Origin: Miniphocaeibacter halophilus | Lineage (GTDB): Bacteria; Bacillota; Clostridia; Tissierellales; Peptoniphilaceae | Length of the DNA: 64,000 nt | Assembly (NCBI RefSeq): GCF_016458825.1 | Contig: NZ_CP066744.1 | Coordinates: 687,001 to 751,000, forward strand | Reading direction: 5' to 3' | Shown here: positions 1 to 64,000 of the stretch, one piece after another | Layout of the letters: every line of letters starts with the position of its first letter | How positions within the stretch are numbered: position 1 is the stretch's first letter | Position numbers and translations under genes: made by a program | The notes under the pieces: generated by a model | Told to the model about the DNA's origin: nothing | Database searches by the model: none | Seen by the model: the letters and a program-made list of their open reading frames with translations, nothing else

Positions 1-1
1 C

Positions 2-274
2 ATTAATATTGATTTTAAAAAATTAGGTTTTTCCCTGCCCTTTTTCATTGCCTTAAAGGATTTGAAAATTCATTATGATGATTTTTCAAAAAATCTAGAA
101 AAATATTCCAATATTAGCAAAATATATTCCTTAACCGGTAAATATAACTACTTTTTAAAAGGATATTGCAAAAACCTTGAAGAACTTGAAGAAATTCTAC
201 TTGAATTAAAAAAACATGGTGAAGCTGAAACCTATTTAATTTTAGATGAAATAAAAAATAATAATCTATTATAA
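2..274 (+). CDS. Lrp/AsnC-family transcriptional regulator, C-terminal part (5' truncated by window edge)
   Basis: The reading frame is open from the first base, so the gene begins outside the window; a TTG at 62 is probably internal. The visible 90 residues resemble the RAM (AsnC_trans_reg) ligand-sensing domain: a SKIYSLTGKYNYFLKGYC stretch followed by an acidic helix and a closing beta strand with TYLILDEI. These proteins bind DNA through an N-terminal helix-turn-helix (not visible here) and sense amino acids through this domain. The next gene lies on the other strand. The family call rests on the domain pattern only. Confidence 0.7.
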   Translation: MNIDFKKLGFSLPFFIALKDLKIHYDDFSKNLEKYSNISKIYSLTGKYNYFLKGYCKNLEELEEILLELKKHGEAETYLILDEIKNNNLL

Positions 275-297
275 TTTCTAATCCAGTACAACACTAT

Positions 298-328
298 AAA
301 AACTAACACCTGCAAATGCAGGTGTTAG
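298..328 (-). terminator. Rho-independent terminator for the ABC-F gene
   Basis: A 12-bp perfect inverted repeat (CTAACACCTGCA at 303-314 and its complement at 317-328) is followed, read on the minus strand, by five T. The U-run is on the minus side only, so it ends transcription of the ABC-F gene. It sits about 60 bases past the stop at 387 that the gene would use if its C-terminal frameshift is corrected. Confidence 0.75.
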
Positions 329-386
329 CTAACTGTATAAATAAAAATGGACTTTATTACTAAGGTTCAAGCTTAAAATAATACTA

Positions 387-602
387 CTACTCATTTAACC
401 TTATCCATTCTTCCATTAATTCACTAAGTTTTTCTTCAATACTACTCTTTTCATTTAATAATTCATTTAATTTTACAAAATCCCTTGCAAATAATTCCAT
501 CTCTTCTTCTATTTTTTCAATTTTCTCATCAAAAACAGTGATTTCATCTTCTATTAATTTTATTTTTATAGGATTCTTTTTCTTTTTTATATTTTTATTA
601 TT
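387..602 (-). pseudogene. Frameshifted C-terminal coiled-coil segment of the ABC-F protein
   Basis: Directly downstream of the ABC-F stop, in the frame reached by dropping one A from the A6 run at 601-606 (minus strand), there are about 70 more codons ending in TAG at 387-389. The segment reads K-K-K-K-N-P-I-K-I-K-L followed by long Glu/Lys-rich helices and E-E-W-I-R-L-N-E. This is the usual C-terminal coiled-coil domain of Uup/YdiF-type ABC-F proteins. It is either a real frameshift, a recoding site, or a one-base homopolymer error in the assembly. Confidence 0.75.
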
Positions 603-2271
603 TTTTAGAAAAATTTTTCTTTTCTTTTATTTCAATGTTTTCTACTCTTGTTTTTTCTTCTGTCTTTTTTTCAATATAATAATCATAATTTCCTAGAAAT
701 TGCTTAAATCTTTTATCTGATAGCTCATAAATTATATTGGCTAGTTTATTTATAAAGTATCTGTCATGGGAAATAAAAATTAAAGTTCCCTTAAATTCCA
801 TTAAAGTATCCTCTAACATCTCTCGGCTCAAAATATCTAAATGATTTGTTGGCTCATCTAATATTAGTGTATTTATTTCCTTATGCATTAATTGACAAAG
901 TCTAAGTCTTGCCCTTTCTCCTCCTGAAAGATCTTTAACCTTTTTGAAAACATCTTCTCCATAAAATAAAAATTTAGCTAAAATTCTCCTAGCCTCTTCT
1001 TCTGAAAATAAGAAATCATATCTAAAGGTATCTAAAATATTTTTGTTTTCATCTTTAAATGTAATATTTTGTTCTAAATAACCTATTTTAACATTGGAAC
1101 CTATTTTGATTTCTCCCTTATCCTGTTTTTCTTTACCTAGAATCATTTTTATTATAGTAGTTTTACCAGTGCCATTTTTCCCTATTATGGACACCTTGTC
1201 CTTAAATTTAATATTCATATTCAAATCTTGAAAAAGAAGCTTGTTCCCATAGCTTTTAGAAATATCCCTAATATTTAAAACTTCCTTTCCTGACCTATCC
1301 TTAATTTCGAAATTTAACCTTATATTGCTTTCCTTTGAAGGTTTGTCTAGAACTTCCATTTTGTTAAGCCTTTTTTCCATACTAAAAGCTCTACGAAACA
1401 TATTTTCATTGTCTCCCCTAGCTGCCCAATCCTTCATTCTTTTTATGGATTCCTCCATGGATTTTATTTCTTTTTGTTGATTTTCAAATTTCTTTAATTC
1501 CTCTTCAAAAAGTCTTTCTTTTTCCTTTGAGTAATAGGTATAATTTCCGAAGAATATATTTGCTTTTTTGTTGGATATTTCTACTATTTTTGAAACAACC
1601 TTGTCGAGAAAATATCTGTCATGGGATATTGTAATGACAGTTCCATTATAATTGGAAATATAGTTTTCCAACCAATCTATTGACTCCATATCCAAATGAT
1701 TTGTTGGCTCATCTAATAATAAAATATCCGGAGACTCTAATAATATTTTCCCAAGTAATACTGTAGTTTTTTCCCCTCCACTTAAAGTATTAAATTTTGA
1801 ATTTATAATATTTTCGTCTATTCCAAGACCAACTGTTATTTTACTTAACTTTTCTTCTATATTATAGCCGCCTATTAATTCAAATTCCTCCTGTAATTCT
1901 CCATATTCTTTAAGAATTTTTTCTAATTCTACTCCATCTAAGTCCTTCATTTTATTTTCCAGTAGCCTAAGTTCTTCTCTTTTTTTCTCTTCTTCTTTGA
2001 AGGCTAAATTTAAAATATCTCTTACTGTACTATTTGATGAATAATTAGGTACCTGCTCTAAGTATCCTACTCTGCTATTTTTACTAATAAAAACCGTTCC
2101 CTTGTCAATGAATTCATAGCCTGAAATTATTTTAAATATAGTTGTTTTTCCTGAACCATTTTCTCCTACAACTCCTATTTTTTCCCCTTTATTTATCTGT
2201 AAATCCAAATCCTTTAGAACGTTTTTTATTCCAAAGTTTTTCTCTATATTATTTAAAGATATTTCTATCAT
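598..2271 (-). CDS. ABC-F family ATPase (ribosome-associated), C-terminus frameshifted
   Basis: This soluble protein has two ABC domains and no membrane segments. The first has Walker A GENGSGKT near residue 36, the signature LSGGEK and Walker B LLLDEPTNHLD. The second has GKNGTGKT, LSGGERARLRL and LILDEPTNHLD. A charged linker between the domains (about residues 240-310) matches the P-site tRNA interaction motif region. ABC-F proteins act at the ribosomal E-site in translation quality control or antibiotic protection. The 557-residue frame stops in an A-run; a coiled-coil domain continues in the +1 frame (387-602), which would give about 628 residues, usual for the family. A long leader with a small ORF and two hairpins precedes it. 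Confidence 0.9.
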   Translation of the reverse strand: MIEISLNNIEKNFGIKNVLKDLDLQINKGEKIGVVGENGSGKTTIFKIISGYEFIDKGTVFISKNSRVGYLEQVPNYSSNSTVRDILNLAFKEEEKKREELRLLENKMKDLDGVELEKILKEYGELQEEFELIGGYNIEEKLSKITVGLGIDENIINSKFNTLSGGEKTTVLLGKILLESPDILLLDEPTNHLDMESIDWLENYISNYNGTVITISHDRYFLDKVVSKIVEISNKKANIFFGNYTYYSKEKERLFEEELKKFENQQKEIKSMEESIKRMKDWAARGDNENMFRRAFSMEKRLNKMEVLDKPSKESNIRLNFEIKDRSGKEVLNIRDISKSYGNKLLFQDLNMNIKFKDKVSIIGKNGTGKTTIIKMILGKEKQDKGEIKIGSNVKIGYLEQNITFKDENKNILDTFRYDFLFSEEEARRILAKFLFYGEDVFKKVKDLSGGERARLRLCQLMHKEINTLILDEPTNHLDILSREMLEDTLMEFKGTLIFISHDRYFINKLANIIYELSDKRFKQFLGNYDYYIEKKTEEKTRVENIEIKEKKNFSKK

Positions 2272-2302
2272 CTTAATTCTCCTTATATTTGAAATTATAT
2301 AT

Positions 2303-2381
2303 AAAAAAGCCTAAGTAAAACATACTTAGGCCTAGACATATTTCTATAGATATTAAAAGCCTAAGTAAAATATACCTAGGC
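2303..2381 (-). promoter_or_regulatory. Tandem attenuator hairpins upstream of the ABC-F gene
   Basis: Two near-identical stem-loops lie between the small ORF and the ABC-F start. Read 5' to 3' on the minus strand, hairpin 1 (2381-2359) has a 9-bp stem with one G.U pair and then T4. Hairpin 2 (2331-2309) has a perfect 9-bp stem and then T6. The 3' arm of hairpin 1 (TACTTAGGC) is fully complementary to the 5' arm of hairpin 2 (GCCTAAGTA), so the two can form a competing structure. This is the arrangement of a transcription attenuator. The mechanism is inferred. Confidence 0.75.
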
Positions 2382-2426
2382 TAATTTATTAATATAAATT
2401 ATTATTGGTAAATCATTTTACTTTAG

Positions 2427-2537
2427 TTAGTTAAATTTAATTTTAGACACACCTATCCCCTTAACTATTTTTACATAGCCTGTAATTCTAATTAATTGAG
2501 ATAAATTGTCATAATTAACATTAACTAAAGTCGCCAT
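2427..2537 (-). CDS. Small ORF in the ABC-F leader (possible leader peptide, 36 aa)
   Basis: An ATG preceded by AAGGAAAGG starts a 36-codon frame ending in TAA, located after the leader promoter and about 45 bases before the first attenuator hairpin. The peptide begins MATLVNVNYDNLSQLIRI and ends SKIKFN; it has no recognised domain. Position, a good ribosome site and the following alternative hairpins suggest a regulatory leader peptide whose translation (or ribosome stalling) could switch the hairpins. It could instead be a small protein in its own right. Confidence 0.5.
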   Translation of the reverse strand: MATLVNVNYDNLSQLIRITGYVKIVKGIGVSKIKFN

Positions 2538-2565
2538 TTTTCTACCTTTCCTTAATAATAATACA

Positions 2566-2594
2566 AGTATATCAAAATAAAAAGCTAAAATCAA
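2566..2594 (-). promoter_or_regulatory. Sigma-A-type promoter of the ABC-F leader transcript
   Basis: On the minus strand TTGATT (2594-2589) is followed after exactly 17 bases by TATACT (2571-2566). The predicted start near 2559 gives a leader of about 290 bases before the ABC-F start codon. Confidence 0.7.
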
Positions 2595-2616
2595 TTTCAA
2601 ATAGGATTTTTCGAGT

Positions 2617-3486
2617 TTACCTATCTAAATCTACTAATTCTAAAAATTTATTTAATGAATCCGTTTTATATTTATTTTTATTTAATACAAGACTTATATT
2701 GTTGAATATTTCAAAATCCTCTATTTCTATTTCCTTAATATGACCTTTTTCCAACTCATTTGAAAGTAAAATTTTAGGTAAAATAGAAATTCCTAGATCA
2801 TTTTTTACTCCTTCAACTAATGAATCTGTATTTACAGATTCCCATACCGGATTTACCCTATAGCCTTTTAATGAAAGGGCTGCATCAAATTCATCCCTAA
2901 CAGAACTCCCCTTTTCCCTTAATAGTAAATCCTTTTTAATTAATTCTTCTATTGAGATTTTACCCTTCCTATAGTAATCATTTGAGCTAATGGCTATTAA
3001 TTTATAGGATGATATTTGTCTTACTTCAAAATTATCTACTAATATATTTCCTTCTATAAATGCTAAATCCACTTTTCCCTGCCTTAATAATTCCAGTGAA
3101 GACTCTGCCTTTTGTATTTTTACAATTACCTTTGTGTTAGGATATAAAATATTAAACTTTTTAATTAACTCAGGCAATTTTTTCTGAGAAAAAGTTATAC
3201 AACAAGCTATATGTAATGGAGTATCCTGTTCTAATATTTTCATCCTGGACTCTAATCTTTCTACACTTTCTAATATAGGTAATATTTCCTCCAAAAATAT
3301 TTCTCCGGTTTTAGTTAATTTTACAGATTTGTGTAGTCTTTCAAAAAGTTTTGTCTCGGCCTCTTCTTCTAGTTTTTTCATAGAATGAGAAACAGCTGAC
3401 TGAGTTATATATAAATTATTAGCTGCTTGTGTGAAGTTTTCAGTTTTAGATACTTCCCTAAAAATAATACATTGTTTTAAATCCAT
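2617..3486 (-). CDS. LysR-family transcriptional regulator
   Basis: This is a full-length 289-residue LysR-type regulator. An N-terminal winged helix-turn-helix (about residues 1-60, with TENFTQAANNLYITQSAVSH) is joined by a linker helix to a two-lobed periplasmic-binding-protein-like effector domain. The start ATG has a clear GGAGGAG site. It is divergent from a two-gene chromate-type transporter, with about 110 bases between the starts. The classic LysR arrangement therefore points to that operon as its target. Several dyads lie in the shared intergenic region. The effector is unknown. Confidence 0.88.
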   Translation of the reverse strand: MDLKQCIIFREVSKTENFTQAANNLYITQSAVSHSMKKLEEEAETKLFERLHKSVKLTKTGEIFLEEILPILESVERLESRMKILEQDTPLHIACCITFSQKKLPELIKKFNILYPNTKVIVKIQKAESSLELLRQGKVDLAFIEGNILVDNFEVRQISSYKLIAISSNDYYRKGKISIEELIKKDLLLREKGSSVRDEFDAALSLKGYRVNPVWESVNTDSLVEGVKNDLGISILPKILLSNELEKGHIKEIEIEDFEIFNNISLVLNKNKYKTDSLNKFLELVDLDR

Positions 3487-3500
3487 TGCTCCTCCTTGTC

Positions 3501-3566
3501 ATGAATTATATTCATACTATTGTTAGTATAATATCATTTCACAAATGATAAAACAATATTTATAAT
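3501..3566 (+). promoter_or_regulatory. Transporter promoter with three dyads (candidate LysR operators)
   Basis: TTCACA (3538-3543), 17 bases and TATAAT (3561-3566) form a strong promoter for the transporter pair. Three successive inverted repeats cover it: ATGAATTATATTCAT (3501-3515), ATACTA-N4-TAGTAT (3514-3529) and TATCATTTCACAAATGATA (3532-3550), the last over the -35 box. LysR proteins bind such interrupted dyads; the assignment is inferred from position. Confidence 0.65.
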
Positions 3567-3594
3567 AGGAAGCATACATTTGGAGAGTGGTATT

Positions 3595-4173
3595 ATGAAA
3601 AAAAATTTAAAACTTTATCTATGGCTTCTATATGTTAACCTCTTTATTAGCTCCTTTACCTTCGGAGGAGGATATGTAGTAGTTCCAATGATTAAAAAGT
3701 ATTTTGTGGAAGATAAAAATTTAATATCTGAAGATGAATTAATGGAAATGGCCGCTATTGCTCAATCATCCCCCGGCTCTATTGCTGTGAATTTAAGTAT
3801 TTTAGCTGGAAAAAAAGTTGCCGGAGTTCCCGGAATAATAATAACCCTTATTAGTTGTATTATTCCTCCTGTAATAATTTTAGGATTAATTTCAAAATGG
3901 TATGTAGCTTTTTCAAATAATATTTATATTAATGCTGCACTTAAGGGAATGCAAGCTTGTGTTATAGCCTTAATAATAGATTTAGTAATAGATATGTATA
4001 AATCCATTATTAAAGAAAACTCTAGACTATTAAAAATATTAGCACCCTTGTCTTTTGTAGCTTCAGCATTTTTTAATATTAACGTAATTTTAGTATTGGT
4101 TTCAAGCTGTCTTGTTAGCTTTTTTACCTTATTTTTCAAAATGAAGAAGGGGGTAAAAGTTAATGATTTTTAA
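3595..4173 (+). CDS. Chromate transporter family protein, first half (CHR domain)
   Basis: This 192-residue membrane protein carries one CHR domain. Its N-terminal FTFGGGYVVVPMI motif and the QSSPGSIAVNLS segment are typical of the family, followed by several hydrophobic helices. The family includes chromate exporters, usually as one fused protein or as a pair of half-size proteins; here the second half overlaps it by 11 bases. The ATG at 3595 was chosen because GGAGAG stands 7 bases upstream; an in-frame TTG at 3580 overlaps that ribosome site. Natural substrate is uncertain; many CHR proteins have no shown link to chromate. Confidence 0.85.
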   Translation: MKKNLKLYLWLLYVNLFISSFTFGGGYVVVPMIKKYFVEDKNLISEDELMEMAAIAQSSPGSIAVNLSILAGKKVAGVPGIIITLISCIIPPVIILGLISKWYVAFSNNIYINAALKGMQACVIALIIDLVIDMYKSIIKENSRLLKILAPLSFVASAFFNINVILVLVSSCLVSFFTLFFKMKKGVKVNDF

Positions 4174-4723
4174 ATTATTTCTAATTTTTTTCAAAATAGG
4201 TTCTTTTAGTATTGGCGGCGGCTATGCTATTATGCCTTTAATACAAGAACAGGTTGTAAATCAACAACATTGGATTACAGAAAAGACCTTTACAGATATT
4301 ATTACTATTTCTCAAATGACACCAGGCCCTTTAGTTGTTAATAGTTCTACCTTTGTAGGAATGCAAATTTCAGGACCAATTGGTGCAATTGTAGCTACCT
4401 TCGGCTCAATTATAGGTGGAATTATTATTTCCATTGTTTTATATAATTTCTTTGCTAAATATAAGAGTTCACAATATGTTTTCCAAGTATTAAATAGCCT
4501 AAAAGCTTCATCTTTAGGATTAATAATGTCTGCCGGTTTTACTATGCTTTTACTAGCATTTTTTAACAACTCCGATTTTAGAGCTATTTCCTCTATTGAA
4601 AATATCGATGTTATAGCAGTATTAATTGCAGTAATTTCACTATTTATAATAAGAAAATTTAAAATAAGCCCTATAATTATGATGATTATAACCGGTTTTG
4701 TAGGCTTGCTTGTATATGCATAA
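4163..4723 (+). CDS. Chromate transporter family protein, second half (CHR domain)
   Basis: This is the 186-residue partner of the preceding half-size CHR protein. It has the same layout: FSIGGGYAIMPLI near the N-terminus, the SQMTPGPLVVNSSTFVG motif, then hydrophobic helices. It overlaps the first gene by 11 bases, which implies translational coupling and a 1:1 complex, as known for paired short-chain CHR proteins. Expression is probably under the divergent LysR regulator. The transported anion cannot be read from the sequence. Confidence 0.85.
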   Translation: MIFKLFLIFFKIGSFSIGGGYAIMPLIQEQVVNQQHWITEKTFTDIITISQMTPGPLVVNSSTFVGMQISGPIGAIVATFGSIIGGIIISIVLYNFFAKYKSSQYVFQVLNSLKASSLGLIMSAGFTMLLLAFFNNSDFRAISSIENIDVIAVLIAVISLFIIRKFKISPIIMMIITGFVGLLVYA

Positions 4724-4758
4724 AAAAACTATAACTCTATTTAGAATTATAGTTTTTT
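4722..4758. terminator. Bidirectional terminator
   Basis: A 12-bp stem, AAAAAACTATAA (4723-4734) and TTATAGTTTTTT (4747-4758), with A- and T-runs at its ends sits between convergent genes and can end transcription from both sides. Confidence 0.8.
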
Positions 4759-4764
4759 ATAGCC

Positions 4765-5205
4765 TTATTCTCTTTCTTTATATCCTGCATTTTCATAATT
4801 TTCTTTTACTGTTTTTAATGGGACATTTCCATCTTTATCTGCTAAAGCCTTATATTCGGAATCTTCATTTTCCTTTAAAAACACCGGCATATCAATAGTA
4901 AAGGTCGCTTTCATCGTTTTATCTTTATAGTCTACATTAAATTTAGTGCCTTTAATTTTCTCAAATTCGGATTTCATGGCTTCTACCATTTGTTTTTCAA
5001 TCTCAGTACCATTATATTCGCCTTCAGTTTCTGAAATTATCTTTTGAACATTTTCTTTTCCATCATATTCAATAGTAATAATATTTTCTGCCCCATTTTG
5101 TTCGCCTACGTAAACAACTTTACCACCTTTTGAACCACAGGCTACTAGAGTCATTAAGACTGCAAATACTAAAATAAGTAGTTGTACCTTTTTAATTTTT
5201 TTCAT
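4765..5205 (-). CDS. Small lipoprotein, DUF1307-like
   Basis: This is a 146-residue exported lipoprotein. It has a basic start, a hydrophobic stretch and a lipobox LVAC near residue 23. The mature part has a conserved-looking EGEYNGTEIEKQMVEAMKSE segment followed by a strand-rich region ending in a Tyr/Glu-rich tail. The pattern matches the DUF1307/YehR-like lipoproteins of Firmicutes, whose role is not established. It is monocistronic, with a good GGAG ribosome site, and bounded downstream by the bidirectional terminator. Confidence 0.65.
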   Translation of the reverse strand: MKKIKKVQLLILVFAVLMTLVACGSKGGKVVYVGEQNGAENIITIEYDGKENVQKIISETEGEYNGTEIEKQMVEAMKSEFEKIKGTKFNVDYKDKTMKATFTIDMPVFLKENEDSEYKALADKDGNVPLKTVKENYENAGYKERE

Positions 5206-5358
5206 ATACTTCTCCTTTTTTTAATTCTAATTAATGTTAGCATATTTATATTTTTATAACAATTGTTTTTTATATTTATACTTATTAATATAAAAATAAT
5301 TAATGCTGCAATTTTTGCAAATATGAAACTCCAGTATAATAAAATACGGGAGGCTAAT

Positions 5359-6036
5359 ATGAAAAAACATTTTAACAACAAATTATTAATTTTAACTGTA
5401 GGCGTGTTTTTAGCCCTTATTTCAGTTTTAAGTATAGTTTTAAAAGGCTTTACCTTAGATAAAATTCTTGTTCCTCTATTTTCATGGATAATACTTGTAA
5501 CTTGCATTAATGATATTATAAGAATTGTAAAATTCTATAGCAAATCAAAACAATTAAAAAGTTTTAAAATGTATTCTAAAAAAAATATACTCTATTTTTT
5601 ATCAGCTATTTTCTTCATAATATTCATACCTATTGCTATATATTTTGAAAGTGATTTAATAGATTTACTACATACGTATCCAATGTATGGATTAGTTCCT
5701 TTAATTCTTATTATGATACTTGGACTTTCAACGTTTTTAGGAGCAATGGTAGAAACCTATACTAGAAATAATACAAATATATATCTAATAAGCGATGGTT
5801 TTTCCGGAGTTGACCTTTATACAGTAAATTTAGGAACTTTTGAAGAGGGTTTTATTATAGAAACATATATTTTTAAATACTCTCATATTAATTATATTGA
5901 AGAAAAGGGAAATGATTTATATATTTATGGGAAAAATGATTTTAATGACAAAGAAAATAGAGATTTTAAAATAATAGTCCAAACTATAGAAACCAAGAAA
6001 AACCTAATGAATTTTATTGAAAATAAATCCTTATAA
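5359..6036 (+). CDS. Hypothetical membrane protein with cytoplasmic C-terminal domain
   Basis: I do not recognise this gene. The 225-residue product has four hydrophobic segments (about residues 8-30, 36-57, 75-95 and 111-130), then a soluble, strand-rich C-terminal part of about 90 residues that could be a PH-like or similar beta domain. The ATG at 5359 follows GGGAGG by 5 bases; an open frame further upstream lacks a ribosome site. It stands alone between a divergent lipoprotein gene and a terminator. Confidence 0.6.
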   Translation: MKKHFNNKLLILTVGVFLALISVLSIVLKGFTLDKILVPLFSWIILVTCINDIIRIVKFYSKSKQLKSFKMYSKKNILYFLSAIFFIIFIPIAIYFESDLIDLLHTYPMYGLVPLILIMILGLSTFLGAMVETYTRNNTNIYLISDGFSGVDLYTVNLGTFEEGFIIETYIFKYSHINYIEEKGNDLYIYGKNDFNDKENRDFKIIVQTIETKKNLMNFIENKSL

Positions 6037-6043
6037 TAATTTA

Positions 6044-6071
6044 AAAGAAGCTATATGAGTATAGCTTCTTT
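6044..6071. terminator. Bidirectional terminator
   Basis: AAAGAAGCTATA (6044-6055) and TATAGCTTCTTT (6060-6071) form a 12-bp stem with a TGAG loop between convergent genes. Confidence 0.75.
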
Positions 6072-6084
6072 ATAAAAAGGACAT

Positions 6085-7236
6085 CTATTTAAATGTAGAC
6101 TTTGCTAAAAGTTCTTTTACCTGTTCATCTGTTAAATCTGAATGATAAAATAATTTATAAAATTCCTTTGTTTCCTTTACCATATCATACTTATAAATAT
6201 CTGGATAAACTAAATTCCCTAACCACTTTATACCTATAATCCTATTTGCATTTGGTGGAGAACCTAACCAATCATATGGTTCGCCTGGAGCTTCATAATA
6301 TTTATTATCTTTAATAGCCTGTAAATCCTTCCAAACAGGATCATTTCCAACTGTATCATAAATACTATCATTTAAAAACATTATTATATTGGGATTCCAA
6401 ACAGCAATCTGTTCCATTGACACTTCCTCCCAGCTTGGACTACTTTTAGAATCGTCTTTATAAACATTTTCAGCTCCAATAAAATTAATTACCTCTGCAT
6501 GAATACTACCTTCTGAGTTAGTTTGTAAACCGGAATCTCCTCTACCGTAGTAGACAGTAATTTTATCCTTAATAGTTTCTCTTTTTTCTTTTACATCTTC
6601 TAAGGTTTTTTCTATATATTCAGCTTGTTCATTAGTACCTTCTTCTTTGTCTAATAATTTCCCCAAGGTTCTATAAGCATCTGCTGTATTTTCTAACATA
6701 CATTCTACAAATATTACTGGAATATTGGTTTGCTCCTGTAAGCCATCTAAATCCTCTTTCATAGATTCCTTAACTTCACCAACATCAATTATTACATCTG
6801 GCTCTGCCTTTATCATCTCTTCATAATTCATACTGGCATTTTTACCATAAAAGGTTCCTATTACAGGTAAATTTACTAAATCATCTGGTAAATATTTCTT
6901 CAAGCTTTCTGATGGTTCACTTCCCCATCCAACTAGCATTTCCGGTGCTATTGTAAACATCATCATCTGAGCAGGATTACCGGCTACCGCAATTTTAGTA
7001 ATTTTCTCTGGTAGTTGTACCTCCCTACCTATTGAGTCTATTACCTTACCTTTTTCAGCAAATTTAAAAGAATATGAACTATCTGTTTTTTGGGTTTCTT
7101 CTGTGACTTTTGTTTTATCTGTTTCCTTTATTTCACTAGTTGGTTTATTTCCACCATTATTACTACATGCTGTTACTGCAATAACAAACACTAGTAGTAG
7201 CGATAATAACGATAATTTTTTTCTAAAATTTTTCAT
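6085..7236 (-). CDS. Metal-chelate/siderophore-type ABC transporter substrate-binding lipoprotein
   Basis: This 383-residue precursor has a lipoprotein signal (lipobox VTAC) and a Thr/Glu/Lys-rich linker, then a class III (FecB/BtuF/TroA-type) binding fold. The fold starts with VIDSIGREVQLPEKITKIAV, the usual entry strand of this family. A long backbone helix connects the two lobes. It is the last gene of a six-gene operon (permease, ATPase, methyltransferase, FmdE-like, DUF364, binding protein) and starts 3 bases after the previous stop. The family imports iron chelates, cobalamin, haem and metal oxyanions; which ligand applies here is not evident. Confidence 0.85.
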   Translation of the reverse strand: MKNFRKKLSLLSLLLVFVIAVTACSNNGGNKPTSEIKETDKTKVTEETQKTDSSYSFKFAEKGKVIDSIGREVQLPEKITKIAVAGNPAQMMMFTIAPEMLVGWGSEPSESLKKYLPDDLVNLPVIGTFYGKNASMNYEEMIKAEPDVIIDVGEVKESMKEDLDGLQEQTNIPVIFVECMLENTADAYRTLGKLLDKEEGTNEQAEYIEKTLEDVKEKRETIKDKITVYYGRGDSGLQTNSEGSIHAEVINFIGAENVYKDDSKSSPSWEEVSMEQIAVWNPNIIMFLNDSIYDTVGNDPVWKDLQAIKDNKYYEAPGEPYDWLGSPPNANRIIGIKWLGNLVYPDIYKYDMVKETKEFYKLFYHSDLTDEQVKELLAKSTFK

Positions 7237-7239
7237 ATT

Positions 7240-7989
7240 TTACTCCTTATTTTTTAAACTAACCATGTTCCCATATTTGAAAAACTCTCTATGACGTCCT
7301 GAGTTTATCGTATTAATTACTCCATCTTTATTTTCTACAATAAAGCCTGACAAATCACTTATGCCATATTTAAATAATATTGGTGTTATTGGCGTACTCG
7401 GTCCAACCATTATTACCTTCTTGCCTTGACTAAGTTCAATTAATCGTGGGAATGTTTTATTTACAATAGTTGATGAAGTTATAAATACATAATCGGATTT
7501 AGGTAGTAAATACTCACACGCTGAATCAGGATAATCTCCTTTTCTTGGATTTCTTTCAATTATATATAAATTACAAATATCCTTTATTTGTTTTTCTAAA
7601 AATGGAAAATGTCCTATTACAGAAACATCCTTTCCTTTTACTATTTCCCTGTATACATCAAAAGCATCTTTATTACTAAAATCAACATTGTTTTCTTTTG
7701 CCTTTTTAAAAGTATTATAATATGTATTTACTGCTGCAAGCCCTAATGAACTTTCTCTAAAATTCCAGGATTTAATAAGTTTAGCTACATCTTTTAACTC
7801 TTTTCCAATTAATGATTTATTAAAGCTATATTCTATTGAGTCAATATTAATGGTCATTCCTCAACCAAGATTTTCATCGCTTTTAATCCAACTCCAATGT
7901 CTACCTATAAAATAATCCCTTACAATTAAATTAGAAGGAATATTTTCTATTAATTCATCATAAATATCAAAAAAATCAAATTTTCTCAT
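7240..7989 (-). CDS. DUF4213-DUF364 putative heavy-metal-chelation protein with an in-frame TGA
   Basis: The full frame starts at ATG 7989, which has GGAGAA 7 bases upstream and overlaps the FmdE-like gene by 14 bases. It runs 249 codons, the usual length for this family. Codon 43 (7863-7861) is TGA; 206 codons follow without another stop. Residues 1-42 contain the DUF4213 features (IYDELIENIPSN, GRHWSW); the rest is the Rossmann-like DUF364 domain, with GHFPFLE, GDYPDSACEYLLP and VGPSTPITP. A known DUF364 structure pairs an enolase-like N-domain with a Rossmann domain and was proposed to bind metal. TGA falls at x of a G-x-G turn. Nonsense mutation, sequencing error or selenocysteine are all open. 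ATG 7857 just after TGA has poor ribosome-site spacing. Confidence 0.75.
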
Positions 7990-8521
7990 AATATTGTTCT
8001 CCATTACATGCTTTACAAATAGTTCTATTTCCCTTTATTATTTCATTACCGTCTAATATTTCCTCATGACAAATACTACACTTTGCAACTTTACATGGAG
8101 GTCCTGGTAAGTCTTCTTTTTTTATGTTCAACTTTACTTCTTCAATATTAAACAGGTCTTTATCTGAAAATCTATTAAAAAACTCTACAATATCCTCTCC
8201 TTCTTTCGCATATTCATTAAATTTTTTATAAATCCTAAAGGACTTCTTAGTTCTAATATCAAAAAAAGTTGCTGCCATTTTACCAAAGGATTTGACCTTT
8301 AAGGTTCTTTTTCCTATCTTACATCCTGTTACCGTTCCAATTGCATCAGCTAAACATCTGTCGGTTTCAATATACACAATTAGATCCTTATAGTTTTTAG
8401 GCTTATCTATTTCCAATAGCTTAAGTCCTAAACGTGCCATTCTTACACCTAGAACTTGACCAGAACATAAATGACCATGATAATTAGAAGCCTCTTTTAA
8501 ATCTTCGTAAAAATTATTCAC
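7976..8521 (-). CDS. FmdE-like protein with C-terminal zinc-ribbon
   Basis: This 181-residue protein belongs to the FmdE family (named after formylmethanofuran dehydrogenase subunit E, often found without that enzyme). The N-terminal domain has the metal-binding HGHLCSG motif near residues 15-21, then ETDRCLADAI and VTGCKIGKR. The C-terminus carries four cysteines in two pairs (CSICHEE and CKAC), a zinc-ribbon. It starts at GTG with AGGTGA upstream, between the methyltransferase and DUF364 genes. Likely role: binding or handling the metal or chelate brought in by the ABC transporter; this is inferred from context. Confidence 0.85.
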   Translation of the reverse strand: MNNFYEDLKEASNYHGHLCSGQVLGVRMARLGLKLLEIDKPKNYKDLIVYIETDRCLADAIGTVTGCKIGKRTLKVKSFGKMAATFFDIRTKKSFRIYKKFNEYAKEGEDIVEFFNRFSDKDLFNIEEVKLNIKKEDLPGPPCKVAKCSICHEEILDGNEIIKGNRTICKACNGEQYYEKI

Positions 8522-8527
8522 TAATAT

Positions 8528-9211
8528 TCACCTGCCTATTACAACTATTCCTATATTTTTATACTTAGGTAAGTAATAAGGATATTTTTTATTGTCTATG
8601 TTTATTAATTTTCTTTTTATATTATTTTCGTCTATTTTAATACTACTGTATGAATTATAATATTCCTTAGCTTCTTTAAGACTTTTTAAGGGTTGACCAA
8701 ACTCCCCATTGTAAATAAATTTTTTATAATCTATTTTTCTATCCTGTAAAATTATTTCAACATCCTCTATTTTTTGTTTTTTAAAATCATATAATCCTTT
8801 TCTTTTACCTGTATTTTTAATTATTACTAAAGTATTACATCTACTTGTTAAAAACTCTAGATTATTATGCATATCTAAAAAATGACTTGCTATAATACAA
8901 TCAACAAATTTCTTTTTGCTTAATAATTTTTTATAATCTGTATTTATTGTTTTTATATTAGTAATATTTTTTTCTAGTATTATTTTATTTAGCTTTTGTA
9001 AAACCTCTTTACTGGTGTCTATACAGTATATTCTTTTAGAATATTCTGATAAACTCATAGCTAAATATGATAAGCCACAACCAATATCGTAAATGGTTCT
9101 TTCTTTTCCTATTATTTCTATTAATTTTTTTGCCAAGCCTTTGTTGAATAAAGTAAACTCCGACGCTCTTTTATAAAGCTTTATTTTTTCTTCTGTCCAT
9201 GCAAAACTCAT
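8528..9211 (-). CDS. SAM-dependent methyltransferase-like protein of the metal-chelate operon
   Basis: The 227-residue protein has a class I methyltransferase core: motif I IYDIGCGLSYLAMSL near residues 40-54, an acidic end of strand 2 (IYCIDTS), and a later hydrophobic strand. It overlaps the ATPase gene by 4 bases (ATGA), so the two are translationally coupled. Its place between the ATPase and FmdE-like genes suggests that it modifies an imported chelate or a related ligand. The substrate is unknown and no second domain is visible. Confidence 0.75.
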   Translation of the reverse strand: MSFAWTEEKIKLYKRASEFTLFNKGLAKKLIEIIGKERTIYDIGCGLSYLAMSLSEYSKRIYCIDTSKEVLQKLNKIILEKNITNIKTINTDYKKLLSKKKFVDCIIASHFLDMHNNLEFLTSRCNTLVIIKNTGKRKGLYDFKKQKIEDVEIILQDRKIDYKKFIYNGEFGQPLKSLKEAKEYYNSYSSIKIDENNIKRKLINIDNKKYPYYLPKYKNIGIVVIGR

Positions 9212-9987
9212 TTTTTATACTCCGGTATTAACATAAATTCTTCCCTGCCATTATATTTCAACTTTTCTATATGGAGATTAATATTATATATTTTTGATAA
9301 AACCCCCTCTGTCAATACTTCTTTAGGATTTCCTTTTATTAATATCCTCTTATTATGAAGTACTAATACTTCATCAAAGAACATATATGAAAACTGGGGA
9401 TGATGAGTTGATTGTATAATAGTGTATCCTAAGCTAGCTAATTCCTTGGACTTGTTTAATATTAAAATTTGATTGCCGTAATCTAAATTAGATGTTGGTT
9501 CATCCATTACAAGAACTTTTGCGTCCTGCATTAATGCTCTAGCAACTAAAACAAGTTGTCTTTCACCACCAGAAATCTCCTTATAACCTCTATTGGCAAG
9601 ATGAGAAATTCCAAGTAGCTTTAGTTTTTCGTAGGCGTTATACTTTTCCTCTTTACTTACTCCTGTAAATTTATTTGCCCTAGTATTTGCTCCCATTTCT
9701 ACAACATTAAGTACCCTATGGTTAAAGGTTGGATAATGGGACTGAGGAATATAGGCAATTAACTTTGCTCTTTCCAAAGGATTCAATTTGTTAATTTCAA
9801 TGTTATCAACTAAAACCTCTCCCTTTGTAATATTCAACATACCAAATATTATTTTAAATAAGGTTGTTTTACCCGCTCCATTTTTTCCTAATAAACCTAA
9901 AACAGTACCTTCTTTTACCTTAAACGAAATATTTTCAAGTACTAACTCTTCATTATAAGCAAAGGATAAATTCTTTATTTCTAACAT
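9208..9987 (-). CDS. FecE/BtuD-type ABC transporter ATP-binding protein
   Basis: This 259-residue ABC ATPase has Walker A GKNGAGKTT near residue 35, Q-loop IPQSH, signature SGGERQL and Walker B VLVMDEPTSNLD followed by the switch His (STHHP). It starts immediately after the permease stop and pairs with it as the inner-membrane importer of the metal-chelate system, in the FecCD/BtuCD class. Confidence 0.92.
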   Translation of the reverse strand: MLEIKNLSFAYNEELVLENISFKVKEGTVLGLLGKNGAGKTTLFKIIFGMLNITKGEVLVDNIEINKLNPLERAKLIAYIPQSHYPTFNHRVLNVVEMGANTRANKFTGVSKEEKYNAYEKLKLLGISHLANRGYKEISGGERQLVLVARALMQDAKVLVMDEPTSNLDYGNQILILNKSKELASLGYTIIQSTHHPQFSYMFFDEVLVLHNKRILIKGNPKEVLTEGVLSKIYNINLHIEKLKYNGREEFMLIPEYKK

Positions 9988-10968
9988 TTAATCGTAACCT
10001 TTCTTAAAAATTAAATATAAAAATAATGGTGCACCTATAAAAGATGTTAAAATGCCAATTGGTATTTCAGAAGTAGCAACAGTTCTGGCAATATTATCTA
10101 TAATCAATAAAAAAGTCGCTCCTACTAAACCCGATGTTGGTACAACAAATCTATAATCATTTCCTACTAATATTCTAGAAAAATGTGGAATTATTAACCC
10201 TACCCAACCAATCATTCCTGTTATAGAAACACAAGCAGAAGTCATTAAAGTAGTTGATACAACTACCAATAATCTAACTACTTTTACATTTACACCCATG
10301 GTTAAAGCCTCTTCCTCTCCCATTGTAAGTAGGTTCATCCTCCATTTTAATATCATAGAAATAACTATTCCCAATGTTACTGGAGGTATTATTAGTTTTA
10401 AATCCCCTATTTTAGTTGATGCTAAAGACCCCATTAACCAATAGGTAATAGAAGGTAGCGTGTTGTCAGTATCGGCAATTAATTTAATAAAGCTAATTAG
10501 GGCAGAAAAAATAGAACCTATTGTCATTCCCGATAAAACCAAACCTAGAATTCTATCTATTTTAAATTTTAAGCTTACAAGATATGTAATAGTTACAGCA
10601 ATTATTCCCATACTAAATGCTAAAAAGGAAGTGGTAGAATATCCTAAAGTGAAAAACAGCCCCAGTGCTGCTCCAAATCCTGCACCTTGACTAGCTCCAA
10701 GAATGTCAGGTGAAACCATTGGGTTTTGAAATAAAGCTTGGTAGTTTGAACCCGCTATTGATAAGGCTGCTCCAACAAAAACCGCAGCTATAATTCTAGG
10801 AGCTCTTATTTGTGTAATAATCGTAATAATTTCCGATGGGATGTTTTCTATATTTCCATTAAAAATCGACAGTAAATATTTAAATAATTCTTTAGGATAA
10901 ATAGGATATCTTCCTATTGTAAAGGATATTATTATTAAAATAATCAAAAAAATAAATAGTAGATACAT
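9988..10968 (-). CDS. FecCD/BtuC-type ABC transporter permease
   Basis: This 326-residue polytopic permease has the family segments PRIIAAVFVGAALSIAGSNYQ and NPMVSPDILGASQGAG, and a coupling-helix region near TMGVNVKVVR, with about nine to ten hydrophobic helices. It is the first gene of the operon. The ATG at 10968 has no ribosome site at normal distance. Instead GGAGGG (11004-10999) lies just before in-frame ATT/ATT/ATA codons, and a start there would add residues such as S-K-R-E-K-K-I, a typical FecCD N-terminus. A non-AUG start, or a lost start codon, is therefore likely. Confidence 0.88.
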   Translation of the reverse strand: MYLLFIFLIILIIISFTIGRYPIYPKELFKYLLSIFNGNIENIPSEIITIITQIRAPRIIAAVFVGAALSIAGSNYQALFQNPMVSPDILGASQGAGFGAALGLFFTLGYSTTSFLAFSMGIIAVTITYLVSLKFKIDRILGLVLSGMTIGSIFSALISFIKLIADTDNTLPSITYWLMGSLASTKIGDLKLIIPPVTLGIVISMILKWRMNLLTMGEEEALTMGVNVKVVRLLVVVSTTLMTSACVSITGMIGWVGLIIPHFSRILVGNDYRFVVPTSGLVGATFLLIIDNIARTVATSEIPIGILTSFIGAPLFLYLIFKKGYD

Positions 10969-11156
10969 TATTTTCTTTTCTCTTTTAGATATAATAATCC
11001 CTCCCTACTATGTAACAAACTATATAATCGTTATGTGTATGTTAGTATAACCTTTTCCAGTTTCTATGTCAATTTATAATACTTTTAAGAAATAAAAAAA
11101 GAACCCTATACCTTGTTCAATATAAAGTTCTTCCTTCCATTGTTTTTTAATTAAAT

Positions 11157-11681
11157 CTAAAATACAAATGCTGTTTTATTTTTTATAAATACATCCCAAA
11201 TATATACTGCTATAGCTATAAGCAATATTTCGTATTCCTTATTAATAATTTCTATTGACATTTCCTCATAATTTCTAAAGCCCTGTTTTAAAGATTGTAT
11301 TTTTCCAACATTTTCTAGTTCAAATACCTTGTTTTCTTTATTAAAGGATATGTGCTTATTAAAATTATGAAATTTAATATCTATTTCTATAAACTTGTCC
11401 TCTACTTTAGATTTTATACTTCCTAAGTCCTCTTGATTTCTTAATAATTTATACTCTTTATTAAGGTCATAAAAATTTCTCTCTACTTTTAATATTTCAT
11501 TATTATCTTTATCAAAAAAAATAAAATTTGCTCCCTTGGAAAAAGTTTCTCCTATAAAAGCATCAAAATAAGAAGTAGAATCCCCGACTTTTTCTCCTAT
11601 ATAAATCGGTTCTTCATTTTCTTCATCAAATATTTTAAATCTATCTTTAACGTATTTATCAATTTTTATATTGTATTTCAT
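11157..11681 (-). CDS. Hypothetical protein, LURP-one/Tubby-C-like beta-barrel
   Basis: The 174-residue product is rich in alternating strands with short turns such as FKIFDEENEEPIYIGEKVG and FIFFDKDNNEILKVERN. The chain ends in a hydrophobic helix. This repeat of 'D-x-D/E-N-x-E' turns between strands resembles LURP-one-related/Tubby-like folds, but the match is by eye only. The ATG at 11681 was preferred because AAGGGGG stands 6 bases upstream; a longer frame starting upstream lacks such a site. It is monocistronic and its function is unknown. Confidence 0.55.
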   Translation of the reverse strand: MKYNIKIDKYVKDRFKIFDEENEEPIYIGEKVGDSTSYFDAFIGETFSKGANFIFFDKDNNEILKVERNFYDLNKEYKLLRNQEDLGSIKSKVEDKFIEIDIKFHNFNKHISFNKENKVFELENVGKIQSLKQGFRNYEEMSIEIINKEYEILLIAIAVYIWDVFIKNKTAFVF

Positions 11682-11804
11682 AAAAAACCCCCTTAACATA
11701 TTCTTCATATGTTTTAATTATATCACGTATAATTAATTATTTTATCCCCTAAATATAATTTATAGACTCTGTCAATTTATTTGCATTAATATCTATTTGG
11801 GCAT

Positions 11805-11833
11805 AAAAAAAGACAAGTCATATTCGACTTGCC
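11805..11833 (-). terminator. Terminator of the HU gene
   Basis: On the minus strand GGCAAGTC and GACTTGTC pair around a 6-base loop and are followed by T7, 15 bases after the HU stop. Confidence 0.85.
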
Positions 11834-11847
11834 TAATAATAGTAAAA

Positions 11848-12126
11848 TTATTTATTAACCGCTTCTTTTAATGATTTTCCAGCTTTAAATACTGGTGCAT
11901 TTGATGCAGGTATTTGTATTTTTTGTTCTGGATTTCTTGGATTTCTTCCTTCTCTTGCTTTTCTAGCTCTTGATTCGAAAGTACCAAATCCAACTAATTG
12001 TACCTTATCCCCTGCTGCTAAAGTTTCTGTAACAGTTTCTATAAAAGCATTTAATGCTCTTTCTGATTCTACTTTAGTAAGATTACTTTTTTCTGACATT
12101 TTACTTAATAATTCTGATTTATTCAT
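11848..12126 (-). CDS. hup: HU-family DNA-binding protein
   Basis: This is a 92-residue HU protein with the full family layout. The N-terminal helices start MNKSELLSKMSEKSNL. The strand region has VQLVGFGTFESRARKAREG. The DNA-wrapping arm has the family signature GRNPRNPEQKIQIPASNAP, and the C-terminus is VFKAGKSLKEAVNK. HU dimers bend DNA and compact the nucleoid. A GGAGG site precedes the ATG and a strong terminator follows, so it is probably transcribed alone. Confidence 0.95.
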   Translation of the reverse strand: MNKSELLSKMSEKSNLTKVESERALNAFIETVTETLAAGDKVQLVGFGTFESRARKAREGRNPRNPEQKIQIPASNAPVFKAGKSLKEAVNK

Positions 12127-12268
12127 TATTTTATTATCCTCCTGAAATTGTAAAAATTAAATACTTCACGTATTCATGATATTGATTATATCTAACTTAT
12201 GTTAAAGTTTCAAGGTTTTCTTGTATTTTTCGCTAATTTATTTACAATAAATACAAATATGTTATATT

Positions 12269-13567
12269 TTACTCAGATTTCTCAGTATTTTCTGTTGATT
12301 CTGTTGTTTCTGCAGTATTTTCAGTAGAGGATTGTTCAGTACTTTCTGTTGATTTTTCCTCTTCTTTAGCTTCTGTAGATTTTTCATTTTTCTTAGCTTT
12401 TTCTTCTGCTTCTTTTGCTTGTTCCTCACTTATTTTATTAAAGTCAAAAGATTTTAAAGCTTTTTCCATATCATCTACTTCTTTACCATCTTTATCATAA
12501 TATTTGATTTTTAAAGCTTTTTCTTCTTTTTCTATTTCTTCATTGATTTTTTCATTTAATAAATTTGTAGATATTTGTGCCTTAACATTTTTTAGATAAT
12601 CTTCACTTGCTTCTGAAATTTCTGTTGCTTTAGAATTTAATCTTATTATATGGTAACCAAATTCAGTCTCAACTAGTTCAGAATTAATAGTTTCCGGTTC
12701 CATTTTCTTTACAGCTTCTGTAAATGTTTCTACCATTGCTTCTTCTCCAAAGTCACCTAATGGTTGTGCAAGTAAAGCTGTGTTTCCTACTGTTTTTGCA
12801 ATTTCCCCTTCTCCTTCTTCTGAAGGATTTTCCATTGATGCATCATTTTTATTTTTAATTTCATCAAATTTATCTTGGAAAGAAACTTCACCTGAATTAA
12901 CTTGTTCTAAAACAGCCTGAGCTTCTTCTTTTATTTTAGCTATTTCAGCTTCATCTGTTATAGTTTCATTTGTATCATCTTTTGTTGAATATAAAATATG
13001 GTCTGCATTATAAACCGGTAGGTAATTATCCTTATCTTCTTCTAATTTCTTATCTATTTCTTTATCTGAAGGAGTTAATTCTTCTTCTAATTTTTCTTGC
13101 AACTTAGAAAATGTCATTTGAATATTGAAATATTCTTTCATTTCTTCCCTAAATTCTTCTTCTGTCATGCCTTGAGCTTTTAACATTTCATTTACTGCTT
13201 CTTTTCCACCAGCTTGTTCTACTTGGTCGTCAATAGCTTTTTCAACTTCTTCTTCTTCTATATTTATTTTTTTACTCTCTGCTAGTTTTAAAGCTGTTTC
13301 ATTAAAAATCAAACCTTCTAATATTTCTTTTCTTTGATTTAATGCTGCTTCCTTGCCTTCTTCTGTACTTTCATCAAATGGATTTACACCTGTGTACATC
13401 ATCTGCTGTGATACTGCCCCTTGAAAATTAGTATTAACATCTTCTGCTGTTATATACTTATCTCCAACTTTAGCTATGGCATTTTTTGGTTTGGAACCAC
13501 CACAACCGGTTAAAATTAATGAAAGCGTCATTATCCCTGCTGCAATTTTTATTATCTTGTTTTTCAA
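12269..13567 (-). CDS. PrsA/SurA-like peptidyl-prolyl isomerase lipoprotein
   Basis: An exported foldase of about 432 residues. It has a signal with lipobox LTGC, an N-terminal SurA-N-like helical domain, a parvulin (rotamase) domain around YNADHILYS...FGYHIIRL, and a low-complexity tail rich in Glu, Ser and Thr. The TTG at 13567 is the best start: AGGAGG lies 6 bases upstream, inside the end of mfd, and it gives a normal basic-hydrophobic signal. A longer frame from ATG 13591 would place that ribosome site within the gene. It is coupled to mfd. Such lipoproteins help fold secreted proteins. Confidence 0.85.
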   Translation of the reverse strand: MKNKIIKIAAGIMTLSLILTGCGGSKPKNAIAKVGDKYITAEDVNTNFQGAVSQQMMYTGVNPFDESTEEGKEAALNQRKEILEGLIFNETALKLAESKKINIEEEEVEKAIDDQVEQAGGKEAVNEMLKAQGMTEEEFREEMKEYFNIQMTFSKLQEKLEEELTPSDKEIDKKLEEDKDNYLPVYNADHILYSTKDDTNETITDEAEIAKIKEEAQAVLEQVNSGEVSFQDKFDEIKNKNDASMENPSEEGEGEIAKTVGNTALLAQPLGDFGEEAMVETFTEAVKKMEPETINSELVETEFGYHIIRLNSKATEISEASEDYLKNVKAQISTNLLNEKINEEIEKEEKALKIKYYDKDGKEVDDMEKALKSFDFNKISEEQAKEAEEKAKKNEKSTEAKEEEKSTESTEQSSTENTAETTESTENTEKSE

Positions 13568-13577
13568 AAATATCCTC

Positions 13578-16500
13578 CTAATTTTTATCATTATTTATTT
13601 TAAAAGTCATTATAACTTTTAATAGCTCAATTATATTTTTTAGATTATTATCTTTAAACTCTATTGAAATTATAGGTTTGTCAGATAAATCAAAGTTCAT
13701 TTCACCATTATAATTTTCACTTATAAATTCTAGCTCTTTAAAGTCCAATTCTTTTTTGTCACTATATATTATTTCTAAATTACCTGATTTTTCAAAAATT
13801 CTTTCAAAGTTACATTTTGAAGCATAGGACTTCATTAATGATATATCCATTATGTTTTGTACCATTTTTGGTATGTCACCAAATCTATCTATTAACTCCT
13901 CTACTATTTCATCGTAGTCTTCTTCTGTATCAATTGATGCAATCTTTTTATACATATCAATTTTTTCATTAGAGTCCTCAATATAGCTAGATGGAATATA
14001 TGCATCTATTTTTATATCTATTTCAACTTCAGATGCCTTTACTTTTGGAGCTTCACCTCGAATTTCTCCAAGAGTTTCCTCTAATAGTTTAACATATAAA
14101 TCATAACCTACAGCAGAAATATGTCCACTTTGAACTTCTCCTAAAATATTTCCTGCTCCTCGAAGTTCCAAATCTCTCATGGCTATTTTATATCCTGAGC
14201 CAAACTCTGTAAAATCCTTTATTGCCATAAGTCTTTTTTCAGAAATTTCTGTTAATGATTTATTTTGTTCGTAGGTAAAATAGGCATAGGAGGTTCTGTC
14301 ACCTCTACCAATTCTCCCCTTTAGTTGATAAAGTTGAGAAAGTCCCATTTTATCTGCATCATAAACAATCATAGTGTTTACATTTGCAATATCAAGACCT
14401 GTTTCTATAATTGTTGTACAAAGTAAAACATCATATTCTCCATCGCCAAAATCCAGCATTACATTTTCTAATTCCCTTTCAGACATTCTTCCATGAGCAA
14501 TTGCAATTTTTGCATTTGGAACTAAGTCTAAAAGTTTAAATCTTACTTCATCAATATCGTGTATTTTGTTATATACAAAATATATTTGTCCACCTCTAAG
14601 TATTTCTCTTTCTATTGCATCTTTAATAATTTGAGGATTAAATTCTATTACATAGGTATTTATAGGAAATCTTTCTTCTGGTGGTTCATCTAAAGTAGAC
14701 ATATCCCTAATTCCTACTAGCCCCATTTGTAAAGTTCTTGGAATTGGTGTTGCTGATAGAGTAAGTACATCTATGTTTTTCTTTAAATCCTTTAGTTTTT
14801 CTTTATGTCTTACTCCAAAACGTTGTTCCTCATCAATTATAAGCAAGCCTAAATCTTTGAAAACCAAATCTTTTGAAAGTATTTTATGTGTTCCTACTAC
14901 TATGTCTATTAAGCCTCTATTTAAATCCTTTAGGATTTGTTTTTGTTCTTTTGCTGTTCTAAACCTTGAAAGCATCTCAACTTTCATAGGATAATCCTTG
15001 AAACGCTCTAAAATAGTATTATAATGTTGCTGTGCTAAAATAGTTGTTGGCACTAAAAAGGCTACCTGTTTACCATCCATTATGGCTTTAAAAGCAGCTC
15101 TAATTGCTACTTCTGTCTTACCATAACCAACGTCACCACAAAGAAGTCTGTCCATTGGTTTTTCCGACTCCATGTCCTTTTTAATTTCTTCAATACTTCT
15201 AATTTGACTAGGGGTTTCCTCATATATAAAGGAACTTTCAAACTCCCTTTGCCATTCAGTGTCCTTTGAAAAACTAAATCCCTTTATTTTAGATCTTTCA
15301 GCATATAGCTCTATTAAATCCTCTGCTATAACCTCTACGGATTTTTTAGCCTTCTGTTTAGCTTTTTGCCACTCAATGCCGCTTAATTTATTAAGCCTTG
15401 GTTTAACAGCCTCTCCACCAATATATTTTTGAACCAAGTTCATTTGATCTGTAGGAATAAATAATCTATCATTACCCCTATATTGAATAATAATATAGTC
15501 TTTTTTTATTCCTTGAACTTCAATTTGTTCAATGCCTTTATATTGACCAACTCCATGGTTTTCGTGAACTACAAAATCATCTATTACTAAATCTGAATAA
15601 TTTATAATATCCTTTGCAGTTTTTTTCTTAACTCGTTTCTTTGTAAGTTGCTTTGCCTTGCCATAAATTTCTTTATGAGTTAAAAATAAATACTTTATAT
15701 TTCTGTATTCAAATCCAGAAGGCAATGAACTACCTATAATAAATACTTGGCCTGTTTTTATTTCATGATTAAAGTCCTTGGTAATAACGGAATTTATTCC
15801 TTCTGTTTCAAACAAATCCCTTAAGAATTTTGCCTTTTCTTTAGAATCAGCAAATACAACTATCTTATAACCATTATATATATTGTTTTCTATATATTCT
15901 GTTAACACCGTCAAATTTCTATTAAAATTTGGCGCTTCCATCGATTCTATTTTTACTTCTATTTTAGGACTTAGTAGCCTTGTCTTCTTCATTAGAGAGG
16001 TTGAATTTATTACTGTAAATGGTTTTATATTCTCTAAAACACTCTTAAAAGGTAGGAGTATTTTTTCATGTCGTTCAAAAGCCTCTCCCTTTTCCTCTTT
16101 ATAGGCTAGGTCCTCTGCTGCCATTGCTGATATTTCACTATTTCTATCATAGACTTTAGCTATGTCATCTATAAATATAATAGAATCCTTGTTTAAATAA
16201 TCAGTTAAAAGACTGAAGTCTCCCTTTCCTAAATAAGGGGAAACTAAATCCATATTGGAAATAAACAAATTATTTTCTAAATATTCCAATATTCCAGAAA
16301 ACTTATTAAGTAAATTTTCTTTGTCTATACCATAAAGTGCCTTGTTTTCTATTTTATCTAAATCTTTACAAAGTCCATCAATAATTTTTTTTCTTTGTTT
16401 ATCATTTAATATTAACTCCCTTGAAGGAGATATGGAAAAATCTTGAATATTTTCAATAGAACGTTGTGTTGCTATGTCAAATAATCTCATAGAGTCTATT

Positions 16501-17096
16501 TCATCATCAAATAGCTCTATTCTTACAGGATTGTCCATTTGCATAGGATAAATATCTAAAATACCACCTCTAATGGCAAATTGACCTTTCCCCTCTATCA
16601 TACTTACTCTTTCATATTGTAAATATGTTAATGTTTCAGTAATTTCTTCAAGATCTATTAAATCATCAATATTGATTTTTAAACTAAATTTTTTAAAATT
16701 GGATTTACTGGTAATTCTTCTTTGTAATGCGTTAGAACTGGCAACAGTTATAAATTTTTCCTTATTGAATAATCTATTTATAACCTTTAAACGACTATCT
16801 TCATTGTTTTTTTCCAAACTGCTAATATTATAATAATTTATCTCACTACTTGGAAAGATTTCAACTATATCCTTGTCAAAGGATAATATATTTTCATATA
16901 ATTTTCTTGCAGATATATCATCTTCTACAACAACTAAAATATTTCTTTTCTCGTTATTATATAAAGAATATAAAAAATGTCCCATACTATCTTTTATTAA
17001 ACCATGCATATAAATTGAATTTATCTTATCATCTATTGCTTTCTTTAAATTCTTATATCCTTGCAGGTTTTTAATTGGGTCTGTTACGTAGTTCAT
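13578..17096 (-). CDS. mfd: Transcription-repair coupling factor
   Basis: This 1172-residue protein has the full Mfd layout. The N-terminal UvrB-homology module is followed by an RNA-polymerase-interacting domain near residues 490-560 (VVHENHGVGQYKGIEQ). Next is a superfamily 2 translocase with Walker A GDVGYGKTEVA, DEEQRFGVRHKE and the GRIGRGDR motif, then a TRCF C-terminal domain. Mfd removes stalled RNA polymerase and recruits UvrABC. It lies between pth and the prsA-like gene, a common Firmicutes order. A hairpin sits between pth and mfd. Confidence 0.97.
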   Translation of the reverse strand: MNYVTDPIKNLQGYKNLKKAIDDKINSIYMHGLIKDSMGHFLYSLYNNEKRNILVVVEDDISARKLYENILSFDKDIVEIFPSSEINYYNISSLEKNNEDSRLKVINRLFNKEKFITVASSNALQRRITSKSNFKKFSLKINIDDLIDLEEITETLTYLQYERVSMIEGKGQFAIRGGILDIYPMQMDNPVRIELFDDEIDSMRLFDIATQRSIENIQDFSISPSRELILNDKQRKKIIDGLCKDLDKIENKALYGIDKENLLNKFSGILEYLENNLFISNMDLVSPYLGKGDFSLLTDYLNKDSIIFIDDIAKVYDRNSEISAMAAEDLAYKEEKGEAFERHEKILLPFKSVLENIKPFTVINSTSLMKKTRLLSPKIEVKIESMEAPNFNRNLTVLTEYIENNIYNGYKIVVFADSKEKAKFLRDLFETEGINSVITKDFNHEIKTGQVFIIGSSLPSGFEYRNIKYLFLTHKEIYGKAKQLTKKRVKKKTAKDIINYSDLVIDDFVVHENHGVGQYKGIEQIEVQGIKKDYIIIQYRGNDRLFIPTDQMNLVQKYIGGEAVKPRLNKLSGIEWQKAKQKAKKSVEVIAEDLIELYAERSKIKGFSFSKDTEWQREFESSFIYEETPSQIRSIEEIKKDMESEKPMDRLLCGDVGYGKTEVAIRAAFKAIMDGKQVAFLVPTTILAQQHYNTILERFKDYPMKVEMLSRFRTAKEQKQILKDLNRGLIDIVVGTHKILSKDLVFKDLGLLIIDEEQRFGVRHKEKLKDLKKNIDVLTLSATPIPRTLQMGLVGIRDMSTLDEPPEERFPINTYVIEFNPQIIKDAIEREILRGGQIYFVYNKIHDIDEVRFKLLDLVPNAKIAIAHGRMSERELENVMLDFGDGEYDVLLCTTIIETGLDIANVNTMIVYDADKMGLSQLYQLKGRIGRGDRTSYAYFTYEQNKSLTEISEKRLMAIKDFTEFGSGYKIAMRDLELRGAGNILGEVQSGHISAVGYDLYVKLLEETLGEIRGEAPKVKASEVEIDIKIDAYIPSSYIEDSNEKIDMYKKIASIDTEEDYDEIVEELIDRFGDIPKMVQNIMDISLMKSYASKCNFERIFEKSGNLEIIYSDKKELDFKELEFISENYNGEMNFDLSDKPIISIEFKDNNLKNIIELLKVIMTFKINNDKN

Positions 17097-17129
17097 TCTA
17101 CACCTCCTTCCTTAATTGGAACTTAAACA

Positions 17130-17149
17130 AGCCCAGATTTCTCTGGGCT
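17130..17149 (-). terminator. Intergenic hairpin between pth and mfd (weak terminator or processing site)
   Basis: AGCCCAGA and TCTGGGCT form an 8-bp G+C-rich stem with a 4-base loop directly after the pth stop. On the minus strand it is followed by TTGTTTAAG, not a clean U-run. Partial termination or RNA stabilisation are both possible. Confidence 0.5.
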
Positions 17150-17156
17150 ACAACTT

Positions 17157-17738
17157 TTAATTTACTTCTAAATGACTTTTTCCATTAAATCTGTTCATAG
17201 CTTCTTCAATATTATTTCCAATTATCAATTCAGCTGCCTTAACAGAATCCTCTATTTCCTTTTCCAATACTACAATTTCGTCCTTAGTAAAATTGCTTAG
17301 AACAAAATCCGCTAAACTCATCTGTGGTATTTTTTCTCCAACGGATATTTTAATCCTTGGAAAATTATCATTTTTTAAATGGTATATTATGGATTTTAAA
17401 CCATTGTGAGTACCGGCAGAGCCTTTTTTCTTAATTCGTATTGTTCCAAAGGGTATATCTATATCATCACAAATTACAACAATATCATCTATTGGAATAT
17501 TATAGTAATTAGAACATTCCATAACTGCAATTCCTGAATTATTCATATATGTTACTGGTTTCATAAGAATTACTTTTTCAGAATTAATTCTTCCTTCACC
17601 GTAAATTGAATGAAATTTTGCTTTGTTTATACTAATGTTGTTTTCTTCTGCTAATTTATCAATAGCCATAAAGCCAACATTATGTCGATTTCCCTCGTAT
17701 TTTTTACCAGGGTTTCCCAGTCCAACTATTAATTTCAA
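17157..17738 (-). CDS. pth: Peptidyl-tRNA hydrolase
   Basis: A 193-residue Pth: the N-terminal MKLIVGLGNPGKKYEGNRHN motif holds the catalytic His of the family (H20 region), then KPVTYMNNSG, and DDIDIPFGTIRIKKKGSAG with the conserved Asp. It releases peptidyl groups from drop-off tRNAs. The start is TTG at 17738 with AGGAAG upstream, inside the end of glmU, so it is coupled to that gene. Confidence 0.96.
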   Translation of the reverse strand: MKLIVGLGNPGKKYEGNRHNVGFMAIDKLAEENNISINKAKFHSIYGEGRINSEKVILMKPVTYMNNSGIAVMECSNYYNIPIDDIVVICDDIDIPFGTIRIKKKGSAGTHNGLKSIIYHLKNDNFPRIKISVGEKIPQMSLADFVLSNFTKDEIVVLEKEIEDSVKAAELIIGNNIEEAMNRFNGKSHLEVN

Positions 17739-17743
17739 AATAT

Positions 17744-19132
17744 CTACTTCCTACTATCCCTTTCTTCTTTTTTCTTTACCCAACCGGAGATATTTCTTTG
17801 TTCTGCTCTTTCAACAGAGAGTTCCCCCTCTCTTACATCCTTTGTAATTGTAGATCCAGCTGCAACATAACCCTTTTTTTCAACAGTTAAAGGTGCTACT
17901 AAATTTACATTACTTCCTATAAAAGCATTATCTCCTATTCTTGTCCTATGTTTAAATTTACCATCATAATTTGCAAATATAACACCACAAGCAATATTCA
18001 CATCCTTACCTAAATCACCATCGCCTATATAAGCTAAATGTCCTGCCTTAGTTCCATTATCTATATTTGAATTTTTTACTTCAACAAAATTTCCGATATG
18101 AATATTTTTACCTAATTTAGAATTTGGTCTTATATGTGCATAAGGTCCTATATCTGTACCATCTCCTATTTCACTATTTTCAATAGTAGATGACTTTATT
18201 GTAACATTATTTCCTATTTTAGTATTATCTATTACAGTATCTCCATAAATTAAACAATCTTCTCCGATTATAGTATTACCGGTAATTCTAACGCCTGATC
18301 TAATTTCTGAATCTTTACCAATTATTACAGAATCTTCAATAAAAATATTATTAGGATTTTCCATAATAACTCCATTTGACATATGATAGGAATTTATTCT
18401 CTTTCTTAACACTTCTTGTGCAATGGAAAGTTGTAACTTTGAATTAATTCCATAAACTTCCTCTACATCATCTATAAGAAAAGTAGAGATTTTATCCCCT
18501 TCTTCCCTTATAATTTCAAAAATATCCGTTAAGTACATTTCACCTTGAATGTTGTCTTGGTCCAATTTATTTATACTATTTTTTAAAGCTTTTCCATTAA
18601 TTACAATAAAGCCTGAATTAAATTCCTTAATTTTCAATTCTTCTTCTGTACAATCCTTATGCTCAACAATTTTTATTAAATTACCATTATGGTCCTTGAT
18701 AATTCTACCATATCCTGTTGGATCTTCAATATTTGCCGTTAAAACCGTAGCAATATTATTGTTTTTATTATGAAAATCCATAAATTCCTTTAATGTTTGT
18801 CCCTTTATTAATGGAGTATCTCCAGTTAAAATTAAAACATTATCATTATTATCTATTTCATCTAAAGCAAGACTAACGGCATAACCTGTTCCGTAAGGAT
18901 ATTCCTTTCCAATCTTTTGCTCTTTTATAATAACATCTGTATCTGATAAAATATTTTCTAAATCATTTTTATTTTTACCTGCAATAATAATTTTTTTCCC
19001 AACATTAACACTATCACTTGCATTAAGTACATATTCAATCATAGACTTATTCATTAACTTATGAAGAACCTTAGAGTTTTTAGATTTCATCCTAGTTCCT
19101 TCGCCTGCTGCAAGAATTATACAAATATTCAT
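17744..19132 (-). CDS. glmU: Bifunctional UDP-N-acetylglucosamine pyrophosphorylase / glucosamine-1-phosphate N-acetyltransferase
   Basis: The 462-residue enzyme begins with the uridyltransferase motif LAAGEGTRMKSKNSKVLHK. A linker and a C-terminal left-handed beta-helix follow, made of hexapeptide repeats (such as IIGEDCLIYGDTVI and VTIKSSTIENSEIG), with AYIGDGDLG near the acetyltransferase site. It makes UDP-GlcNAc for peptidoglycan. In many Firmicutes prs lies between glmU and pth; here pth follows directly after 5 bases. GGAGG precedes the ATG, and murC is divergent. Confidence 0.96.
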   Translation of the reverse strand: MNICIILAAGEGTRMKSKNSKVLHKLMNKSMIEYVLNASDSVNVGKKIIIAGKNKNDLENILSDTDVIIKEQKIGKEYPYGTGYAVSLALDEIDNNDNVLILTGDTPLIKGQTLKEFMDFHNKNNNIATVLTANIEDPTGYGRIIKDHNGNLIKIVEHKDCTEEELKIKEFNSGFIVINGKALKNSINKLDQDNIQGEMYLTDIFEIIREEGDKISTFLIDDVEEVYGINSKLQLSIAQEVLRKRINSYHMSNGVIMENPNNIFIEDSVIIGKDSEIRSGVRITGNTIIGEDCLIYGDTVIDNTKIGNNVTIKSSTIENSEIGDGTDIGPYAHIRPNSKLGKNIHIGNFVEVKNSNIDNGTKAGHLAYIGDGDLGKDVNIACGVIFANYDGKFKHRTRIGDNAFIGSNVNLVAPLTVEKKGYVAAGSTITKDVREGELSVERAEQRNISGWVKKKEERDSRK

Positions 19133-19221
19133 TTTTTTCCTCCATATTAGTAAGAATTATACTACTTTATATTATATTAAAACCAGTTTTAAAGTCTATC
19201 TTTTTTCATTTCTTAGTTCTT

Positions 19222-19250
19222 TTGTAGTAATTAACTTTGCATGATATAAT
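19222..19250 (+). promoter_or_regulatory. Promoter of murC
   Basis: TTGTAG (19222-19227), 17 bases, then TATAAT (19245-19250) with the TG of an extended -10 element. It lies about 23 bases before the murC start codon. Confidence 0.75.
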
Positions 19251-19272
19251 ACTTATGTTTAGGAGGCTTTCT

Positions 19273-20661
19273 ATGTTTAATTTTAATTTATACGATAAAA
19301 ATATAAAAAAAGTTCACTTTATTGGAATAGGTGGAGTAAGCATGAGTGGAATTGCTGAATTACTTAAATTTCATAACTTTGATGTGTCAGGTTCCGATAG
19401 AGACGATTCAGATACATTAGATCATTTAAGAGGATTAGGAATAAAAATATCCATAGGACAAAAAAAAGAAAATATTAATAACCCAGATTTAATTATATAT
19501 ACAGATGCAATTCTTCCAGACAACGAAGAGTTAATTGCTGCAAAAAATGCAGGTGTACCCTGTGTTTCCAGAGGAGTTTTCCTAGGAGCTCTTATGAGAA
19601 ACTACAAATACTCAATAGGAGTGTCCGGTTCTCATGGAAAATCTACAACAACAAGTATGATTTCAAAAATTCTTGTAAACTCCGAAGTCGATCCTAATAT
19701 TCTTCTAGGAGGAAAATTAGATGAAATTGATGGAAATGTTCATTGCGGAAAAAGTGATTATCTTTTAACTGAGGCTTGTGAATTTAAAGCCAATATATTA
19801 AATTATTATCCTTCAATGGCCATAATACTTAATATTGACGAAGATCATTTAGATTTTTATAAAGATATAAATCATATTGTTAGTACCTTTATAGGATATA
19901 TGAAAAATTTAGATGAAAATTCCAAAGCCGTTATAAATATTGACGATGAAAATTGTCTACCACTTTTAGATCATATTAAAGGTGAAGTTTTAAGTTTTGG
20001 AATAGAAAATGAAAAGGCAGTTTACAATATAAAAAATATTTCCTTTGATGAAATAGGTCATCCAAGTTTTGATATAGTTAGTGAAAAAGAAGGTTTTGGA
20101 ACTCAACATTTCTCACTAAATATAATAGGACGATACAATATTTACAACTCTGCAGCTGCAATTATTGCTTCCTTTGAATCTGGAATAGATTTGGAAACAA
20201 TAAAAGAAAGTATGTATGAATATAAAAATCTCCATAGGCGTATGGAAGTTATTGGAAAATATAAAGATGCAATAATAATGACAGACTATGGTCATCACCC
20301 TGTAGAAATAAAGGCGACTATGTCAGCATTAGCAGAACATAAAAAAGAAAAACTCGTATGTGTTTTTCAACCACATACCTATAGTCGAACAAAACATCTA
20401 TTAAATGATTTCGCAAATTCTTTTTACGACTGTGACGAAGTAATCGTGACAGAAATTTATGCTGCAAGAGAAAAATTTGACCCGACAATTCACTCTGTTG
20501 ATCTTGTCGAAAAACTTAGAGAAAATGGAGTTAATGCAATTTATTTAAAAACCTTTGAAGAAGCTAAAGACCATATACAAAATGAAGTTAAAAATCAAGA
20601 TGTTGTTATAACAACAGGCTGTGGTAACCCAGATGTTCTAGCTAAAATGATAGTGGAGTGA
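19273..20661 (+). CDS. murC: UDP-N-acetylmuramate--L-alanine ligase
   Basis: A 462-residue Mur ligase. The N-terminal Rossmann domain has VHFIGIGGVSMSGIAELL, the ATP loop is SGSHGKSTTTSMIS, and the central domain has the NIDEDHLDFY and YGHHPVEIKATM motifs. It adds the first L-Ala of the peptidoglycan stem peptide. The ATG at 19273 was chosen because AGGAGG lies 6 bases upstream; a longer frame reaches back over the promoter. The next gene starts 6 bases after its stop (TGA), so they are likely cotranscribed. Confidence 0.96.
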   Translation: MFNFNLYDKNIKKVHFIGIGGVSMSGIAELLKFHNFDVSGSDRDDSDTLDHLRGLGIKISIGQKKENINNPDLIIYTDAILPDNEELIAAKNAGVPCVSRGVFLGALMRNYKYSIGVSGSHGKSTTTSMISKILVNSEVDPNILLGGKLDEIDGNVHCGKSDYLLTEACEFKANILNYYPSMAIILNIDEDHLDFYKDINHIVSTFIGYMKNLDENSKAVINIDDENCLPLLDHIKGEVLSFGIENEKAVYNIKNISFDEIGHPSFDIVSEKEGFGTQHFSLNIIGRYNIYNSAAAIIASFESGIDLETIKESMYEYKNLHRRMEVIGKYKDAIIMTDYGHHPVEIKATMSALAEHKKEKLVCVFQPHTYSRTKHLLNDFANSFYDCDEVIVTEIYAAREKFDPTIHSVDLVEKLRENGVNAIYLKTFEEAKDHIQNEVKNQDVVITTGCGNPDVLAKMIVE

Positions 20662-20667
20662 TAAATA

Positions 20668-21696
20668 ATGATATATTTAAATTGTGATTATTCTGATGGT
20701 GTTCATCCTAATATCCTAGAAAAACTAATTAAAACCAATGACTACCAAACAGGAGTTTACGGATTTGACTCATTTTCAGAAATAGCAAAAAAACAAATTA
20801 AAGATTTATGCAATAACCAGGACTTAGATATATATTTTATTTCCGGTGGTACTCAAACAAATGTCATAGCAATATCTGCAGCATTAATGCATTATCAAGC
20901 TGTAATATCGGCAGACACAGGCCATATTAACACCCATGAATGTGGAGCTGTTGAAAATAGTGGTCATAAAATATTAACACTACCTAATCATGACGGAAAA
21001 CTTATACCTTCCGATATAAAAGCCATGATTAAGGCCCATCATATTCAAGGAATGTCAAAAATTCATGATGTTCAACCGAAAATGGTATATATTTCCAACT
21101 CAACAGAATTTGGTACAATCTATAGTAAAAAAGAAATAGAAGAACTCTATAATGTTTGTAAAGAGTTAAATCTATTTTTATATATTGATGGTGCAAGATT
21201 AGGCTATGCACTTTCAGCCGAAAATAATGACTTAGATTTAGAATTTATTGCAAGTCATTGTGATATGTTTTATATTGGTGGAACAAAATTAGGTGCAATG
21301 TATGGAGAAGCATTAGTGGTTATAAACCCTGAACTCAGAGTTGACTTTCAATACAATTTAAAACTAAGAGGGGCTTTACTAGCTAAGGGAAGATTTTTAG
21401 GAATTCAATTTTCTGAATTATTTAAAGACGACCTCTATTTTAAACTAGCTAAACATGCTAATTATCTGTCAACAAAATTACGAAAAGCTCTAGTGGAAAG
21501 GGGATATAAATTAACCATAAACTCACCTACAAATCTAACCTTTGTAGTTATGAGTCAGGATAAGTTAGATGAATTATCTAAGGAATTTGCTTTTGAAACA
21601 ATGTCACAATACGATGAAAATCAAAAGGTTATAAGAATTGCTACCGGTTGGAATACAAAAGAAGAATATATTGATAAACTAATAGAAAAATTATAA
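20668..21696 (+). CDS. Threonine-aldolase-type PLP enzyme (beta-eliminating lyase family)
   Basis: This 342-residue fold-type I PLP enzyme has the threonine aldolase layout: N-terminal DYSDGVHPNILEKL, SGGTQTNVIAISA around the cofactor pocket, LYIDGARLGYAL with the PLP-binding Asp, and IGGTKLGAMYGEAL holding the Schiff-base Lys. Family members cleave L-threonine or allo-threonine to glycine and acetaldehyde. Cotranscription with murC is likely, and glycine or serine supply would make sense, but the exact substrate is not fixed by sequence. Confidence 0.85.
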   Translation: MIYLNCDYSDGVHPNILEKLIKTNDYQTGVYGFDSFSEIAKKQIKDLCNNQDLDIYFISGGTQTNVIAISAALMHYQAVISADTGHINTHECGAVENSGHKILTLPNHDGKLIPSDIKAMIKAHHIQGMSKIHDVQPKMVYISNSTEFGTIYSKKEIEELYNVCKELNLFLYIDGARLGYALSAENNDLDLEFIASHCDMFYIGGTKLGAMYGEALVVINPELRVDFQYNLKLRGALLAKGRFLGIQFSELFKDDLYFKLAKHANYLSTKLRKALVERGYKLTINSPTNLTFVVMSQDKLDELSKEFAFETMSQYDENQKVIRIATGWNTKEEYIDKLIEKL

Positions 21697-21714
21697 AAAT
21701 CGCTTCTATAATTT

Positions 21715-21753
21715 ATAGTGTTAATGGAAATAAATCCACTAGCACTATTTTTT
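21715..21753 (+). terminator. Terminator of the murC operon
   Basis: ATAGTG and TGGA pair with TCCA and CACTAT around an internal loop, followed by T6, just after the aldolase-like gene. Confidence 0.7.
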
Positions 21754-22035
21754 ATTGGAAAAAATATCCTGATACTCATATTTTATGGATATTAAATCTT
21801 CTGCTGAAGACAATGAAGTTAAGGTTGGTGTTATTATTATTTTAAGAACTTTCTGCAGTACCTATATCCTCTATTTTGTCTTGTCATAAATTTAAACCCA
21901 TTAAAGCTGTAGACTCTGTAACAAATTTTGTTTTCATTGGTAGAGCTAATATAAATATTATTGGTATTGCTTCAACGAAAGACTTTTATTCATGAAAGCT
22001 ATTTTAATAAAGAAAGAATTAGGATTTTGAAAATG
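21754..22035. other. Gene-free stretch, possible decayed coding remnant
   Basis: About 280 bases between two terminators carry only short broken frames. On the plus strand, stretches such as SSAEDNEVKVGVII and KAVDSVTNFVFIGRANINII look protein-like in composition but are separated by stops and shifts. They may be the remains of a membrane protein gene. I could not identify a family, so this is a weak call. Confidence 0.25.
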
Positions 22036-22068
22036 AAAAAGCGGCTCAAGTTACTTAACTTAAACCGC
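22036..22068 (-). terminator. Terminator of the queT-C26 operon
   Basis: On the minus strand an 11-bp stem (GCGGTTTAAGT with ACTTGAGCCGC, two G.U pairs) around a 6-base loop is followed by T5, ten bases past the last gene of the operon. Confidence 0.85.
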
Positions 22069-22077
22069 AAAATATTA

Positions 22078-22812
22078 TTATTTTTCTTCATCGATACTAT
22101 TTGCTAAGGAGCTAATATTTCCTATAAAATAGTCGAAAAGTTTGTAGAAATTTTTATTATGTTCCGGAAATTCCGGATGGAATTGAATTCCCATAATAAA
22201 CTGATTCTTTTCATATTCTATTGCCTCTATTATTCCATCATCTGCAGTCGCTGTAACCTTAAAGTCCTTTGCTACTTTTTTTATAGCCTGATGATGAAAG
22301 GTATTTACAACTAATGACGGGCCAAAAATATCATATAGTCTACTATTTTCTTTTATTTCTATATCGTGATAATAAATAATATTTTTGTTTTCTCTATCAC
22401 TATGGTTAAATACATCTTCTCTTTGGGAATAGATATCCTGATATAAATTTCCACCAAAAAATATATTAATTAATTGCATTCCTCTACAAATACCAAATAT
22501 AGGAATTTTTCTTTCAACTGCTTTTTCCAATAGATATATTTCAACTTCATCTCTTATTGGACTGGTACTTTCCAAATATCTGTTTGGTCCTTCCTTATAA
22601 AGATAAGGTGAAATATCAGAACCACCAACTAATATTAAGGCATCTATCATATTAATATACTCATCTAAAAATGACTTATCATAAATTTGAGGAATAATTA
22701 TTGGAATTCCCCCTGAATCAAGTACCATTTTGGAAAAATTATTATTGATTTCATGACTTATAAATTTTCCCCTATTTTCCAACCAACATGGTATTCCTAT
22801 AAACTTATTCAT
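22078..22812 (-). CDS. Gamma-glutamyl hydrolase-fold protein (peptidase C26), intact catalytic triad
   Basis: This 244-residue class I glutamine-amidotransferase-like hydrolase is of the PuuD/gamma-glutamyl-GABA hydrolase group. The nucleophile elbow is FGICRGMQ with Cys109. The catalytic His212 and Glu214 are in GIQFHPEF, and the oxyanion region is LVGGSDISPY. The family cleaves gamma-glutamyl amide bonds. It overlaps its upstream paralogue by 8 bases and is last in an operon headed by queT and a preQ1-I riboswitch. The substrate is unknown; a link to queuine/preQ1 salvage is inference from the operon. Confidence 0.88.
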   Translation of the reverse strand: MNKFIGIPCWLENRGKFISHEINNNFSKMVLDSGGIPIIIPQIYDKSFLDEYINMIDALILVGGSDISPYLYKEGPNRYLESTSPIRDEVEIYLLEKAVERKIPIFGICRGMQLINIFFGGNLYQDIYSQREDVFNHSDRENKNIIYYHDIEIKENSRLYDIFGPSLVVNTFHHQAIKKVAKDFKVTATADDGIIEAIEYEKNQFIMGIQFHPEFPEHNKNFYKLFDYFIGNISSLANSIDEEK

Positions 22813-23518
22813 TTTGAATACCTGCGCTTTCTATAAATTGATTAAACAACAACTTACTTTCTTCATTTAACATTCTGTCTATATTGAATTGAACTCCCAT
22901 TAAATAACTATTGCCCTTATATTCAATAGCTTCTACAACACCATCATCAGCTTTAGCAGATACTACTAAGTCCTTGCCTAATACATCTATTGCCTGGGTA
23001 TGGGAAGAAACTACAACAGTCCTATTTGTATTATAGGCCTTCTTTAATTTGCTACCGTCCCTTAGATTAATATAGTGCCTAGTTTCAGAATAATCTCGCC
23101 CAATATGATAAATGGATTTTTGAATTTCTTTACTAATATCTTGTATTAAGCTTCCTCCAAAAAAAACATTAATAAGTTGACAACCTCTTGATACTCCAAG
23201 TACCGGCTTTTTATATTTTAAAGCCATTTCCAAATAAGAAAACTCCGAGTAATCCCTGTCTAAATCAAAATTTAATATTTCGGTTTTAGGATTTTCTCCA
23301 TAATGAAAGGGATAAATATTTACTCCTCCTTGAAATATTAGTCCATCAACCTTTTTTATTAACGATTCGATAATATTTTTATCTTTAGTTATTGGTAGTA
23401 TTATTGGAATTTGCTGATTTTCTACTATTGTCTTTATATACGATTCCTTTGCATATAAGAGATTTGCAAAACTTCCTCTATTTACTCCCCCTACTATTCC
23501 TATTTTATATTTTTTCAT
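22805..23518 (-). CDS. C26-family paralogue with degenerate catalytic triad (likely pseudoenzyme)
   Basis: The 237-residue protein aligns along its length with the next gene's product (same ARGG-type loops, DDGVVEAIEY versus DDGIIEAIEY). The nucleophile position reads LGVSRGCQ with Ser110 instead of Cys. The His-x-Glu position reads GVQFNID, so His212 and Glu214 have become Asn and Asp. All three triad residues are changed, yet the frame is intact and both ends overlap neighbours (1 base with the PPC gene, 8 with the active paralogue). It probably has a binding or partner role, perhaps in a heteromer with the active enzyme. Confidence 0.85.
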   Translation of the reverse strand: MKKYKIGIVGGVNRGSFANLLYAKESYIKTIVENQQIPIILPITKDKNIIESLIKKVDGLIFQGGVNIYPFHYGENPKTEILNFDLDRDYSEFSYLEMALKYKKPVLGVSRGCQLINVFFGGSLIQDISKEIQKSIYHIGRDYSETRHYINLRDGSKLKKAYNTNRTVVVSSHTQAIDVLGKDLVVSAKADDGVVEAIEYKGNSYLMGVQFNIDRMLNEESKLLFNQFIESAGIQNE

Positions 23519-23937
23519 TATAGCTCCATTAAATTTAATCCTATTTCTTCATCAAAGAATCTGTTAACTCTACCATCTATTATTTGTATTATAATTTCAC
23601 CTGTTGCTGATATAATACCTTTATTTAAATGACCGCCTTTAGCAAAGTTTTCCTCATCTGAAAAAGTAACATGGGGATGAAGATATAATTTTTCATCTTT
23701 TGTAGTAATATTTCCCATTAAAGAAAGAATTTCCAGATGACCATTATATTCATTGGAAAAATATTCCTTTTTATCCGTATCAAAATATCCTACTTCAACA
23801 TGACTCATAGCTCCTATGCCTGTTAAAATTCCAAGTTTAATATTATTTTCTTCACAGGCCTTAATAATACTAGAAACTATTTCTTCTCCCTTTTCCAACC
23901 TTATAATTAAATGGGTTTTTAAATTTGTAGTTTTCAT
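23518..23937 (-). CDS. PPC (DUF296) domain protein
   Basis: This 139-residue protein matches the PPC/DUF296 fold. It starts with LIIRLEKGEEIVSSIIKACEENNI, then LTGIGAMSHVEVGYFD, then a His-rich strand LYLHPHVTF followed by GGHLNKG. In bacteria such stand-alone domains are trimeric and often bind a metal through the conserved histidines; the molecular function is not established. The ATG at 23937 follows GGAGG by 5 bases; an upstream ATG is less well placed. Its stop and the next start share one base (TAATG). Confidence 0.8.
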   Translation of the reverse strand: MKTTNLKTHLIIRLEKGEEIVSSIIKACEENNIKLGILTGIGAMSHVEVGYFDTDKKEYFSNEYNGHLEILSLMGNITTKDEKLYLHPHVTFSDEENFAKGGHLNKGIISATGEIIIQIIDGRVNRFFDEEIGLNLMEL

Positions 23938-23966
23938 AATATCCTCCAATTAAAATCCTCTTAAAG

Positions 23967-24506
23967 TTATTTACCCATTTTTTTAAAATTTATTGTTAAG
24001 TTTTTATTCTTAATGTTTAACTTTAAATAATCCACTAAAACTTTATTTTTAATTAACATTTTAAATATAGGAACGCCTATTAATGATACAACTATTATTT
24101 CGGATACCATTATTTGACCTGTTACAATTAAAACCCCTGCCTTAGAAACACCAATAAAATATAGCTGAATTCCAACTAAAATATTTGCAATTGCCGGAAT
24201 AATACTGGAAAGCCAAATATTTTTACATTTACTCATAAAATATGCTGCAAGAAAAGAAGCAAAAGTTCCTACAACAATATCCAGAACTCCGAAAGGACTA
24301 AATATATTGGCAAATAAGCAACCTATAGTAAGTCCCCAAATATATTCTCCATTAAAAAATGCAAGTAATGTTAAAGCCTCCGACAACCTAAGTTGTATAG
24401 GTCCATACGAAAGATTAGATAGTGGTGGAACTACTGTCATTAAAACATATAGGGCAGCAATTACACCTTGTCGAACAATAAATTTTGAATTAAATTTTTT
24501 ACTCAT
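23967..24506 (-). CDS. queT: QueT-family queuosine-precursor transporter (ECF S component)
   Basis: A 179-residue membrane protein with about five to six helices and the QueT signature YGPIQLRLSEALTLLAFF, followed by GLTIGCLFANIFSPFG and DIVVGTFASFLAAY. QueT proteins are substrate-binding S components of energy-coupling-factor transporters for queuosine precursors such as preQ1. The preQ1-I riboswitch and terminator directly upstream support this strongly. It is the first gene of a four-gene operon; no ECF ATPase or T component is in the window, so it would use shared ones. Confidence 0.9.
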   Translation of the reverse strand: MSKKFNSKFIVRQGVIAALYVLMTVVPPLSNLSYGPIQLRLSEALTLLAFFNGEYIWGLTIGCLFANIFSPFGVLDIVVGTFASFLAAYFMSKCKNIWLSSIIPAIANILVGIQLYFIGVSKAGVLIVTGQIMVSEIIVVSLIGVPIFKMLIKNKVLVDYLKLNIKNKNLTINFKKMGK

Positions 24507-24577
24507 AAAACACCTTCCTAAATAGAATTGTGTTATGACATCCAGAAAAAAAGATTTTACTAGACTCTTAATCTAAT

Positions 24578-24628
24578 AAAAAAAATAATAGGAAACCTAC
24601 TCGCCAAAAGACGAGATAGGTTCCCTAT
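24578..24628 (-). terminator. Riboswitch expression-platform terminator
   Basis: A long, near-perfect stem of about 18 pairs (24628-24610 with 24605-24588, loop TTTT) is followed by T8 on the minus strand, between the preQ1 aptamer and queT. Ligand-dependent termination would shut off the operon. Confidence 0.85.
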
Positions 24629-24632
24629 CACA

Positions 24633-24667
24633 TCTTGATTTTTAAAGTGGGTGCCAAGAAACACTTT
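24633..24667 (-). promoter_or_regulatory. preQ1-I riboswitch aptamer
   Basis: The 35-base element forms an H-type pseudoknot. Stem P1 is AAAGTG (24667-24662) with CACTTT (24649-24644). The loop TTTCTTGGCACC contains CTTG, which pairs with CAAG (24637-24634) after an A-rich joining tail. This is the layout of the class I preQ1 aptamer, with the C-A-C-C loop end and A-rich tail seen in known members. It precedes a terminator and a QueT gene, the classic target. Confidence 0.82.
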
Positions 24668-24677
24668 ATGCCAATAA

Positions 24678-24706
24678 AATATACCATATTATATTTATAT
24701 ATTCAA
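24678..24706 (-). promoter_or_regulatory. Promoter of the preQ1-riboswitch operon
   Basis: TTGAAT (24706-24701), 17 bases, TATATT (24683-24678) on the minus strand; the predicted start lies just before the aptamer. Confidence 0.7.
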
Positions 24707-24762
24707 CTTTTATATGATATACTTTATATAATTTTTCTTAACTATTGTAATGAGGTGATTTT

Positions 24763-25212
24763 ATGGGTTTTATTAGATCTATGACTATTGAAGATTATTT
24801 TGAAGCTTCAAATCTTTGGCAAAATACTCCTGGAATGGGACTAAGAGGTTTAGATGACACTTTTGAAGGTATTAAGTTCTTTTTAGAATACAATCCTGAA
24901 CTTTCAATTGTATATGAGGAAGATGGAAGGGTTGAGGGAACTGTTCTTTGTGGATTCGATGGGAAAAGAGCATATTTATATCATGTTGCCATTTCAGAAA
25001 AAATCAAAGGAAGGGCCATAGGACGCCAAATGATAAAACATCTTGAAGATGTTTTAAAAGCAAAAAATATTAACGGAGTTGCCTTAGTTGCTTTTTGTGA
25101 TAATATTGTTGGAAATAAATTTTGGGATAATTTAGGATACCATCCAAGAAAAGATTTATATTATAGGGATAAAAATTTAAATATTGATAATTTATATGTA
25201 AAAAAAGGCTAA
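24763..25212 (+). CDS. GNAT-family N-acetyltransferase
   Basis: The 149-residue protein has the GNAT core. MTIEDYFEASNLW is the entry helix and GTVLCGFDGKRAYLYHVAI is strand 4. The acetyl-CoA pyrophosphate loop reads KGRAIGRQMIKHLE and the chain ends in FWDNLGYHPRKDLYYR. It has a GAGGTG site before the ATG and is flanked by terminators, so it is expressed alone. It most resembles RimI/YpeA-like small acetyltransferases; the acceptor is unknown. Confidence 0.88.
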   Translation: MGFIRSMTIEDYFEASNLWQNTPGMGLRGLDDTFEGIKFFLEYNPELSIVYEEDGRVEGTVLCGFDGKRAYLYHVAISEKIKGRAIGRQMIKHLEDVLKAKNINGVALVAFCDNIVGNKFWDNLGYHPRKDLYYRDKNLNIDNLYVKKG

Positions 25213-25238
25213 TTTAATATTTAAAATATATTTAATTA

Positions 25239-25277
25239 TAAAAGTGCACTCAAGGCTATTTTTGAATGCACTTTTTT
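25239..25277. terminator. Bidirectional terminator
   Basis: TAAAAGTGCA (25239-25248) pairs with TGCACTTTTT from 25267, with a T-run on the plus side and A-rich flank on the other, between convergent genes. Confidence 0.75.
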
Positions 25278-25283
25278 ATATTT

Positions 25284-25976
25284 TTATTTCATTGTTGCAT
25301 AATTAGCTGCTTGTTCACAATGTATTATTGTTGTGTCAAAAACCGGAATTTCTAAATCATTTTGATTTATTAATAATCCAATTTCAGTACAGCCTAATAT
25401 TACGCCTTCAATTCCCCTGTCCTTATAGGAATTTATTATTTTAATATATTTTTCCTTTGATTTTTCATTGATTTTTCCTAGGCATAATTCCGAGAAAATT
25501 ATTTCATTGACTATTTCAATATCCTCTTCATTTGGAACTACTACATCAATGCCCTTTGCTTTTAATTTGCCCTTGTAAAAATCTTCTGTCATAGTATATT
25601 TTGTACCAAGTAATAATACTTTACTTATCTTGTTTTCTTTTAACTTTGCAACTGTTGCTTCAGCAATATGCAAAATTGGAATATTTATTTTTCCTTGAAC
25701 CTTACCTGCTACTTTATGCATGGTATTTGTACAGATTAATATAAAATCTGCACCTGCTACTTCCAAGTTCATAGCAATTTCAGCCAATATATCGGCAGAT
25801 TTGTTCCATTGCCCCTTTCTTTGAAGTTCTTCAATTTCTGCAAAATCTACAGAATAAAGTAAGATTTTTGCAGAATGTAGCCCTCCTAGTTTTTCAGAAA
25901 CCACCTTGTTTATTATTTCATAGTACAAGGTAGTACTTTCCCAACTCATACCGCCAATTAATCCTATGGTTTTCAT
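25284..25976 (-). CDS. Aspartate/glutamate racemase family protein
   Basis: This 230-residue PLP-independent racemase has the two catalytic cysteine sites of the family: ILICTNTMHK near residue 82 and VILGCTEIGLL near residue 193. It begins KTIGLIGGMSWESTTLYY, typical of aspartate racemase-like (RacD/YgeA) proteins. It overlaps the upstream dehydrogenase gene by 4 bases. D-amino acid supply for the wall, or amino acid catabolism, would fit; the substrate is not proven. Confidence 0.88.
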   Translation of the reverse strand: MKTIGLIGGMSWESTTLYYEIINKVVSEKLGGLHSAKILLYSVDFAEIEELQRKGQWNKSADILAEIAMNLEVAGADFILICTNTMHKVAGKVQGKINIPILHIAEATVAKLKENKISKVLLLGTKYTMTEDFYKGKLKAKGIDVVVPNEEDIEIVNEIIFSELCLGKINEKSKEKYIKIINSYKDRGIEGVILGCTEIGLLINQNDLEIPVFDTTIIHCEQAANYATMK

Positions 25977-26923
25977 TTATTCACCACATTTATAGTATTT
26001 CCATTTAGAAATGATTTTATGTTTTCTGTAGCCATATCTATAATTCTTTGTCTTGCCTCTTTTGTTGTCCAGGCAATATGGGAAGTAATAATTATATTTT
26101 TAGCTTTTAAAAGTGGATTATTTTCTCTTATTGGCTCTTCAGAAACTACATCTACTCCAGCTCCGGAAATATAACCGGAATTTAAAGCCTCCTTTAAATC
26201 CTCTTCTACTATTAGTCCACCTCTAGCTACATTTATTATTTTTACTCCCTTTTTCATTTTAGCTATAGTGTTTTTGTTTATTATCCCTTTATTTTTTTCA
26301 TTTAAATTTGAATGAAGTGAAATAATATCGGAATTTTCCAATAAATAATCCAAAGAAACTTCTTCTTCATATTTCTTAGCCTTATTTTCTCCTCTATAGG
26401 CTAAAACTTTCATGCCAAAAGCCTTAGCTATTTCCCCAACTTTTCTACCTATTTTTCCATAGCCTATAATTCCCATTGTTTTTCCATGTAGTTCATACTG
26501 TTCCTTTAACCAATAACCATATTTGTCGTTATTAGTCCATTCTCCCTTTAAAACCGAATCACTTTGTATTTTTACATGGTTACACAGTTCCAGTAATAGG
26601 GCAAAGGTAAATTGAGCCACTGTTTCTGTTCCATAAGAAGGAATATTTGAAACTTCTATCCCTCTTTTTTTACATTCCTCTGTATCTACATTGTCAAATC
26701 CAGTAGCTAACATAGAAATATATTTCAAATTTTTAGCCTGTTTAATTGAATCCTTTTCTACAAAAGTATTGTTGATTAAAGCTATATCTGCATCTTTTAT
26801 TCTCTCCGATACAAGTTCTTTTGGAGTTCTGTCATATACGGTTAAATTTCCTAACTGTTCAATATTTGACCAGCTTAAATCTCCGGGATTTACTAAATAT
26901 CCATCTAATATTACTATATTCAT
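25973..26923 (-). CDS. D-isomer-specific 2-hydroxyacid dehydrogenase
   Basis: A 316-residue NAD-dependent enzyme with the nucleotide motif GIIGYGKIGRKVGEIAKAFG near residue 150, the catalytic Arg in NVARGGLIVEE, Glu in the VVSEEP segment and His in ITSHIAWTTKEAR. The overall pattern is closest to the glycerate/hydroxypyruvate dehydrogenase group. It is translationally coupled to the racemase (ATGA overlap) and follows the EIIA gene by 4 bases. Confidence 0.9.
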   Translation of the reverse strand: MNIVILDGYLVNPGDLSWSNIEQLGNLTVYDRTPKELVSERIKDADIALINNTFVEKDSIKQAKNLKYISMLATGFDNVDTEECKKRGIEVSNIPSYGTETVAQFTFALLLELCNHVKIQSDSVLKGEWTNNDKYGYWLKEQYELHGKTMGIIGYGKIGRKVGEIAKAFGMKVLAYRGENKAKKYEEEVSLDYLLENSDIISLHSNLNEKNKGIINKNTIAKMKKGVKIINVARGGLIVEEDLKEALNSGYISGAGVDVVSEEPIRENNPLLKAKNIIITSHIAWTTKEARQRIIDMATENIKSFLNGNTINVVNK

Positions 26924-26927
26924 TTTC

Positions 26928-27422
26928 TTAATTTCTAGTATATTCTATAACTACTGTTTCTTTTGCTGTTGCTTTTCCGGTATTAATTTTAAGCTCCTTA
27001 ATATCGTCCATATTTGTAATTATTATTGGAGTTATAATTTCAAATCCTTTTTCCTTTAAAAAGTCAAAGTCTACATCTGCTAGTAAATCTCCTACATTTA
27101 CCTTATCTCCAACTTTAACCTTTACATCAAATCCTTTTCCTTCCAGTCCTACAGTTTCCAAACCAATATGAACTAAAACATCCAATCCGTCGTTAGTTTT
27201 AATTCCAACAGCATGGGAAGTATTTGCCACAACATCAACTGTACCTGATACAGGACTGTAAATACTATTTCCCTCTGGAATAAGTCCTACTCCATCACCT
27301 AATATTTTTTGTGCAAACATAGCATCCGGAACTTCTGTTACAGCTACTACTTCACCTGATTGAATTGCAAAAATTTCCCCTGTTTTTGATTCCTTATCTT
27401 TTTTAAATAATTTTTTAAACAT
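26928..27422 (-). CDS. PTS glucose-type EIIA component (Crr-like)
   Basis: The 164-residue protein is a stand-alone EIIA-Glc: SGEVVAVTEVPDAMFAQKILGDG at the N-terminus and the phosphorylated His in the LDVLVHIGLETVGLEGKGF motif, with the second active-site His in NTSHAVGIKTNDG. It passes phosphate from HPr to glucose-family IIB domains. No matching IIBC is in the window, so it may serve a distant transporter. It starts with GGAG and heads a three-gene unit with the dehydrogenase and racemase. Confidence 0.93.
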   Translation of the reverse strand: MFKKLFKKDKESKTGEIFAIQSGEVVAVTEVPDAMFAQKILGDGVGLIPEGNSIYSPVSGTVDVVANTSHAVGIKTNDGLDVLVHIGLETVGLEGKGFDVKVKVGDKVNVGDLLADVDFDFLKEKGFEIITPIIITNMDDIKELKINTGKATAKETVVIEYTRN

Positions 27423-27563
27423 AGCTTTCTCCTTTATATTTCATTTTAATAATTTTTTATTTATATTGATTTTTTACTCAGCTAATAATTGAATATTATG
27501 TGCCTTTCTTATAATATTCCCTCTTTTTTAAAGTATACTCGCTTAGATGTTAAATAATATAGA

Positions 27564-29093
27564 CTATCCCCAATATTTACTGTCTACTGTTCTGTATCTA
27601 ATAGCTTCCAGTAAATGATTAGCAGTAATATTATCTTTATTGTCTAAATCTGCAATAGTCCTACTTAATTTGAGGATTTTATTAATAGTTCTTGCAGAGA
27701 ATTTATATTTATCGTAGGCTTTTTCCAAAATAATATTTAATTCATTATTTAATTTAATATATTTCTTAATAAGCCTATTATTCATCTGACCATTGGTTTT
27801 TATTTTTTCTTTCCTATATCTTTTAGCCTGAATATTTCTAGCATTAACTACCCTATTTCTTATATTTTCAGAATTTTCCGTTTCCTCATTAGAAGTTAAT
27901 TTTTCTAATTTTACCGGTTCAACTTCTATATGTATATCTATTCTATCGAGAATTGGTCTACTAACCTTAGCTAGGTACTTTTGTATTTGTGGTAAAGTAC
28001 AATTACATTCGTGGGTTTCGTCTCCATAGTATCCGCATGGACATGGATTCATGCCGGCTATAAATATGAAATTAGCCGGATAGGTTAGTGTTGCATTGGC
28101 TCTTGAAATAGTAATATTTTTTTCCTCTAAAGGCTGTCTTAAAACTTCAATAGTGCTTTTATTAAATTCAGGTAACTCATCTAAAAACAAGGCTCCATTA
28201 TGGGCTAAGGAAATTTCTCCCGGCATTGGAATTCTTCCGCCACCAATAATTGCAACAGAGGAACTACTATGATGTGGTGCCCTGAAAGGTCTTTCCATAA
28301 TTAATTTATTTTCTCTTAAATTACCACTAACTGAATATATCTTAGTACATTCAATTGCTTCCTCAAAATTCAAAGGAGGTAAAATAGTTGGCAATCTCAT
28401 TGCTGCCATGGTCTTTCCTGCACCTGGTGGACCTATCATAATTAAATTATGTTCACCGGCTGCAGCAATTTCCATTGCACGCTTTAATTTTTCCTGCCCC
28501 TTTATTTCACTAAAATCCACATTGTAACTTGGATTTAAATTTTCCAAAGTAAAAATTTCATCATTATAATTTTCTATTTTCAATTCGTTATTTAAATAAT
28601 CCACTAAATCCTTTAAGTTTTTTACAGGAATAATTTCAATTCCCTTAACTAAAGAACATTCTTCCTTATTATCATCCGGTACTATGACCTTTTTAAATCC
28701 TAGCTCCTTTAAGGAAATAGCCATAGGTAACGCACCCTGAATGCTCATAATTCTTCCATCTAAAGACAACTCACCAATAAAGGCAATGTCTTTACTTGGT
28801 ACATTATAAACTACGCCAAAGGCAGTTAGAATAGCAACAGCTATGGAAATATCCAATTGAGAACCTTCTTTTTTTAAATTAGCTGGAGCTAAATTAATAG
28901 TTATTCTACCAATTGGAAAAGTATAGCCGGAATTTGTAATAGCCGAACGAACTCTTTCCTTAGATTCTTTTATAGAAATATCAGGAAGTCCTACAATATT
29001 AAAAGCTTGAAGTCCTCTTGCAATATCCGCTTCAACTTCAATAGCATAACCTTGAAGTCCCTCTAAAACACAAGTCATTATTTTTGAATACAT
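27564..29093 (-). CDS. YifB/ComM-family Mg-chelatase-like AAA ATPase
   Basis: This 509-residue protein has the ComM layout: an N-terminal Lon-like fold domain (GYAIEVEADIARGLQAFNIVGLPD, with KKEGSQLDISIA), a Mg-chelatase AAA domain with Walker A GPPGAGKT and Walker B ALFLDELPEF, a Cys-rich insert (GMNPCPCGYYGDETHECNC) and a C-terminal helical domain. ComM acts as a branch-migration helicase in natural transformation in Gram-negatives. The ATG at 29093 was chosen because GAGGT lies before it. A type IV pilus operon is elsewhere in the window. Confidence 0.93.
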   Translation of the reverse strand: MYSKIMTCVLEGLQGYAIEVEADIARGLQAFNIVGLPDISIKESKERVRSAITNSGYTFPIGRITINLAPANLKKEGSQLDISIAVAILTAFGVVYNVPSKDIAFIGELSLDGRIMSIQGALPMAISLKELGFKKVIVPDDNKEECSLVKGIEIIPVKNLKDLVDYLNNELKIENYNDEIFTLENLNPSYNVDFSEIKGQEKLKRAMEIAAAGEHNLIMIGPPGAGKTMAAMRLPTILPPLNFEEAIECTKIYSVSGNLRENKLIMERPFRAPHHSSSSVAIIGGGRIPMPGEISLAHNGALFLDELPEFNKSTIEVLRQPLEEKNITISRANATLTYPANFIFIAGMNPCPCGYYGDETHECNCTLPQIQKYLAKVSRPILDRIDIHIEVEPVKLEKLTSNEETENSENIRNRVVNARNIQAKRYRKEKIKTNGQMNNRLIKKYIKLNNELNIILEKAYDKYKFSARTINKILKLSRTIADLDNKDNITANHLLEAIRYRTVDSKYWG

Positions 29094-29164
29094 AAAATAC
29101 CTCAATTGATTTAATTTAATCTATTACTAGTATATCAAATTTAGCTTATTTTATTTTAGGAAAT

Positions 29165-29199
29165 AAAAAATACATCCATATTAGGATTGATGGATGTAT
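29165..29199 (-). terminator. Terminator of the MATE gene
   Basis: ATACATCCAT and ATGGATGTAT pair around a 10-base loop; on the minus strand a T-run follows. Confidence 0.75.
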
Positions 29200-29207
29200 T
29201 TTATAAT

Positions 29208-30515
29208 CTATTTTAAACTTTTAAAAAATAATATTCTAAATACAATTGCTAAACTCAAATAATTAAAAGCCACAAACAAAAGTATTGTATACAAATTAAA
29301 AATATTTGAATTATATATAAATAACAAGATTAAAATAGTAAAAATATTAATAACCCCTGTGGAATATAAGGTGATTTTTTCTTTTCCTATAGCTTGTAAG
29401 GAATACTTTGAAATCTCAAAAAATATTTGGAATCCACTTAGAAAAAATACTGGAATCATAATGTTTTTTACAATCTCCTTTAGTTCAATTTCATCAGTAA
29501 AATAAGCAACTACTATATCCTTAAATATATAAAATAAGACTGCTAGAATAACATAAAAAAACAAGGTTAAAAATGTTGCTACTCTAGGCAAATTTCTTAC
29601 AGATTCCTTGTCTTTTCTTCCTATAGCTTCCCCCATAAGAACTATTAACCCATTACAATACATATACATTGGCGTTAAAAATACCCCTACCATAACATAG
29701 TTTATGTTATACGCAGAAAGTATATCAGTTCCTGATCGTTTTATTAATGCCATTATTACAACGGAAAACAAGGCTCCTTCTAAAATCTCCTGGAATACTA
29801 AAGGAATACTTAATTTTATAAGTATAAGTTTTTTACTACTTTTAATATTTGTTATTAATTTAAAATCATCCCATAATATATAAATATAATATGTTACATT
29901 TAATATTAATGACATTACTGAAGCTAAAGCTATTCCTGTTAATTTATAATCTCCACTAAATATGTATTTAGTAAAAATATATGATAATATTACTTGAATA
30001 ATAGATGATACTACTCCTATTTTCAATATCTCATTTGTCTTTTTCCTAACTTTTAACAAATTAGTCATGGAAAATATTATTGCATTTAACAATATAGTTA
30101 ATGACATTATTCTTAAGAACTTTATTCCAACTATTAATTCTCTACCTTCAAAATCATAAATATATCTCATTATATTTTCACTAAATAAAAATATTATAAT
30201 TAATGCAAAAACACCTATTATAAAATTTAATATAAAGATGGACTTAAACCAATTTAGAAATTGACTATAGTCTTTTTCTATAACTCTTGAAGCATATATA
30301 TTAAAAGATATTACTCCTACTGTTAATACCCCTATTAGAGAATATATAAAATTATCAACTATGCCATAAGTAGATATAGCATTTATAGAAATTCTTCCTA
30401 CTATAGAAGCTAAAACTATAGAAATTAATGTATTAAATAAATTGTTAATAACTAGTGGTGCTGCAAAAGTATTTAATTCTTTTATTATTTTAAATTTATT
30501 AGACCTATTTATCAC
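29208..30515 (-). CDS. MATE-family multidrug/toxin exporter
   Basis: This 435-residue membrane protein has about 12 hydrophobic helices in two similar halves, each opening with a MATE-type segment: FAAPLVINNLFNTLISIVLAS and then IPLVFQEILEGALFSVVIM. MATE proteins export cationic compounds using Na+ or H+ gradients. The start is GTG with GGAGG 4 bases upstream. A tiny ORF with a strong ribosome site lies just before it. Confidence 0.85.
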   Translation of the reverse strand: MINRSNKFKIIKELNTFAAPLVINNLFNTLISIVLASIVGRISINAISTYGIVDNFIYSLIGVLTVGVISFNIYASRVIEKDYSQFLNWFKSIFILNFIIGVFALIIIFLFSENIMRYIYDFEGRELIVGIKFLRIMSLTILLNAIIFSMTNLLKVRKKTNEILKIGVVSSIIQVILSYIFTKYIFSGDYKLTGIALASVMSLILNVTYYIYILWDDFKLITNIKSSKKLILIKLSIPLVFQEILEGALFSVVIMALIKRSGTDILSAYNINYVMVGVFLTPMYMYCNGLIVLMGEAIGRKDKESVRNLPRVATFLTLFFYVILAVLFYIFKDIVVAYFTDEIELKEIVKNIMIPVFFLSGFQIFFEISKYSLQAIGKEKITLYSTGVINIFTILILLFIYNSNIFNLYTILLFVAFNYLSLAIVFRILFFKSLK

Positions 30516-30536
30516 TTATCCTCCATATCTTAAAGG

Positions 30537-30578
30537 CTAATTTCTATTACTCCTCCAAGAATAAATTATTTTTTTCAT
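30537..30578 (-). CDS. Tiny ORF upstream of the MATE gene (possible leader peptide, 13 aa)
   Basis: ATG at 30578 is preceded by AAAGGGGG at normal spacing and opens a 13-codon frame (MKKIIYSWRSNRN) that stops 21 bases before the exporter's GTG. The strong ribosome site and the place in the leader suggest a regulatory uORF. No clear alternative hairpins were seen, so the role is speculative. Confidence 0.35.
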   Translation of the reverse strand: MKKIIYSWRSNRN

Positions 30579-30643
30579 AATATTTCCCCCTTTCTTCAAA
30601 TTTTAATAGTCTTTCCTTATAATTATAACAATTAAAAGAAAAA

Positions 30644-30666
30644 CAAAAAGGAGCCTTAAGCTCCTT
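30644..30666 (-). terminator. Terminator of the moa operon
   Basis: AAGGAGC and GCTCCTT form a 7-bp stem with a 5-base loop, followed by T5 on the minus strand, 26 bases past the moaC-MOSC stop. Confidence 0.75.
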
Positions 30667-30691
30667 ATGTTCAAATTAAAAATATATGTTT

Positions 30692-31600
30692 TTATAATTC
30701 TATTATTTTAATCCTATCGCCTTTTTTTACTTGTCCATTTTTTAAAACTTTGGCAAATATTCCCTCTGTTGGCATTATACAATTTCCAACCTTTTGTTTT
30801 ATTGCACAACCCGAATGGCATTTTTTGCCAATTTGGGTTACTTCTAAAACAGCTGTTCCCATTGTAAATACAGTACCAACCGGAATCTCATGAAGTACTA
30901 GTCCCTTTGTTGTAATGTTTTCAGCAAAATCTCCGTCTTTTAAATCCGGTAGTCCCATGGCTTTCATTTTGTCTATACTTTCAACTGCTAACAAACTAAC
31001 TTGTCTATGCCAATCTCCTGCATGTGCATCACCTACAAGACCATGGTCAACTTTCAATTCTCCTACTTCTATAGGGATTTTTATTACTCCCTTGGTTTCA
31101 CTAATATTAACATCTAGTACCATTCCTTCTTTATTGTCTGCTATAAAATGGCCGGACTTTCCGCCTTCTTTTTCTAGTAATCTCATATTTTCTATTCTCA
31201 TTCCCCTATCCATCGCTTTACACATATCATATATAGTTAAGGCTGTTGTTGAACAAGCATTTAAAGCTTCCATTTCAACACCGGTTTTTCCTACTGTTTT
31301 TACTGTTGCAAAAATATCAACGGTATTTTTTCCTAAATTAAAATTTATATCTACACCTGTAAGAAATATATTGTGACACATTGGAATAGTTTGCGCTGTG
31401 TTTTTAGCAGCCATTATTCCACCGACTTGTGCAACTGCCAATACATCTCCTTTTTTTATTTGACCTTCTTTTATTCTATTTAAGGTTTCTTCTTTCATTA
31501 CAACTGTACAGGTAGCTGTGGCAACTCTTTTGGTATCATCTTTTTTACCAACATCTACCATTTTTGCCCTACCTTCTTCATTAAAATGTGTTAATTCCAT
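30692..31600 (-). CDS. moaC: MoaC-MOSC fusion protein (molybdenum cofactor biosynthesis)
   Basis: The 302-residue protein fuses two domains. Residues 1-158 are cyclic pyranopterin monophosphate synthase (MoaC): [25 protein letters not shown] and [22 protein letters not shown] with the active-site Lys. Residues about 165-302 are a MOSC domain ([31 protein letters not shown] and GKKCHSGC, with its conserved Cys). MoaC closes the second step of cofactor synthesis; MOSC domains act in molybdenum/sulphur handling. It follows moaA directly, its ribosome site lying within the last moaA codons. Confidence 0.93.
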
Positions 31601-32551
31601 TTATCCTCCAATTTCGTTCATATCTGTTGTATTATATTCTCCATCTAGAAGATGATGTTTTTCCGGTTTTTCCTGTATTGCATTTACTATTATTTTTTCT
31701 ATATCTTCGCCTTTTCTTAAGGGCTCTAATAAATCAATAAATATATTTGAATGTAAACACATTAAAAGTTTACCCTTACTTGTTAGTCGCACTCTATTAC
31801 AATTTCCACAGAATTTGCAAGACATAGGATTTATAAATCCAACATTTCCTTTTGCATTTGGCAATTTGAAATATTTTGCAGGACTGGAAAGGTCCTTATT
31901 TTCAATTGGAATTAAATCATCATATAATTTTAATAATTCCTCATTTGAAATAAAGTTGTCCTTATATTTAATAGCTTCTCCTATTGGCATTAACTCAATA
32001 AATCTTACAGAAATATCCTTATCCATTGTTAAATTAACAAAATCCCTAAATTCATTTAAATTAAAATTTCTCATCATAACCGTATTTATTTTTATTGGAG
32101 TAATGTTATATTTTTTACAAGCTTCTATAGAGTCAAGTACATCTTGTAAATTCCCACCTCTTGTTATTTGTGAATATTTTTCTTGGTCTAAGGAATCTAA
32201 ACTAATATTTACTCTACTTAATCCGGCTTCTTTTAATTCCTTTATTTTGTCTTTTAAAAGAATTCCATTTGTTGTCATAGCGATTTCTTTAATACCAATT
32301 TCTTTACAGCCCGATATTAAATCTATAACTCCTTTTTTTACTAAAGGTTCTCCACCTGTAATTCGTACTTTTGTAATTCCTAGTCTTTTAAAAACCTCAA
32401 CTATTTTTAAATATTCTTCAATAGTTAAAACATCCTTATGTTCTACTTTAGGAATACCTTTTTCCGGCATACAGTATTTACACCTTAAATTACATTTATC
32501 TGTAATAGAGATTCTTAAATAGTTAATATCTCTACCGAAATTATCTTTCAT
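31601..32551 (-). CDS. moaA: GTP 3',8-cyclase
   Basis: This 316-residue radical SAM enzyme has the first [4Fe-4S] motif Cys20-x3-Cys24-x2-Cys27 (DKCNLRCKYCMP) and a second cluster motif near the C-terminus (CKFCGNCNRVR, then CLH). The C-terminal Gly-Gly of MoaA is present (EIGG). It converts GTP to the first molybdopterin intermediate, which MoaC from the next gene processes. No Moco riboswitch was seen upstream. Other cofactor genes are not in this window, apart from a molbindin at 59.1 kb. Confidence 0.95.
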   Translation of the reverse strand: MKDNFGRDINYLRISITDKCNLRCKYCMPEKGIPKVEHKDVLTIEEYLKIVEVFKRLGITKVRITGGEPLVKKGVIDLISGCKEIGIKEIAMTTNGILLKDKIKELKEAGLSRVNISLDSLDQEKYSQITRGGNLQDVLDSIEACKKYNITPIKINTVMMRNFNLNEFRDFVNLTMDKDISVRFIELMPIGEAIKYKDNFISNEELLKLYDDLIPIENKDLSSPAKYFKLPNAKGNVGFINPMSCKFCGNCNRVRLTSKGKLLMCLHSNIFIDLLEPLRKGEDIEKIIVNAIQEKPEKHHLLDGEYNTTDMNEIGG

Positions 32552-32628
32552 TTAATCACCTATTTTTATTATAACATAACGGTATATTTTCCCATATATT
32601 TTAATAAAATTTGTTTTGTAATCTCAAT

Positions 32629-32675
32629 AAAAAAATATAATAAAGATAGATATTTTTCTATCTTTATTATATTTT
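32629..32675 (-). terminator. Terminator of the ABC importer operon
   Basis: A 19-bp A+T-rich stem (32632-32650 with 32657-32675) overlaps the last stop codon and is followed by T-runs on the minus strand. Confidence 0.75.
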
Positions 32676-33690
32676 AAGATACCAGTCTTTTCTCTTTAGG
32701 AATACTAATAATTGAATCTTTGCTTATATATATTTTATCTATTTTTTCCTCTTTGTTAGAATAATTGTTTATTTTGTCGACAATTAAACTCTTGCCTTTT
32801 TCACTTTTAAATATATATCTTTTTATAGCTCCTAAAATTATTACTTTTTCAAGTTCAACATTAATTTCAATTGAGTTTTCTGATTTTTCTAATTCTATCA
32901 TTTCCGGTCTTACATAGTAAATATATTCTTCTTTAAGACTATTGGAATTATTTATTTCTAATTCTGAAGAATTAAATCTATTAAAGCTGCCAATAAATTC
33001 TGCTATAAAGTTACTTTTTGGATAAGCATATAGTTCGTTTGGTGTTGAGGATTGTATTATTTTCCCTTTATTTAATACAAAAATCCTATCACTTATGGCC
33101 ATAGCCTCTTCTTGGTCATGAGTTACAAAAATCATAGTAATATTCAATTTCTTCTGTATTCTTCTTAAATCCGTTTGAAGTTGTTTTCTAATCTTTGCAT
33201 CTAATGCACTTAAGGGCTCATCTAATAATAGTATTTTTGGTTCTGTTACCAATGATCTAGCTAAGGCGACCCTTTGTTGTTGACCTCCTGACAAGGTCTG
33301 AATATTTCTGTTGGAAAACTCCTTTAATTGTACTATTTCCAATATATTATCAACCTTATCCCCTATCTCCTTTTCAGATAGTTTTTTAACTCTTAAACCA
33401 AACGCTATATTTTCAAAGACCGTCATATTTGGAAATAATGCATATTGTTGAAATACAAATCCAATATTTCTATATTTAGTTGGAATACTGTCTATTTCTT
33501 CTCCATCTAATAATATTTTCCCCTTTTCTTGCTTTTCCAAGCCTGCTATTGTACGAAGTAAGGTTGATTTTCCACAACCGCTAGGTCCAAGTAATGTTAC
33601 AATTTCTCCTTTTTGAACATGAAAATCAATAGAGTCCAATATTTTTTTATTTCCAAAATATAATGTTAGGTTTTTAACTGTTAAATACAT
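32674..33690 (-). CDS. PotA/FbpC-type ABC transporter ATP-binding protein
   Basis: This 338-residue ATPase is of the spermidine/iron/phosphonate-type importer class. Walker A is GPSGCGKST, the Q-loop FVFQQYALFPN, signature LSGGQQQRVALARSL and Walker B ILLLDEPLSALDAKIR, with the switch FVTHDQEEAMAIS. The C-terminal 90 residues form a TOBE-like regulatory domain. It is last in a five-gene operon with two permeases, a phosphodiesterase-like enzyme and a binding lipoprotein. Order and sequence resemble 2-aminoethylphosphonate or organophosphate importers, but the substrate is inferred only. Confidence 0.9.
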   Translation of the reverse strand: MYLTVKNLTLYFGNKKILDSIDFHVQKGEIVTLLGPSGCGKSTLLRTIAGLEKQEKGKILLDGEEIDSIPTKYRNIGFVFQQYALFPNMTVFENIAFGLRVKKLSEKEIGDKVDNILEIVQLKEFSNRNIQTLSGGQQQRVALARSLVTEPKILLLDEPLSALDAKIRKQLQTDLRRIQKKLNITMIFVTHDQEEAMAISDRIFVLNKGKIIQSSTPNELYAYPKSNFIAEFIGSFNRFNSSELEINNSNSLKEEYIYYVRPEMIELEKSENSIEINVELEKVIILGAIKRYIFKSEKGKSLIVDKINNYSNKEEKIDKIYISKDSIISIPKEKRLVS

Positions 33691-34531
33691 TTTCTAAATC
33701 CTCTTTTCTTCCGTATAGCTTTTGTTTATTAACTTCTTCAATTTTTGATTTTTCAATATATCTTTTCTTTTGTTTATTATTAATAATAAATACAAATATC
33801 GCTACAATAAGTAAAAAAACAAAGTATAGTATCATTACGGCACTTGCTAAATGTCCATTTTCATTCATTCTTCTCATCATATATATTCTTATAGTTTCAA
33901 ATCTTCCACCTATAAGTAAATTCGTTAACATATATTCTCCAAAAGATGCTGAAAAAACCATTAAAAACACCAGTGTAGTACCTAATCTAATATTAGGTAT
34001 TATTATTTTTGTTACAATCTGTACCATAGATGCACCTAATGTTGATGCTGCATCTATCATTTCCCCTATATTAATTAATTTAAGTTGATTATTAATTCCC
34101 AAATATGTTATAGGTAGTAATGTTATAAATAATGCTCCTACTAAAACAATAAACATAGGAATACTCAACATACTATATGTTCCAAGTAAAGCAGTTACAA
34201 GTATTACTCCCGGTATGGCATAGGGAAGAAGAACTATGGATTGTAAAATCCTATCAACTTTAGGAAAATATAATCGTACCAGTATTAATGTAGGTATCAT
34301 TATAATTAAAATCACCATTGATGTTACAAGTCCCAGTACAAAAGATCTTGCGACTGCTTGAATAAAGGCAGTATCTTTAAATAATTCTAAAAACCATTTT
34401 AAGGTAAAGTCCTTTGGTAAAATACTATTATCCCATTTTGTAGATGTACTATATAAAAATGTACCTATTATAGGTATTATGAAATAAATCCCAAAAATTA
34501 TTAATGGTATTTTTCTAATATTCTTTTTCAA
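33674..34531 (-). CDS. ABC transporter permease (second) of the importer operon
   Basis: A 285-residue permease of the PotC type with six predicted helices and the cytoplasmic EAA-like loop DAASTLGASMVQIVTKIIIP. The C-terminal tail is charged. The start is TTG with AGGAAG upstream, overlapping the other permease gene by 17 bases; its own end overlaps the ATPase gene by 17 bases. It forms a heterodimer channel with the neighbouring permease. Confidence 0.88.
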   Translation of the reverse strand: MKKNIRKIPLIIFGIYFIIPIIGTFLYSTSTKWDNSILPKDFTLKWFLELFKDTAFIQAVARSFVLGLVTSMVILIIMIPTLILVRLYFPKVDRILQSIVLLPYAIPGVILVTALLGTYSMLSIPMFIVLVGALFITLLPITYLGINNQLKLINIGEMIDAASTLGASMVQIVTKIIIPNIRLGTTLVFLMVFSASFGEYMLTNLLIGGRFETIRIYMMRRMNENGHLASAVMILYFVFLLIVAIFVFIINNKQKKRYIEKSKIEEVNKQKLYGRKEDLENVFNS

Positions 34532-35336
34532 GATTTTCTTCCTTTCTATTATATCGCTGAGAAAGCCACATAATTATAACCATAAAAGCACCAAAAATCG
34601 TTGCTAATGCACTACCCATATTCGGCTTAGCAAAAACGTCTCCTGCTACCAATGCAGATATTCTTATTGTTAATAAATTTATGTTGCTACCTGTTAAAGC
34701 ATAAGCTGTTTCATATGTTCCTATACCATTAGCCAGTAAAATAATAAAGGTACTAACCATTGTTGGTTTTAAAAATGGAAATACTACTTTTCTCCAATAA
34801 TAGAAATTTGAAGCTCCTAGTATATCGGCCGATTCCTTCCATTCCTTTTTTATTTCCCTCATACTAGGATACAAAAATAATATTCCCAATGGTATTTGAA
34901 AATACATATAAGTTAAAGAAAGTCCCCACCAAGAATATAAATTAAAATTCTTTAATAATGGAATTATCATTTTTAGTACACCGGCATTTCCAAGTAAAAT
35001 TATAAATGAAAATGCTAATGGTATACCTGCAAAATTTCCAGCTAAATTTGATATTGTAATAATCTTTTCCTGTGTTCTAAACGACAAGCCCAGTAGAGAA
35101 TAACTTATTATATAAGCTCCTATAAAACCTAAGACTGCTGAAAATAATCCTATAATCATACTGTTTATAAAGGATTCATAATAATATTTATTCGCGAAAA
35201 ATTCCTTGTAATTATCTAAAGAAAAAACTTCTATTCCGTCTAGTTTAAAACTTTTTATAACCATTATTATTAAAGGTATTATTAAAAATGCCATCATAAT
35301 AATTATTAGTGGCAATAAGCCAATTTTTTTCTTCAT
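34515..35336 (-). CDS. ABC transporter permease (first) of the importer operon
   Basis: A 273-residue permease of the PotB type with six predicted helices and the EAA-like loop ESADILGASNFYYWRKVVFP. AGGAAG precedes the ATG. The overlap with the second permease indicates translational coupling. Downstream of the phosphodiesterase-like gene by 15 bases. Confidence 0.88.
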   Translation of the reverse strand: MKKKIGLLPLIIIMMAFLIIPLIIMVIKSFKLDGIEVFSLDNYKEFFANKYYYESFINSMIIGLFSAVLGFIGAYIISYSLLGLSFRTQEKIITISNLAGNFAGIPLAFSFIILLGNAGVLKMIIPLLKNFNLYSWWGLSLTYMYFQIPLGILFLYPSMREIKKEWKESADILGASNFYYWRKVVFPFLKPTMVSTFIILLANGIGTYETAYALTGSNINLLTIRISALVAGDVFAKPNMGSALATIFGAFMVIIMWLSQRYNRKEENLEKEY

Positions 35337-35351
35337 AAAACTTCCTTTCTA

Positions 35352-36140
35352 CTAATGGTGTAATAGTAACAACTTCTCTATTAGTCCGGCTATTTCTATT
35401 TGACTGATTTCATCAACATTGTTTCTATAGTACTTAGAAAAAATATACAAGGGTACTTCTCTATGGGAATTTAGTGTACCTCCATGAAGTCCATTTTCAT
35501 CCATACCATGATCAGATGTAACCATTACTTGATAACCCAACTCTAACCAATTGTTCAAATACTGTCCAATAATATAATCCGCCCTATTTATTACAGCCTT
35601 GTATTCCCTTGAGTCCGATGTGAATTTATGACCAATATCATCAATATTCATAGAATGTATTAATAAAAAATCCGGTTTTTTATACTGTAATAAAAAATTT
35701 GCATCGGCAAATAAATGTGTATCCGGATAATTATCTTCATAATAAAAAACACCATTTTCAATTAGATTTTCAGTATCTAATTGAATTCTATGTTTTTTTT
35801 CATTAAATGGACTTTCATTATATAATTCACTATACCAATAATAAGCTGCTGCAGCCGTTCTTCCTCCATTGTTCTTAACTTTTTCGAAAATGGATTTTTC
35901 ACCAGATAAACTATTGTGACCGTTGGTTAAAATTTTATTTTTATAAGTCGGTACTCCTGTCATTAATACCTCATACAAGGATCTGGAATTACTTGGCAAT
36001 TCAGATATTACTTTTATCCTTGTTGCCAAGCCATTTTCTACATAGTGATTTAACAGTCCCATTTGTTCAATTGAAGTATCGTATCTACATCCATCTAATA
36101 TAACAAGAATTAAAGTCCTTCCTGTCTTTTTATTTTGCAT
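35352..36140 (-). CDS. Alkaline-phosphatase-superfamily phosphodiesterase/nucleotidase-like enzyme
   Basis: The 262-residue protein has the metal-site pattern of the superfamily: TLILVILDGCRYDTS near the N-terminus, a nucleophile-region SNSRSLYEVLMTG, LLIHSMNIDDIGHKF for the second metal, and VTSDHGMDENGLHGG near the end. There is no signal peptide, so it acts in the cytoplasm. It sits between the binding lipoprotein (11-base overlap) and the permeases, so it probably hydrolyses the imported compound, such as a phosphodiester or phosphonate derivative. This function is inferred from context. Confidence 0.8.
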   Translation of the reverse strand: MQNKKTGRTLILVILDGCRYDTSIEQMGLLNHYVENGLATRIKVISELPSNSRSLYEVLMTGVPTYKNKILTNGHNSLSGEKSIFEKVKNNGGRTAAAAYYWYSELYNESPFNEKKHRIQLDTENLIENGVFYYEDNYPDTHLFADANFLLQYKKPDFLLIHSMNIDDIGHKFTSDSREYKAVINRADYIIGQYLNNWLELGYQVMVTSDHGMDENGLHGGTLNSHREVPLYIFSKYYRNNVDEISQIEIAGLIEKLLLLHH

Positions 36141-37224
36141 AGCTTAAAACCTCACTTTGCCATAGCTCAGGTAATTCTACAGAAGTTTTATCCCATTCTT
36201 CATTACTTTTTACAGGTTCTGCTGATTTATATTCAGAATCAGGTAATAACTTACTTGCTACATCTTCAGGTAACTTTACATTTGTTCTTATAGGTCTTGC
36301 ATATCCCTTAGCTAAATTTATTTGTCCTTCGTCTGATAAAATATATTCTCTAGCTAATTTAGCAGCATTAGGATGAGGAGCATACTTATTAATTAAAGTA
36401 GTATATCCACTAATAATTGAGCCATCGGACGGAATTAAAACTTCAAATCTTTCAGAATCAAGTTGGTCCTTGTAATTAAGTCCATTAAAATCCCAAACTA
36501 TTACAATATCTATTTCACCTTTTTCTAAATTTGCAAGACTTGCATCTACAGAAGAAAGTCTGCCTTCTTCTGCTATTTTTCTAAAATAATCCAATCCCGG
36601 TTTAATGTTTTTTTCATCTCCACCGTTAGCAATTGCAGCAGCTAAAACTGCAAATTGAGCTTGATTTGCCTTTGTAACATCTCCTACGGCAACTTTGTAA
36701 TCACTTTCCAGTAATTCTTCCCAGGAACTAGGTATATCTTTTACATTATTTTTATCTATCATAAAAGCTATAGTTCCTGTATAACTTAAAAGCCAATGAC
36801 CTTTTTCATCTTTAGCCCAGTCCGGTATTTCATCCCAATAGCTGGTTTTATAAGGCAGAGTTAAATCCTTATTTGTAGCAATAGGACCAAAGCTAATTCC
36901 AACATCACCTATATCTGCTGTTCCATTTTTTCCTTCTGATTCAAACTTTGCTAATTCTTCAGCACTTGACATATCAGTATCGGAATGTTTTATACCATAT
37001 TTTTCTTCAATATCTTCCCATGTACCTACCCAATTAGCCCATGTGTCCGGCATTCCAACACTTGCTAGCTCTTTTTCTTTTTTTGCTTTTTCAATAATGG
37101 TTTCTAAACTATCGTCCTCTGAAACATTTTGTGCCTTCGATTTATTATCTGAGCAACCAGATAAAACTCCTATCATCATTGTGAAAACTAAAAATATAGA
37201 AATAAATCTCTTTGTTATTTTCAA
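36130..37224 (-). CDS. Extracellular solute-binding lipoprotein of the importer operon
   Basis: The precursor of 364 residues has a lipoprotein signal (IGVLSGC) and a class II periplasmic-binding fold: the iron/thiamine/AEP-type group, with ADIGDVGISFG and VWDFNGLNYKDQL. It is the first gene of the operon. The TTG at 37224 is the preferred start because GGGGAG lies 6 bases upstream; the ATG at 37242 would place that site inside the gene. The ligand is unknown; the phosphatase-like neighbour suggests a phosphorus compound. Confidence 0.85.
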   Translation of the reverse strand: MKITKRFISIFLVFTMMIGVLSGCSDNKSKAQNVSEDDSLETIIEKAKKEKELASVGMPDTWANWVGTWEDIEEKYGIKHSDTDMSSAEELAKFESEGKNGTADIGDVGISFGPIATNKDLTLPYKTSYWDEIPDWAKDEKGHWLLSYTGTIAFMIDKNNVKDIPSSWEELLESDYKVAVGDVTKANQAQFAVLAAAIANGGDEKNIKPGLDYFRKIAEEGRLSSVDASLANLEKGEIDIVIVWDFNGLNYKDQLDSERFEVLIPSDGSIISGYTTLINKYAPHPNAAKLAREYILSDEGQINLAKGYARPIRTNVKLPEDVASKLLPDSEYKSAEPVKSNEEWDKTSVELPELWQSEVLSYAK

Positions 37225-37349
37225 TTTCTTCTCCCCTTTCATTCTTTCACTTCTTTAAGATTAACTATAATTTTTTAAATTCATATTTAATTAATGTTAT
37301 ATTGAAGTAAAAAAATAAAATAATGTTAAAGTTATGTTAAATATTCAAT

Positions 37350-37381
37350 AAAAAAAACAGCCTTGCTAAAAACAAGACTGT
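37350..37381 (-). terminator. Terminator of the CWB2 gene
   Basis: ACAGTCTTG and CAAGGCTGT (one G.U pair) with a 7-base loop are followed by T8 on the minus strand. Confidence 0.85.
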
Positions 37382-37394
37382 AAACCAAATTATT

Positions 37395-38405
37395 TTATTT
37401 TAAATTTCTCAATTCATTTTCTACATTTGTAGATATGGAATTTTCTCCTCCGATTATTATTATATTTTTAATATTTTTAATATTTTTATAATCATGTAAA
37501 TCCTCGTTTTGTATGTAGTTTTTTACTGCTACCGGCAAATTATTTGGCTTTGATAAAAGTATTGGAGCATTTTTTACTCCGGCAATTGATGAGGCCGCTA
37601 ATGCATCCGGATAGTCCTCACCATTTACAATTATTACTGTATCAACTTCCATTCTTAAAAAAGTATAATAACTTTCTGCAACATCAACGGCAGTTTCATA
37701 TCTGGTGTTTCCTGCAAATCTATTTTCATCTTTACCTTTCGGAACACTATTAATTCCACCAAAAACATGCATAAAATCCATATCTTGTTTTTGCTTATTC
37801 ATATTCGGTATAAGTTTTACTATGCCATAAACATTTGCCCATTCTCCTAGAAATGGTCCTGCACTTAAGGCATCAGCAAAATAATTTCCATCCATTCCTG
37901 CGTATAGGGTCATATATTCTGTACTTCCTTTTAATTCTTCTCTTTTAGCACCAATTATTTCAGCTGTTTCAACCCTATTTTTTCCAGCTAGTCTTTCTAT
38001 GTTTATTCCTAACTCTTTTATACTCTCTTCTATAATAAAAGGAACGGTTTCTTCTCCACCTAAAATATAAACATGTTCAACTTTTAATCTTTTCAATTCA
38101 TTTTTTACTTCTTCGTTTAATGGCGAACTACCGACTAATAACATTGGAATATCTATTTGTGCCGCTAAAGTACCACCTACTAATGCATCGGCAAAGCCTT
38201 CTCCACTTGCTATTATTGCATATTTAGAACTTTCAAAAGTATTTTTACTTATTTCTACAGAGGTGTTAAACCTATTAGTCCCTGCTATTCTAACAATATC
38301 TAAACCATCCTCACCTTCTTGTAAAATATCTGCATTTGAAAGACTATTTAATGAAGTTATTAATAAAGCCGTTGTAAAAATCAATGTAACAAAAATCTTT
38401 TTCAT
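37395..38405 (-). CDS. Cell-wall-binding repeat 2 (CWB2) surface protein
   Basis: This 336-residue exported protein has a signal peptide and three CWB2 repeats, each with the RxAGxxRxxT start (IVRIAGTNRFNTS, ERLAGKNRVETA, NRFAGNTRYETA) and the hydrophobic GxxFADAL / DYPDALAAS and ILGGEETV / IIGGENSIS segments. CWB2 modules anchor clostridial surface proteins to anionic wall polymers. No extra functional domain remains outside the repeats, so it is a minimal wall-bound protein of unknown role. It is transcribed alone. Confidence 0.93.
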   Translation of the reverse strand: MKKIFVTLIFTTALLITSLNSLSNADILQEGEDGLDIVRIAGTNRFNTSVEISKNTFESSKYAIIASGEGFADALVGGTLAAQIDIPMLLVGSSPLNEEVKNELKRLKVEHVYILGGEETVPFIIEESIKELGINIERLAGKNRVETAEIIGAKREELKGSTEYMTLYAGMDGNYFADALSAGPFLGEWANVYGIVKLIPNMNKQKQDMDFMHVFGGINSVPKGKDENRFAGNTRYETAVDVAESYYTFLRMEVDTVIIVNGEDYPDALAASSIAGVKNAPILLSKPNNLPVAVKNYIQNEDLHDYKNIKNIKNIIIIGGENSISTNVENELRNLK

Positions 38406-38516
38406 ATACTACCTCCCATATTCCTATAATAATATTGTAGTATAAATAAATGATAAGTAATTTACAAAATAGTTAATAAATTATTACATAATAGTTACAA
38501 TTTAAATAAAATCAAC

Positions 38517-38549
38517 AAAAAACTCCCTTAATTCCAAACTAAGGGGGTT
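38517..38549 (-). terminator. Terminator of the type IV pilus operon
   Basis: On the minus strand AACCCCCTTA and TAAGGGAGTT pair around a 9-base loop and are followed by T5; it abuts the last stop codon of the operon. Confidence 0.85.
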
Positions 38550-39476
38550 TTACATTATCCAAAATTTATCCCATATATATTCTTCTTCTATTTCTAATAG
38601 ATTAATTATTTCTTCTAGGATTTTTTTATTATATTTTACATGACCTTTAAAGTCTATATTTTCAACCACCTTACCTTCTACATTAAAACTATTAGAATCT
38701 TCATTATTGTTTATTAGTATTCCCTTTAAATTTACAACTCCACCTTCTGATTCTAATTTGTTATTTACAAATACAGCTGAAACATTAATGTCTTCATTAC
38801 CAATTATTGTTACCAAGTCTGCATTAATAAAATACAATTTATCTTCTTCTATTTTTATTCCATTATCTACTAATAATTTATTAAAATCTACTTCTTCATC
38901 TTCACTATTCTGGTACTCTTCTACTAATTCATTATATTTTGAAAACTCAATATAATAACTTTCATTACTTTTTTTGAAAAAAACAATATCCCCTACTATT
39001 TTTTCAAAATCATTATCTAGTAACAATTTATAGTTTTCGTCATCTTCTTGTATTTCTATAAGCTCATCATCATTTAGTAGAGGGTTGTCTTTTAATGAGT
39101 AAGTTATACTTGAACTGGTATATGTATTTTTATATTCCAAATTATAGTTTATTATAAATTTATTTTCCTTGTAGTTTGAAACATTTGCTGTAATGTTTCC
39201 TCCGTTTAATATTTCATTATAATTTACATTAATGGTTTCTTTATTATCAGTATTTTTTATTTTAGAAAATATTTCATTTAATTTACTGTTATATTCTTCG
39301 CTACTCTTTATTTTATTTGCAATAGATTCTGAAATTAAACAATTTTGATAATAATCCTTTTGGTTTTTATTTACATTATTTTCTAAATCCACCCCTACTA
39401 AAATTACCGTTATTAATGTAAACACCAATATCGATACTACTAGGGCAAATACCGATATATATCCCTTGCTTTTCAC
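38550..39476 (-). CDS. Pilus-associated protein (PilX-like), last gene of the pilus operon
   Basis: A 308-residue protein with a single N-terminal hydrophobic helix after a short basic start (MKSKGYISVFALVVSILV). This resembles the N-terminus of pilin-like PilX/GspK proteins but lacks the Phe-Thr-Leu-x-Glu signature. The rest is a long acidic, Asn- and Glu-rich exported domain without recognised motifs. It overlaps the preceding minor pilin gene by 4 bases, so it belongs to the pilus operon. Likely a minor pilus or priming-complex component. Confidence 0.6.
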   Translation of the reverse strand: MKSKGYISVFALVVSILVFTLITVILVGVDLENNVNKNQKDYYQNCLISESIANKIKSSEEYNSKLNEIFSKIKNTDNKETINVNYNEILNGGNITANVSNYKENKFIINYNLEYKNTYTSSSITYSLKDNPLLNDDELIEIQEDDENYKLLLDNDFEKIVGDIVFFKKSNESYYIEFSKYNELVEEYQNSEDEEVDFNKLLVDNGIKIEEDKLYFINADLVTIIGNEDINVSAVFVNNKLESEGGVVNLKGILINNNEDSNSFNVEGKVVENIDFKGHVKYNKKILEEIINLLEIEEEYIWDKFWIM

Positions 39477-40027
39477 ATTCCTAACCCTGCATAAATACTA
39501 CTTTCATACTCTTTCTTTACTCCATTATTTTCACATTGGAAATTTAAATGTATAAATTTTTCGTTAATATTAAAATAGGTTTTCTTTATACTTACAATAT
39601 TTTCTGCAATTTTATTTGTACCTATATTTGAACTTTTTATTCCTTCTTCTATTGGATTTTCTATTCCTATTGAATATCTTATTAAATTTCCCTTATCTAA
39701 ATAGTAATAAATATATTGATAGGGATTTTTTTCTGCTTGGTAAGGAACTACTTCTAGTAAAAATCCCAGGTTATTGTCTTTAGGTTTTGCTATAAAATCA
39801 TCTATATTATAAATATTTATACTTCGCCTTATTTCCTTTTCAATATAATCTATTGCATAGCCACCATTATTGTTTAGCTTATTTCTAGATATATTGGATT
39901 CCATTATTTTCCCCGATGTTGCCATTATATAGGAAATTACTATTATTAATATTGAAGATATTCCTAAGGCTACTATTAATTCAATTAAGGTAAATCCTTT
40001 TTGTTTTTTACGGTAAAAGGACTTCAT
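39473..40027 (-). CDS. Minor prepilin (PilW/GspJ-like)
   Basis: A 184-residue prepilin. The cleavable leader is MKSFYRKKQKG, followed by FTLIELIVALGISSILIIV, the type III signal recognised by PilD, with the conserved Glu5. The globular part is of PilW/GspJ-like length. The ATG at 40027 lies inside the end of the previous gene and follows AGAGGA; upstream in-frame starts would make an overlong leader. It is part of the minor-pilin set that starts pilus assembly. Confidence 0.8.
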   Translation of the reverse strand: MKSFYRKKQKGFTLIELIVALGISSILIIVISYIMATSGKIMESNISRNKLNNNGGYAIDYIEKEIRRSINIYNIDDFIAKPKDNNLGFLLEVVPYQAEKNPYQYIYYYLDKGNLIRYSIGIENPIEEGIKSSNIGTNKIAENIVSIKKTYFNINEKFIHLNFQCENNGVKKEYESSIYAGLGM

Positions 40028-40355
40028 AACTAATAATATCCTCTTCATTTCCAACTCTCCATACATCTAATTTTAATTTATTTAAATTTTCAGTTTTATT
40101 AATGCTATATTCAAATTTAAATTCTTTCTTTAAATCATTTGTAATACCTATAGTTTTTTCATTGTAAATATCGGATTTTATGCTTTCCATTATATGTTTA
40201 CTATAGCTTATTAATTCTTTATCATTATCGGTTTTTATTTCTAAGCTTAATGCATTTGCTAATGACGGTAACAGAAAAGCAGCAAGTATTCCAATTATAG
40301 CAAGTCCAACTATGCACTCTAACAAGGTGAATCCCTTATTTTCTTTTTTCTTCAC
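40008..40355 (-). CDS. Minor prepilin (PilV/GspI-like)
   Basis: A 115-residue prepilin starting at GTG: leader MKKKENKG, then FTLLECIVGLAIIGILAAFL with Glu5, the class III signal. The small C-terminal domain lacks other known motifs. It overlaps the upstream minor pilin by 20 bases and the downstream one by 20, showing tight packing. Confidence 0.8.
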   Translation of the reverse strand: MKKKENKGFTLLECIVGLAIIGILAAFLLPSLANALSLEIKTDNDKELISYSKHIMESIKSDIYNEKTIGITNDLKKEFKFEYSINKTENLNKLKLDVWRVGNEEDIISYEVLLP

Positions 40356-40761
40356 TAAGATTCACCTTCCCCGTTGCAACTTCTACTGTAATTTCATATA
40401 TTTTGTTTTTACCTATAAAATAAATTGTTGCTGCCTTTTTTGGCGCTCCCGTAGAACTGAATTCTATGGTAATATCGTCACCATTATAGTTCAATCTTTC
40501 AAAATAAATAAAATGTTTTTCCTTATCTGATGATATTTTTATTGCTTCACTATTTTTATTAAAACTAAATTTATTAATGTATCCAGTATTAATTGCATTA
40601 TTTCTTGCAAAGTTTAGACTATCTACAATTGAATTTATTTCTAATTTTTCCTTGTATTGTCCTATAAAATCAAATTTAATTACTCCAATTCCTAAAATTA
40701 TACCAAGCAACAATAAGGCTGCTAATAATTCAATTAAAGTAAAACCTTTTAATTTTTTCAT
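40336..40761 (-). CDS. Minor prepilin (GspH/FimT-like)
   Basis: A 141-residue prepilin: leader MKKLKG and FTLIELLAALLLLGIILGIGV with Glu5. The downstream part shows the strand-rich layout of GspH/FimT pseudopilins, including TIEFSSTGAPKKAATIYF. It lies between a lipoprotein gene and the other minor pilins. Confidence 0.82.
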   Translation of the reverse strand: MKKLKGFTLIELLAALLLLGIILGIGVIKFDFIGQYKEKLEINSIVDSLNFARNNAINTGYINKFSFNKNSEAIKISSDKEKHFIYFERLNYNGDDITIEFSSTGAPKKAATIYFIGKNKIYEITVEVATGKVNLSEEKRK

Positions 40762-40775
40762 AGTATTTCCTAAAT

Positions 40776-41936
40776 TTATTCAAAATATATATCCAAATAA
40801 ATATTTCTATCTGTATCTATTAGGCCATATCTTGTACTTTCATTTTCTAATAATTGTAGGTGGTTTCCACTAAACTCGTCTAATAAGACCTCATATAATC
40901 TATCCTCTTTTATATACAAGTAATGTAGTTTTCTAGCCGTATCCAACATTAGACAATTGTCGGTATTATTAGTAATAAACCCATAGAGAATTTCCTTATC
41001 ATATATTTTTTTCCTAGCTCTTTCATCTCTTAAATTTATAAACATAAATTTAGTTCTTTCCCCATCGTTTAAATCTGTATAGGATGCTAGTATTCCATTT
41101 TCAAGAAAGTTGTAGTCATAAAGTTGCTCTTGTCCTTCAATATAGGCTTTTTCTATTTCCCCATTTTCATCTATAGAATAGAAATAGGAACCTTTGCTTT
41201 CATTGACTAGTGCAAAAATATTATTGGTGTTTGAATAGATATTATTATCTACTTCATATTCAAATTGATAAAAATCTACTGGCCTATCGTCTTTTATTTT
41301 TCTTATTCCTAGATAACCTTCATTTTCATAGGAATAATAAATATCGCCATTTATTTTTACAAGTTTTGAACGGTATCTATCTATATAATTTTCATCTATA
41401 ATTTTAAATGTTCCATCCTCTTCTATTCTTGCTATATTATTTTTGGTTTTATATCTATTTATTGTATTTGAAGTTATATCCGTAGGATTATATTCCGTCG
41501 TTTCTCTTACCGTATTTTCATCTTTAAAATTTAATACTTCATAGGAAATAAAAATATCACCACTGTCTACTATTAAATCCAAAATTTTTATATTACGTTC
41601 TAGTTCTATTGTCCTTATAACTGTTTCATTTTGAAAGTCATATATTATTAGCCTTTCGTTTTCATTAATACGGGTATCTGAATTTAATTCCTCGTCACTT
41701 TCAGTTGTTGGATAATCTACTAGAATATATAATTTGTTTTTAAAGGCTTTAAATACATAACTTTCCCGGTTTTCTATAAGAGGAAGTTTATATTCTGATA
41801 CAGAATATTCTATTTTTCCTTCTTTTATTGTTGATTCTTCTTTTTCTACTGTTTTTACTTTTTCTTTTGACTTACATGAAACCAATAACCCAACAGAAAT
41901 TATAATTATTAATAGAATTTTAATGGATTTTCTCAT
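40776..41936 (-). CDS. Lipoprotein of the pilus operon, beta-rich, unknown function
   Basis: A 386-residue lipoprotein (lipobox LLVSC near residue 21). The mature part alternates short strands with aromatic turns in a repeating way (for example FKAFKNKLYILVDYP, IRTIELERNIKILDLIV, GDIYYSYENEGYLG), as in a seven-bladed beta-propeller. I do not recognise a family. Placed between the peptidase and the minor pilins, it may be an accessory of pilus assembly or anchoring on the cell surface. Confidence 0.6.
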   Translation of the reverse strand: MRKSIKILLIIIISVGLLVSCKSKEKVKTVEKEESTIKEGKIEYSVSEYKLPLIENRESYVFKAFKNKLYILVDYPTTESDEELNSDTRINENERLIIYDFQNETVIRTIELERNIKILDLIVDSGDIFISYEVLNFKDENTVRETTEYNPTDITSNTINRYKTKNNIARIEEDGTFKIIDENYIDRYRSKLVKINGDIYYSYENEGYLGIRKIKDDRPVDFYQFEYEVDNNIYSNTNNIFALVNESKGSYFYSIDENGEIEKAYIEGQEQLYDYNFLENGILASYTDLNDGERTKFMFINLRDERARKKIYDKEILYGFITNNTDNCLMLDTARKLHYLYIKEDRLYEVLLDEFSGNHLQLLENESTRYGLIDTDRNIYLDIYFE

Positions 41937-41954
41937 TGTAGTTCCGTCCTATTC

Positions 41955-42674
41955 TTAAAATTTTAACAACTCCAGCAATATAGTAGAAAAATATGATAAT
42001 GAAATAATTGGAACAAAGGGTATTTCATATTTCAGATTTTTCTTTTTTGTAATTAAAACTACACCTATTATTAAGCCTATTATTCCTATGTTAAGGAAAA
42101 AAATCGATATTTCATTAAAGTACATACTTGTGGTTAAAATGGCTATTAAAATAAAATCTCCAAAACCTGCCTTGTTTTTTATTGATAAAATATAACCTAA
42201 TAATAGTGTTATTACTAAAAAAATAGACTTTATTACTATATCTATTTTTATCCAGTATCTACTAAAACCCATTCCAAAACACAGGATAAAAAGTATTACT
42301 AAATGCTTAATGTATATGTTTTTCGTTTTAATATCTATTATAGACATACCCAGTAATAAGGAAATAACCGTAGAAACAACTATCCCTAATATAAAATTAT
42401 CCACTAAATAAATAATGATTACATATATTAGACCACAAATAATTTCAATTATAGGATACTGTATTTTTATCTTATTTTTACAAAAGCTACATCTTCCCCC
42501 TTGAAATATATAACTAAAAATAGGTATTAAATTATATGCCTTTAATTTTTTATGACAATTGTCACAAATTGATGGAGGGTATATTAAAGACCTTCCGGCT
42601 ATTGTTCTGTCAATAAAAACATTAATAAAAGAACCTACTACTATACCTATTAAAAAATAAAAAACAAACATCAT
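41955..42674 (-). CDS. pilD: Prepilin peptidase / N-methyltransferase
   Basis: A 239-residue polytopic aspartic peptidase of the PilD/ComC family. The N-terminal cytoplasmic domain has two CxxC pairs (CDNCHKK and CSFCKNK). The catalytic Asp residues lie in IIDIKTKNIY and in the GFGDFIL motif. It removes the leader peptides of the prepilins encoded around it and methylates their new N-terminus. It starts one base after the major-pilin stop codon. Confidence 0.93.
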   Translation of the reverse strand: MMFVFYFLIGIVVGSFINVFIDRTIAGRSLIYPPSICDNCHKKLKAYNLIPIFSYIFQGGRCSFCKNKIKIQYPIIEIICGLIYVIIIYLVDNFILGIVVSTVISLLLGMSIIDIKTKNIYIKHLVILFILCFGMGFSRYWIKIDIVIKSIFLVITLLLGYILSIKNKAGFGDFILIAILTTSMYFNEISIFFLNIGIIGLIIGVVLITKKKNLKYEIPFVPIISLSYFSTILLELLKF

Positions 42675-42675
42675 C

Positions 42676-43047
42676 TTATTCTTCTTTTATTTTACCAGGA
42701 TCTACTGTAACATCGCCAGTAGCAGTTATTTTTACTATATAGTAATTGTCTCCTTTTCCCTCTAATCCTTTAATTCCCTTTGGAACTTTAGGGTATTCTG
42801 CAATGTATTCCTTGGCACTGTCTGGTCCTTCCCAAGTTACATCCTTGCCACCATCATTTGCTATGTAATTTAATGCAGCCGACTCCAGTATTCTTACATT
42901 TGAATTGTGAGCAGTTACAAGGCTTTTTTGTCTTGATTCCTTGTATTTTGGAATTGCTATTGCAGCTAAAATTGCAAGTATTGCTATTACTACTATTAGT
43001 TCTATTAATGTAAACCCTTTGAACTTCTTATTTTTAAATCTATTCAC
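42676..43047 (-). CDS. Type IV pilin (probable major subunit)
   Basis: A 123-residue prepilin starting at GTG with AGGAGG upstream. The leader is MNRFKNKKFKG, then FTLIELIVVIAILAILAAIAIP with Glu5, the conserved N-terminal helix. The C-terminal region is short and Lys/Gly-rich (WEGPDSAKEYIAEYPKVP). Its place right after pilC, ahead of pilD, and its size point to the main pilin. Only one such gene is present. Confidence 0.9.
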   Translation of the reverse strand: MNRFKNKKFKGFTLIELIVVIAILAILAAIAIPKYKESRQKSLVTAHNSNVRILESAALNYIANDGGKDVTWEGPDSAKEYIAEYPKVPKGIKGLEGKGDNYYIVKITATGDVTVDPGKIKEE

Positions 43048-43057
43048 AAAAATCCTC

Positions 43058-44143
43058 CTAGTAATTATAATTATTTATTATGTCAAACATCGGTACAGCT
43101 ATGGATATAACTATAGCCCCTACAAATAAAGCCATTACTATTATAACTATTGGTTCGAAAATTCTTAGCAAGGAATCTATTGCATAATCCGACTCATTTT
43201 TATAATATTTTGATATTATTTCTAATATTTCACCTAGCTGTCCTGTTTCCTCTCCTACTTCAATCATAGAATTAAACAATTGTGGCAAAATATTAGTATT
43301 ATTAAAAGCCTCATTAATACTTGTACCCTGTTTTATTTCATAAATTGCATTTTCTAATTTTTCCTGTAAATAAAGATTATCTGTTCCTAAAGAAATAATT
43401 TCCAAAGACTCTATAAAGTCCACTCCACTTAAATAGGAAATAGACAAGGCTCTTGCTATTCTTCCTGTTAATATTTTTATATAATTTTTCCCTATAATTG
43501 GAAATTTTATTTTTATATAATCAATTCTTTTTTTAAAGGCTTTGTTCTTCCTTAAACCAACAATAAACAAAATTATTGTTAATACTGCAACAATAATAAT
43601 TATTATAAAATTTTTATTAATAAATTCACTTATCTTAATTAACAACTTAGTTAAAAATGGTAAGGCCATATTACTACTTTCAAATAATGCTGTAAACGTT
43701 GGCATTACATATTTAAAAACAAAAAACAACACTATTATACTAGTAATAAACAAAATAAGCGGATAGGTTAAAGCTCCTCTAATCTTTTTTGATATTTCAT
43801 CTTCTTTTTCATAATATTCTGCTAATTTATCACACACTGTAGAAAGCTTTCCACTTTCTTCCCCTGTTTTTATCATTGTAATTAAAAAATCGTCAAATAT
43901 TTTATGTTTAGAAAAAGCTAAACTTAAGTAATCACCATTATTTAAATCATTATAAATAATATTTAAGGAGTAATTTAAACTCTTTATTTCCCTTTGGTCC
44001 TTTAAAATATAAATAGCTTGATCCGGAGTAATACCACTTGTTAAAAGTACAGCAAATTGTTTTAGAAATATTGACAAATGTCTTTTGTTTAAAGAAAAGT
44101 AAATTGGCTTGTTTAAAATTTCCTTTATTTTGCTAATCTCCAT
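43058..44143 (-). CDS. pilC: Type IV pilus inner-membrane platform protein (PilC/GspF)
   Basis: A 361-residue protein with two tandem GspF domains, each a helical bundle followed by a membrane segment. Their typical motifs are KTGEESGKLSTVCDKLAEYY and EVGEETGQLGEILEIISKYY. It forms the inner-membrane platform that works with the assembly ATPase PilB. It overlaps pilB by 11 bases, a sign of coupled translation. Confidence 0.93.
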   Translation of the reverse strand: MEISKIKEILNKPIYFSLNKRHLSIFLKQFAVLLTSGITPDQAIYILKDQREIKSLNYSLNIIYNDLNNGDYLSLAFSKHKIFDDFLITMIKTGEESGKLSTVCDKLAEYYEKEDEISKKIRGALTYPLILFITSIIVLFFVFKYVMPTFTALFESSNMALPFLTKLLIKISEFINKNFIIIIIVAVLTIILFIVGLRKNKAFKKRIDYIKIKFPIIGKNYIKILTGRIARALSISYLSGVDFIESLEIISLGTDNLYLQEKLENAIYEIKQGTSINEAFNNTNILPQLFNSMIEVGEETGQLGEILEIISKYYKNESDYAIDSLLRIFEPIVIIVMALFVGAIVISIAVPMFDIINNYNY

Positions 44144-45344
44144 TTTTAAACTCCATATTTAATGACAAATTCATTAATTCATCAAAAGAAGTAGTTCCAT
44201 TATATAAATGTACTAGGGCTTTTTGTAGTAAATTTTTAATATTTTTTTCCCTTCCTAAGTTTCTTAATTTATCTAAGTCAATGTTTTTTCTTATAATATT
44301 TCTAAAATCACTATCTATTGGAAGTATTTCCATTACGGCTTTTCTTCCTAGGTATCCATTATTACATTTACTACAACCAACCGGTTTATAAATATATTTA
44401 GGAACTTCAACTCTATCTATATTTTTCAAAATCTCCTTTTGTTCTTCTGTTACTAAAACTTTTTCTTTACAGTTATTACAAAGATTTCTTATTAACCTTT
44501 GAGATAACACTCCCTTTAAAGATGCTTTAATTAAATAGTCATCTATATTCATATCTAACAACCTGATTATTGCTGAATAGGAATCACTTGTATGTAAGGT
44601 ACTAAAAACCCTATGGCCTGTTATAGCTGCCCTAACAGATATTTCTGCAGTTTCCCTATCCCTTGTTTCTCCAACTAGAATTATTTCCGGATCCTGACGA
44701 AGTATGGACTTTAAAGTATTTGAAAAACCTATCCCTGCTGCTTCATTTATTTGAATTTGATTAACCCCATCTATTTTAAATTCAACAGGATCTTCTACAG
44801 TAATAATATTAATGTCCTCTTTATTTAGTTCTTTAATAACAGAATATAATGTCGTGCTTTTACCACAACCGGTTGGCCCTGTTAAATAGATTAATCCATT
44901 TTCTACATTGGAAATATTTCTTATTAAAGATATATCCTCCTTACTAATTCCTAATTTATCTAAACTAACATTAGCCTCATCTTTATTTAAAATCCTTAAA
45001 ACTATTTTTTCTCCATATATGGTTAAAATAGTAGATACTCTAATATCAACATCCCTGTTAGTAAGGCTGTATTTAAAACCTCCATCTTGTGGAATTCTCT
45101 TTTCTGCTACATTTAATTTTGACATAATTTTAATTCTTGTTGTAATTTTAGATATTTCTTTTAAATCGTAACTTTTTGTTGTAAATAATTTTCCATCAAC
45201 CCTGTATCTAATACGAACTTTATCCTTTAAAGGTTCAATATGTATATCTGAAGCATTTTGTTTAATTGCATTGTTTATTAAATCATTTATCTCTTCTACA
45301 ATATTAATTTCTTCTTTGGATTCTAAAATCTTTTTTGAAAACAT
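44133..45344 (-). CDS. pilB: Type IV pilus assembly ATPase (PilB/GspE), short form without N1 domain
   Basis: A 403-residue secretion ATPase starting with a short N-terminal segment and then ASDIHIEPLKDKVRIRYRVDG. Walker A is GPTGCGKST (156-164), the Asp box ITVEDPVEF, Walker B ILVGETRDRETAE and the His box GHRVFSTLHTSDS. A tetracysteine zinc site (CNNCKEK...CSKCNNG) marks it as GspE/PilB rather than PilT. The usual N-terminal MshEN-type domain is absent. It is the first gene of the operon. No pilT retraction ATPase is present nearby. Confidence 0.93.
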   Translation of the reverse strand: MFSKKILESKEEINIVEEINDLINNAIKQNASDIHIEPLKDKVRIRYRVDGKLFTTKSYDLKEISKITTRIKIMSKLNVAEKRIPQDGGFKYSLTNRDVDIRVSTILTIYGEKIVLRILNKDEANVSLDKLGISKEDISLIRNISNVENGLIYLTGPTGCGKSTTLYSVIKELNKEDINIITVEDPVEFKIDGVNQIQINEAAGIGFSNTLKSILRQDPEIILVGETRDRETAEISVRAAITGHRVFSTLHTSDSYSAIIRLLDMNIDDYLIKASLKGVLSQRLIRNLCNNCKEKVLVTEEQKEILKNIDRVEVPKYIYKPVGCSKCNNGYLGRKAVMEILPIDSDFRNIIRKNIDLDKLRNLGREKNIKNLLQKALVHLYNGTTSFDELMNLSLNMEFKNGD

Positions 45345-45364
45345 TTTTCCTCCTAATAAAAAGT

Positions 45365-45425
45365 AAAAAACACAAAAGCCTTTTAATATAATACTATCAC
45401 AATAAAAGGAAAGCTTTGTGTTTTT
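45365..45425 (-). terminator. Long inverted repeat between AIM24 and the pilus operon
   Basis: AAAAAACACAAAAGCCTTTT (45365-45384) is nearly complementary to the stretch ending at 45425, with a loop of about 20 bases. On the minus strand it follows the AIM24-family gene and ends in T6, so it works as its terminator. Promoter-like A+T-rich bases in the loop may serve pilB. Confidence 0.6.
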
Positions 45426-45436
45426 ATTTTAAATAT

Positions 45437-46117
45437 TTAATTACTTGAAGGAAGTACAGAACCTATTGCACCTGCAATATTACTTAAAGGCATAGACTGT
45501 AATATAACTCTACCTGGTCCAGTTACAATTGTATTAAAAAGACCTTCTCCGCCAAACAAAATATTTTTCACTCCCGGTACGGATTTCACCTCTAAACTAC
45601 AGGTTGAATCCATAGTGGCTAAATGACCTGTATCTACAACAATAGATTGTCCTTCTTCTAGTGTATATTCTATTGCATGACCATCAATTTCAATAAAGGC
45701 CAATCCTTCACCTGAAAGTCTTTGCATTATAAAACCCTCACCGCCAAAAAATCCACCAGATATTTTCTTGTTAAAGAACACTGAAAGTTCTACTCCTTCT
45801 TCACAAGCCAAAAAAGCTCTTTTTTGTGCAATTATATCTTTATTTTGAGAAATATTAAATGTCATAATACTTCCTGGAAAACTTGATGCAAAAGCTATCA
45901 TTCCCGGACCATTTTTAGCAGTATATCTATTTTGAAACATCTTTTCTCCGGAAAACATTCTTCCAAAGGCTTTTCCAACTCCCCCTCTAGTAGTTGTTTC
46001 CATTTTCATATTAGGTGACATCCAGCTCATACCACCACCTTCAGAAATTACACTTTCACCATCTTCCAAATTACATACAACTACCGGTAAATTATCACCT
46101 AAAATTTCATATTCCAT
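45437..46117 (-). CDS. AIM24/TIGR00266-family protein
   Basis: A 226-residue Gly-rich soluble protein of the TIGR00266/AIM24 family. Typical segments are SVISEGGGMSWMSPNMKMET, GKAFGRMFSGEKMFQNRYTA and GGEGLFNTIVTGPGRVILQSMPL near the C-terminus. The fold is a beta-helix-like trimer; cellular role is not settled. GGGAG precedes the ATG. It is separate from the pilus genes by a terminator. Confidence 0.9.
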   Translation of the reverse strand: MEYEILGDNLPVVVCNLEDGESVISEGGGMSWMSPNMKMETTTRGGVGKAFGRMFSGEKMFQNRYTAKNGPGMIAFASSFPGSIMTFNISQNKDIIAQKRAFLACEEGVELSVFFNKKISGGFFGGEGFIMQRLSGEGLAFIEIDGHAIEYTLEEGQSIVVDTGHLATMDSTCSLEVKSVPGVKNILFGGEGLFNTIVTGPGRVILQSMPLSNIAGAIGSVLPSSN

Positions 46118-46148
46118 AAGACTCTCCCTTTTTTAATTTATATTTATA

Positions 46149-46952
46149 TTATTTTTCACAAATAAATAGATTATGATTTGAAATTCCCTGCATTTCTGGT
46201 TTTTTACAAATATAAAAATGATATTCTAACCATTTATTAAATTCTTCTTCAGTAAATTCATTAATTTCATTTACAAATAATTCCATAACTCCATCCTGTG
46301 CTATTATATTTAAAAGCTTAAGATTTGAATCTAAGACCATTTCCTTAAATTCGTCTATTGTGTGAAATACAAAGGGAATGTTCTTTAACTTGAAATCCTT
46401 TTGGTAAAATTTATCTTCTGTTAAATGCCTTGGACCTCTGTAAATAAAGGTTTCAGTAATATTTACCATGTCGTTATTAATAATGGAAATAAATATTTTC
46501 CCCTCTTCTTTTATTACTCTTTTACATTCCTTTAATAATTCTAATCTTTCATTATAATCTTCCATATGGTACATTGGTCCAAAGCAAAAAATTATATCCA
46601 TAGAATCGTCTGGTAGAGTTTTCATATAGGATAAGGCATCTGAATTAACGACTTTTATTTTTTCCTTTGATTTTTCATTAATAATGTTACAATGTTTTTC
46701 AACTAATTCTACAGCGGTAACTTCATGACCAAGTTTATTAAAATAAAGACTATAAATACCTGTACCTGCCCCTAGGTCTAAAATATTATCAGAGTACTTT
46801 AAATATTTTTTTATGTATTTTACCGTTGTTAAAAATTCTATACTTCCAGACTTGTTACTTAGTCTCTTATCCTCATCAAAAGCATCATATATCCTATTAA
46901 TTTTTTCCTGTTCATCCTCTACTTTACAAATACTGTCAAAATCCATTTCCAT
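46149..46952 (-). CDS. Class I SAM-dependent methyltransferase
   Basis: A 267-residue methyltransferase with motif I NILDLGAGTGIYSLYFNKLGH near residue 58, the acidic VTAVELVEKHC after strand 2, and the motif IV region MDIIFCFGPMYHMEDY. The C-terminal half is an additional substrate-binding part typical of small-molecule methyltransferases. It starts with AGGAGG upstream and is 31 bases before AIM24, so the two are probably cotranscribed. Substrate unknown. Confidence 0.82.
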   Translation of the reverse strand: MEMDFDSICKVEDEQEKINRIYDAFDEDKRLSNKSGSIEFLTTVKYIKKYLKYSDNILDLGAGTGIYSLYFNKLGHEVTAVELVEKHCNIINEKSKEKIKVVNSDALSYMKTLPDDSMDIIFCFGPMYHMEDYNERLELLKECKRVIKEEGKIFISIINNDMVNITETFIYRGPRHLTEDKFYQKDFKLKNIPFVFHTIDEFKEMVLDSNLKLLNIIAQDGVMELFVNEINEFTEEEFNKWLEYHFYICKKPEMQGISNHNLFICEK

Positions 46953-47072
46953 TTTCCATTTCCTCCTACCCTAAAACTTATTTAAACACCTCTATTCTAT
47001 ACTATTTCATTTTTATTATCTATGTGTTAACTTTTAGTTAAATTATTATATTAAAAGTTAATTTTATTTCAA

Positions 47073-47101
47073 TTGTAAAAGATTCTCTTCGTTGATAAGA
47101 T
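47073..47101 (+). promoter_or_regulatory. Candidate promoter of the XRE-TPR regulator
   Basis: TTGTAA (47073-47078), 17 bases, TAAGAT (47096-47101) with a TGA just before the -10 box, about 33 bases upstream of the AGGAGG site. Confidence 0.5.
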
Positions 47102-47140
47102 TATATTAACAAATAGCTATTTGATTTTAGGAGGTTCAAG

Positions 47141-48223
47141 ATGAAAATTAATGAAATTATTAGAAGTAAAAGAATAGAAAAAGGACTTACCCAAGAACAA
47201 GTAGCTAATATTTTAAATATTTCTACTCCAGCAGTAAATAAATGGGAAAGTGGAATAAGTCATCCTGACATTACCCTACTTCCAGCCTTAGGTAGACTAC
47301 TTGGAGTGGATATGAATACCTTACTTTCCTTTAAGGATAGTTTAACAGAAGAAGAAATTATCATTTTAGGAAATGAAATAATGCAAGTAATTGACAAGGA
47401 AGGATTTGACAAGGGCTATGAAATGGCAATGGATAAAATTTCAGAATATCCTAATAGTGAACTACTATTATTTAATTTAATACTTATGTTAAAAGGTGCA
47501 TTAATGAGTTATCCTAATGAAAATTCCAAAAAATATGAAGTAGAACTGGATAATTTGTTATATAAGCTAATTAATAGTAAGGATATACAAATTAGAGAAA
47601 TAGTATATGCAATGTTAATTCCAAAATATATAGACAATGATGAATTAGAAAAAGCTGAGGAATTAATAAACAAACTCCATACTGAAAACCCTTCAGTTAA
47701 TAAGACAATATTACAAACTGAACTCTATGTAAAACAAAAAAACTATAACAAGGCCTTAATAACACTGGAGTCTAAAATCTACTACACGGCCATGAATCTA
47801 CAATTGTATATTTCTTCACTAATGAAAATTTCCGCCTTACAAAATAACATGGAAGATGCAAATTACTTTGCTAAACTCGCTGATAAATTAATGGAGCTTT
47901 TGGAAATGCCAAATAGCTGTATGAAATCAGGCTTTTTAGAACTGGCAATGGAAGAAAAAAACATTGAAAAAACTTTAGAATATTTAAACTCTTTAGTTAC
48001 TTTAGGCAGTGAAATCATCGACTTCAAAAACTCCAGACTATATAAAAATATACCGATAAAAGAGAATTACAATAGTAAGGAATTTAGGAATATATTTTTA
48101 AATGCCATGTTAAATGAATTAAAAACTTCAAAAGAATATGATTTTTTAAGAAATAGTATAGAATTTGATGAATTAATAAATAAATATGAAGAGGAATTAG
48201 AAAAACTGGAAAGTAGCAATTAA
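47141..48223 (+). CDS. XRE-family regulator with TPR-like C-terminal domain
   Basis: A 360-residue protein: an N-terminal lambda-repressor-like helix-turn-helix (about residues 5-58, with KGLTQEQVANILNISTPAVNKWES) followed by a long all-helical part of TPR-like repeats (LEKAEELINKLH, YNKALITLESKIY). The pattern resembles RRNPP-type peptide-sensing regulators, which often control a neighbouring operon. Divergent from the methyltransferase-AIM24 pair. AGGAGG lies 7 bases before the ATG. Target and ligand are unknown. Confidence 0.85.
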   Translation: MKINEIIRSKRIEKGLTQEQVANILNISTPAVNKWESGISHPDITLLPALGRLLGVDMNTLLSFKDSLTEEEIIILGNEIMQVIDKEGFDKGYEMAMDKISEYPNSELLLFNLILMLKGALMSYPNENSKKYEVELDNLLYKLINSKDIQIREIVYAMLIPKYIDNDELEKAEELINKLHTENPSVNKTILQTELYVKQKNYNKALITLESKIYYTAMNLQLYISSLMKISALQNNMEDANYFAKLADKLMELLEMPNSCMKSGFLELAMEEKNIEKTLEYLNSLVTLGSEIIDFKNSRLYKNIPIKENYNSKEFRNIFLNAMLNELKTSKEYDFLRNSIEFDELINKYEEELEKLESSN

Positions 48224-48240
48224 GGCTACTTTCTTTTCCT
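48209..48240 (+). terminator. Terminator of the XRE-TPR gene
   Basis: GAAAGTAGC and GCTACTTTC pair around a 7-base loop overlapping the stop codon, followed by a T-rich run. Confidence 0.75.
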
Positions 48241-48248
48241 TTTAAATT

Positions 48249-48749
48249 TTATAAGACCTTTTGGTAGGCTACTCTTAAATCACCATTTCTTAGGAAAATT
48301 CTCCCACATTCTAAAAATCCATTTTTCTCTAAAAAATTCCTCATTTTAAAATTATCTTCATGGGTATCAATTCTAATATTATAAATACCTTTTGAAAGGC
48401 ATATTTTTTCAATTTTCCTTAACATTTTTCCGGCATTGCCTTCTTGTCTATAATTAACATTTACAGCAAAACGGTGTATTGTACAATACTCCTCTTCATT
48501 TAACCAGTTACCATTAAAAATCAAATCGTAGGTTTTTTCTCCATCGAAAATAATAGCTGCCGTACCTTTTATTTCTCCCTTTTCCTCTAATACATAGGAA
48601 TATTCCATTTCCATATCCTTAATTAAAGTGGATTTGTTAGGTCCTTCATTTTGCCACTGGTCTACACCATCAGTTTTTAACGATTCTGAAGCCATTTTAT
48701 ATATTTCTAAAACACTGTCTACATCCTTTGCATTTGTATATCTTAACAT
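48249..48749 (-). CDS. GNAT-family N-acetyltransferase
   Basis: A 166-residue GNAT protein. Its entry is YTNAKDVDSVLEIYKMAS. Strands and the acetyl-CoA loop lie in IHRFAVNVNYRQEGNAGKMLRK, and the ending is NFMRNFLEKNGFLECGRI-like with RIDTHEDNFKMRNFLEKNGF. It resembles Eis/YjaB-type acetyltransferases only in the core. AGGAG precedes the ATG. It is convergent with the XRE-TPR gene. The acceptor is unknown. Confidence 0.85.
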   Translation of the reverse strand: MLRYTNAKDVDSVLEIYKMASESLKTDGVDQWQNEGPNKSTLIKDMEMEYSYVLEEKGEIKGTAAIIFDGEKTYDLIFNGNWLNEEEYCTIHRFAVNVNYRQEGNAGKMLRKIEKICLSKGIYNIRIDTHEDNFKMRNFLEKNGFLECGRIFLRNGDLRVAYQKVL

Positions 48750-48812
48750 ATTAAATCTCCTATATAATATTTAATAATATTATACAGCAAAAGAATATAA
48801 AATTTCACAAAT

Positions 48813-48860
48813 AAAAAACACATTTCCAAGTTAATTTATTTTTCCTTAGAAATGTGTTTT
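48813..48860 (-). terminator. Terminator of the tyrosine phenol-lyase gene
   Basis: AAAACACATTTC (48815-48826) pairs with GAAATGTGTTTT (48849-48860); on the minus strand a T-run follows. Confidence 0.8.
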
Positions 48861-48879
48861 GTTTTATTTTTTTATAATA

Positions 48880-50292
<1,413 letters not shown>

Positions 50293-50293
50293 T

Positions 50294-50310
50294 TAATGCA
50301 TAATGCATTA
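50294..50310. promoter_or_regulatory. Palindromic operator in the tpl promoter region
   Basis: TAATGCATAATGCATTA is an 8-bp perfect inverted repeat around one base. On the minus strand a TATAAT -10-like box (50312-50307) overlaps one arm. It lies about 35 bases before the tpl start codon. The divergent GntR-family protein is the likely binder. Similar GCATT/AATGC half-sites occur within that regulator's own promoter (50381-50396). Confidence 0.65.
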
Positions 50311-50373
50311 TACTTATGTCCTTATAATATCATAAAATTTAAAATAATCAATAGATATTAATATTATAATTAA

Positions 50374-50402
50374 TTGATTTGCATTTTCTCTAATGCTATA
50401 AT
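50374..50402 (+). promoter_or_regulatory. Promoter of the GntR regulator
   Basis: TTGATT (50374-50379), 17 bases, TATAAT (50397-50402). Inverted GCATT and AATGC half-sites lie in the spacer, which suggests autoregulation. Confidence 0.7.
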
Positions 50403-50429
50403 TCTATATAATAAAGGATTGGAGTAAAT

Positions 50430-51080
50430 ATGATTAATAAACTTAGCTTAAATGAACAAATATATGAAGCAATAAGAAAAGATATTTTTACAAATAAAAT
50501 AAAAAATGGTTCTATTCTTGTAAACAAGGATTTACAGGAACGTTTTGATGTTAGTTCCAGTCCAATTAGAGATGCAATTAATAGATTAGAACAAGATGGA
50601 TTAATTTATAAAATTACTCGTGCCGGTGCTGAAGTAATAACTTTAGACTACGATAAAACAAAGGAAATTAATGAATTAATGCAAATAATTACATCCGGGT
50701 CTATTACCCTGTCTATAAAACATAAAAACAAAAAGGAACTGGATAAGAAATTAATAGAGCTTTTGAAAATTCAAAAAGAATATTTAAATACAGACAAATA
50801 TTTTTATTATGACTATTGTTTTCACAAATTGTTTTTTGAATATTCCAATAATGAATTTTTAATTAAAATATATAACCAATACAATGTTTTATTTGAAATG
50901 GCTGTACGATCTTTAGATGCAATTTATAATAATGAAGCAAAAATTATTCACAGGCAACAATCTCTAGAATGCCATGAAGAAATTTCCGAAAATTTTATAG
51001 ATAATAATTTAAATAAAACATTGTTATCTATAGAAAAACATTATGATCATGCAGATGAAATATTTAAAAAATACTATTAA
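50430..51080 (+). CDS. GntR-family (FadR/FCD-type) regulator next to tpl
   Basis: A 216-residue regulator: an N-terminal winged helix-turn-helix (LNEQIYEAIRKDIFTNKI... VSSSPIRDAINRLEQDGLIYK) followed by an all-helical FCD-type domain with metal/ligand-site residues spaced as DYCFHKLFFEYSN and CHEEI...EKHYDH. It is divergent from tyrosine phenol-lyase and shares dyad half-sites with its promoter. It therefore probably controls tpl, perhaps in response to tyrosine or a product. In enterics tpl is governed by TyrR, so this would be a different circuit. Confidence 0.88.
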   Translation: MINKLSLNEQIYEAIRKDIFTNKIKNGSILVNKDLQERFDVSSSPIRDAINRLEQDGLIYKITRAGAEVITLDYDKTKEINELMQIITSGSITLSIKHKNKKELDKKLIELLKIQKEYLNTDKYFYYDYCFHKLFFEYSNNEFLIKIYNQYNVLFEMAVRSLDAIYNNEAKIIHRQQSLECHEEISENFIDNNLNKTLLSIEKHYDHADEIFKKYY

Positions 51081-51120
51081 TTCTATAATTATTAGAAAAT
51101 TAATAACCTAAGGAGACAAA

Positions 51121-51426
51121 ATGGACAATACAATATCGGCTTTAGATTTAGAATTATTAATGGAAAAAAAAAAAATAAATATAATTGATGTCAGAGATGA
51201 AAATGAATTTAAAAGAGGACATATTAAAAACTCAATTAATATTCCTTTAAAGTATATTGAAGAGAAATGTATGGATTTTAAAGAAGATGAAATTTACTAT
51301 ATTATATGTAAAAGTGGTATGAGGTCTAGTAGGGCTTGTCAGTTCCTTTGTAATTCAAAGAATTTTAAAGCAATTAATTTAAATGGTGGAATTATGTCCT
51401 GGAAAGGTGAATTAGTTTCGGATTAA
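51121..51426 (+). CDS. Single-domain rhodanese
   Basis: A 101-residue rhodanese: IIDVRDENEFKRGHIKNSINIPL, then the active loop ICKSGMRSSRAC with the catalytic Cys at the start (CKSGMRS), and the closing NLNGGIMSWKGE. Such domains transfer sulphane sulphur. It is 40 bases downstream of the GntR gene, on the same strand, with AAGGAG before the ATG, so the two are likely cotranscribed. A role in tyrosine catabolism is not obvious. Confidence 0.92.
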   Translation: MDNTISALDLELLMEKKKINIIDVRDENEFKRGHIKNSINIPLKYIEEKCMDFKEDEIYYIICKSGMRSSRACQFLCNSKNFKAINLNGGIMSWKGELVSD

Positions 51427-51451
51427 ATAGAGTGGGAGGTAGATAATTATT

Positions 51452-51500
51452 GAATCTGTGAAATAGTTTGTGCATGAAAAACTATTTCACAGATTCTTTT
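51452..51500 (+). terminator. Terminator of the GntR-rhodanese unit
   Basis: An 18-bp perfect inverted repeat (51452-51469 and 51479-51496) with a 9-base loop is followed by T4. The stem is unusually long. Confidence 0.8.
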
Positions 51501-51576
51501 ACTTTACATTCTTCAGGAATATCTTTTATAATCTATTTAAAACAAATTAAATTCTTATCTATTTGAATCTTTAGAA

Positions 51577-52026
51577 TTATACATAATCTTTTATTATTTT
51601 AACAAAAGTTTCATCACTATCTGTATTTATTAACATTTTTATTACTTCTGAATTTGCTAAAATTTTTGATAATTCAGCCAATAATTTAATATGACTATCT
51701 GTATCTTTCGCAGATAATACTATTAATAATTTAACGGGATCATTTTCTTTGCTACCAAACTCTATTTCTGGTATTAAAGTTGAAAAATGTAATGATGTAA
51801 CCTTTGCTCCATCTTCTGGCCTAGCATGTGCTAATGCAACATTTTTTGTCATAACTATATAAGGTCCAAATTTTCTTACATTATTAATCATAGATGTAAC
51901 ATATTCTCTAGTTATATCCCCCCTATCAAGCATTTTTTTAGATGCCTTTTCTATTGCATCCTCCCAGTTTTTAGCATATATATTTATACTTACATCCTCT
52001 ATACCTATATTTTTTAAAGATAACAT
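51577..52026 (-). CDS. PTS EIIA, ascorbate/mannitol-fructose type (UlaC-like)
   Basis: A 149-residue EIIA with the phosphorylated His in the family motif NVALAHARPEDGAKV, near residue 66. It receives phosphate from HPr and passes it to the IIB encoded upstream. Together with the IIC and IIB genes it forms a full three-subunit transporter of the ascorbate (Ula/Sga) family. It is last in the operon. The sugar cannot be told from sequence. Confidence 0.88.
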   Translation of the reverse strand: MLSLKNIGIEDVSINIYAKNWEDAIEKASKKMLDRGDITREYVTSMINNVRKFGPYIVMTKNVALAHARPEDGAKVTSLHFSTLIPEIEFGSKENDPVKLLIVLSAKDTDSHIKLLAELSKILANSEVIKMLINTDSDETFVKIIKDYV

Positions 52027-52035
52027 TCATTTCTC

Positions 52036-53373
52036 CTACTTATTGTTTTTTTTCTTTCGTTTAATCTCCAATATACTTAACAATATAAAGGAAGCAATTA
52101 TTATACCTATGCCAATTATTGGTTGTTTAAATAAAATCATCAATATCATAGCATCTATACAATCTTGTCCTACACCTGTAGAACCTACAGCTCCAAAATC
52201 AAATATCCCATATACAAATGCAGATAAAATAATTAATATAAAGCCATATACAAATCCTGATATTACAGCACCTCTACGTCCACCTGTAGCATTCCCCATT
52301 ATTCCTGCTATACCTCCAGTAAAAAATCCACCTATTATAGAAACCAATGGTACTGCTTTAAATACTATAGATGAAACTAACATTGCTATTAACATACCAA
52401 TTACTGAGGAAATAAAACCTATCATTAGTGAATTTGGAGCAAATCCAAATAAAGCTGGAACATCTAAAGCAGGTCTTGCACCCGGTACTAATTTATCTGA
52501 TATACCCTTAAAGGCAGGCACTAATTCCCCTAAAAACAATCTTACACCTTGTAGTAACACTAAAATTCCAACAGTAAAACCTAAGGCTTTTAAAATTCCA
52601 TATACTATATAATTTTGTTCACCCGCCATTTCTGAAACAACTTTTGGACCTGCACTTATAATGATGAACAAATAGAATATTAACATCACTATCGATACTG
52701 ATATAGATGTATCTTTAAAAAAACTTAATGATTTTGGTAACTCAACTTCTTCAGCATCCTTATTCTTGTTTCCTAAGGCACCTCCTATATATGCAGATGC
52801 AACTACTCCAACAGTCGTTAGGTGTCCATAAGCAATATTATCTGATTTTGTAATTTTTTTAACAATTGGTTGTGCTATTGCTGGTAAAATAACCATTAAC
52901 ATTCCCTGTAAAATTGAACCTGCTAAAATTGTTATAGATTCATTATAATCATTTATATAAAATCCATAAGCTATAGTTACTGATAAAATCCACATCATAT
53001 GCCCGGTTAAAAATATGTATTTTAATGGAGTCACTCTAGCTAAAACTACATTAACAATAAATCCTACTGCCATAATTAATGCAGAAGTTCTTGCAATTAC
53101 TGGAATAGCTGTCTGCATTGCTCCAACAACAGCTTCTGATGATGTTGCAAATCCATCTAGATTAAAAACTGTTTGAAATAAGTCTACAAAAGGTGATATC
53201 TCTTGCACTATAATTGATGAACCTGCTGATAGCATAAGCATACCTAATGCAGTTTTTATTGTTCCTGAAAATACCTCGCTGGCATTCTTCTTCTGTAGTA
53301 CTAATCCAATTAATGCGACAATAGCAAGAATAATTGCAGGGGTTTGTATTAATTGTAACAAAAAATCCAACAT
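52036..53373 (-). CDS. PTS EIIC, ascorbate (UlaA/SgaT) family
   Basis: A 445-residue membrane protein with about ten to eleven helices. Features of the SgaT/UlaA family are visible: QKKNASEVFSGTIKTALGMLML at the start, FLTGHMMWILSV in the middle, and GRRGAVISGFVYGFILI near the end. It transports and couples phosphorylation of its sugar with the IIA and IIB encoded alongside. Despite the family name, many members carry other substrates, and the SIS neighbour hints at an amino sugar. Confidence 0.88.
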   Translation of the reverse strand: MLDFLLQLIQTPAIILAIVALIGLVLQKKNASEVFSGTIKTALGMLMLSAGSSIIVQEISPFVDLFQTVFNLDGFATSSEAVVGAMQTAIPVIARTSALIMAVGFIVNVVLARVTPLKYIFLTGHMMWILSVTIAYGFYINDYNESITILAGSILQGMLMVILPAIAQPIVKKITKSDNIAYGHLTTVGVVASAYIGGALGNKNKDAEEVELPKSLSFFKDTSISVSIVMLIFYLFIIISAGPKVVSEMAGEQNYIVYGILKALGFTVGILVLLQGVRLFLGELVPAFKGISDKLVPGARPALDVPALFGFAPNSLMIGFISSVIGMLIAMLVSSIVFKAVPLVSIIGGFFTGGIAGIMGNATGGRRGAVISGFVYGFILIILSAFVYGIFDFGAVGSTGVGQDCIDAMILMILFKQPIIGIGIIIASFILLSILEIKRKKKNNK

Positions 53374-53655
53374 TTATTTTTCTCCTTTTTTCTCAAGTAT
53401 GTTTTGTATACCTTCTTGCATTTCTTCTACATCCACAATATTATGAACAAATACAACATCTGATTCATCTTTAAAATTATCTTTAAATTCATAAGTTGTT
53501 ATTAGTATATCTCTTGGCTTACCTTTTACTGTCCCCATATCCCAATGTTCAATATTTGCTTTTAATCCTAGATTTTTTAACGCTGTTTCAGCTGTCATTT
53601 TCATAATTAAACTTGAGCCCATTCCTAATCCACAAACTGTAATTATATATAACAT
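53374..53655 (-). CDS. PTS EIIB, ascorbate-type (UlaB-like)
   Basis: A 93-residue IIB with the P-loop Cys in ITVCGLGMGSSLIMKM near residue 8. The rest has the Rossmann-like fold of the lactose/ascorbate IIB class. It starts with AAGGAGG and its stop is directly adjacent to the IIC gene. It is phosphorylated on the Cys and hands the phosphate to sugar entering through IIC. Confidence 0.92.
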   Translation of the reverse strand: MLYIITVCGLGMGSSLIMKMTAETALKNLGLKANIEHWDMGTVKGKPRDILITTYEFKDNFKDESDVVFVHNIVDVEEMQEGIQNILEKKGEK

Positions 53656-53672
53656 ACTTTCCTCCTTATTAA

Positions 53673-54407
53673 TTATAGATTTTCTATTAATGAAGAATAT
53701 TTTTTAATATATTGTTTATTAATTTCATCTCCTTCATCTAAGTTTGAGCTCACATATATAGGAGGCTTAAATCCATTTTCAACACAAATTTCTACTGTTC
53801 TTGCTATTATACTTTGCATAGTAAACATTCCAAGCACTGTAGATGTTCCACAAAATTTTGTCCCTAACCCATCTTTCTCTAACACAGCATCACCCTTTAC
53901 ACATTTTATATCGATTACAACATCTGCAACATCTGAAAGTTTTTTACCACTAGAATGTCTGGATTCTACACCTTCAGAAAAGTTCTTTGAAGTTAAAGCT
54001 ATAACTTTAATATCTCTTTCCTTACATGCTAAGGCCATATCAATTACTGCAGCATTTCTTCCTGAAATTGAAACTATTATTATTGAATCGTTTTCATTTG
54101 TATTAACTAATTTTAAATATTCATCAGAAAAACCCTCTATCCTTTCTTGTAATGTAGATAATTTCGCTTTTGGAAATAAAGCTAAGTGTGGTATTAATAA
54201 AGCATTAACAGGAACCAACCCACCCGCTCTATAAAAAATTTCCATAGAAAACATTTGTGAGTGCCCACATCCATATGCATGTATTAATCTATTATTCATT
54301 ATAGATTCTGCACATATTTCAGCCGCTTTTTCCACAGATTCTTTTTCCTCAATATACTGTTTTTCTAGCTGTTTCTTTACAATTTCAAAATACTTCTCAT
54401 TTAACAT
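53673..54407 (-). CDS. SIS-domain sugar isomerase-like protein (UPF0309)
   Basis: A 244-residue SIS-fold protein with the UPF0309 signature: IHAYGCGHSQMFSMEIFYRAGG, and later SIIIVSISGRNAAVIDMAL and TSKNFSEGVESRHSSGKKL. SIS domains bind phosphosugars. Between a GntR/UTRA regulator and a PTS, it probably acts on the incoming sugar phosphate, as an isomerase, deaminase or etherase. It is the first gene of the PTS operon, with an operator-like dyad just upstream. Confidence 0.88.
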   Translation of the reverse strand: MLNEKYFEIVKKQLEKQYIEEKESVEKAAEICAESIMNNRLIHAYGCGHSQMFSMEIFYRAGGLVPVNALLIPHLALFPKAKLSTLQERIEGFSDEYLKLVNTNENDSIIIVSISGRNAAVIDMALACKERDIKVIALTSKNFSEGVESRHSSGKKLSDVADVVIDIKCVKGDAVLEKDGLGTKFCGTSTVLGMFTMQSIIARTVEICVENGFKPPIYVSSNLDEGDEINKQYIKKYSSLIENL

Positions 54408-54442
54408 TACATCATCCCCTATTATATTATAATTGTATATCT

Positions 54443-54476
54443 CATAATAACATCGTGTCGTAATGATGTTATTATG
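54443..54476. promoter_or_regulatory. Dyad operator upstream of the SIS-PTS operon
   Basis: CATAATAACATC (54443-54454) and GATGTTATTATG (54465-54476) form a 12-bp inverted repeat with a 10-base spacer between the regulator gene and the operon. No U-run follows in either direction, so it is not a terminator. TATAAT-type boxes lie between it and the operon start. A related CATAATGATG sequence lies over the regulator's own -10 region. The binder is probably the adjacent GntR/UTRA protein. Confidence 0.65.
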
Positions 54477-54483
54477 TAAGATT

Positions 54484-55206
54484 TTATATTTTTAATTCTA
54501 CTTCAAATTCAAAACTATCACCTTTAGCCGTGATTATAGAATAACTAATAATTTTATTGTTTGAATATGATAATCTTCTTATTAATAGCCCATAATCTTG
54601 CACTTTTGCACCTAATTTTTTTGCTTCATCAACTGTTAGAGAACATGCTTTGAACCTTTCAGTTGCCCTATCTATATGTATGTTAGCTTCTTCTTCAAGA
54701 AATTTGTATAGTTGTCTACTGTTCCAATCTACTTTTAACAAATACTCATGTTCTAATTTTGAAAAATAAGTTCTTTCATACATTAATGCCTCATCACTTT
54801 CATCACACCGTAATCTTTTTAATTCAATTATTTCTTCATTTTCATTTAAAGACAACTTTTTCGCAATCTTAGGATCTTTAATAACCTCAATTCCTACAAA
54901 AACAGTTGATGTAACTTTCCCCAATTTACGCATTTCTTCTGAAAAAACATATATTTGTTTAAGATTTTGTATAATACTTCCTAACGTTACAAAAGTTCCT
55001 TTACCTTGTACTTTTCTCAATTTATTATTGCTTTCTAATTCTGAAACAGCTTTTCTTATAGTTGTGCGAGAAACTCCATATATTTTTTCTAATTCTTTTT
55101 CTGATGGAATTATACTACCTTTCTCCCATACTCCTGAATTTATCTTTTCTTCCATATCAGCTGCTACTTTTGCATATCTTGGAATTTTTAAATTTAAGTT
55201 CACCAT
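54484..55206 (-). CDS. GntR/HutC-family regulator (UTRA domain)
   Basis: A 240-residue regulator: an N-terminal winged helix (IPRYAKVAADMEEKI... YGVSRTTIRKAVSELESNNKL) followed by a UTRA effector domain (IIELKRLRCDESDEALMYERTYFS, HIDRATERFKACSL). HutC-type proteins sense phosphosugars or amino sugars. It sits at the head of the SIS-PTS operon and its target dyad lies just downstream. It would therefore repress or activate that operon in response to the substrate. Confidence 0.92.
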   Translation of the reverse strand: MVNLNLKIPRYAKVAADMEEKINSGVWEKGSIIPSEKELEKIYGVSRTTIRKAVSELESNNKLRKVQGKGTFVTLGSIIQNLKQIYVFSEEMRKLGKVTSTVFVGIEVIKDPKIAKKLSLNENEEIIELKRLRCDESDEALMYERTYFSKLEHEYLLKVDWNSRQLYKFLEEEANIHIDRATERFKACSLTVDEAKKLGAKVQDYGLLIRRLSYSNNKIISYSIITAKGDSFEFEVELKI

Positions 55207-55233
55207 ACCTACACCTTTCTTCTACTCATAATG

Positions 55234-55262
55234 ATGATATAACCTTTTGTTTTATTTGTCAA
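55234..55262 (-). promoter_or_regulatory. Promoter of the GntR/UTRA regulator
   Basis: TTGACA (55262-55257), 17 bases, TATCAT (55239-55234) on the minus strand. The -10 region is embedded in CATAATGATGATAT, similar to the operon dyad arms, which suggests autoregulation. Confidence 0.75.
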
Positions 55263-55300
55263 TATGTTTTATATCTAATCAATATTAATTCCCTTATAAT

Positions 55301-55735
55301 TTATCTTATATCTAAAGCAATATTATGTTTTTTAAACCAGTTAATAACTTCTTCTTTATATTTTATACTAAATTCTAATGTAGCATCAGACCCCTTTTTC
55401 CCCAAGGCAACTAAATAAATATTTTTATTATCATATTTTAAAATAGCTTTAGAAATATTTTTTGCTTTTAAAAACACCCTACTATAGCCCTGTATTCCAT
55501 CTTTTCTAATTCCAATTTTAAAGAAACTAATTACAGAAGCCATAAATGCAATTGGCATTAATAAATAAACATCTCTTGAAAAATAATATATAACTAAGGT
55601 AAATCCCATTAGAAAAATAAAAGCAATTATTCTTTTAAGGTTAAATCTTCTTCCTGGTATTTCAATTTTAGAATTAGATATTTCTGTAATTAATACCAGT
55701 ATTAAAGCAATACTGTAAATAAAAACATATTCCAT
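55301..55735 (-). CDS. Small membrane protein, unknown family
   Basis: A 144-residue protein with three hydrophobic helices (about residues 1-17, 34-50 and 55-75) followed by a basic-acidic soluble segment of 65 residues ending in WFKKHNIALDIR. I do not recognise a family. GGGAG precedes the ATG. It stands alone between the regulator and the ATP-NAD-kinase-like gene. It may be a small PH-like sensor or a structural membrane protein; nothing in the sequence decides. Confidence 0.5.
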   Translation of the reverse strand: MEYVFIYSIALILVLITEISNSKIEIPGRRFNLKRIIAFIFLMGFTLVIYYFSRDVYLLMPIAFMASVISFFKIGIRKDGIQGYSRVFLKAKNISKAILKYDNKNIYLVALGKKGSDATLEFSIKYKEEVINWFKKHNIALDIR

Positions 55736-55788
55736 ATAATTTTCTCCCTTTTAGTATTTATTATTTATAGTATATCATTTTTAATATT

Positions 55789-55814
55789 AAAAAAAGGACC
55801 AAAAGGTCCCTTTT
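55789..55814 (-). terminator. Terminator of the ATP-NAD kinase-like gene
   Basis: On the minus strand AAGGGACC and GGTCCTTT pair around TTTT and are followed by T5; the hairpin overlaps the stop codon. Confidence 0.75.
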
Positions 55815-56931
55815 ATCCTTGAGCTTTATAAACTATTATTCTTTTCCAGTCCATTATTACCTTGTAATAACCTGAAAGTTCCTTGTCCAGTTCTTCGTCT
55901 GATGTATCTATTCTTAAAAAGCTGTCGGGTATTCCATATAATTTACTATGGGAGGCAACTATCCAAATATTGTCCTTTCCAACTTTTCTTAATACTCTTG
56001 GACTAAGTTGTTGATTACCTCTTCCAAAAATATGTCCTTGACCACCAATTGCAGTAACTATTAATTTTACTTCCTTGTCCTTAATAAAATCATAGATTTC
56101 TCCTTCTGTTCCGTCTTTAATAACAAGTTCATTTTTATATAAAATATCTACTCCTAGTAAACTTCCCTCAAAGCCTAAATCTTTTAAAATAGCATAGGTT
56201 GTACCACCTGTCCCAAATATATAACAAGTATCTTCATTTCCGGCTTTTATACGGTCTTCTATTTCGGCTGACATTCCCTCTATTTCATCTTCACTTGAAC
56301 TTCCCGGCGATTTTGAACCTTGCATTAAATTTTGTATTCTAGGAACTTGTAAATAACCATATAATTTAGCCTCTACTATGTTTTGCCTAAATTTATCTTC
56401 ATCTATATCCATTACTTCGGAGTTTTCTATTTTTAAATCCTTAGGGTTTTTTATAAATTCCTTAATAACAAGACCTGCATCTTTAGGATTATTTGCATAT
56501 ACTGCAGAATGAATTTTAACACCTGCAGGAATACCTACACATGGAACAGAAAGTTCAACAGCATTAAATATATTTCTTGCTGTACCATCTCCACCTGCAA
56601 AAACAAGTAAATCTATATTTTCTTTAACCATTTCTTTTGCTAAATTTTCAGTATCTTCAAAGGTTGTTTTTTCTTTATTTTCTCCAACTACCTTATAGGA
56701 AAAGCCTAATTCTTTTAAAGCATTTTCTCCCATTTCTCCAAAACCTGTAATAAAAGTAACTTTATCAATATAATCTTTAATTTGATTTAAAGCTATTTTA
56801 GCTTTTTTATTAGCTTGATAAGTTCCCCCTTTTTCTAGTGCAAGTTTTTGTACTTCTTCACCGTCACTGCCTTTTAAACCAACAGATCCACCTATTCCTG
56901 CAACAGGATTTATTATTAAACCTAGTTTCAT
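55813..56931 (-). CDS. ATP-NAD kinase family protein (AcoX-like)
   Basis: A 372-residue protein with the ATP-NAD/diacylglycerol kinase fold: KLGLIINPVAGIGGSVGLKG at the N-terminus, then the nucleotide-binding VFAGGDGTARNIFNAV with the GGDGT motif, then GIPAGVKIHSAVYANNP, and FGTGGTTYAILKDLGFEGS in the second half. It is longer than classic NAD kinase and matches the AcoX-like branch, whose substrate is not settled. The ATG at 56931 follows GGAGGGG; an earlier ATG at 56943 lacks a ribosome site. It is transcribed alone. Confidence 0.85.
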   Translation of the reverse strand: MKLGLIINPVAGIGGSVGLKGSDGEEVQKLALEKGGTYQANKKAKIALNQIKDYIDKVTFITGFGEMGENALKELGFSYKVVGENKEKTTFEDTENLAKEMVKENIDLLVFAGGDGTARNIFNAVELSVPCVGIPAGVKIHSAVYANNPKDAGLVIKEFIKNPKDLKIENSEVMDIDEDKFRQNIVEAKLYGYLQVPRIQNLMQGSKSPGSSSEDEIEGMSAEIEDRIKAGNEDTCYIFGTGGTTYAILKDLGFEGSLLGVDILYKNELVIKDGTEGEIYDFIKDKEVKLIVTAIGGQGHIFGRGNQQLSPRVLRKVGKDNIWIVASHSKLYGIPDSFLRIDTSDEELDKELSGYYKVIMDWKRIIVYKAQG

Positions 56932-57222
56932 TTTCCCCTCCATAGTAATGTTACTAAAATCTATTTAAATACAATTATACATCTTTTTAACAATCTAAAA
57001 CAGCTAAAACCCTCTTTTGTTCCATATTATTTTTACATACAATTTTTAAACTATTAAATAATATTATAATTATTTTTCTAGCATAGTTTATTATTATACC
57101 CAAAATTAAATATCTACACCTATATTTATAAATATTTCTTCTAAAATATCTATATCTAGTATTACTATTATATACATAAAGAAATTTTTTTATGTTGCAA
57201 AAGTCAAATATTGAAAATTTAC
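56932..57222. other. Intergenic stretch without recognised genes
   Basis: About 290 bases between divergent genes. The open frames seen are Tyr/Arg/Ile-rich and lack ribosome sites. Apart from the promoter at its right end (57223-57270) I see no RNA motif or repeat in it. Confidence 0.5.
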
Positions 57223-57270
57223 TTGACAAAAACCAATAAAGGTATTATTATTAGCATATGCCAATAATAA
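57223..57270 (+). promoter_or_regulatory. Consensus promoter with overlapping dyad operator
   Basis: TTGACA (57223-57228), 17 bases, TATTAT (57246-57251) form a near-consensus promoter. A 26-base dyad follows over the -10 box: TTATTATT (57245-57252), GCATATGC (57254-57261) and AATAATAA (57263-57270), symmetric except for one central-flank pair. The downstream gene encodes a DUF134 helix-turn-helix protein that could bind here and control itself. Confidence 0.7.
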
Positions 57271-57286
57271 AGTCTAAGAGGTGATT

Positions 57287-58108
57287 ATGGCTAGAAAAAT
57301 TAGTAATAAAATTGTAAGAGCAAAACCTCGTTACACTATGTTAAGTCCAGTAGAGGATTTTGAAATTTCTTCTGAATCTATTATTCATTTACATTTAGAG
57401 GAATGGGAAAGCTTAAGACTTGTAGATTATTTAGGTCTTTCCCAACAAGAAGCTTCAGAGTCTATGGATGTGTCACGACAAACAGTTCAAACTCTATTAC
57501 AAGCAGCAAGAAAAAAGGTTTCAAGGTCAATTGTTGAATCCTTACCACTGATAATTAAAGGCGGAAATTATAGTACAGAAATAGAAAATATTGAAGGGAT
57601 GAATAAAATGAAAGTAGCTATAACTTATGAAAACAACCAAGTTTTTCCTCATTTTGGAAGAACACCTAATTTTAAAATATACGAAATAGAAAATGGAAAT
57701 ATTATTAAACAGGAAATCGTACAAACACCTGCAAGTGGTCATGGTGCCTTAGTTGATTTCCTAGTAGAAAATAAGGTTAATACCTTAATTTGTGGAGGTA
57801 TTGGCGGTGGTGCAGTAAATGCATTACAAGAAGCAGGAATTGCAATTTATTCTGGAGCTTCCGGCGAAGCAGATGCTCAGGTTAAATCCTTTATAGAAGG
57901 ACAACTTCCTTTAACTGGCAAGGCGAATTGCAACCATCACCATGAACATAATCACCAACATAAACATGGTGAAGGCGGATGTCATAACCACAAACACCAA
58001 CATGGTGAAGAAGGTTGTCACGGACATAATCAAAGAAAAGATAATCGCCAAGAACATCGTCATGAAAGAAGATCTGAAAGAATGCGTAATTGTAATAACA
58101 ACAAATAA
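57287..58108 (+). CDS. DUF134 helix-turn-helix and NifX-like dinitrogenase-cofactor-domain fusion with His-rich tail
   Basis: A 273-residue protein. Residues 1-100 are a DUF134 domain (KPRYTMLSP, HLEEWESLRLVDYLGLSQQEASESMDVSRQTVQTLL), a sigma-70-region-4-like DNA-binding part. Residues about 110-205 are a dinitrogenase iron-molybdenum-cofactor (NifX/NifB-C) domain (MKVAITYENNQVFPHFGRTPNFKIYEI...ICGGIGGGAVNAL). Residues 209-260 are a His/Cys-rich tail with repeated HNHQHKHGEGGCH units. The fold binds Fe-S or molybdenum cofactors. The start at ATG 57287 follows GAGGTG. Known as a frequent anaerobe fusion of unclear role. Confidence 0.9.
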   Translation: MARKISNKIVRAKPRYTMLSPVEDFEISSESIIHLHLEEWESLRLVDYLGLSQQEASESMDVSRQTVQTLLQAARKKVSRSIVESLPLIIKGGNYSTEIENIEGMNKMKVAITYENNQVFPHFGRTPNFKIYEIENGNIIKQEIVQTPASGHGALVDFLVENKVNTLICGGIGGGAVNALQEAGIAIYSGASGEADAQVKSFIEGQLPLTGKANCNHHHEHNHQHKHGEGGCHNHKHQHGEEGCHGHNQRKDNRQEHRHERRSERMRNCNNNK

Positions 58109-58110
58109 AG

Positions 58111-58148
58111 AAAAATAGTCCAACTTTAAATATGTTGGACTATTTTTT
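58111..58148. terminator. Bidirectional terminator
   Basis: AAAAATAGTCCAAC and GTTGGACTATTTTT form a 14-bp stem with a 9-base loop between convergent genes, with T-runs on the plus side and A-runs on the other. Confidence 0.85.
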
Positions 58149-58929
58149 AATAATTTAAATATTTCATTGAAAATTCTTTATAATATTCTTCAAGGTCCGT
58201 ATCCTTTAATAATTTTAATACATCATAAGTAATAGAATTCCAGTCAACTTCTCTAACTTGCTCTAGTTTGAATTCTTTTAATTTATTTCTTATTCTTTCA
58301 TTATCAAAAGGATACAAAAATATAACATAATCCTTTTCATCTTTTATTAAACCAATATTTCTATAAATTTGGTAGTCCTTATAAAAAACTTCTTTTTCTA
58401 AATCCTTTAAATATAGACTACTATTTAATAAATCCTTGTATCTTTCTTCCCAAGCTTGGTCTTTGTCTTTCCCTTGAAAAGTTCTAAAATTTTCTTCACT
58501 ATATTTTGTTTCAATAAATACCTTATATCCACCGGAATATTCTATATATATATCAAATTGATACTTTTCATTATGCATAGCATTACAGAAAATATCTACG
58601 ATTTTTCCTAAATCCTCTTGATTAACCCCTAGTATTTCCGAAATCATTCTATTAAAGATTTCTTCCTCATTAAATAAAGGTAAAAAGAAGTTCATGCACA
58701 TTATTTGTGATGAATTTAAGTGATTTGAATATGTATTTAATCTATTTTCATTACAGTATTTTGTATACAGAGAATATGTATCACTTAAAAAATTACTCTC
58801 TACTTTCCCTGGTAGAATATGTCCTTTTTCTTCTCCCTTGTATAAACCATTTTCCTTAATTCTTAAAACATTGTTCTTATAGTTTGTTAGATGTTTTTTA
58901 ACTCTCTTGTTAAATTCTGTATATCTCAT
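58147..58929 (-). CDS. PD-(D/E)XK nuclease-like protein (PGN_0703-like), paralogue of the gene at the right edge
   Basis: A 260-residue protein. The N-terminal region has the NSSQIMCMNFFLPLF segment typical of PGN_0703-like putative restriction endonucleases. Further on, FDIYIEYSGGYKVFIETKYSE fits the nuclease pattern of an Asp, then Glu-x-Lys. The C-terminus ends VDWN...YYKEFSMKYLNY. A second gene at 63890 to the window edge ends almost the same way. ATG 58929 was chosen since GGAG precedes it. No methyltransferase is adjacent, so a restriction role is unproven. Confidence 0.6.
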   Translation of the reverse strand: MRYTEFNKRVKKHLTNYKNNVLRIKENGLYKGEEKGHILPGKVESNFLSDTYSLYTKYCNENRLNTYSNHLNSSQIMCMNFFLPLFNEEEIFNRMISEILGVNQEDLGKIVDIFCNAMHNEKYQFDIYIEYSGGYKVFIETKYSEENFRTFQGKDKDQAWEERYKDLLNSSLYLKDLEKEVFYKDYQIYRNIGLIKDEKDYVIFLYPFDNERIRNKLKEFKLEQVREVDWNSITYDVLKLLKDTDLEEYYKEFSMKYLNY

Positions 58930-59074
58930 ATTATTCTCCAATTATTAACGCAGCAAAATAAAACATTTTAAAATAACAAAATATTTTATTACCCCAAATT
59001 AAATTCAAAAATTACTACCTTATATAATTATAAGACAAAAAAATATTATTTACCACTAGAGAAGTGTTCCCACG

Positions 59075-59110
59075 AAAAAAAGCAGTCTGAAATTTTTCTT
59101 CAGACTGCTT
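59075..59110 (-). terminator. Terminator of the molbindin gene
   Basis: AGCAGTCTG and CAGACTGCT form a 9-bp stem; on the minus strand T7 follows. Confidence 0.85.
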
Positions 59111-59123
59111 TATAAGTTTTATT

Positions 59124-59333
59124 TTAATCAATTCCTACCATAACAGAAGTTGCCTTAATAATAGCATAAGCTTCTTTTCCTACTTCTAAATTTAGCTCCT
59201 TAATTGCACTCATGGAAATTGTTGAAGAAACAATATTTCCCCCACCAATATCAATTTTTACAATTCCATTTACGGCACCTTTTTCTATTTCTACTATTTT
59301 TCCCTTTAATTGATTTCTTGCACTTAACTTCAT
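59124..59333 (-). CDS. Molybdenum-pterin-binding protein (TOBE domain, Mop/molbindin)
   Basis: A 69-residue single Mop domain: LSARNQLKGKIVEIEKGAVNGIVKIDIGGG, SSTISMSAIKELNLEVGKEAYAIIKATSVMVG. Molbindins oligomerise and store or sense molybdate, tungstate or pterin. It stands between a nuclease-like gene and the NQR/RNF-type operon, transcribed alone with its own terminator. It complements the moaA/moaC-MOSC pair at 31 kb. Confidence 0.92.
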   Translation of the reverse strand: MKLSARNQLKGKIVEIEKGAVNGIVKIDIGGGNIVSSTISMSAIKELNLEVGKEAYAIIKATSVMVGID

Positions 59334-59842
59334 TAAATCTCTCCTCTCTTTCTTTAGTATACATATATTTCATACCTCAAATATTTTTTTATAAACCCTA
59401 CACCTCCTTAAATTTAATAGTTTTAATTTAATAATAGACCTTAGCTAGTATTATTAATATTTTATTAGTTTTGTAATTGTTTCAAAAATGTAAAAATTTC
59501 TCATTTATTTAAAAAGCAGATTTTTATATTAAAAAATTAAGATTTATTTTTTTATATATTTTTTTATTACAGTAATTAACAATCTTCCAAAATCTAATTG
59601 AAAATAATATTCTTATCTTTCATATAACATTGGTTTTTAAAGCTTTCCTACTTTCTTTTTCTTTATTGTATTTTAAAGAATCTATATTAAAGACTTAAAT
59701 TTAATTTGATTTTTCTATATTTAAAATAGATTTTAAACTTTAATTTTAATAAAAATATAAAAAAATTACTTTAATTTAAATTTTTTCATCTTTTATTAAC
59801 TATTTTAATTACTTGAATTTTAAAATTTAACCTATTGAAATC
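59334..59842. other. A+T-rich non-coding stretch upstream of the NQR/RNF-type operon
   Basis: About 510 bases of very A+T-rich DNA with stops in all frames. There is no coding gene; in particular no NqrA- or RnfC-like gene lies between molbindin and the operon. I see no tRNA, riboswitch or long repeat here. Confidence 0.6.
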
Positions 59843-59870
59843 TTAACATTTATGATAATCATGATACAAT
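59843..59870 (+). promoter_or_regulatory. Promoter with Fur-box-like dyad, NQR/RNF-type operon
   Basis: TTAACA (59843-59848), 16 bases, TACAAT (59865-59870) with an extended TGA before the -10 box. The spacer holds ATTTATGATAATCATGATA (59848-59866), which matches the 19-base Fur box at 14 positions by hand count, with the palindromic core ATGATAATCAT. The site would block the promoter when iron is plentiful. Regulator identity is inference. Confidence 0.6.
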
Positions 59871-59957
59871 TATTTTAAGTAGGTATGGTTATTATTAATA
59901 TATTTTCTACTAATAGTATTAATTAACTTACTTATATTAATTTAGGAGGTGAATAAT

Positions 59958-60929
59958 ATGAAAAATTTATATGAAAAATACTTTACTAAACAAAAAATGA
60001 TGCGTACAGTATTAATTCCATTAATAATTATAAGTCTTTTTTCTATTTATAATTTTGGATGGAGAGTATTGGCCTTGCTATTATTAAACTTATTTGTTGC
60101 AATGGTTATTGAATATTTGTGTGAAGTTAAATTGTATAAAAGGAAAAAAATCTCTGAAGCGGTAATTATTACCAGTATTCTTTATACTATGACATTGCCG
60201 GTATCGTTACCATTTTGGATTTCCGCAGTAGGAATCGCTTTCGGAATATTCTTTGGAAAAATGGTTTTTGGTGGCTTTGGTAAAAATATTTTTAATCCTG
60301 CCTTAGTTGGTCGTGTTTTTATCTATATTAATTTTCCAAACCCATTAACAATTGCTTGGAATGAAGCTGCTAAAGGATTACCTGGAGGTTTCGGTGCTTT
60401 TACCTTACCTCATATCGATGCCTTATCAACAGCTACGCCAATGTTAGCTTTTAGAAATGAAGGTGTTTTAACAAATATTTCCGATTTATTAATAGGAAAT
60501 GTTTCAGGGGCTATTGGAGAAACTTCAAAAGTTCTAATAATTTTAGCTGCTATTTACTTAATTTATAAAAAAGTTGCTTCTTGGCAAATAATGGCAGGTT
60601 CTGTATTAGGTTTTTCAGTTTTATCTGGGATTTTAAATCTTATGGGAGTAGAAACAATACCTAACCCTATTTATGGAATGTTACTTGGTGGTTTTTTACT
60701 TGGTACAGTATTTATGGCAACAGATCCTATTTCTGCTGCAAAAACCGTTCCTGGAAAGTGGATTTATGGACTTATTATAGGAATAGTAACTGTAATAATT
60801 AGAGGTTTTGCACTATTCTCCGGTGGTATGATGTTTGCCATTTTAATGGGTAACACCTTTGCACCAATAATTGACTATGTTGTAAGACAAAGAAAAGCTA
60901 ATAAAAAATCAAAAGAGGCGGTGGTATAA
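59958..60929 (+). CDS. Na+-NQR subunit B / RnfD-like membrane flavoprotein
   Basis: A 323-residue integral membrane protein with about ten helices. FGGFGKNIFNPALVGRVFIYINFP is the NqrB/RnfD signature and DALSTATP (Thr160) fits the covalent FMN attachment motif Dxx(S/T)gAT. Length is that of RnfD (about 320-350), shorter than typical NqrB. It is the first gene of a five-gene operon without an NqrA or RnfC gene. AGGAGGTG precedes the ATG at 59958; an in-frame GTG lies inside that ribosome site. Confidence 0.88.
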   Translation: MKNLYEKYFTKQKMMRTVLIPLIIISLFSIYNFGWRVLALLLLNLFVAMVIEYLCEVKLYKRKKISEAVIITSILYTMTLPVSLPFWISAVGIAFGIFFGKMVFGGFGKNIFNPALVGRVFIYINFPNPLTIAWNEAAKGLPGGFGAFTLPHIDALSTATPMLAFRNEGVLTNISDLLIGNVSGAIGETSKVLIILAAIYLIYKKVASWQIMAGSVLGFSVLSGILNLMGVETIPNPIYGMLLGGFLLGTVFMATDPISAAKTVPGKWIYGLIIGIVTVIIRGFALFSGGMMFAILMGNTFAPIIDYVVRQRKANKKSKEAVV

Positions 60930-61537
60930 TGGCTAAGAAAAAAAGCATGATTTTTCCTGTGGTTTTTATGGTTCTTTTAGCCGGAATACTAACATTTCTT
61001 TTGGCAGTAATAAATGAAGTATCTTTACCGGTAATTGAATTTAATCAAAAAATTGAATTACAAGAAAAAATACTTTCTGTATTTAATATTTTGCCGGAAG
61101 AAGCAACACCTCAGGAAATAGATTCTATTTTTAATGAAAATATTAAAGAAGAAGATTATGAAGGTAAAAAATTATATATCCAAGAAGAAAACGGTGAAAA
61201 CGTTGCCTATGCAGTTCCCTTTGACGGACCTGGACTTTGGGGTAGTATTGACGGATATCTTGGAATAAAATCAGATTTAAAAACAGTAACAGGAATTGAA
61301 TTTATTAAACAAGAGGAAACTCCTGGACTAGGAGGTAGGATTTCCGAACCTGAATATAAAGAGCAATTTAGAAATCTCGATATTTCTGATTCTTCATCAG
61401 GAGAAATTGTAATTAACAAACCTGCTCCTGGCGGAAATATTGATGCTATTACAGGTGCAACTCAAACATCTACCTTTGTTACAAATATGATTAACGAAGA
61501 TATAATGAACTTTATAAATACAAGAAAGGAAGTGTAG
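60929..61537 (+). CDS. Na+-NQR subunit C / RnfG-like flavoprotein
   Basis: A 202-residue protein with one N-terminal membrane helix and an outward FMN-binding domain. DAITGATQTST (Thr178) is the covalent FMN attachment motif. Length is that of RnfG (NqrC is usually about 255). The start overlaps the previous stop by one base (TAATG). The flavin would be attached by an ApbE-type flavin transferase, which is not in the window. It passes electrons within the complex. Confidence 0.9.
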   Translation: MAKKKSMIFPVVFMVLLAGILTFLLAVINEVSLPVIEFNQKIELQEKILSVFNILPEEATPQEIDSIFNENIKEEDYEGKKLYIQEENGENVAYAVPFDGPGLWGSIDGYLGIKSDLKTVTGIEFIKQEETPGLGGRISEPEYKEQFRNLDISDSSSGEIVINKPAPGGNIDAITGATQTSTFVTNMINEDIMNFINTRKEV

Positions 61538-61538
61538 T

Positions 61539-62156
61539 ATGGCAGGAAAAACCAATTATAAAAAAATAATTTCCGATGCATTATTATATGATAATCCTGT
61601 TTTAGTACAAGTTATAGGGCTTTGTTCAACCCTTGCAGTTACTAATCTTGCTATGAATTCATTGGTAATGGGAATAGCATTAGCTGTAGTAACAGCCTTC
61701 TCTTCCCTAACAATATCTTTGTTGAGAAATATTACACCTAAACATATAAGAATGATGGTACAGGTATTTGTAATATCCTTCTATGTAATAATAGTAGATA
61801 TTTTCTTAAAAGCATATATGCCGGAAATGAGTAAAACTTTAGGACCTTATGTTGGTTTAATAATTACCAACTGTATAATAATGGGTAGAGCAGAAGCCTT
61901 TGCCATAGCTAATAAACCAATACCTTCTTTTGTAGACGGTTTTATTTCAGGAATTGGCTATACAATTGTACTTTTACTAGTTGCTTTTGTTAGGGAATTA
62001 CTAGGATTTGGTTCTTTATTTGGAATAAGAATACTTCCACAATCCTTTACTCCTTGGACAATGATGGTAATGCCACCTGGAGCTTTCTTCATATTACCTA
62101 TAATTATGTGGATAGCTTATAATATACGAAATAAAAAGAAAGGAGCTAAAAAATAA
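61539..62156 (+). CDS. Na+-NQR subunit D / RnfE-like membrane protein
   Basis: A 205-residue integral membrane protein with six helices. It starts NPVLVQVIGLCSTLAVTNLAMNS, with the conserved Cys in GLCSTLAVT and a second in ITNCIIMGRAEAFA, the cysteines thought to hold the intramembrane iron centre of NqrD/NqrE. It is adjacent to its counterpart gene with a one-base overlap at the stop. Confidence 0.92.
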   Translation: MAGKTNYKKIISDALLYDNPVLVQVIGLCSTLAVTNLAMNSLVMGIALAVVTAFSSLTISLLRNITPKHIRMMVQVFVISFYVIIVDIFLKAYMPEMSKTLGPYVGLIITNCIIMGRAEAFAIANKPIPSFVDGFISGIGYTIVLLLVAFVRELLGFGSLFGIRILPQSFTPWTMMVMPPGAFFILPIIMWIAYNIRNKKKGAKK

Positions 62157-62740
62157 TGACAATACATCCATTAGTAATATTCTTTGCTTCTATATTTACA
62201 AGCAATATGATATTTAGTAATTTCTTGGGAATGTGCTCCTTTGTTGCTGTAAGTAAAGAAGTTGAAACAGCTACAGGGCTAGGAGTAGCCGTAACTTTTG
62301 TTATAACGGTAACAACAATAATAAATTATTTCCTATACGAATTAATGGTAATGTTCAATATTGAATACTTAAGATTTATAGTATTTATAATTTCCATTGC
62401 TGCCTTTGTGCAATTTTTGGAAATGGTATTAGAAAGATACATACCAAATTTATATTATGCACTAGGAATATTTTTACCATTAATTACAGTTAACTGTGCA
62501 ATTCTTGGAGTTTCTTTATTTATGGTTATAAGACAATATAACTTTTTACAAACAGTTGGCTTTGCAATAGGGTCAGGTTTAGGATGGGCTCTTGCAATAA
62601 TCTCTATGGCTGGAATAAGGTCCAGAATAAATGAAAATGCATTACCTGAAGGACTTAGAGGAGCTCCAATAACCCTTATAATAACAGGAATAATGGCAAT
62701 GGCATTTATAGGATTCTCTGGTATAGTACAAATATCATAG
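62156..62740 (+). CDS. Na+-NQR subunit E / RnfA-like membrane protein
   Basis: A 194-residue integral membrane protein with six helices. Conserved cysteines lie in FSNFLGMCSFVAVS and LITVNCAILGVSLF, again matching the shared iron site of the NqrD/E (RnfE/A) pair. It overlaps the preceding gene's stop by one base. It builds the membrane ion channel part with the D-type subunit. Confidence 0.92.
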   Translation: MTIHPLVIFFASIFTSNMIFSNFLGMCSFVAVSKEVETATGLGVAVTFVITVTTIINYFLYELMVMFNIEYLRFIVFIISIAAFVQFLEMVLERYIPNLYYALGIFLPLITVNCAILGVSLFMVIRQYNFLQTVGFAIGSGLGWALAIISMAGIRSRINENALPEGLRGAPITLIITGIMAMAFIGFSGIVQIS

Positions 62741-62749
62741 GAGGAGAAA

Positions 62750-63844
62750 ATGAGTACAGTTTTAACAACAACAGCAATAATTTCCGGTTTGTGTGCTCTT
62801 TTCGCCATTATATTAACCATTGCAGACAAATATATTGCAGATTATGGAGAAGTAAATTTAATTATAAACGACGAAAAAGAGTATACAGTTGATGGAGGAA
62901 ACAGTTTACTGGACACACTCCGAAACGAAAAGATTTTTATACCTTCAGCATGTGGTGGAAAAGGCTCTTGTGGTTATTGTAAGGTAAAAGTTCTTGAAGG
63001 AGGAGGACAGGTTTTAGCAACAGAAAAACCTTGGCTTTCACCAGAGGAATTACAGGACAATATAAGACTTTCCTGTCAATGTAAGGTAAAGGAAAATATA
63101 AAAATCGAAATACCTGAAGAATTATTTAATGTAAAAGAATATAAGGTTACAGTTGTAGATATTCAAAAAATGACCGATAAAATTAAAAAATTCAGATTTC
63201 AATTACCTGAAGGAGAAAAAATCAGTTTCAAACCCGGTCAATATATACAAATTAAAGCACCAGAATACGAAGGTAATACAGAAGAGGTTTACAGGGCCTA
63301 TTCTGTTGCATCATCCATAAAAGATGAAAATCATCTGGAGGTTTTAATTGGATATACCGGCGGAATATGTACAACCTATATGCACAAATTCGTAGAAGTA
63401 GGAACTGAACTTGATTTAAACGGTCCTTATGGCGATTTCTATTACCACGATGATGACAGTGAAATAGTAATGGTTGCTGCCGGAACAGGATTTGCACCAA
63501 TACGTTCAATTCTTTACCATATGAAGGATAACGATATAAAAAGAAAAGCAAGATTTTACTTTGGAGCTAGAACAGAAGATGACCTGTTCTTATTAGACGA
63601 GTTGAAAATGTTTGAAGAAGAATTATATGACTTTAAATTTATGCCAACCTTGTCTAGAGTTCCGGAAGATTCCAGCTGGGTCGGTGACAGAGGCAGAGTT
63701 ACAAACTCAATAGATAAATATTTACAGGATTCCGGAAATTATACAGCCTACCTATGTGGTAGTCCTGTAATGATACAATCCATTGTAGAATCACTAAATA
63801 AGAAAAATATACCGGATGATAAAATTTACTTTGATGAATTTTAG
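62750..63844 (+). CDS. Na+-NQR subunit F-like NADH dehydrogenase
   Basis: A 364-residue protein. An N-terminal membrane helix is followed by a [2Fe-2S] ferredoxin domain (Cys68, Cys74, Cys77 in SACGGKGSCGYCK, and Cys109). The C-terminal part is a ferredoxin-reductase domain with the FAD motif YRAYSVASS and the NAD motif VAAGTGFAPIRSI. This NADH-oxidising subunit exists in NQR, not in RNF, where RnfC/RnfB do the input. Its four Cys positions fit NqrF with an offset of two. It is last in the operon and followed by a terminator. Confidence 0.93.
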   Translation: MSTVLTTTAIISGLCALFAIILTIADKYIADYGEVNLIINDEKEYTVDGGNSLLDTLRNEKIFIPSACGGKGSCGYCKVKVLEGGGQVLATEKPWLSPEELQDNIRLSCQCKVKENIKIEIPEELFNVKEYKVTVVDIQKMTDKIKKFRFQLPEGEKISFKPGQYIQIKAPEYEGNTEEVYRAYSVASSIKDENHLEVLIGYTGGICTTYMHKFVEVGTELDLNGPYGDFYYHDDDSEIVMVAAGTGFAPIRSILYHMKDNDIKRKARFYFGARTEDDLFLLDELKMFEEELYDFKFMPTLSRVPEDSSWVGDRGRVTNSIDKYLQDSGNYTAYLCGSPVMIQSIVESLNKKNIPDDKIYFDEF

Positions 63845-63860
63845 ATAATTAGAAATAGGT

Positions 63861-63885
63861 AAAGGATAGCAGCCGCTATCCTTTT
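63861..63885. terminator. Bidirectional terminator after the NQR/RNF-type operon
   Basis: AAAGGATAGC (63861-63870) and GCTATCCTTT (63875-63884) pair around AGCC, with T-runs on the plus side and an A/T-rich flank on the other. Confidence 0.85.
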
Positions 63886-63889
63886 TCTA

Positions 63890-64000
63890 TTAATATTCTA
63901 AATACTTTAGAATAAATTCCCTATAATGATTTTCCAATTCTCTATTTTTACCTGCAACTAAATTATAAACATAATATGCCAAATAGTTCCAATCAACCGT
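63890..64000 (-). CDS. C-terminal end of a second PGN_0703-like protein (truncated by window edge)
   Basis: The reading frame is open to the window edge (36 codons and stop on the minus strand). The visible end, from VDWNYLAYYV to the final FILKYLEY, aligns with the C-terminus of the 58.1 kb nuclease-like protein. About half the residues are identical by eye, allowing one two-residue gap. It is therefore a paralogue whose N-terminus lies outside the window. The two copies flank the molbindin and NQR/RNF-type operon in the same orientation. Confidence 0.7.
   Translation of the reverse strand, partial: TVDWNYLAYYVYNLVAGKNRELENHYREFILKYLEY

Follow-up and report, generated by a model that had tools for sequence, protein, structure and literature searches.

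The interrupted DUF4213-DUF364 gene

Does the in-frame TGA in a DUF4213-DUF364 gene of Miniphocaeibacter halophilus specify selenocysteine, separate two working pieces of a gene, or mark a gene that is broken, either in the cell or only in the assembly? The window analyzed here is a 64,000 bp stretch of a 2,394,777-base, one-contig genome. On its minus strand the frame at 7240..7989 (read from 7989 to 7240) has 249 codons plus an end stop, and its sole internal stop is a TGA at codon 43 (bp 7863-7861). When this TGA is read through, the protein matches DUF4213 at residues 10-90 (60.6 bits) and DUF364 at residues 108-239 (132.6 bits), both above the Pfam curated cut-offs (23.5 bits for PF13938 and 23 bits for PF04016). 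Both domains are thus recovered on read-through, confirming the initial annotation's description of a frame that is intact but for codon 43 and has family sequence on either side of it. By these matches, and by its similarity in sequence and fold to PDB entry 3L5O, it is a putative heavy-metal chelation gene; it is the only DUF4213-DUF364 gene in the genome, and it lacks the uninterrupted frame of that family.

The start at 7989 sits 14 bases within the preceding FmdE-domain gene and has a GGAG upstream, so the ribosome site and gene overlap that had been ascribed to it are both present; an additional in-frame ATG 15 bases upstream of 7989 corresponds to the first ATG of the closest relative's gene. 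The accompanying idea, that the gene is designed to give a full-length product, is valid for its ancestor.

The next methionine codon, Met45, lies three bases past the stop (TGA-GGA-ATG) and opens a 205-aa frame (7240..7857, minus strand). This frame contains all of DUF364 and only model positions 42-74 of 75 of DUF4213 (29 bits), and would correspond to a restart product without the first half of DUF4213. It might be imagined from this arrangement that the gene now functions in two parts, with the stop of a 42-residue leader coupled to a restart at Met45 that gives a functional, shorter DUF364 protein with a complete domain. However, the GAGG before the ATG is only one base away from it, which we judge too near for a normal ribosome site, the truncation removes two conserved glycines (Gly29 and Gly42) along with strands that belong to the pocket domain, and no homolog that was examined is built in this way. 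We therefore regard such an organization as very improbable.

TGA is a regular stop elsewhere in this DNA, as had been proposed: among the 212 open frames that are 300 codons or longer it ends 15, and the adjoining FmdE gene ends in TGA as well.

Gene neighborhood

The DUF364 gene lies in an operon-like run of minus strand genes, in the order FecCD-type permease (9988..10968), ABC transporter ATPase of the heme/corrinoid/siderophore type (9208..9987), SAM methyltransferase-like gene (8528..9211), FmdE-domain gene (7976..8521), DUF364 gene and periplasmic-binding-protein-like lipoprotein gene (6085..7236). The last of these genes has its own AAGGAG site and an intact frame. The location in a metal-chelate operon agrees with the genes found and with the role in metal-chelate uptake or handling that is proposed for the family (PMC2954201). 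Among 47 loci of relatives the neighbors include a similar ATPase in 26, FecCD in 20, a binding protein in 20, FmdE in six and a methyltransferase in two, counts in which weak ATPase and binding-protein matches are included and for which several loci are truncated by contig ends.

Residue 43 in homologs and in the protein structure

The closest relative of the gene is found in a metagenome-assembled genome, Gallicola sp. AS08sgBPME_230 (G001; L013/L027, DUUN01000251.1), where the FmdE, methyltransferase and binding-protein genes are in the same order. Its DUF364 protein is 87% identical to that of the window, but its frame is unbroken and has TTA (Leu) at codon 43. Across 88 homologs aligned with the window gene, residue 43 is Leu in 29, Ile in 15, Ala in 13, Val in ten, Ser in eight, Met in six, Thr in four and Phe in three; it is Cys in none. 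An earlier alignment with 59 rows that have a residue at this site (one a duplicate) concurs. The comparison with homologs that had been recommended to distinguish Cys from Leu thus returns Leu as the commonest residue and never Cys.

Cysteines do occur nearby, at position -2 in 15 of the 89 alignment rows and at +1 in nine of them, and we considered a register shifted by two columns that would pair the Cys of the SCGL motif of distant families with codon 43. It was rejected; the GLAMT of the subfamily aligns to G-stop-GMT, and 88 of the 89 rows conserve Gly42. DUF4213 or protein searches covered three overlapping sets of 61, 291 and 398 genomes and found matches in five, eight and 60 of them, respectively (the window's own genome included); among these matches, that of the window itself is the only one with an internal stop.

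An AF2 model of the read-through protein, in which Cys stands for codon 43, has a pLDDT of 92.4 and combines an enolase-N-like with a Rossmann-like fold; its TM score to 3L5O, the structure of Dhaf4260 (PMC2954201), is 0.92. The read-through sequence matches 3L5O with an E value of 1.9e-54 (39% identity), and the two proteins also share domain order and metal-transport gene neighbors. Dhaf4260 differs in having Leu where the window has TGA, and its signature Arg42 aligns to Ile47 of the window protein. Codon 43 had been described as the variable residue of a G-x-G turn. The residue does vary, always being hydrophobic or small, but in the model it lies within a beta strand (residues 41-45) rather than in a turn; the crystal paper calls the GXG stretch a loop and locates its counterparts of these glycines, Gly37 and Gly39, at the pocket (PMC2954201).

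Selenocysteine

M. halophilus has the machinery to insert selenocysteine (Sec). A search for selA, selB and selD, which the initial annotation had advised, found all three as well as a tRNA-Sec (68.4 bits); selD contains one UGA, and grdA and grdB each have one UGA at the Sec position (the names SelA, SelB, grdA and grdB were assigned by reading of the sequences). The genome thus truly decodes UGA as Sec in grdA, grdB and selD, and the window gene resembles these three in having a single in-frame UGA flanked by coding sequence. Moreover, the frame past the TGA is fully intact, which would fit a recoded codon as well as a base error, and codon 43 lies beside the proposed active-site pocket (PMC2954201). 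Reading of codon 43 as Sec, or some other recoding, would add a new selenoprotein to the DUF364 family.

The evidence from relatives points the other way. In grdA, grdB and selD, Sec is a known state of the family, whereas neither a Sec nor a Cys form is present among the DUF364 homologs examined; the absence of Cys from all 88, the Leu of the closest relative and the lack of a second UGA among the DUF4213 matches leave the selenocysteine option unsupported in spite of the Sec machinery. According to PMC1794560, Sec mostly derives from Cys at redox sites, GrdA being an exception that has no Cys forms. In the literature collection searched, no paper mentions more than one of DUF4213, DUF364 and selenoprotein, and PF04016 and PF13938 do not appear in the main text of a 2026 selenoproteome review.

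Folding of the RNA downstream of the TGA is weak. The 50 nt that follow codon 43 fold with -2.3 kcal/mol, and the corresponding values for the Sec codons of grdA, grdB and selD lie between -7.3 and -8.0. A short TTGAG/CTCAA stem across the TGA had been noted as present but not convincing as a SECIS element, an assessment with which its energy (-3.0 kcal/mol; z -0.25 against shuffled sequences) agrees; from reading of the relative's sequence, the stem is not kept there. In a crude hairpin scan the null was as stable or more so in 90% of cases for the DUF364 gene, which puts it at the weak end, but in 47% for grdA and 41% for selD, so that these real Sec genes look average. When fitted to the bSECIS model with its -7.5 limit (PMC13188914, section 5), the DUF364 gene reaches +1.4 kcal/mol at best, but the real Sec genes also miss the limit (grdA gives no fit, grdB -6.0 and selD -2.1), and a missing SECIS is not counted as proof here.

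Taken together, we consider it very unlikely that codon 43 is read as Sec or otherwise recoded; most likely it reflects either a nonsense allele of the ordinary kind or an error in the base sequence. The particular case in which Sec has been newly set at a former Leu site by the pocket, with neither a Cys step nor a standard SECIS, is more doubtful still; if true, it would give the DUF364 family its first selenoprotein and exemplify a direct change from Leu to Sec. In a genome that uses Sec, finding UGA in frame within a well-kept gene is insufficient for calling a selenoprotein, and it is the residue of the relatives that decides.

Two further features were seen. The downstream hairpins of grdA, grdB and selD (L075:53-1875 and L097) depart from the published bSECIS consensus, and shortly after the grd operon there is a CRISPR-like array with 31 copies of a ~30-base repeat at ~65-base spacing (L075:6205-8200; G000:C1 ~805,200-807,200).

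A possible assembly error

If the TGA were a base error, codon 43 would be a sense codon in the living cell and the gene there would be intact. The one-contig assembly does contain frameshifts at homopolymers in conserved genes. The single-copy, essential alaS gene changes frame after a run of eight T (L091:2630-2780; G000:C1 ~1,982,700), trxB of the grd (glycine reductase) operon is frameshifted at an A run (L009:16421-17361; G000:C1 ~796,420-797,360), and close to another A run an alpha/beta hydrolase-like gene probably falls into two frames (L082:9139-10195), which amounts to ~2-3 frameshift errors in a sample of 509,002 bases. The splitting of essential genes at homopolymers points to uncorrected long-read indels, and with alaS itself frameshifted, any gene that looks broken in this assembly should be verified before it is believed. 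The scan for frame breaks flagged 63 of 233 neighboring gene pairs, most of which (by eye; 44 of the 63 were inspected) are ordinary close genes that have no simple ribosome-site motif. The scan also flagged an IS3-type OrfA/OrfB pair, which is present twice and has overlapping frames (L084:11538-12883 and L094:4197-5398); this overlap is the known layout of a programmed shift in such elements.

These frameshifts lend the base-error option some weight, as does the intact and constrained state of the rest of the DUF364 gene. Errors of the homopolymer type, however, give indels more than T-to-G substitutions. According to PMC12007338, most long-read errors are indels at homopolymers, and substitution errors tend to introduce G or C behind a short homopolymer; the latter pattern would be fitted by codon 43, where T-to-G would have occurred after a T. 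On the other hand, a random substitution in the DUF364 coding sequence produces a stop in just 5.7% of cases, and if the substitution rate equaled the indel rate only ~0.1-0.2 false stops would be expected in the whole sample (a rough figure, based on 2-3 events).

Within the window's first 40 kb, about 36 kb could be aligned with G001. No frameshift was seen in this part, which speaks against a base error, and the DUF364 gene is the only truly broken gene. Seven of the 50 G001 frames with a match were flagged, namely two for DUF364 (overlapping loci), four antisense frames that on reading lie inside real genes (two of them being one frame counted twice) and one in which the stop is upstream of the real start. 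The last, whose stop falls near 33,700 of the window, was at first a candidate for a second broken gene and was rejected for that reason. When 40 window frames were conversely searched in G001, none was flagged. On balance, a base error in the assembly is the second most likely explanation, but rather unlikely.

A probable recent nonsense mutation and its likely consequences

Codon 43 is probably the site of a recent nonsense mutation of a Leu codon in an otherwise ordinary DUF4213-DUF364 gene, as seen in one genome assembly. A single base change converts TTA to TGA, so that the intact gene of the close relative is one base from this stop; the TTA there, and Leu as the commonest residue among homologs, favor this one of the origins that had been suggested for the TGA. 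In comparison with G001, dN/dS of the DUF364 gene is 0.092 overall (0.115 for codons 1-42, 0.084 for codons 44-108 and 0.084 for codons 109-249), and that of its neighbors is 0.097 (FmdE), 0.167 (methyltransferase) and 0.084 (binding protein); these are pairwise values from two sequences, in which changes are not assignable to either lineage. Because both halves of the gene are equally constrained (dN/dS ~0.1) and the neighbors are alike in this respect, the lesion appears to be recent. The gene is dispensable in this group; its distribution is patchy, with matches in two of the three genomes of the genus (the third has none) and in five of 61 genomes searched, its own included.

Under a nonsense mutation, translation of the full protein would terminate at 42 residues. 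Reinitiation at the ATG three bases farther on could yield a product of 205 residues in which the Rossmann-like domain is retained but the pocket-lining N-terminal domain lacks its first helix and its first strands. Such a product would probably be inactive, since the glycines that match Gly37 and Gly39 are at the pocket (PMC2954201). The remainder of the operon is intact, and the cell has therefore probably lost only the DUF364 step of metal-chelate uptake or handling.

Another break was observed elsewhere in the genome, in a GNAT-like acetyltransferase frame (L011:3759-4196) that has an internal TAG and from which the middle seems to be missing; this gene has likely decayed.

Follow-up and report, generated by a model that had tools for sequence, protein, structure and literature searches.

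What does a cell gain by placing a PPC-domain gene and two Peptidase_C26 genes, one of them without its active site, behind queT and a preQ1-type riboswitch? The initial annotation of this locus had suggested that the three extra genes, if preQ1-controlled, may take part in the salvage of queuine or preQ1. We followed the question through the window, by which we mean the whole 64,000-nucleotide stretch of DNA analysed (C1:687001-751000 of a one-contig genome of 2.39 Mb), and through related genomes of its family, the Peptoniphilaceae, and of its order.

The queT operon and its leader

All features of the locus lie on the minus strand, in the order promoter-like site, pseudoknot, terminator, queT, PPC/PCC gene, two C26 genes and a second terminator (Table 1). 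The gene coordinates bear out the arrangement first described: queT and the PPC gene are separated by 29 bases, the PPC gene overlaps the first C26 gene by 1 base, and the two C26 genes overlap each other by 8. Equally, no terminator-like site was found between the four genes, and one stands after the last gene. The proposed promoter fared less well, as a TG-extended site is indeed present upstream of the pseudoknot, but promoter-like sites in the region occur at the frequency expected from shuffled sequence, so that this one is weak by itself.

Table 1. Features of the queT operon, in window coordinates.
Feature	Position	Strand	Evidence or remarks
Promoter-like site, TTGAAT-17-TATATT, TG before -10	24678..24706	-	weak alone
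preQ1-I-like H-type pseudoknot aptamer	24632..24667	-	own model R1, E 3.5e-9; no Rfam preQ1 match
Antiterminator: AAGATG, overlapping the P2 3' strand, paired with CGTCTT around an inner GATAGG/CCTATC hairpin	24608..24636	-	partial-transcript folds
Intrinsic terminator, 20-pair stem and T tract, excludes the antiterminator	24574..24630	-	about -30 kcal/mol
queT, substrate-binding component of preQ1 ECF transporter	23967..24506	-	PF06177, E 1.2e-38
PCC/PPC (DUF296) domain protein	23518..23937	-	PF03479, E 4.3e-32; solved homologue 2dt4
First C26 protein, catalytic Cys and His replaced	22805..23518	-	Peptidase_C26, E 4.4e-52
Second C26 protein, catalytic residues intact, gamma-glutamyl hydrolase type	22078..22812	-	Peptidase_C26, E 8.1e-65
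Terminator 3' of the last gene	22041..22068	-	terminator-like site

QueT scores 133 bits against PF06177 (cut-off 33.7), which places it among the ECF S-components, and the PPC gene opens with an ATG after GGAGG and encodes a protein that retains the HxH and GGHL motifs. Upstream of queT, a descriptor search for H-type pseudoknots found AAAGTG-TT-TCTTGG-CACC-CACTTT-AAAAA-TCAAGA, along with similar elements ahead of many queT genes in the order. Its parts are P1 (AAAGTG/CACTTT), P2 (TCTTG/CAAGA), an A-rich L3 and a CC preceding the 3' strand of P1. A regular expression yielded 27 distinct pseudoknot sequences, from which we built the covariance model R1; in their alignment 91.6% of cells pair and the covariation score is 0.188 against 0.109 when shuffled, a comparison to be read with the caveat that kin sequences can beat shuffles. 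P1 shows the exchanges AU/UA/GC and GC/AU, and sliding the partner abolishes the signal. We counted 69 occurrences of the motif in the loci against none in 6.2 Mb of shuffled sequence; in 67 of 68 places queT follows in the same orientation, and the remaining one runs off its contig. R1 finds a single copy in the genome of the window, the one before queT, and has matches in 11 of the 12 genomes searched. A covarying pseudoknot upstream of queT is thus conserved across the order.

The initial annotation had named this element a preQ1-I aptamer and had stated that a covariance search without a hit would refute its reading. No Rfam preQ1 model matched here, either at the gathering score or at E<=10, even when 66 bases were searched at the latter threshold, nor did any match the homologous leaders tested; as a control, the RF00522 model does match in B. 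subtilis. What stands of the claim is the conserved and covarying H-type pseudoknot, with P1, P2 and an A-rich L3 near a queuosine gene; UU after the 5' strand of P1 and an A-rich tail are both in keeping with the preQ1-I class. Published subtypes differ in the dinucleotide before the P1 3' strand, which is UC in type I and AC in types II and III (PMC11625349, a 2024 review); by these signatures our set belongs to none of the three, having CC in 27 of 27 sequences. Because Rfam gives no match and CC fits no published subtype, we assign preQ1 binding by association, and read the pseudoknot as a preQ1-I variant in the place expected for the class, with preQ1 as its predicted ligand. In other families of the order the same aptamer is followed by a RaSEA-like radical SAM gene and then by queT (L114:4284-5030, L120:4308-5054, L126:4295-5080); by analogy with the salvage operon of C. 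difficile (PMC11477304), this intervening gene is probably queL.

In folds of the full transcript the terminator takes the same CGTC that the antiterminator uses, so that the leader has the mutually exclusive arms of a transcription attenuator, one of them tied to the aptamer, in silico. When preQ1 is scarce, AAGATG would pair with CGTCTT, the antiterminator would form and the operon would be read; when preQ1 is bound, the pseudoknot would tie up CAAGA, the terminator would form and all four genes would be off. Both arms are visible in two genomes of the genus of the window (G001 and G002, genus g1) and in two of its sister genus (G032 and G130, genus g31), and in G013 a terminator stands immediately 3' of the aptamer. 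In G018 and G132, where no C26 pair lies behind queT, the aptamer abuts the ribosome-binding site instead, although this contrast is imperfect, some single queT genes also having a terminator (G019, G021). The P2 3' strand takes part in the exchange and the arrangement is common to related genomes; therefore, queT-PPC-C26-C26 is probably switched off as a unit by preQ1. The earlier view that a preQ1-type switch precedes an operon including the PPC gene and the C26 pair is upheld, and this regulation is well supported in silico, where we infer both the common transcript and the binding of the ligand.

Joint transcription would not in itself imply joint function, and the PPC and C26 genes could be passengers transcribed with queT and functionally unlinked to it, with a switch that matters for queT only. 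Consistent with this, PPC proteins of this family occupy a variety of unrelated contexts, many relatives that share the aptamer have queT as a single gene, and a promoter-like match overlaps the PPC start. We nevertheless consider it improbable, given that the order queT-C26-C26 is kept in three genera, mostly with start-stop overlaps, and that all three of these genera have a terminator after the aptamer.

The genome of the window carries queA, queH and tgt, the product of the last of which inserts preQ1 into tRNA. No convincing queC was found in it: the weak QueC-like matches (about 30 bits, in frames of 320-400 aa) were read as ThiI/TilS-like paralogues. Nor was a QueL-like gene found in G000, G001 or G002, or in 9 of the 10 genomes with an adjacent C26 pair. 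With queA, tgt and queH present, QueC matches that are weak and no QueL-like gene found, the cell probably depends on imported preQ1, which fits QueT and its switch, and QueT would be the importer. The tgt gene itself, outside the window (L170:6062-7194; genome C1:2219085-2220154), consists of two overlapping frames split at the direct repeat GGTGGAATGGTGGAAT, apparently an 8-base tandem duplication that is either a mutation or an assembly error.

The C26 pair and its active sites

The description of the pair as one live and one dead enzyme is confirmed by its motifs, which read GVSRGCQ and QFNID in the first protein (Cys to Ser, His to Asn) and GICRGMQ and QFHPE in the second, which keeps Cys, His-Glu and the fold (3fij, E 9e-40). 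Modelling predicts that the dead first protein keeps the PuuD/SpuA fold. The best solved relatives of the C26 proteins are Lin1909, PuuD and SpuA; we claim no specific substrate name for them, because the NCBIfam names score far below their cut-offs and were dropped.

Adjacent C26 genes of this kind occur in ten genomes of five genera: G000, G001 and G002 (g1), G013 (g12), G032, G131 and G130 (g31), G018 and G132 (g17) and G030 (g29). In a tree of 75 sequences the first members and the second members each make up a strongly supported monophyletic group, which marks the pair as old and co-inherited. Outside the family (f39), high-scoring C26 relatives stand as single genes in unrelated surroundings, and a tandem C26 pair in G386 was rejected as unrelated to this one. 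Beside the pair, the other two genomes of the genus have a small gene after it (L028:5474-5812, CMD family, and L029:7424-7759) that is absent in the window, and an azaaromatic (yjdF) riboswitch lies about 3 kb downstream of the pair in a Gallicola MAG (L028:8256-8350).

Which member is dead depends on the lineage. The first has lost its site in g1 (with Ser for Cys and Asn for His) and in g31 (with Gly for Cys), the second in G132 only (IRRG, HHQ lost), a fragmented assembly that is 84% complete in 70 contigs, and both members are live in G013, G018 and G030. With g1 and g31 sisters in the LipA+LplA tree and in the QueT tree, a single loss of the site in each member is enough to account for the pattern. 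The dead open reading frames are intact, and dN/dS for the dead against the active member is 0.085 against 0.033 (G000-G001) and 0.125 against 0.068 (G131-G032); the dead member is under purifying selection in both genera compared (g1, g31). The retention of the pair, the intact and constrained dead frames and the alternation of the loss between members by lineage together point to a heteromeric hydrolase that needs one working site, an association that we infer only from the pairing of the genes and the loss of sites. The findings would also fit a dead copy that acts separately, as a sensor or chaperone. In the literature searched, nothing relevant was found on class I amidotransferase pseudoenzymes.

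Between queuosine and lipoate genes

The initial annotation had proposed a search for the same gene set elsewhere, and the set does recur, with queT-PPC-C26-C26 in three genomes of two genera (g1, g12) and queT-C26-C26, without PPC in the operon, in four further genomes (G002 and g31). The C26 pair thus adjoins queT in seven genomes of three genera. The recurrence is not confined to queT, however: in G018, G030 and G132 the pair stands before lplA-lipA, with queT at another place in the genome, and in G013 a run of seven genes, queT-PPC-C26-C26-lplA-lipA-queH (L092:2055-7026), has a promoter-like site before lplA and closes with a terminator. In g31, lplA-lipA-queH follow about 10-22 kb beyond the pair in the same direction. 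PPC also precedes lplA-lipA in G007 and G121, with the order PPC-lplA-lipA in g6. Of 130 family genomes only 29 have LipA, and these include all ten with the C26 pair. No preQ1 aptamer was found, by pseudoknot pattern or R1 model, before lplA-lipA or C26-C26-lplA-lipA operons. In the genome of the window two adjacent lplA genes precede lipA (L169:5112-7120). On a lipoate-queuosine gene cluster, the literature searched contained nothing relevant.

The C26 module is tied to two cofactor-salvage pathways, queuosine and lipoate. A dedicated role in queuosine salvage is not supported, because three genomes have the pair next to lplA-lipA and apart from queT, and G013 joins everything; the preQ1-related function first suggested for the PPC protein and the pair is accordingly unsupported, the pair having been seen only in genomes with LipA and PPC proteins being widespread in unrelated contexts. 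If the pair tree is rooted between its halves, the lipoate neighbourhood falls in both and the queT link in one of them, and queT would then be the later partner. In the LipA+LplA tree G013 sits elsewhere, with low support, so transfer is possible.

A new step of queuosine salvage, carried out by the C26 pair and the PPC protein, is possible: QueT would import an amide conjugate of preQ1, gamma-glutamyl or similar, and the hydrolase would release the preQ1, which is a primary amine. We do not prefer this step to a broader role of the pair in salvage, and consider it improbable. The seven genomes with the pair next to queT, which have the same aptamer in front, speak for it, as do the queH gene that closes the long run of G013 and the search for a QueL-like enzyme, which found none in nine of the ten pair genomes. 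The C26 relatives PuuD and SpuA, moreover, cut gamma-glutamyl amides of amines. Gamma-glutamyl-preQ1, on the other hand, was not found in the literature searched, most family genomes with queT have no adjacent C26 pair, and in G018, G030 and G132 the pair keeps company with lplA-lipA.

The distribution of LipA would also suit a pair that helps to acquire lipoate, or cofactors in general, for instance by cleaving lipoyl or other amides ahead of LplA, and that reached the queT operon by rearrangement. The direct order C26-C26-lplA-lipA in g12, g17 and g29, the distant lplA-lipA-queH genes of g31 and the PPC-lplA-lipA order of g6 all lend themselves to this explanation. It is weakened by the genus of the window, where the pair lies far from lplA-lipA and behind a preQ1-type switch, and by catalytic motifs that are those of gamma-glutamyl hydrolases, unlike known lipoamidases, and the co-occurrence with LipA is confounded by shared ancestry. 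We regard this explanation as unlikely.

Our preferred reading, held with moderate confidence, is a four-gene preQ1-attenuated operon that combines preQ1 import by QueT, a heteromeric C26 amidase and an accessory PPC protein. The two C26 proteins would probably form one amidase of the PuuD/SpuA gamma-glutamyl hydrolase kind, of which the second may cut and the first may be structural or regulatory, and the pair would act in the salvage or turnover of a small-molecule conjugate beyond the queuosine pathway alone. A bolder version, which we put forward as speculative and doubtful, is preQ1-controlled deconjugation, in which the half-dead amidase and the PPC protein would free preQ1 or another cofactor precursor from an amide, the same module would serve lipoate in related genera, and the switch would be a fourth, unlisted preQ1-I subtype.

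Comparison with known systems

With aptamers that resemble preQ1-I and stay invisible to Rfam standing ahead of queT across an order of salvage-living anaerobes, the distribution now known for the smallest riboswitch class, and its subtype rules, may have to be revised. Both C26 genes are kept even where one or the other has lost its active site, so that the pair offers a natural experiment on how pseudoenzymes work, and its links to queuosine and lipoate genes suggest a salvage activity not yet assigned.

The aptamer shares with preQ1-I riboswitches of types I-III (RF00522; PMC11625349) the H-type pseudoknot of about 36 nt, with P1 followed by UU and an A-rich L3, as well as the invariant C that comes just ahead of the P1 3' strand and the position in front of queT, and it resembles the type II element of B. 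subtilis in transcription attenuation. It departs from these types in having CC in place of UC (type I) or AC (types II and III) and a P2 of at least five Watson-Crick pairs, and from RF00522 members in that the leaders tested here are not matched by Rfam models. As an operon, the locus is comparable to queK-qrtT-queL of C. difficile under its PreQ1-I riboswitch (PMC11477304), which likewise couples a preQ1 switch to an ECF S-component and further genes in a salvage-reliant organism; here, the PPC gene and C26 pair stand where QueK and QueL are encoded there, and no QueL-like gene was found in the genome. The PPC protein has the domain and the HxH/GGHL motifs of the PCC/PPC (DUF296) proteins PH0802 (2dt4), 3htn and 2h6l, whose entries carry no established function, and differs from them in its place in a queT operon. 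Finally, the C26 proteins share their fold with PuuD/SpuA (6vtv, 7d4r, 7d50) and Lin1909 (3fij), and the second shares their catalytic motifs; unlike those enzymes, they come as a pair inherited together, with one paralogue clade for each member and loss of the site in one or the other.
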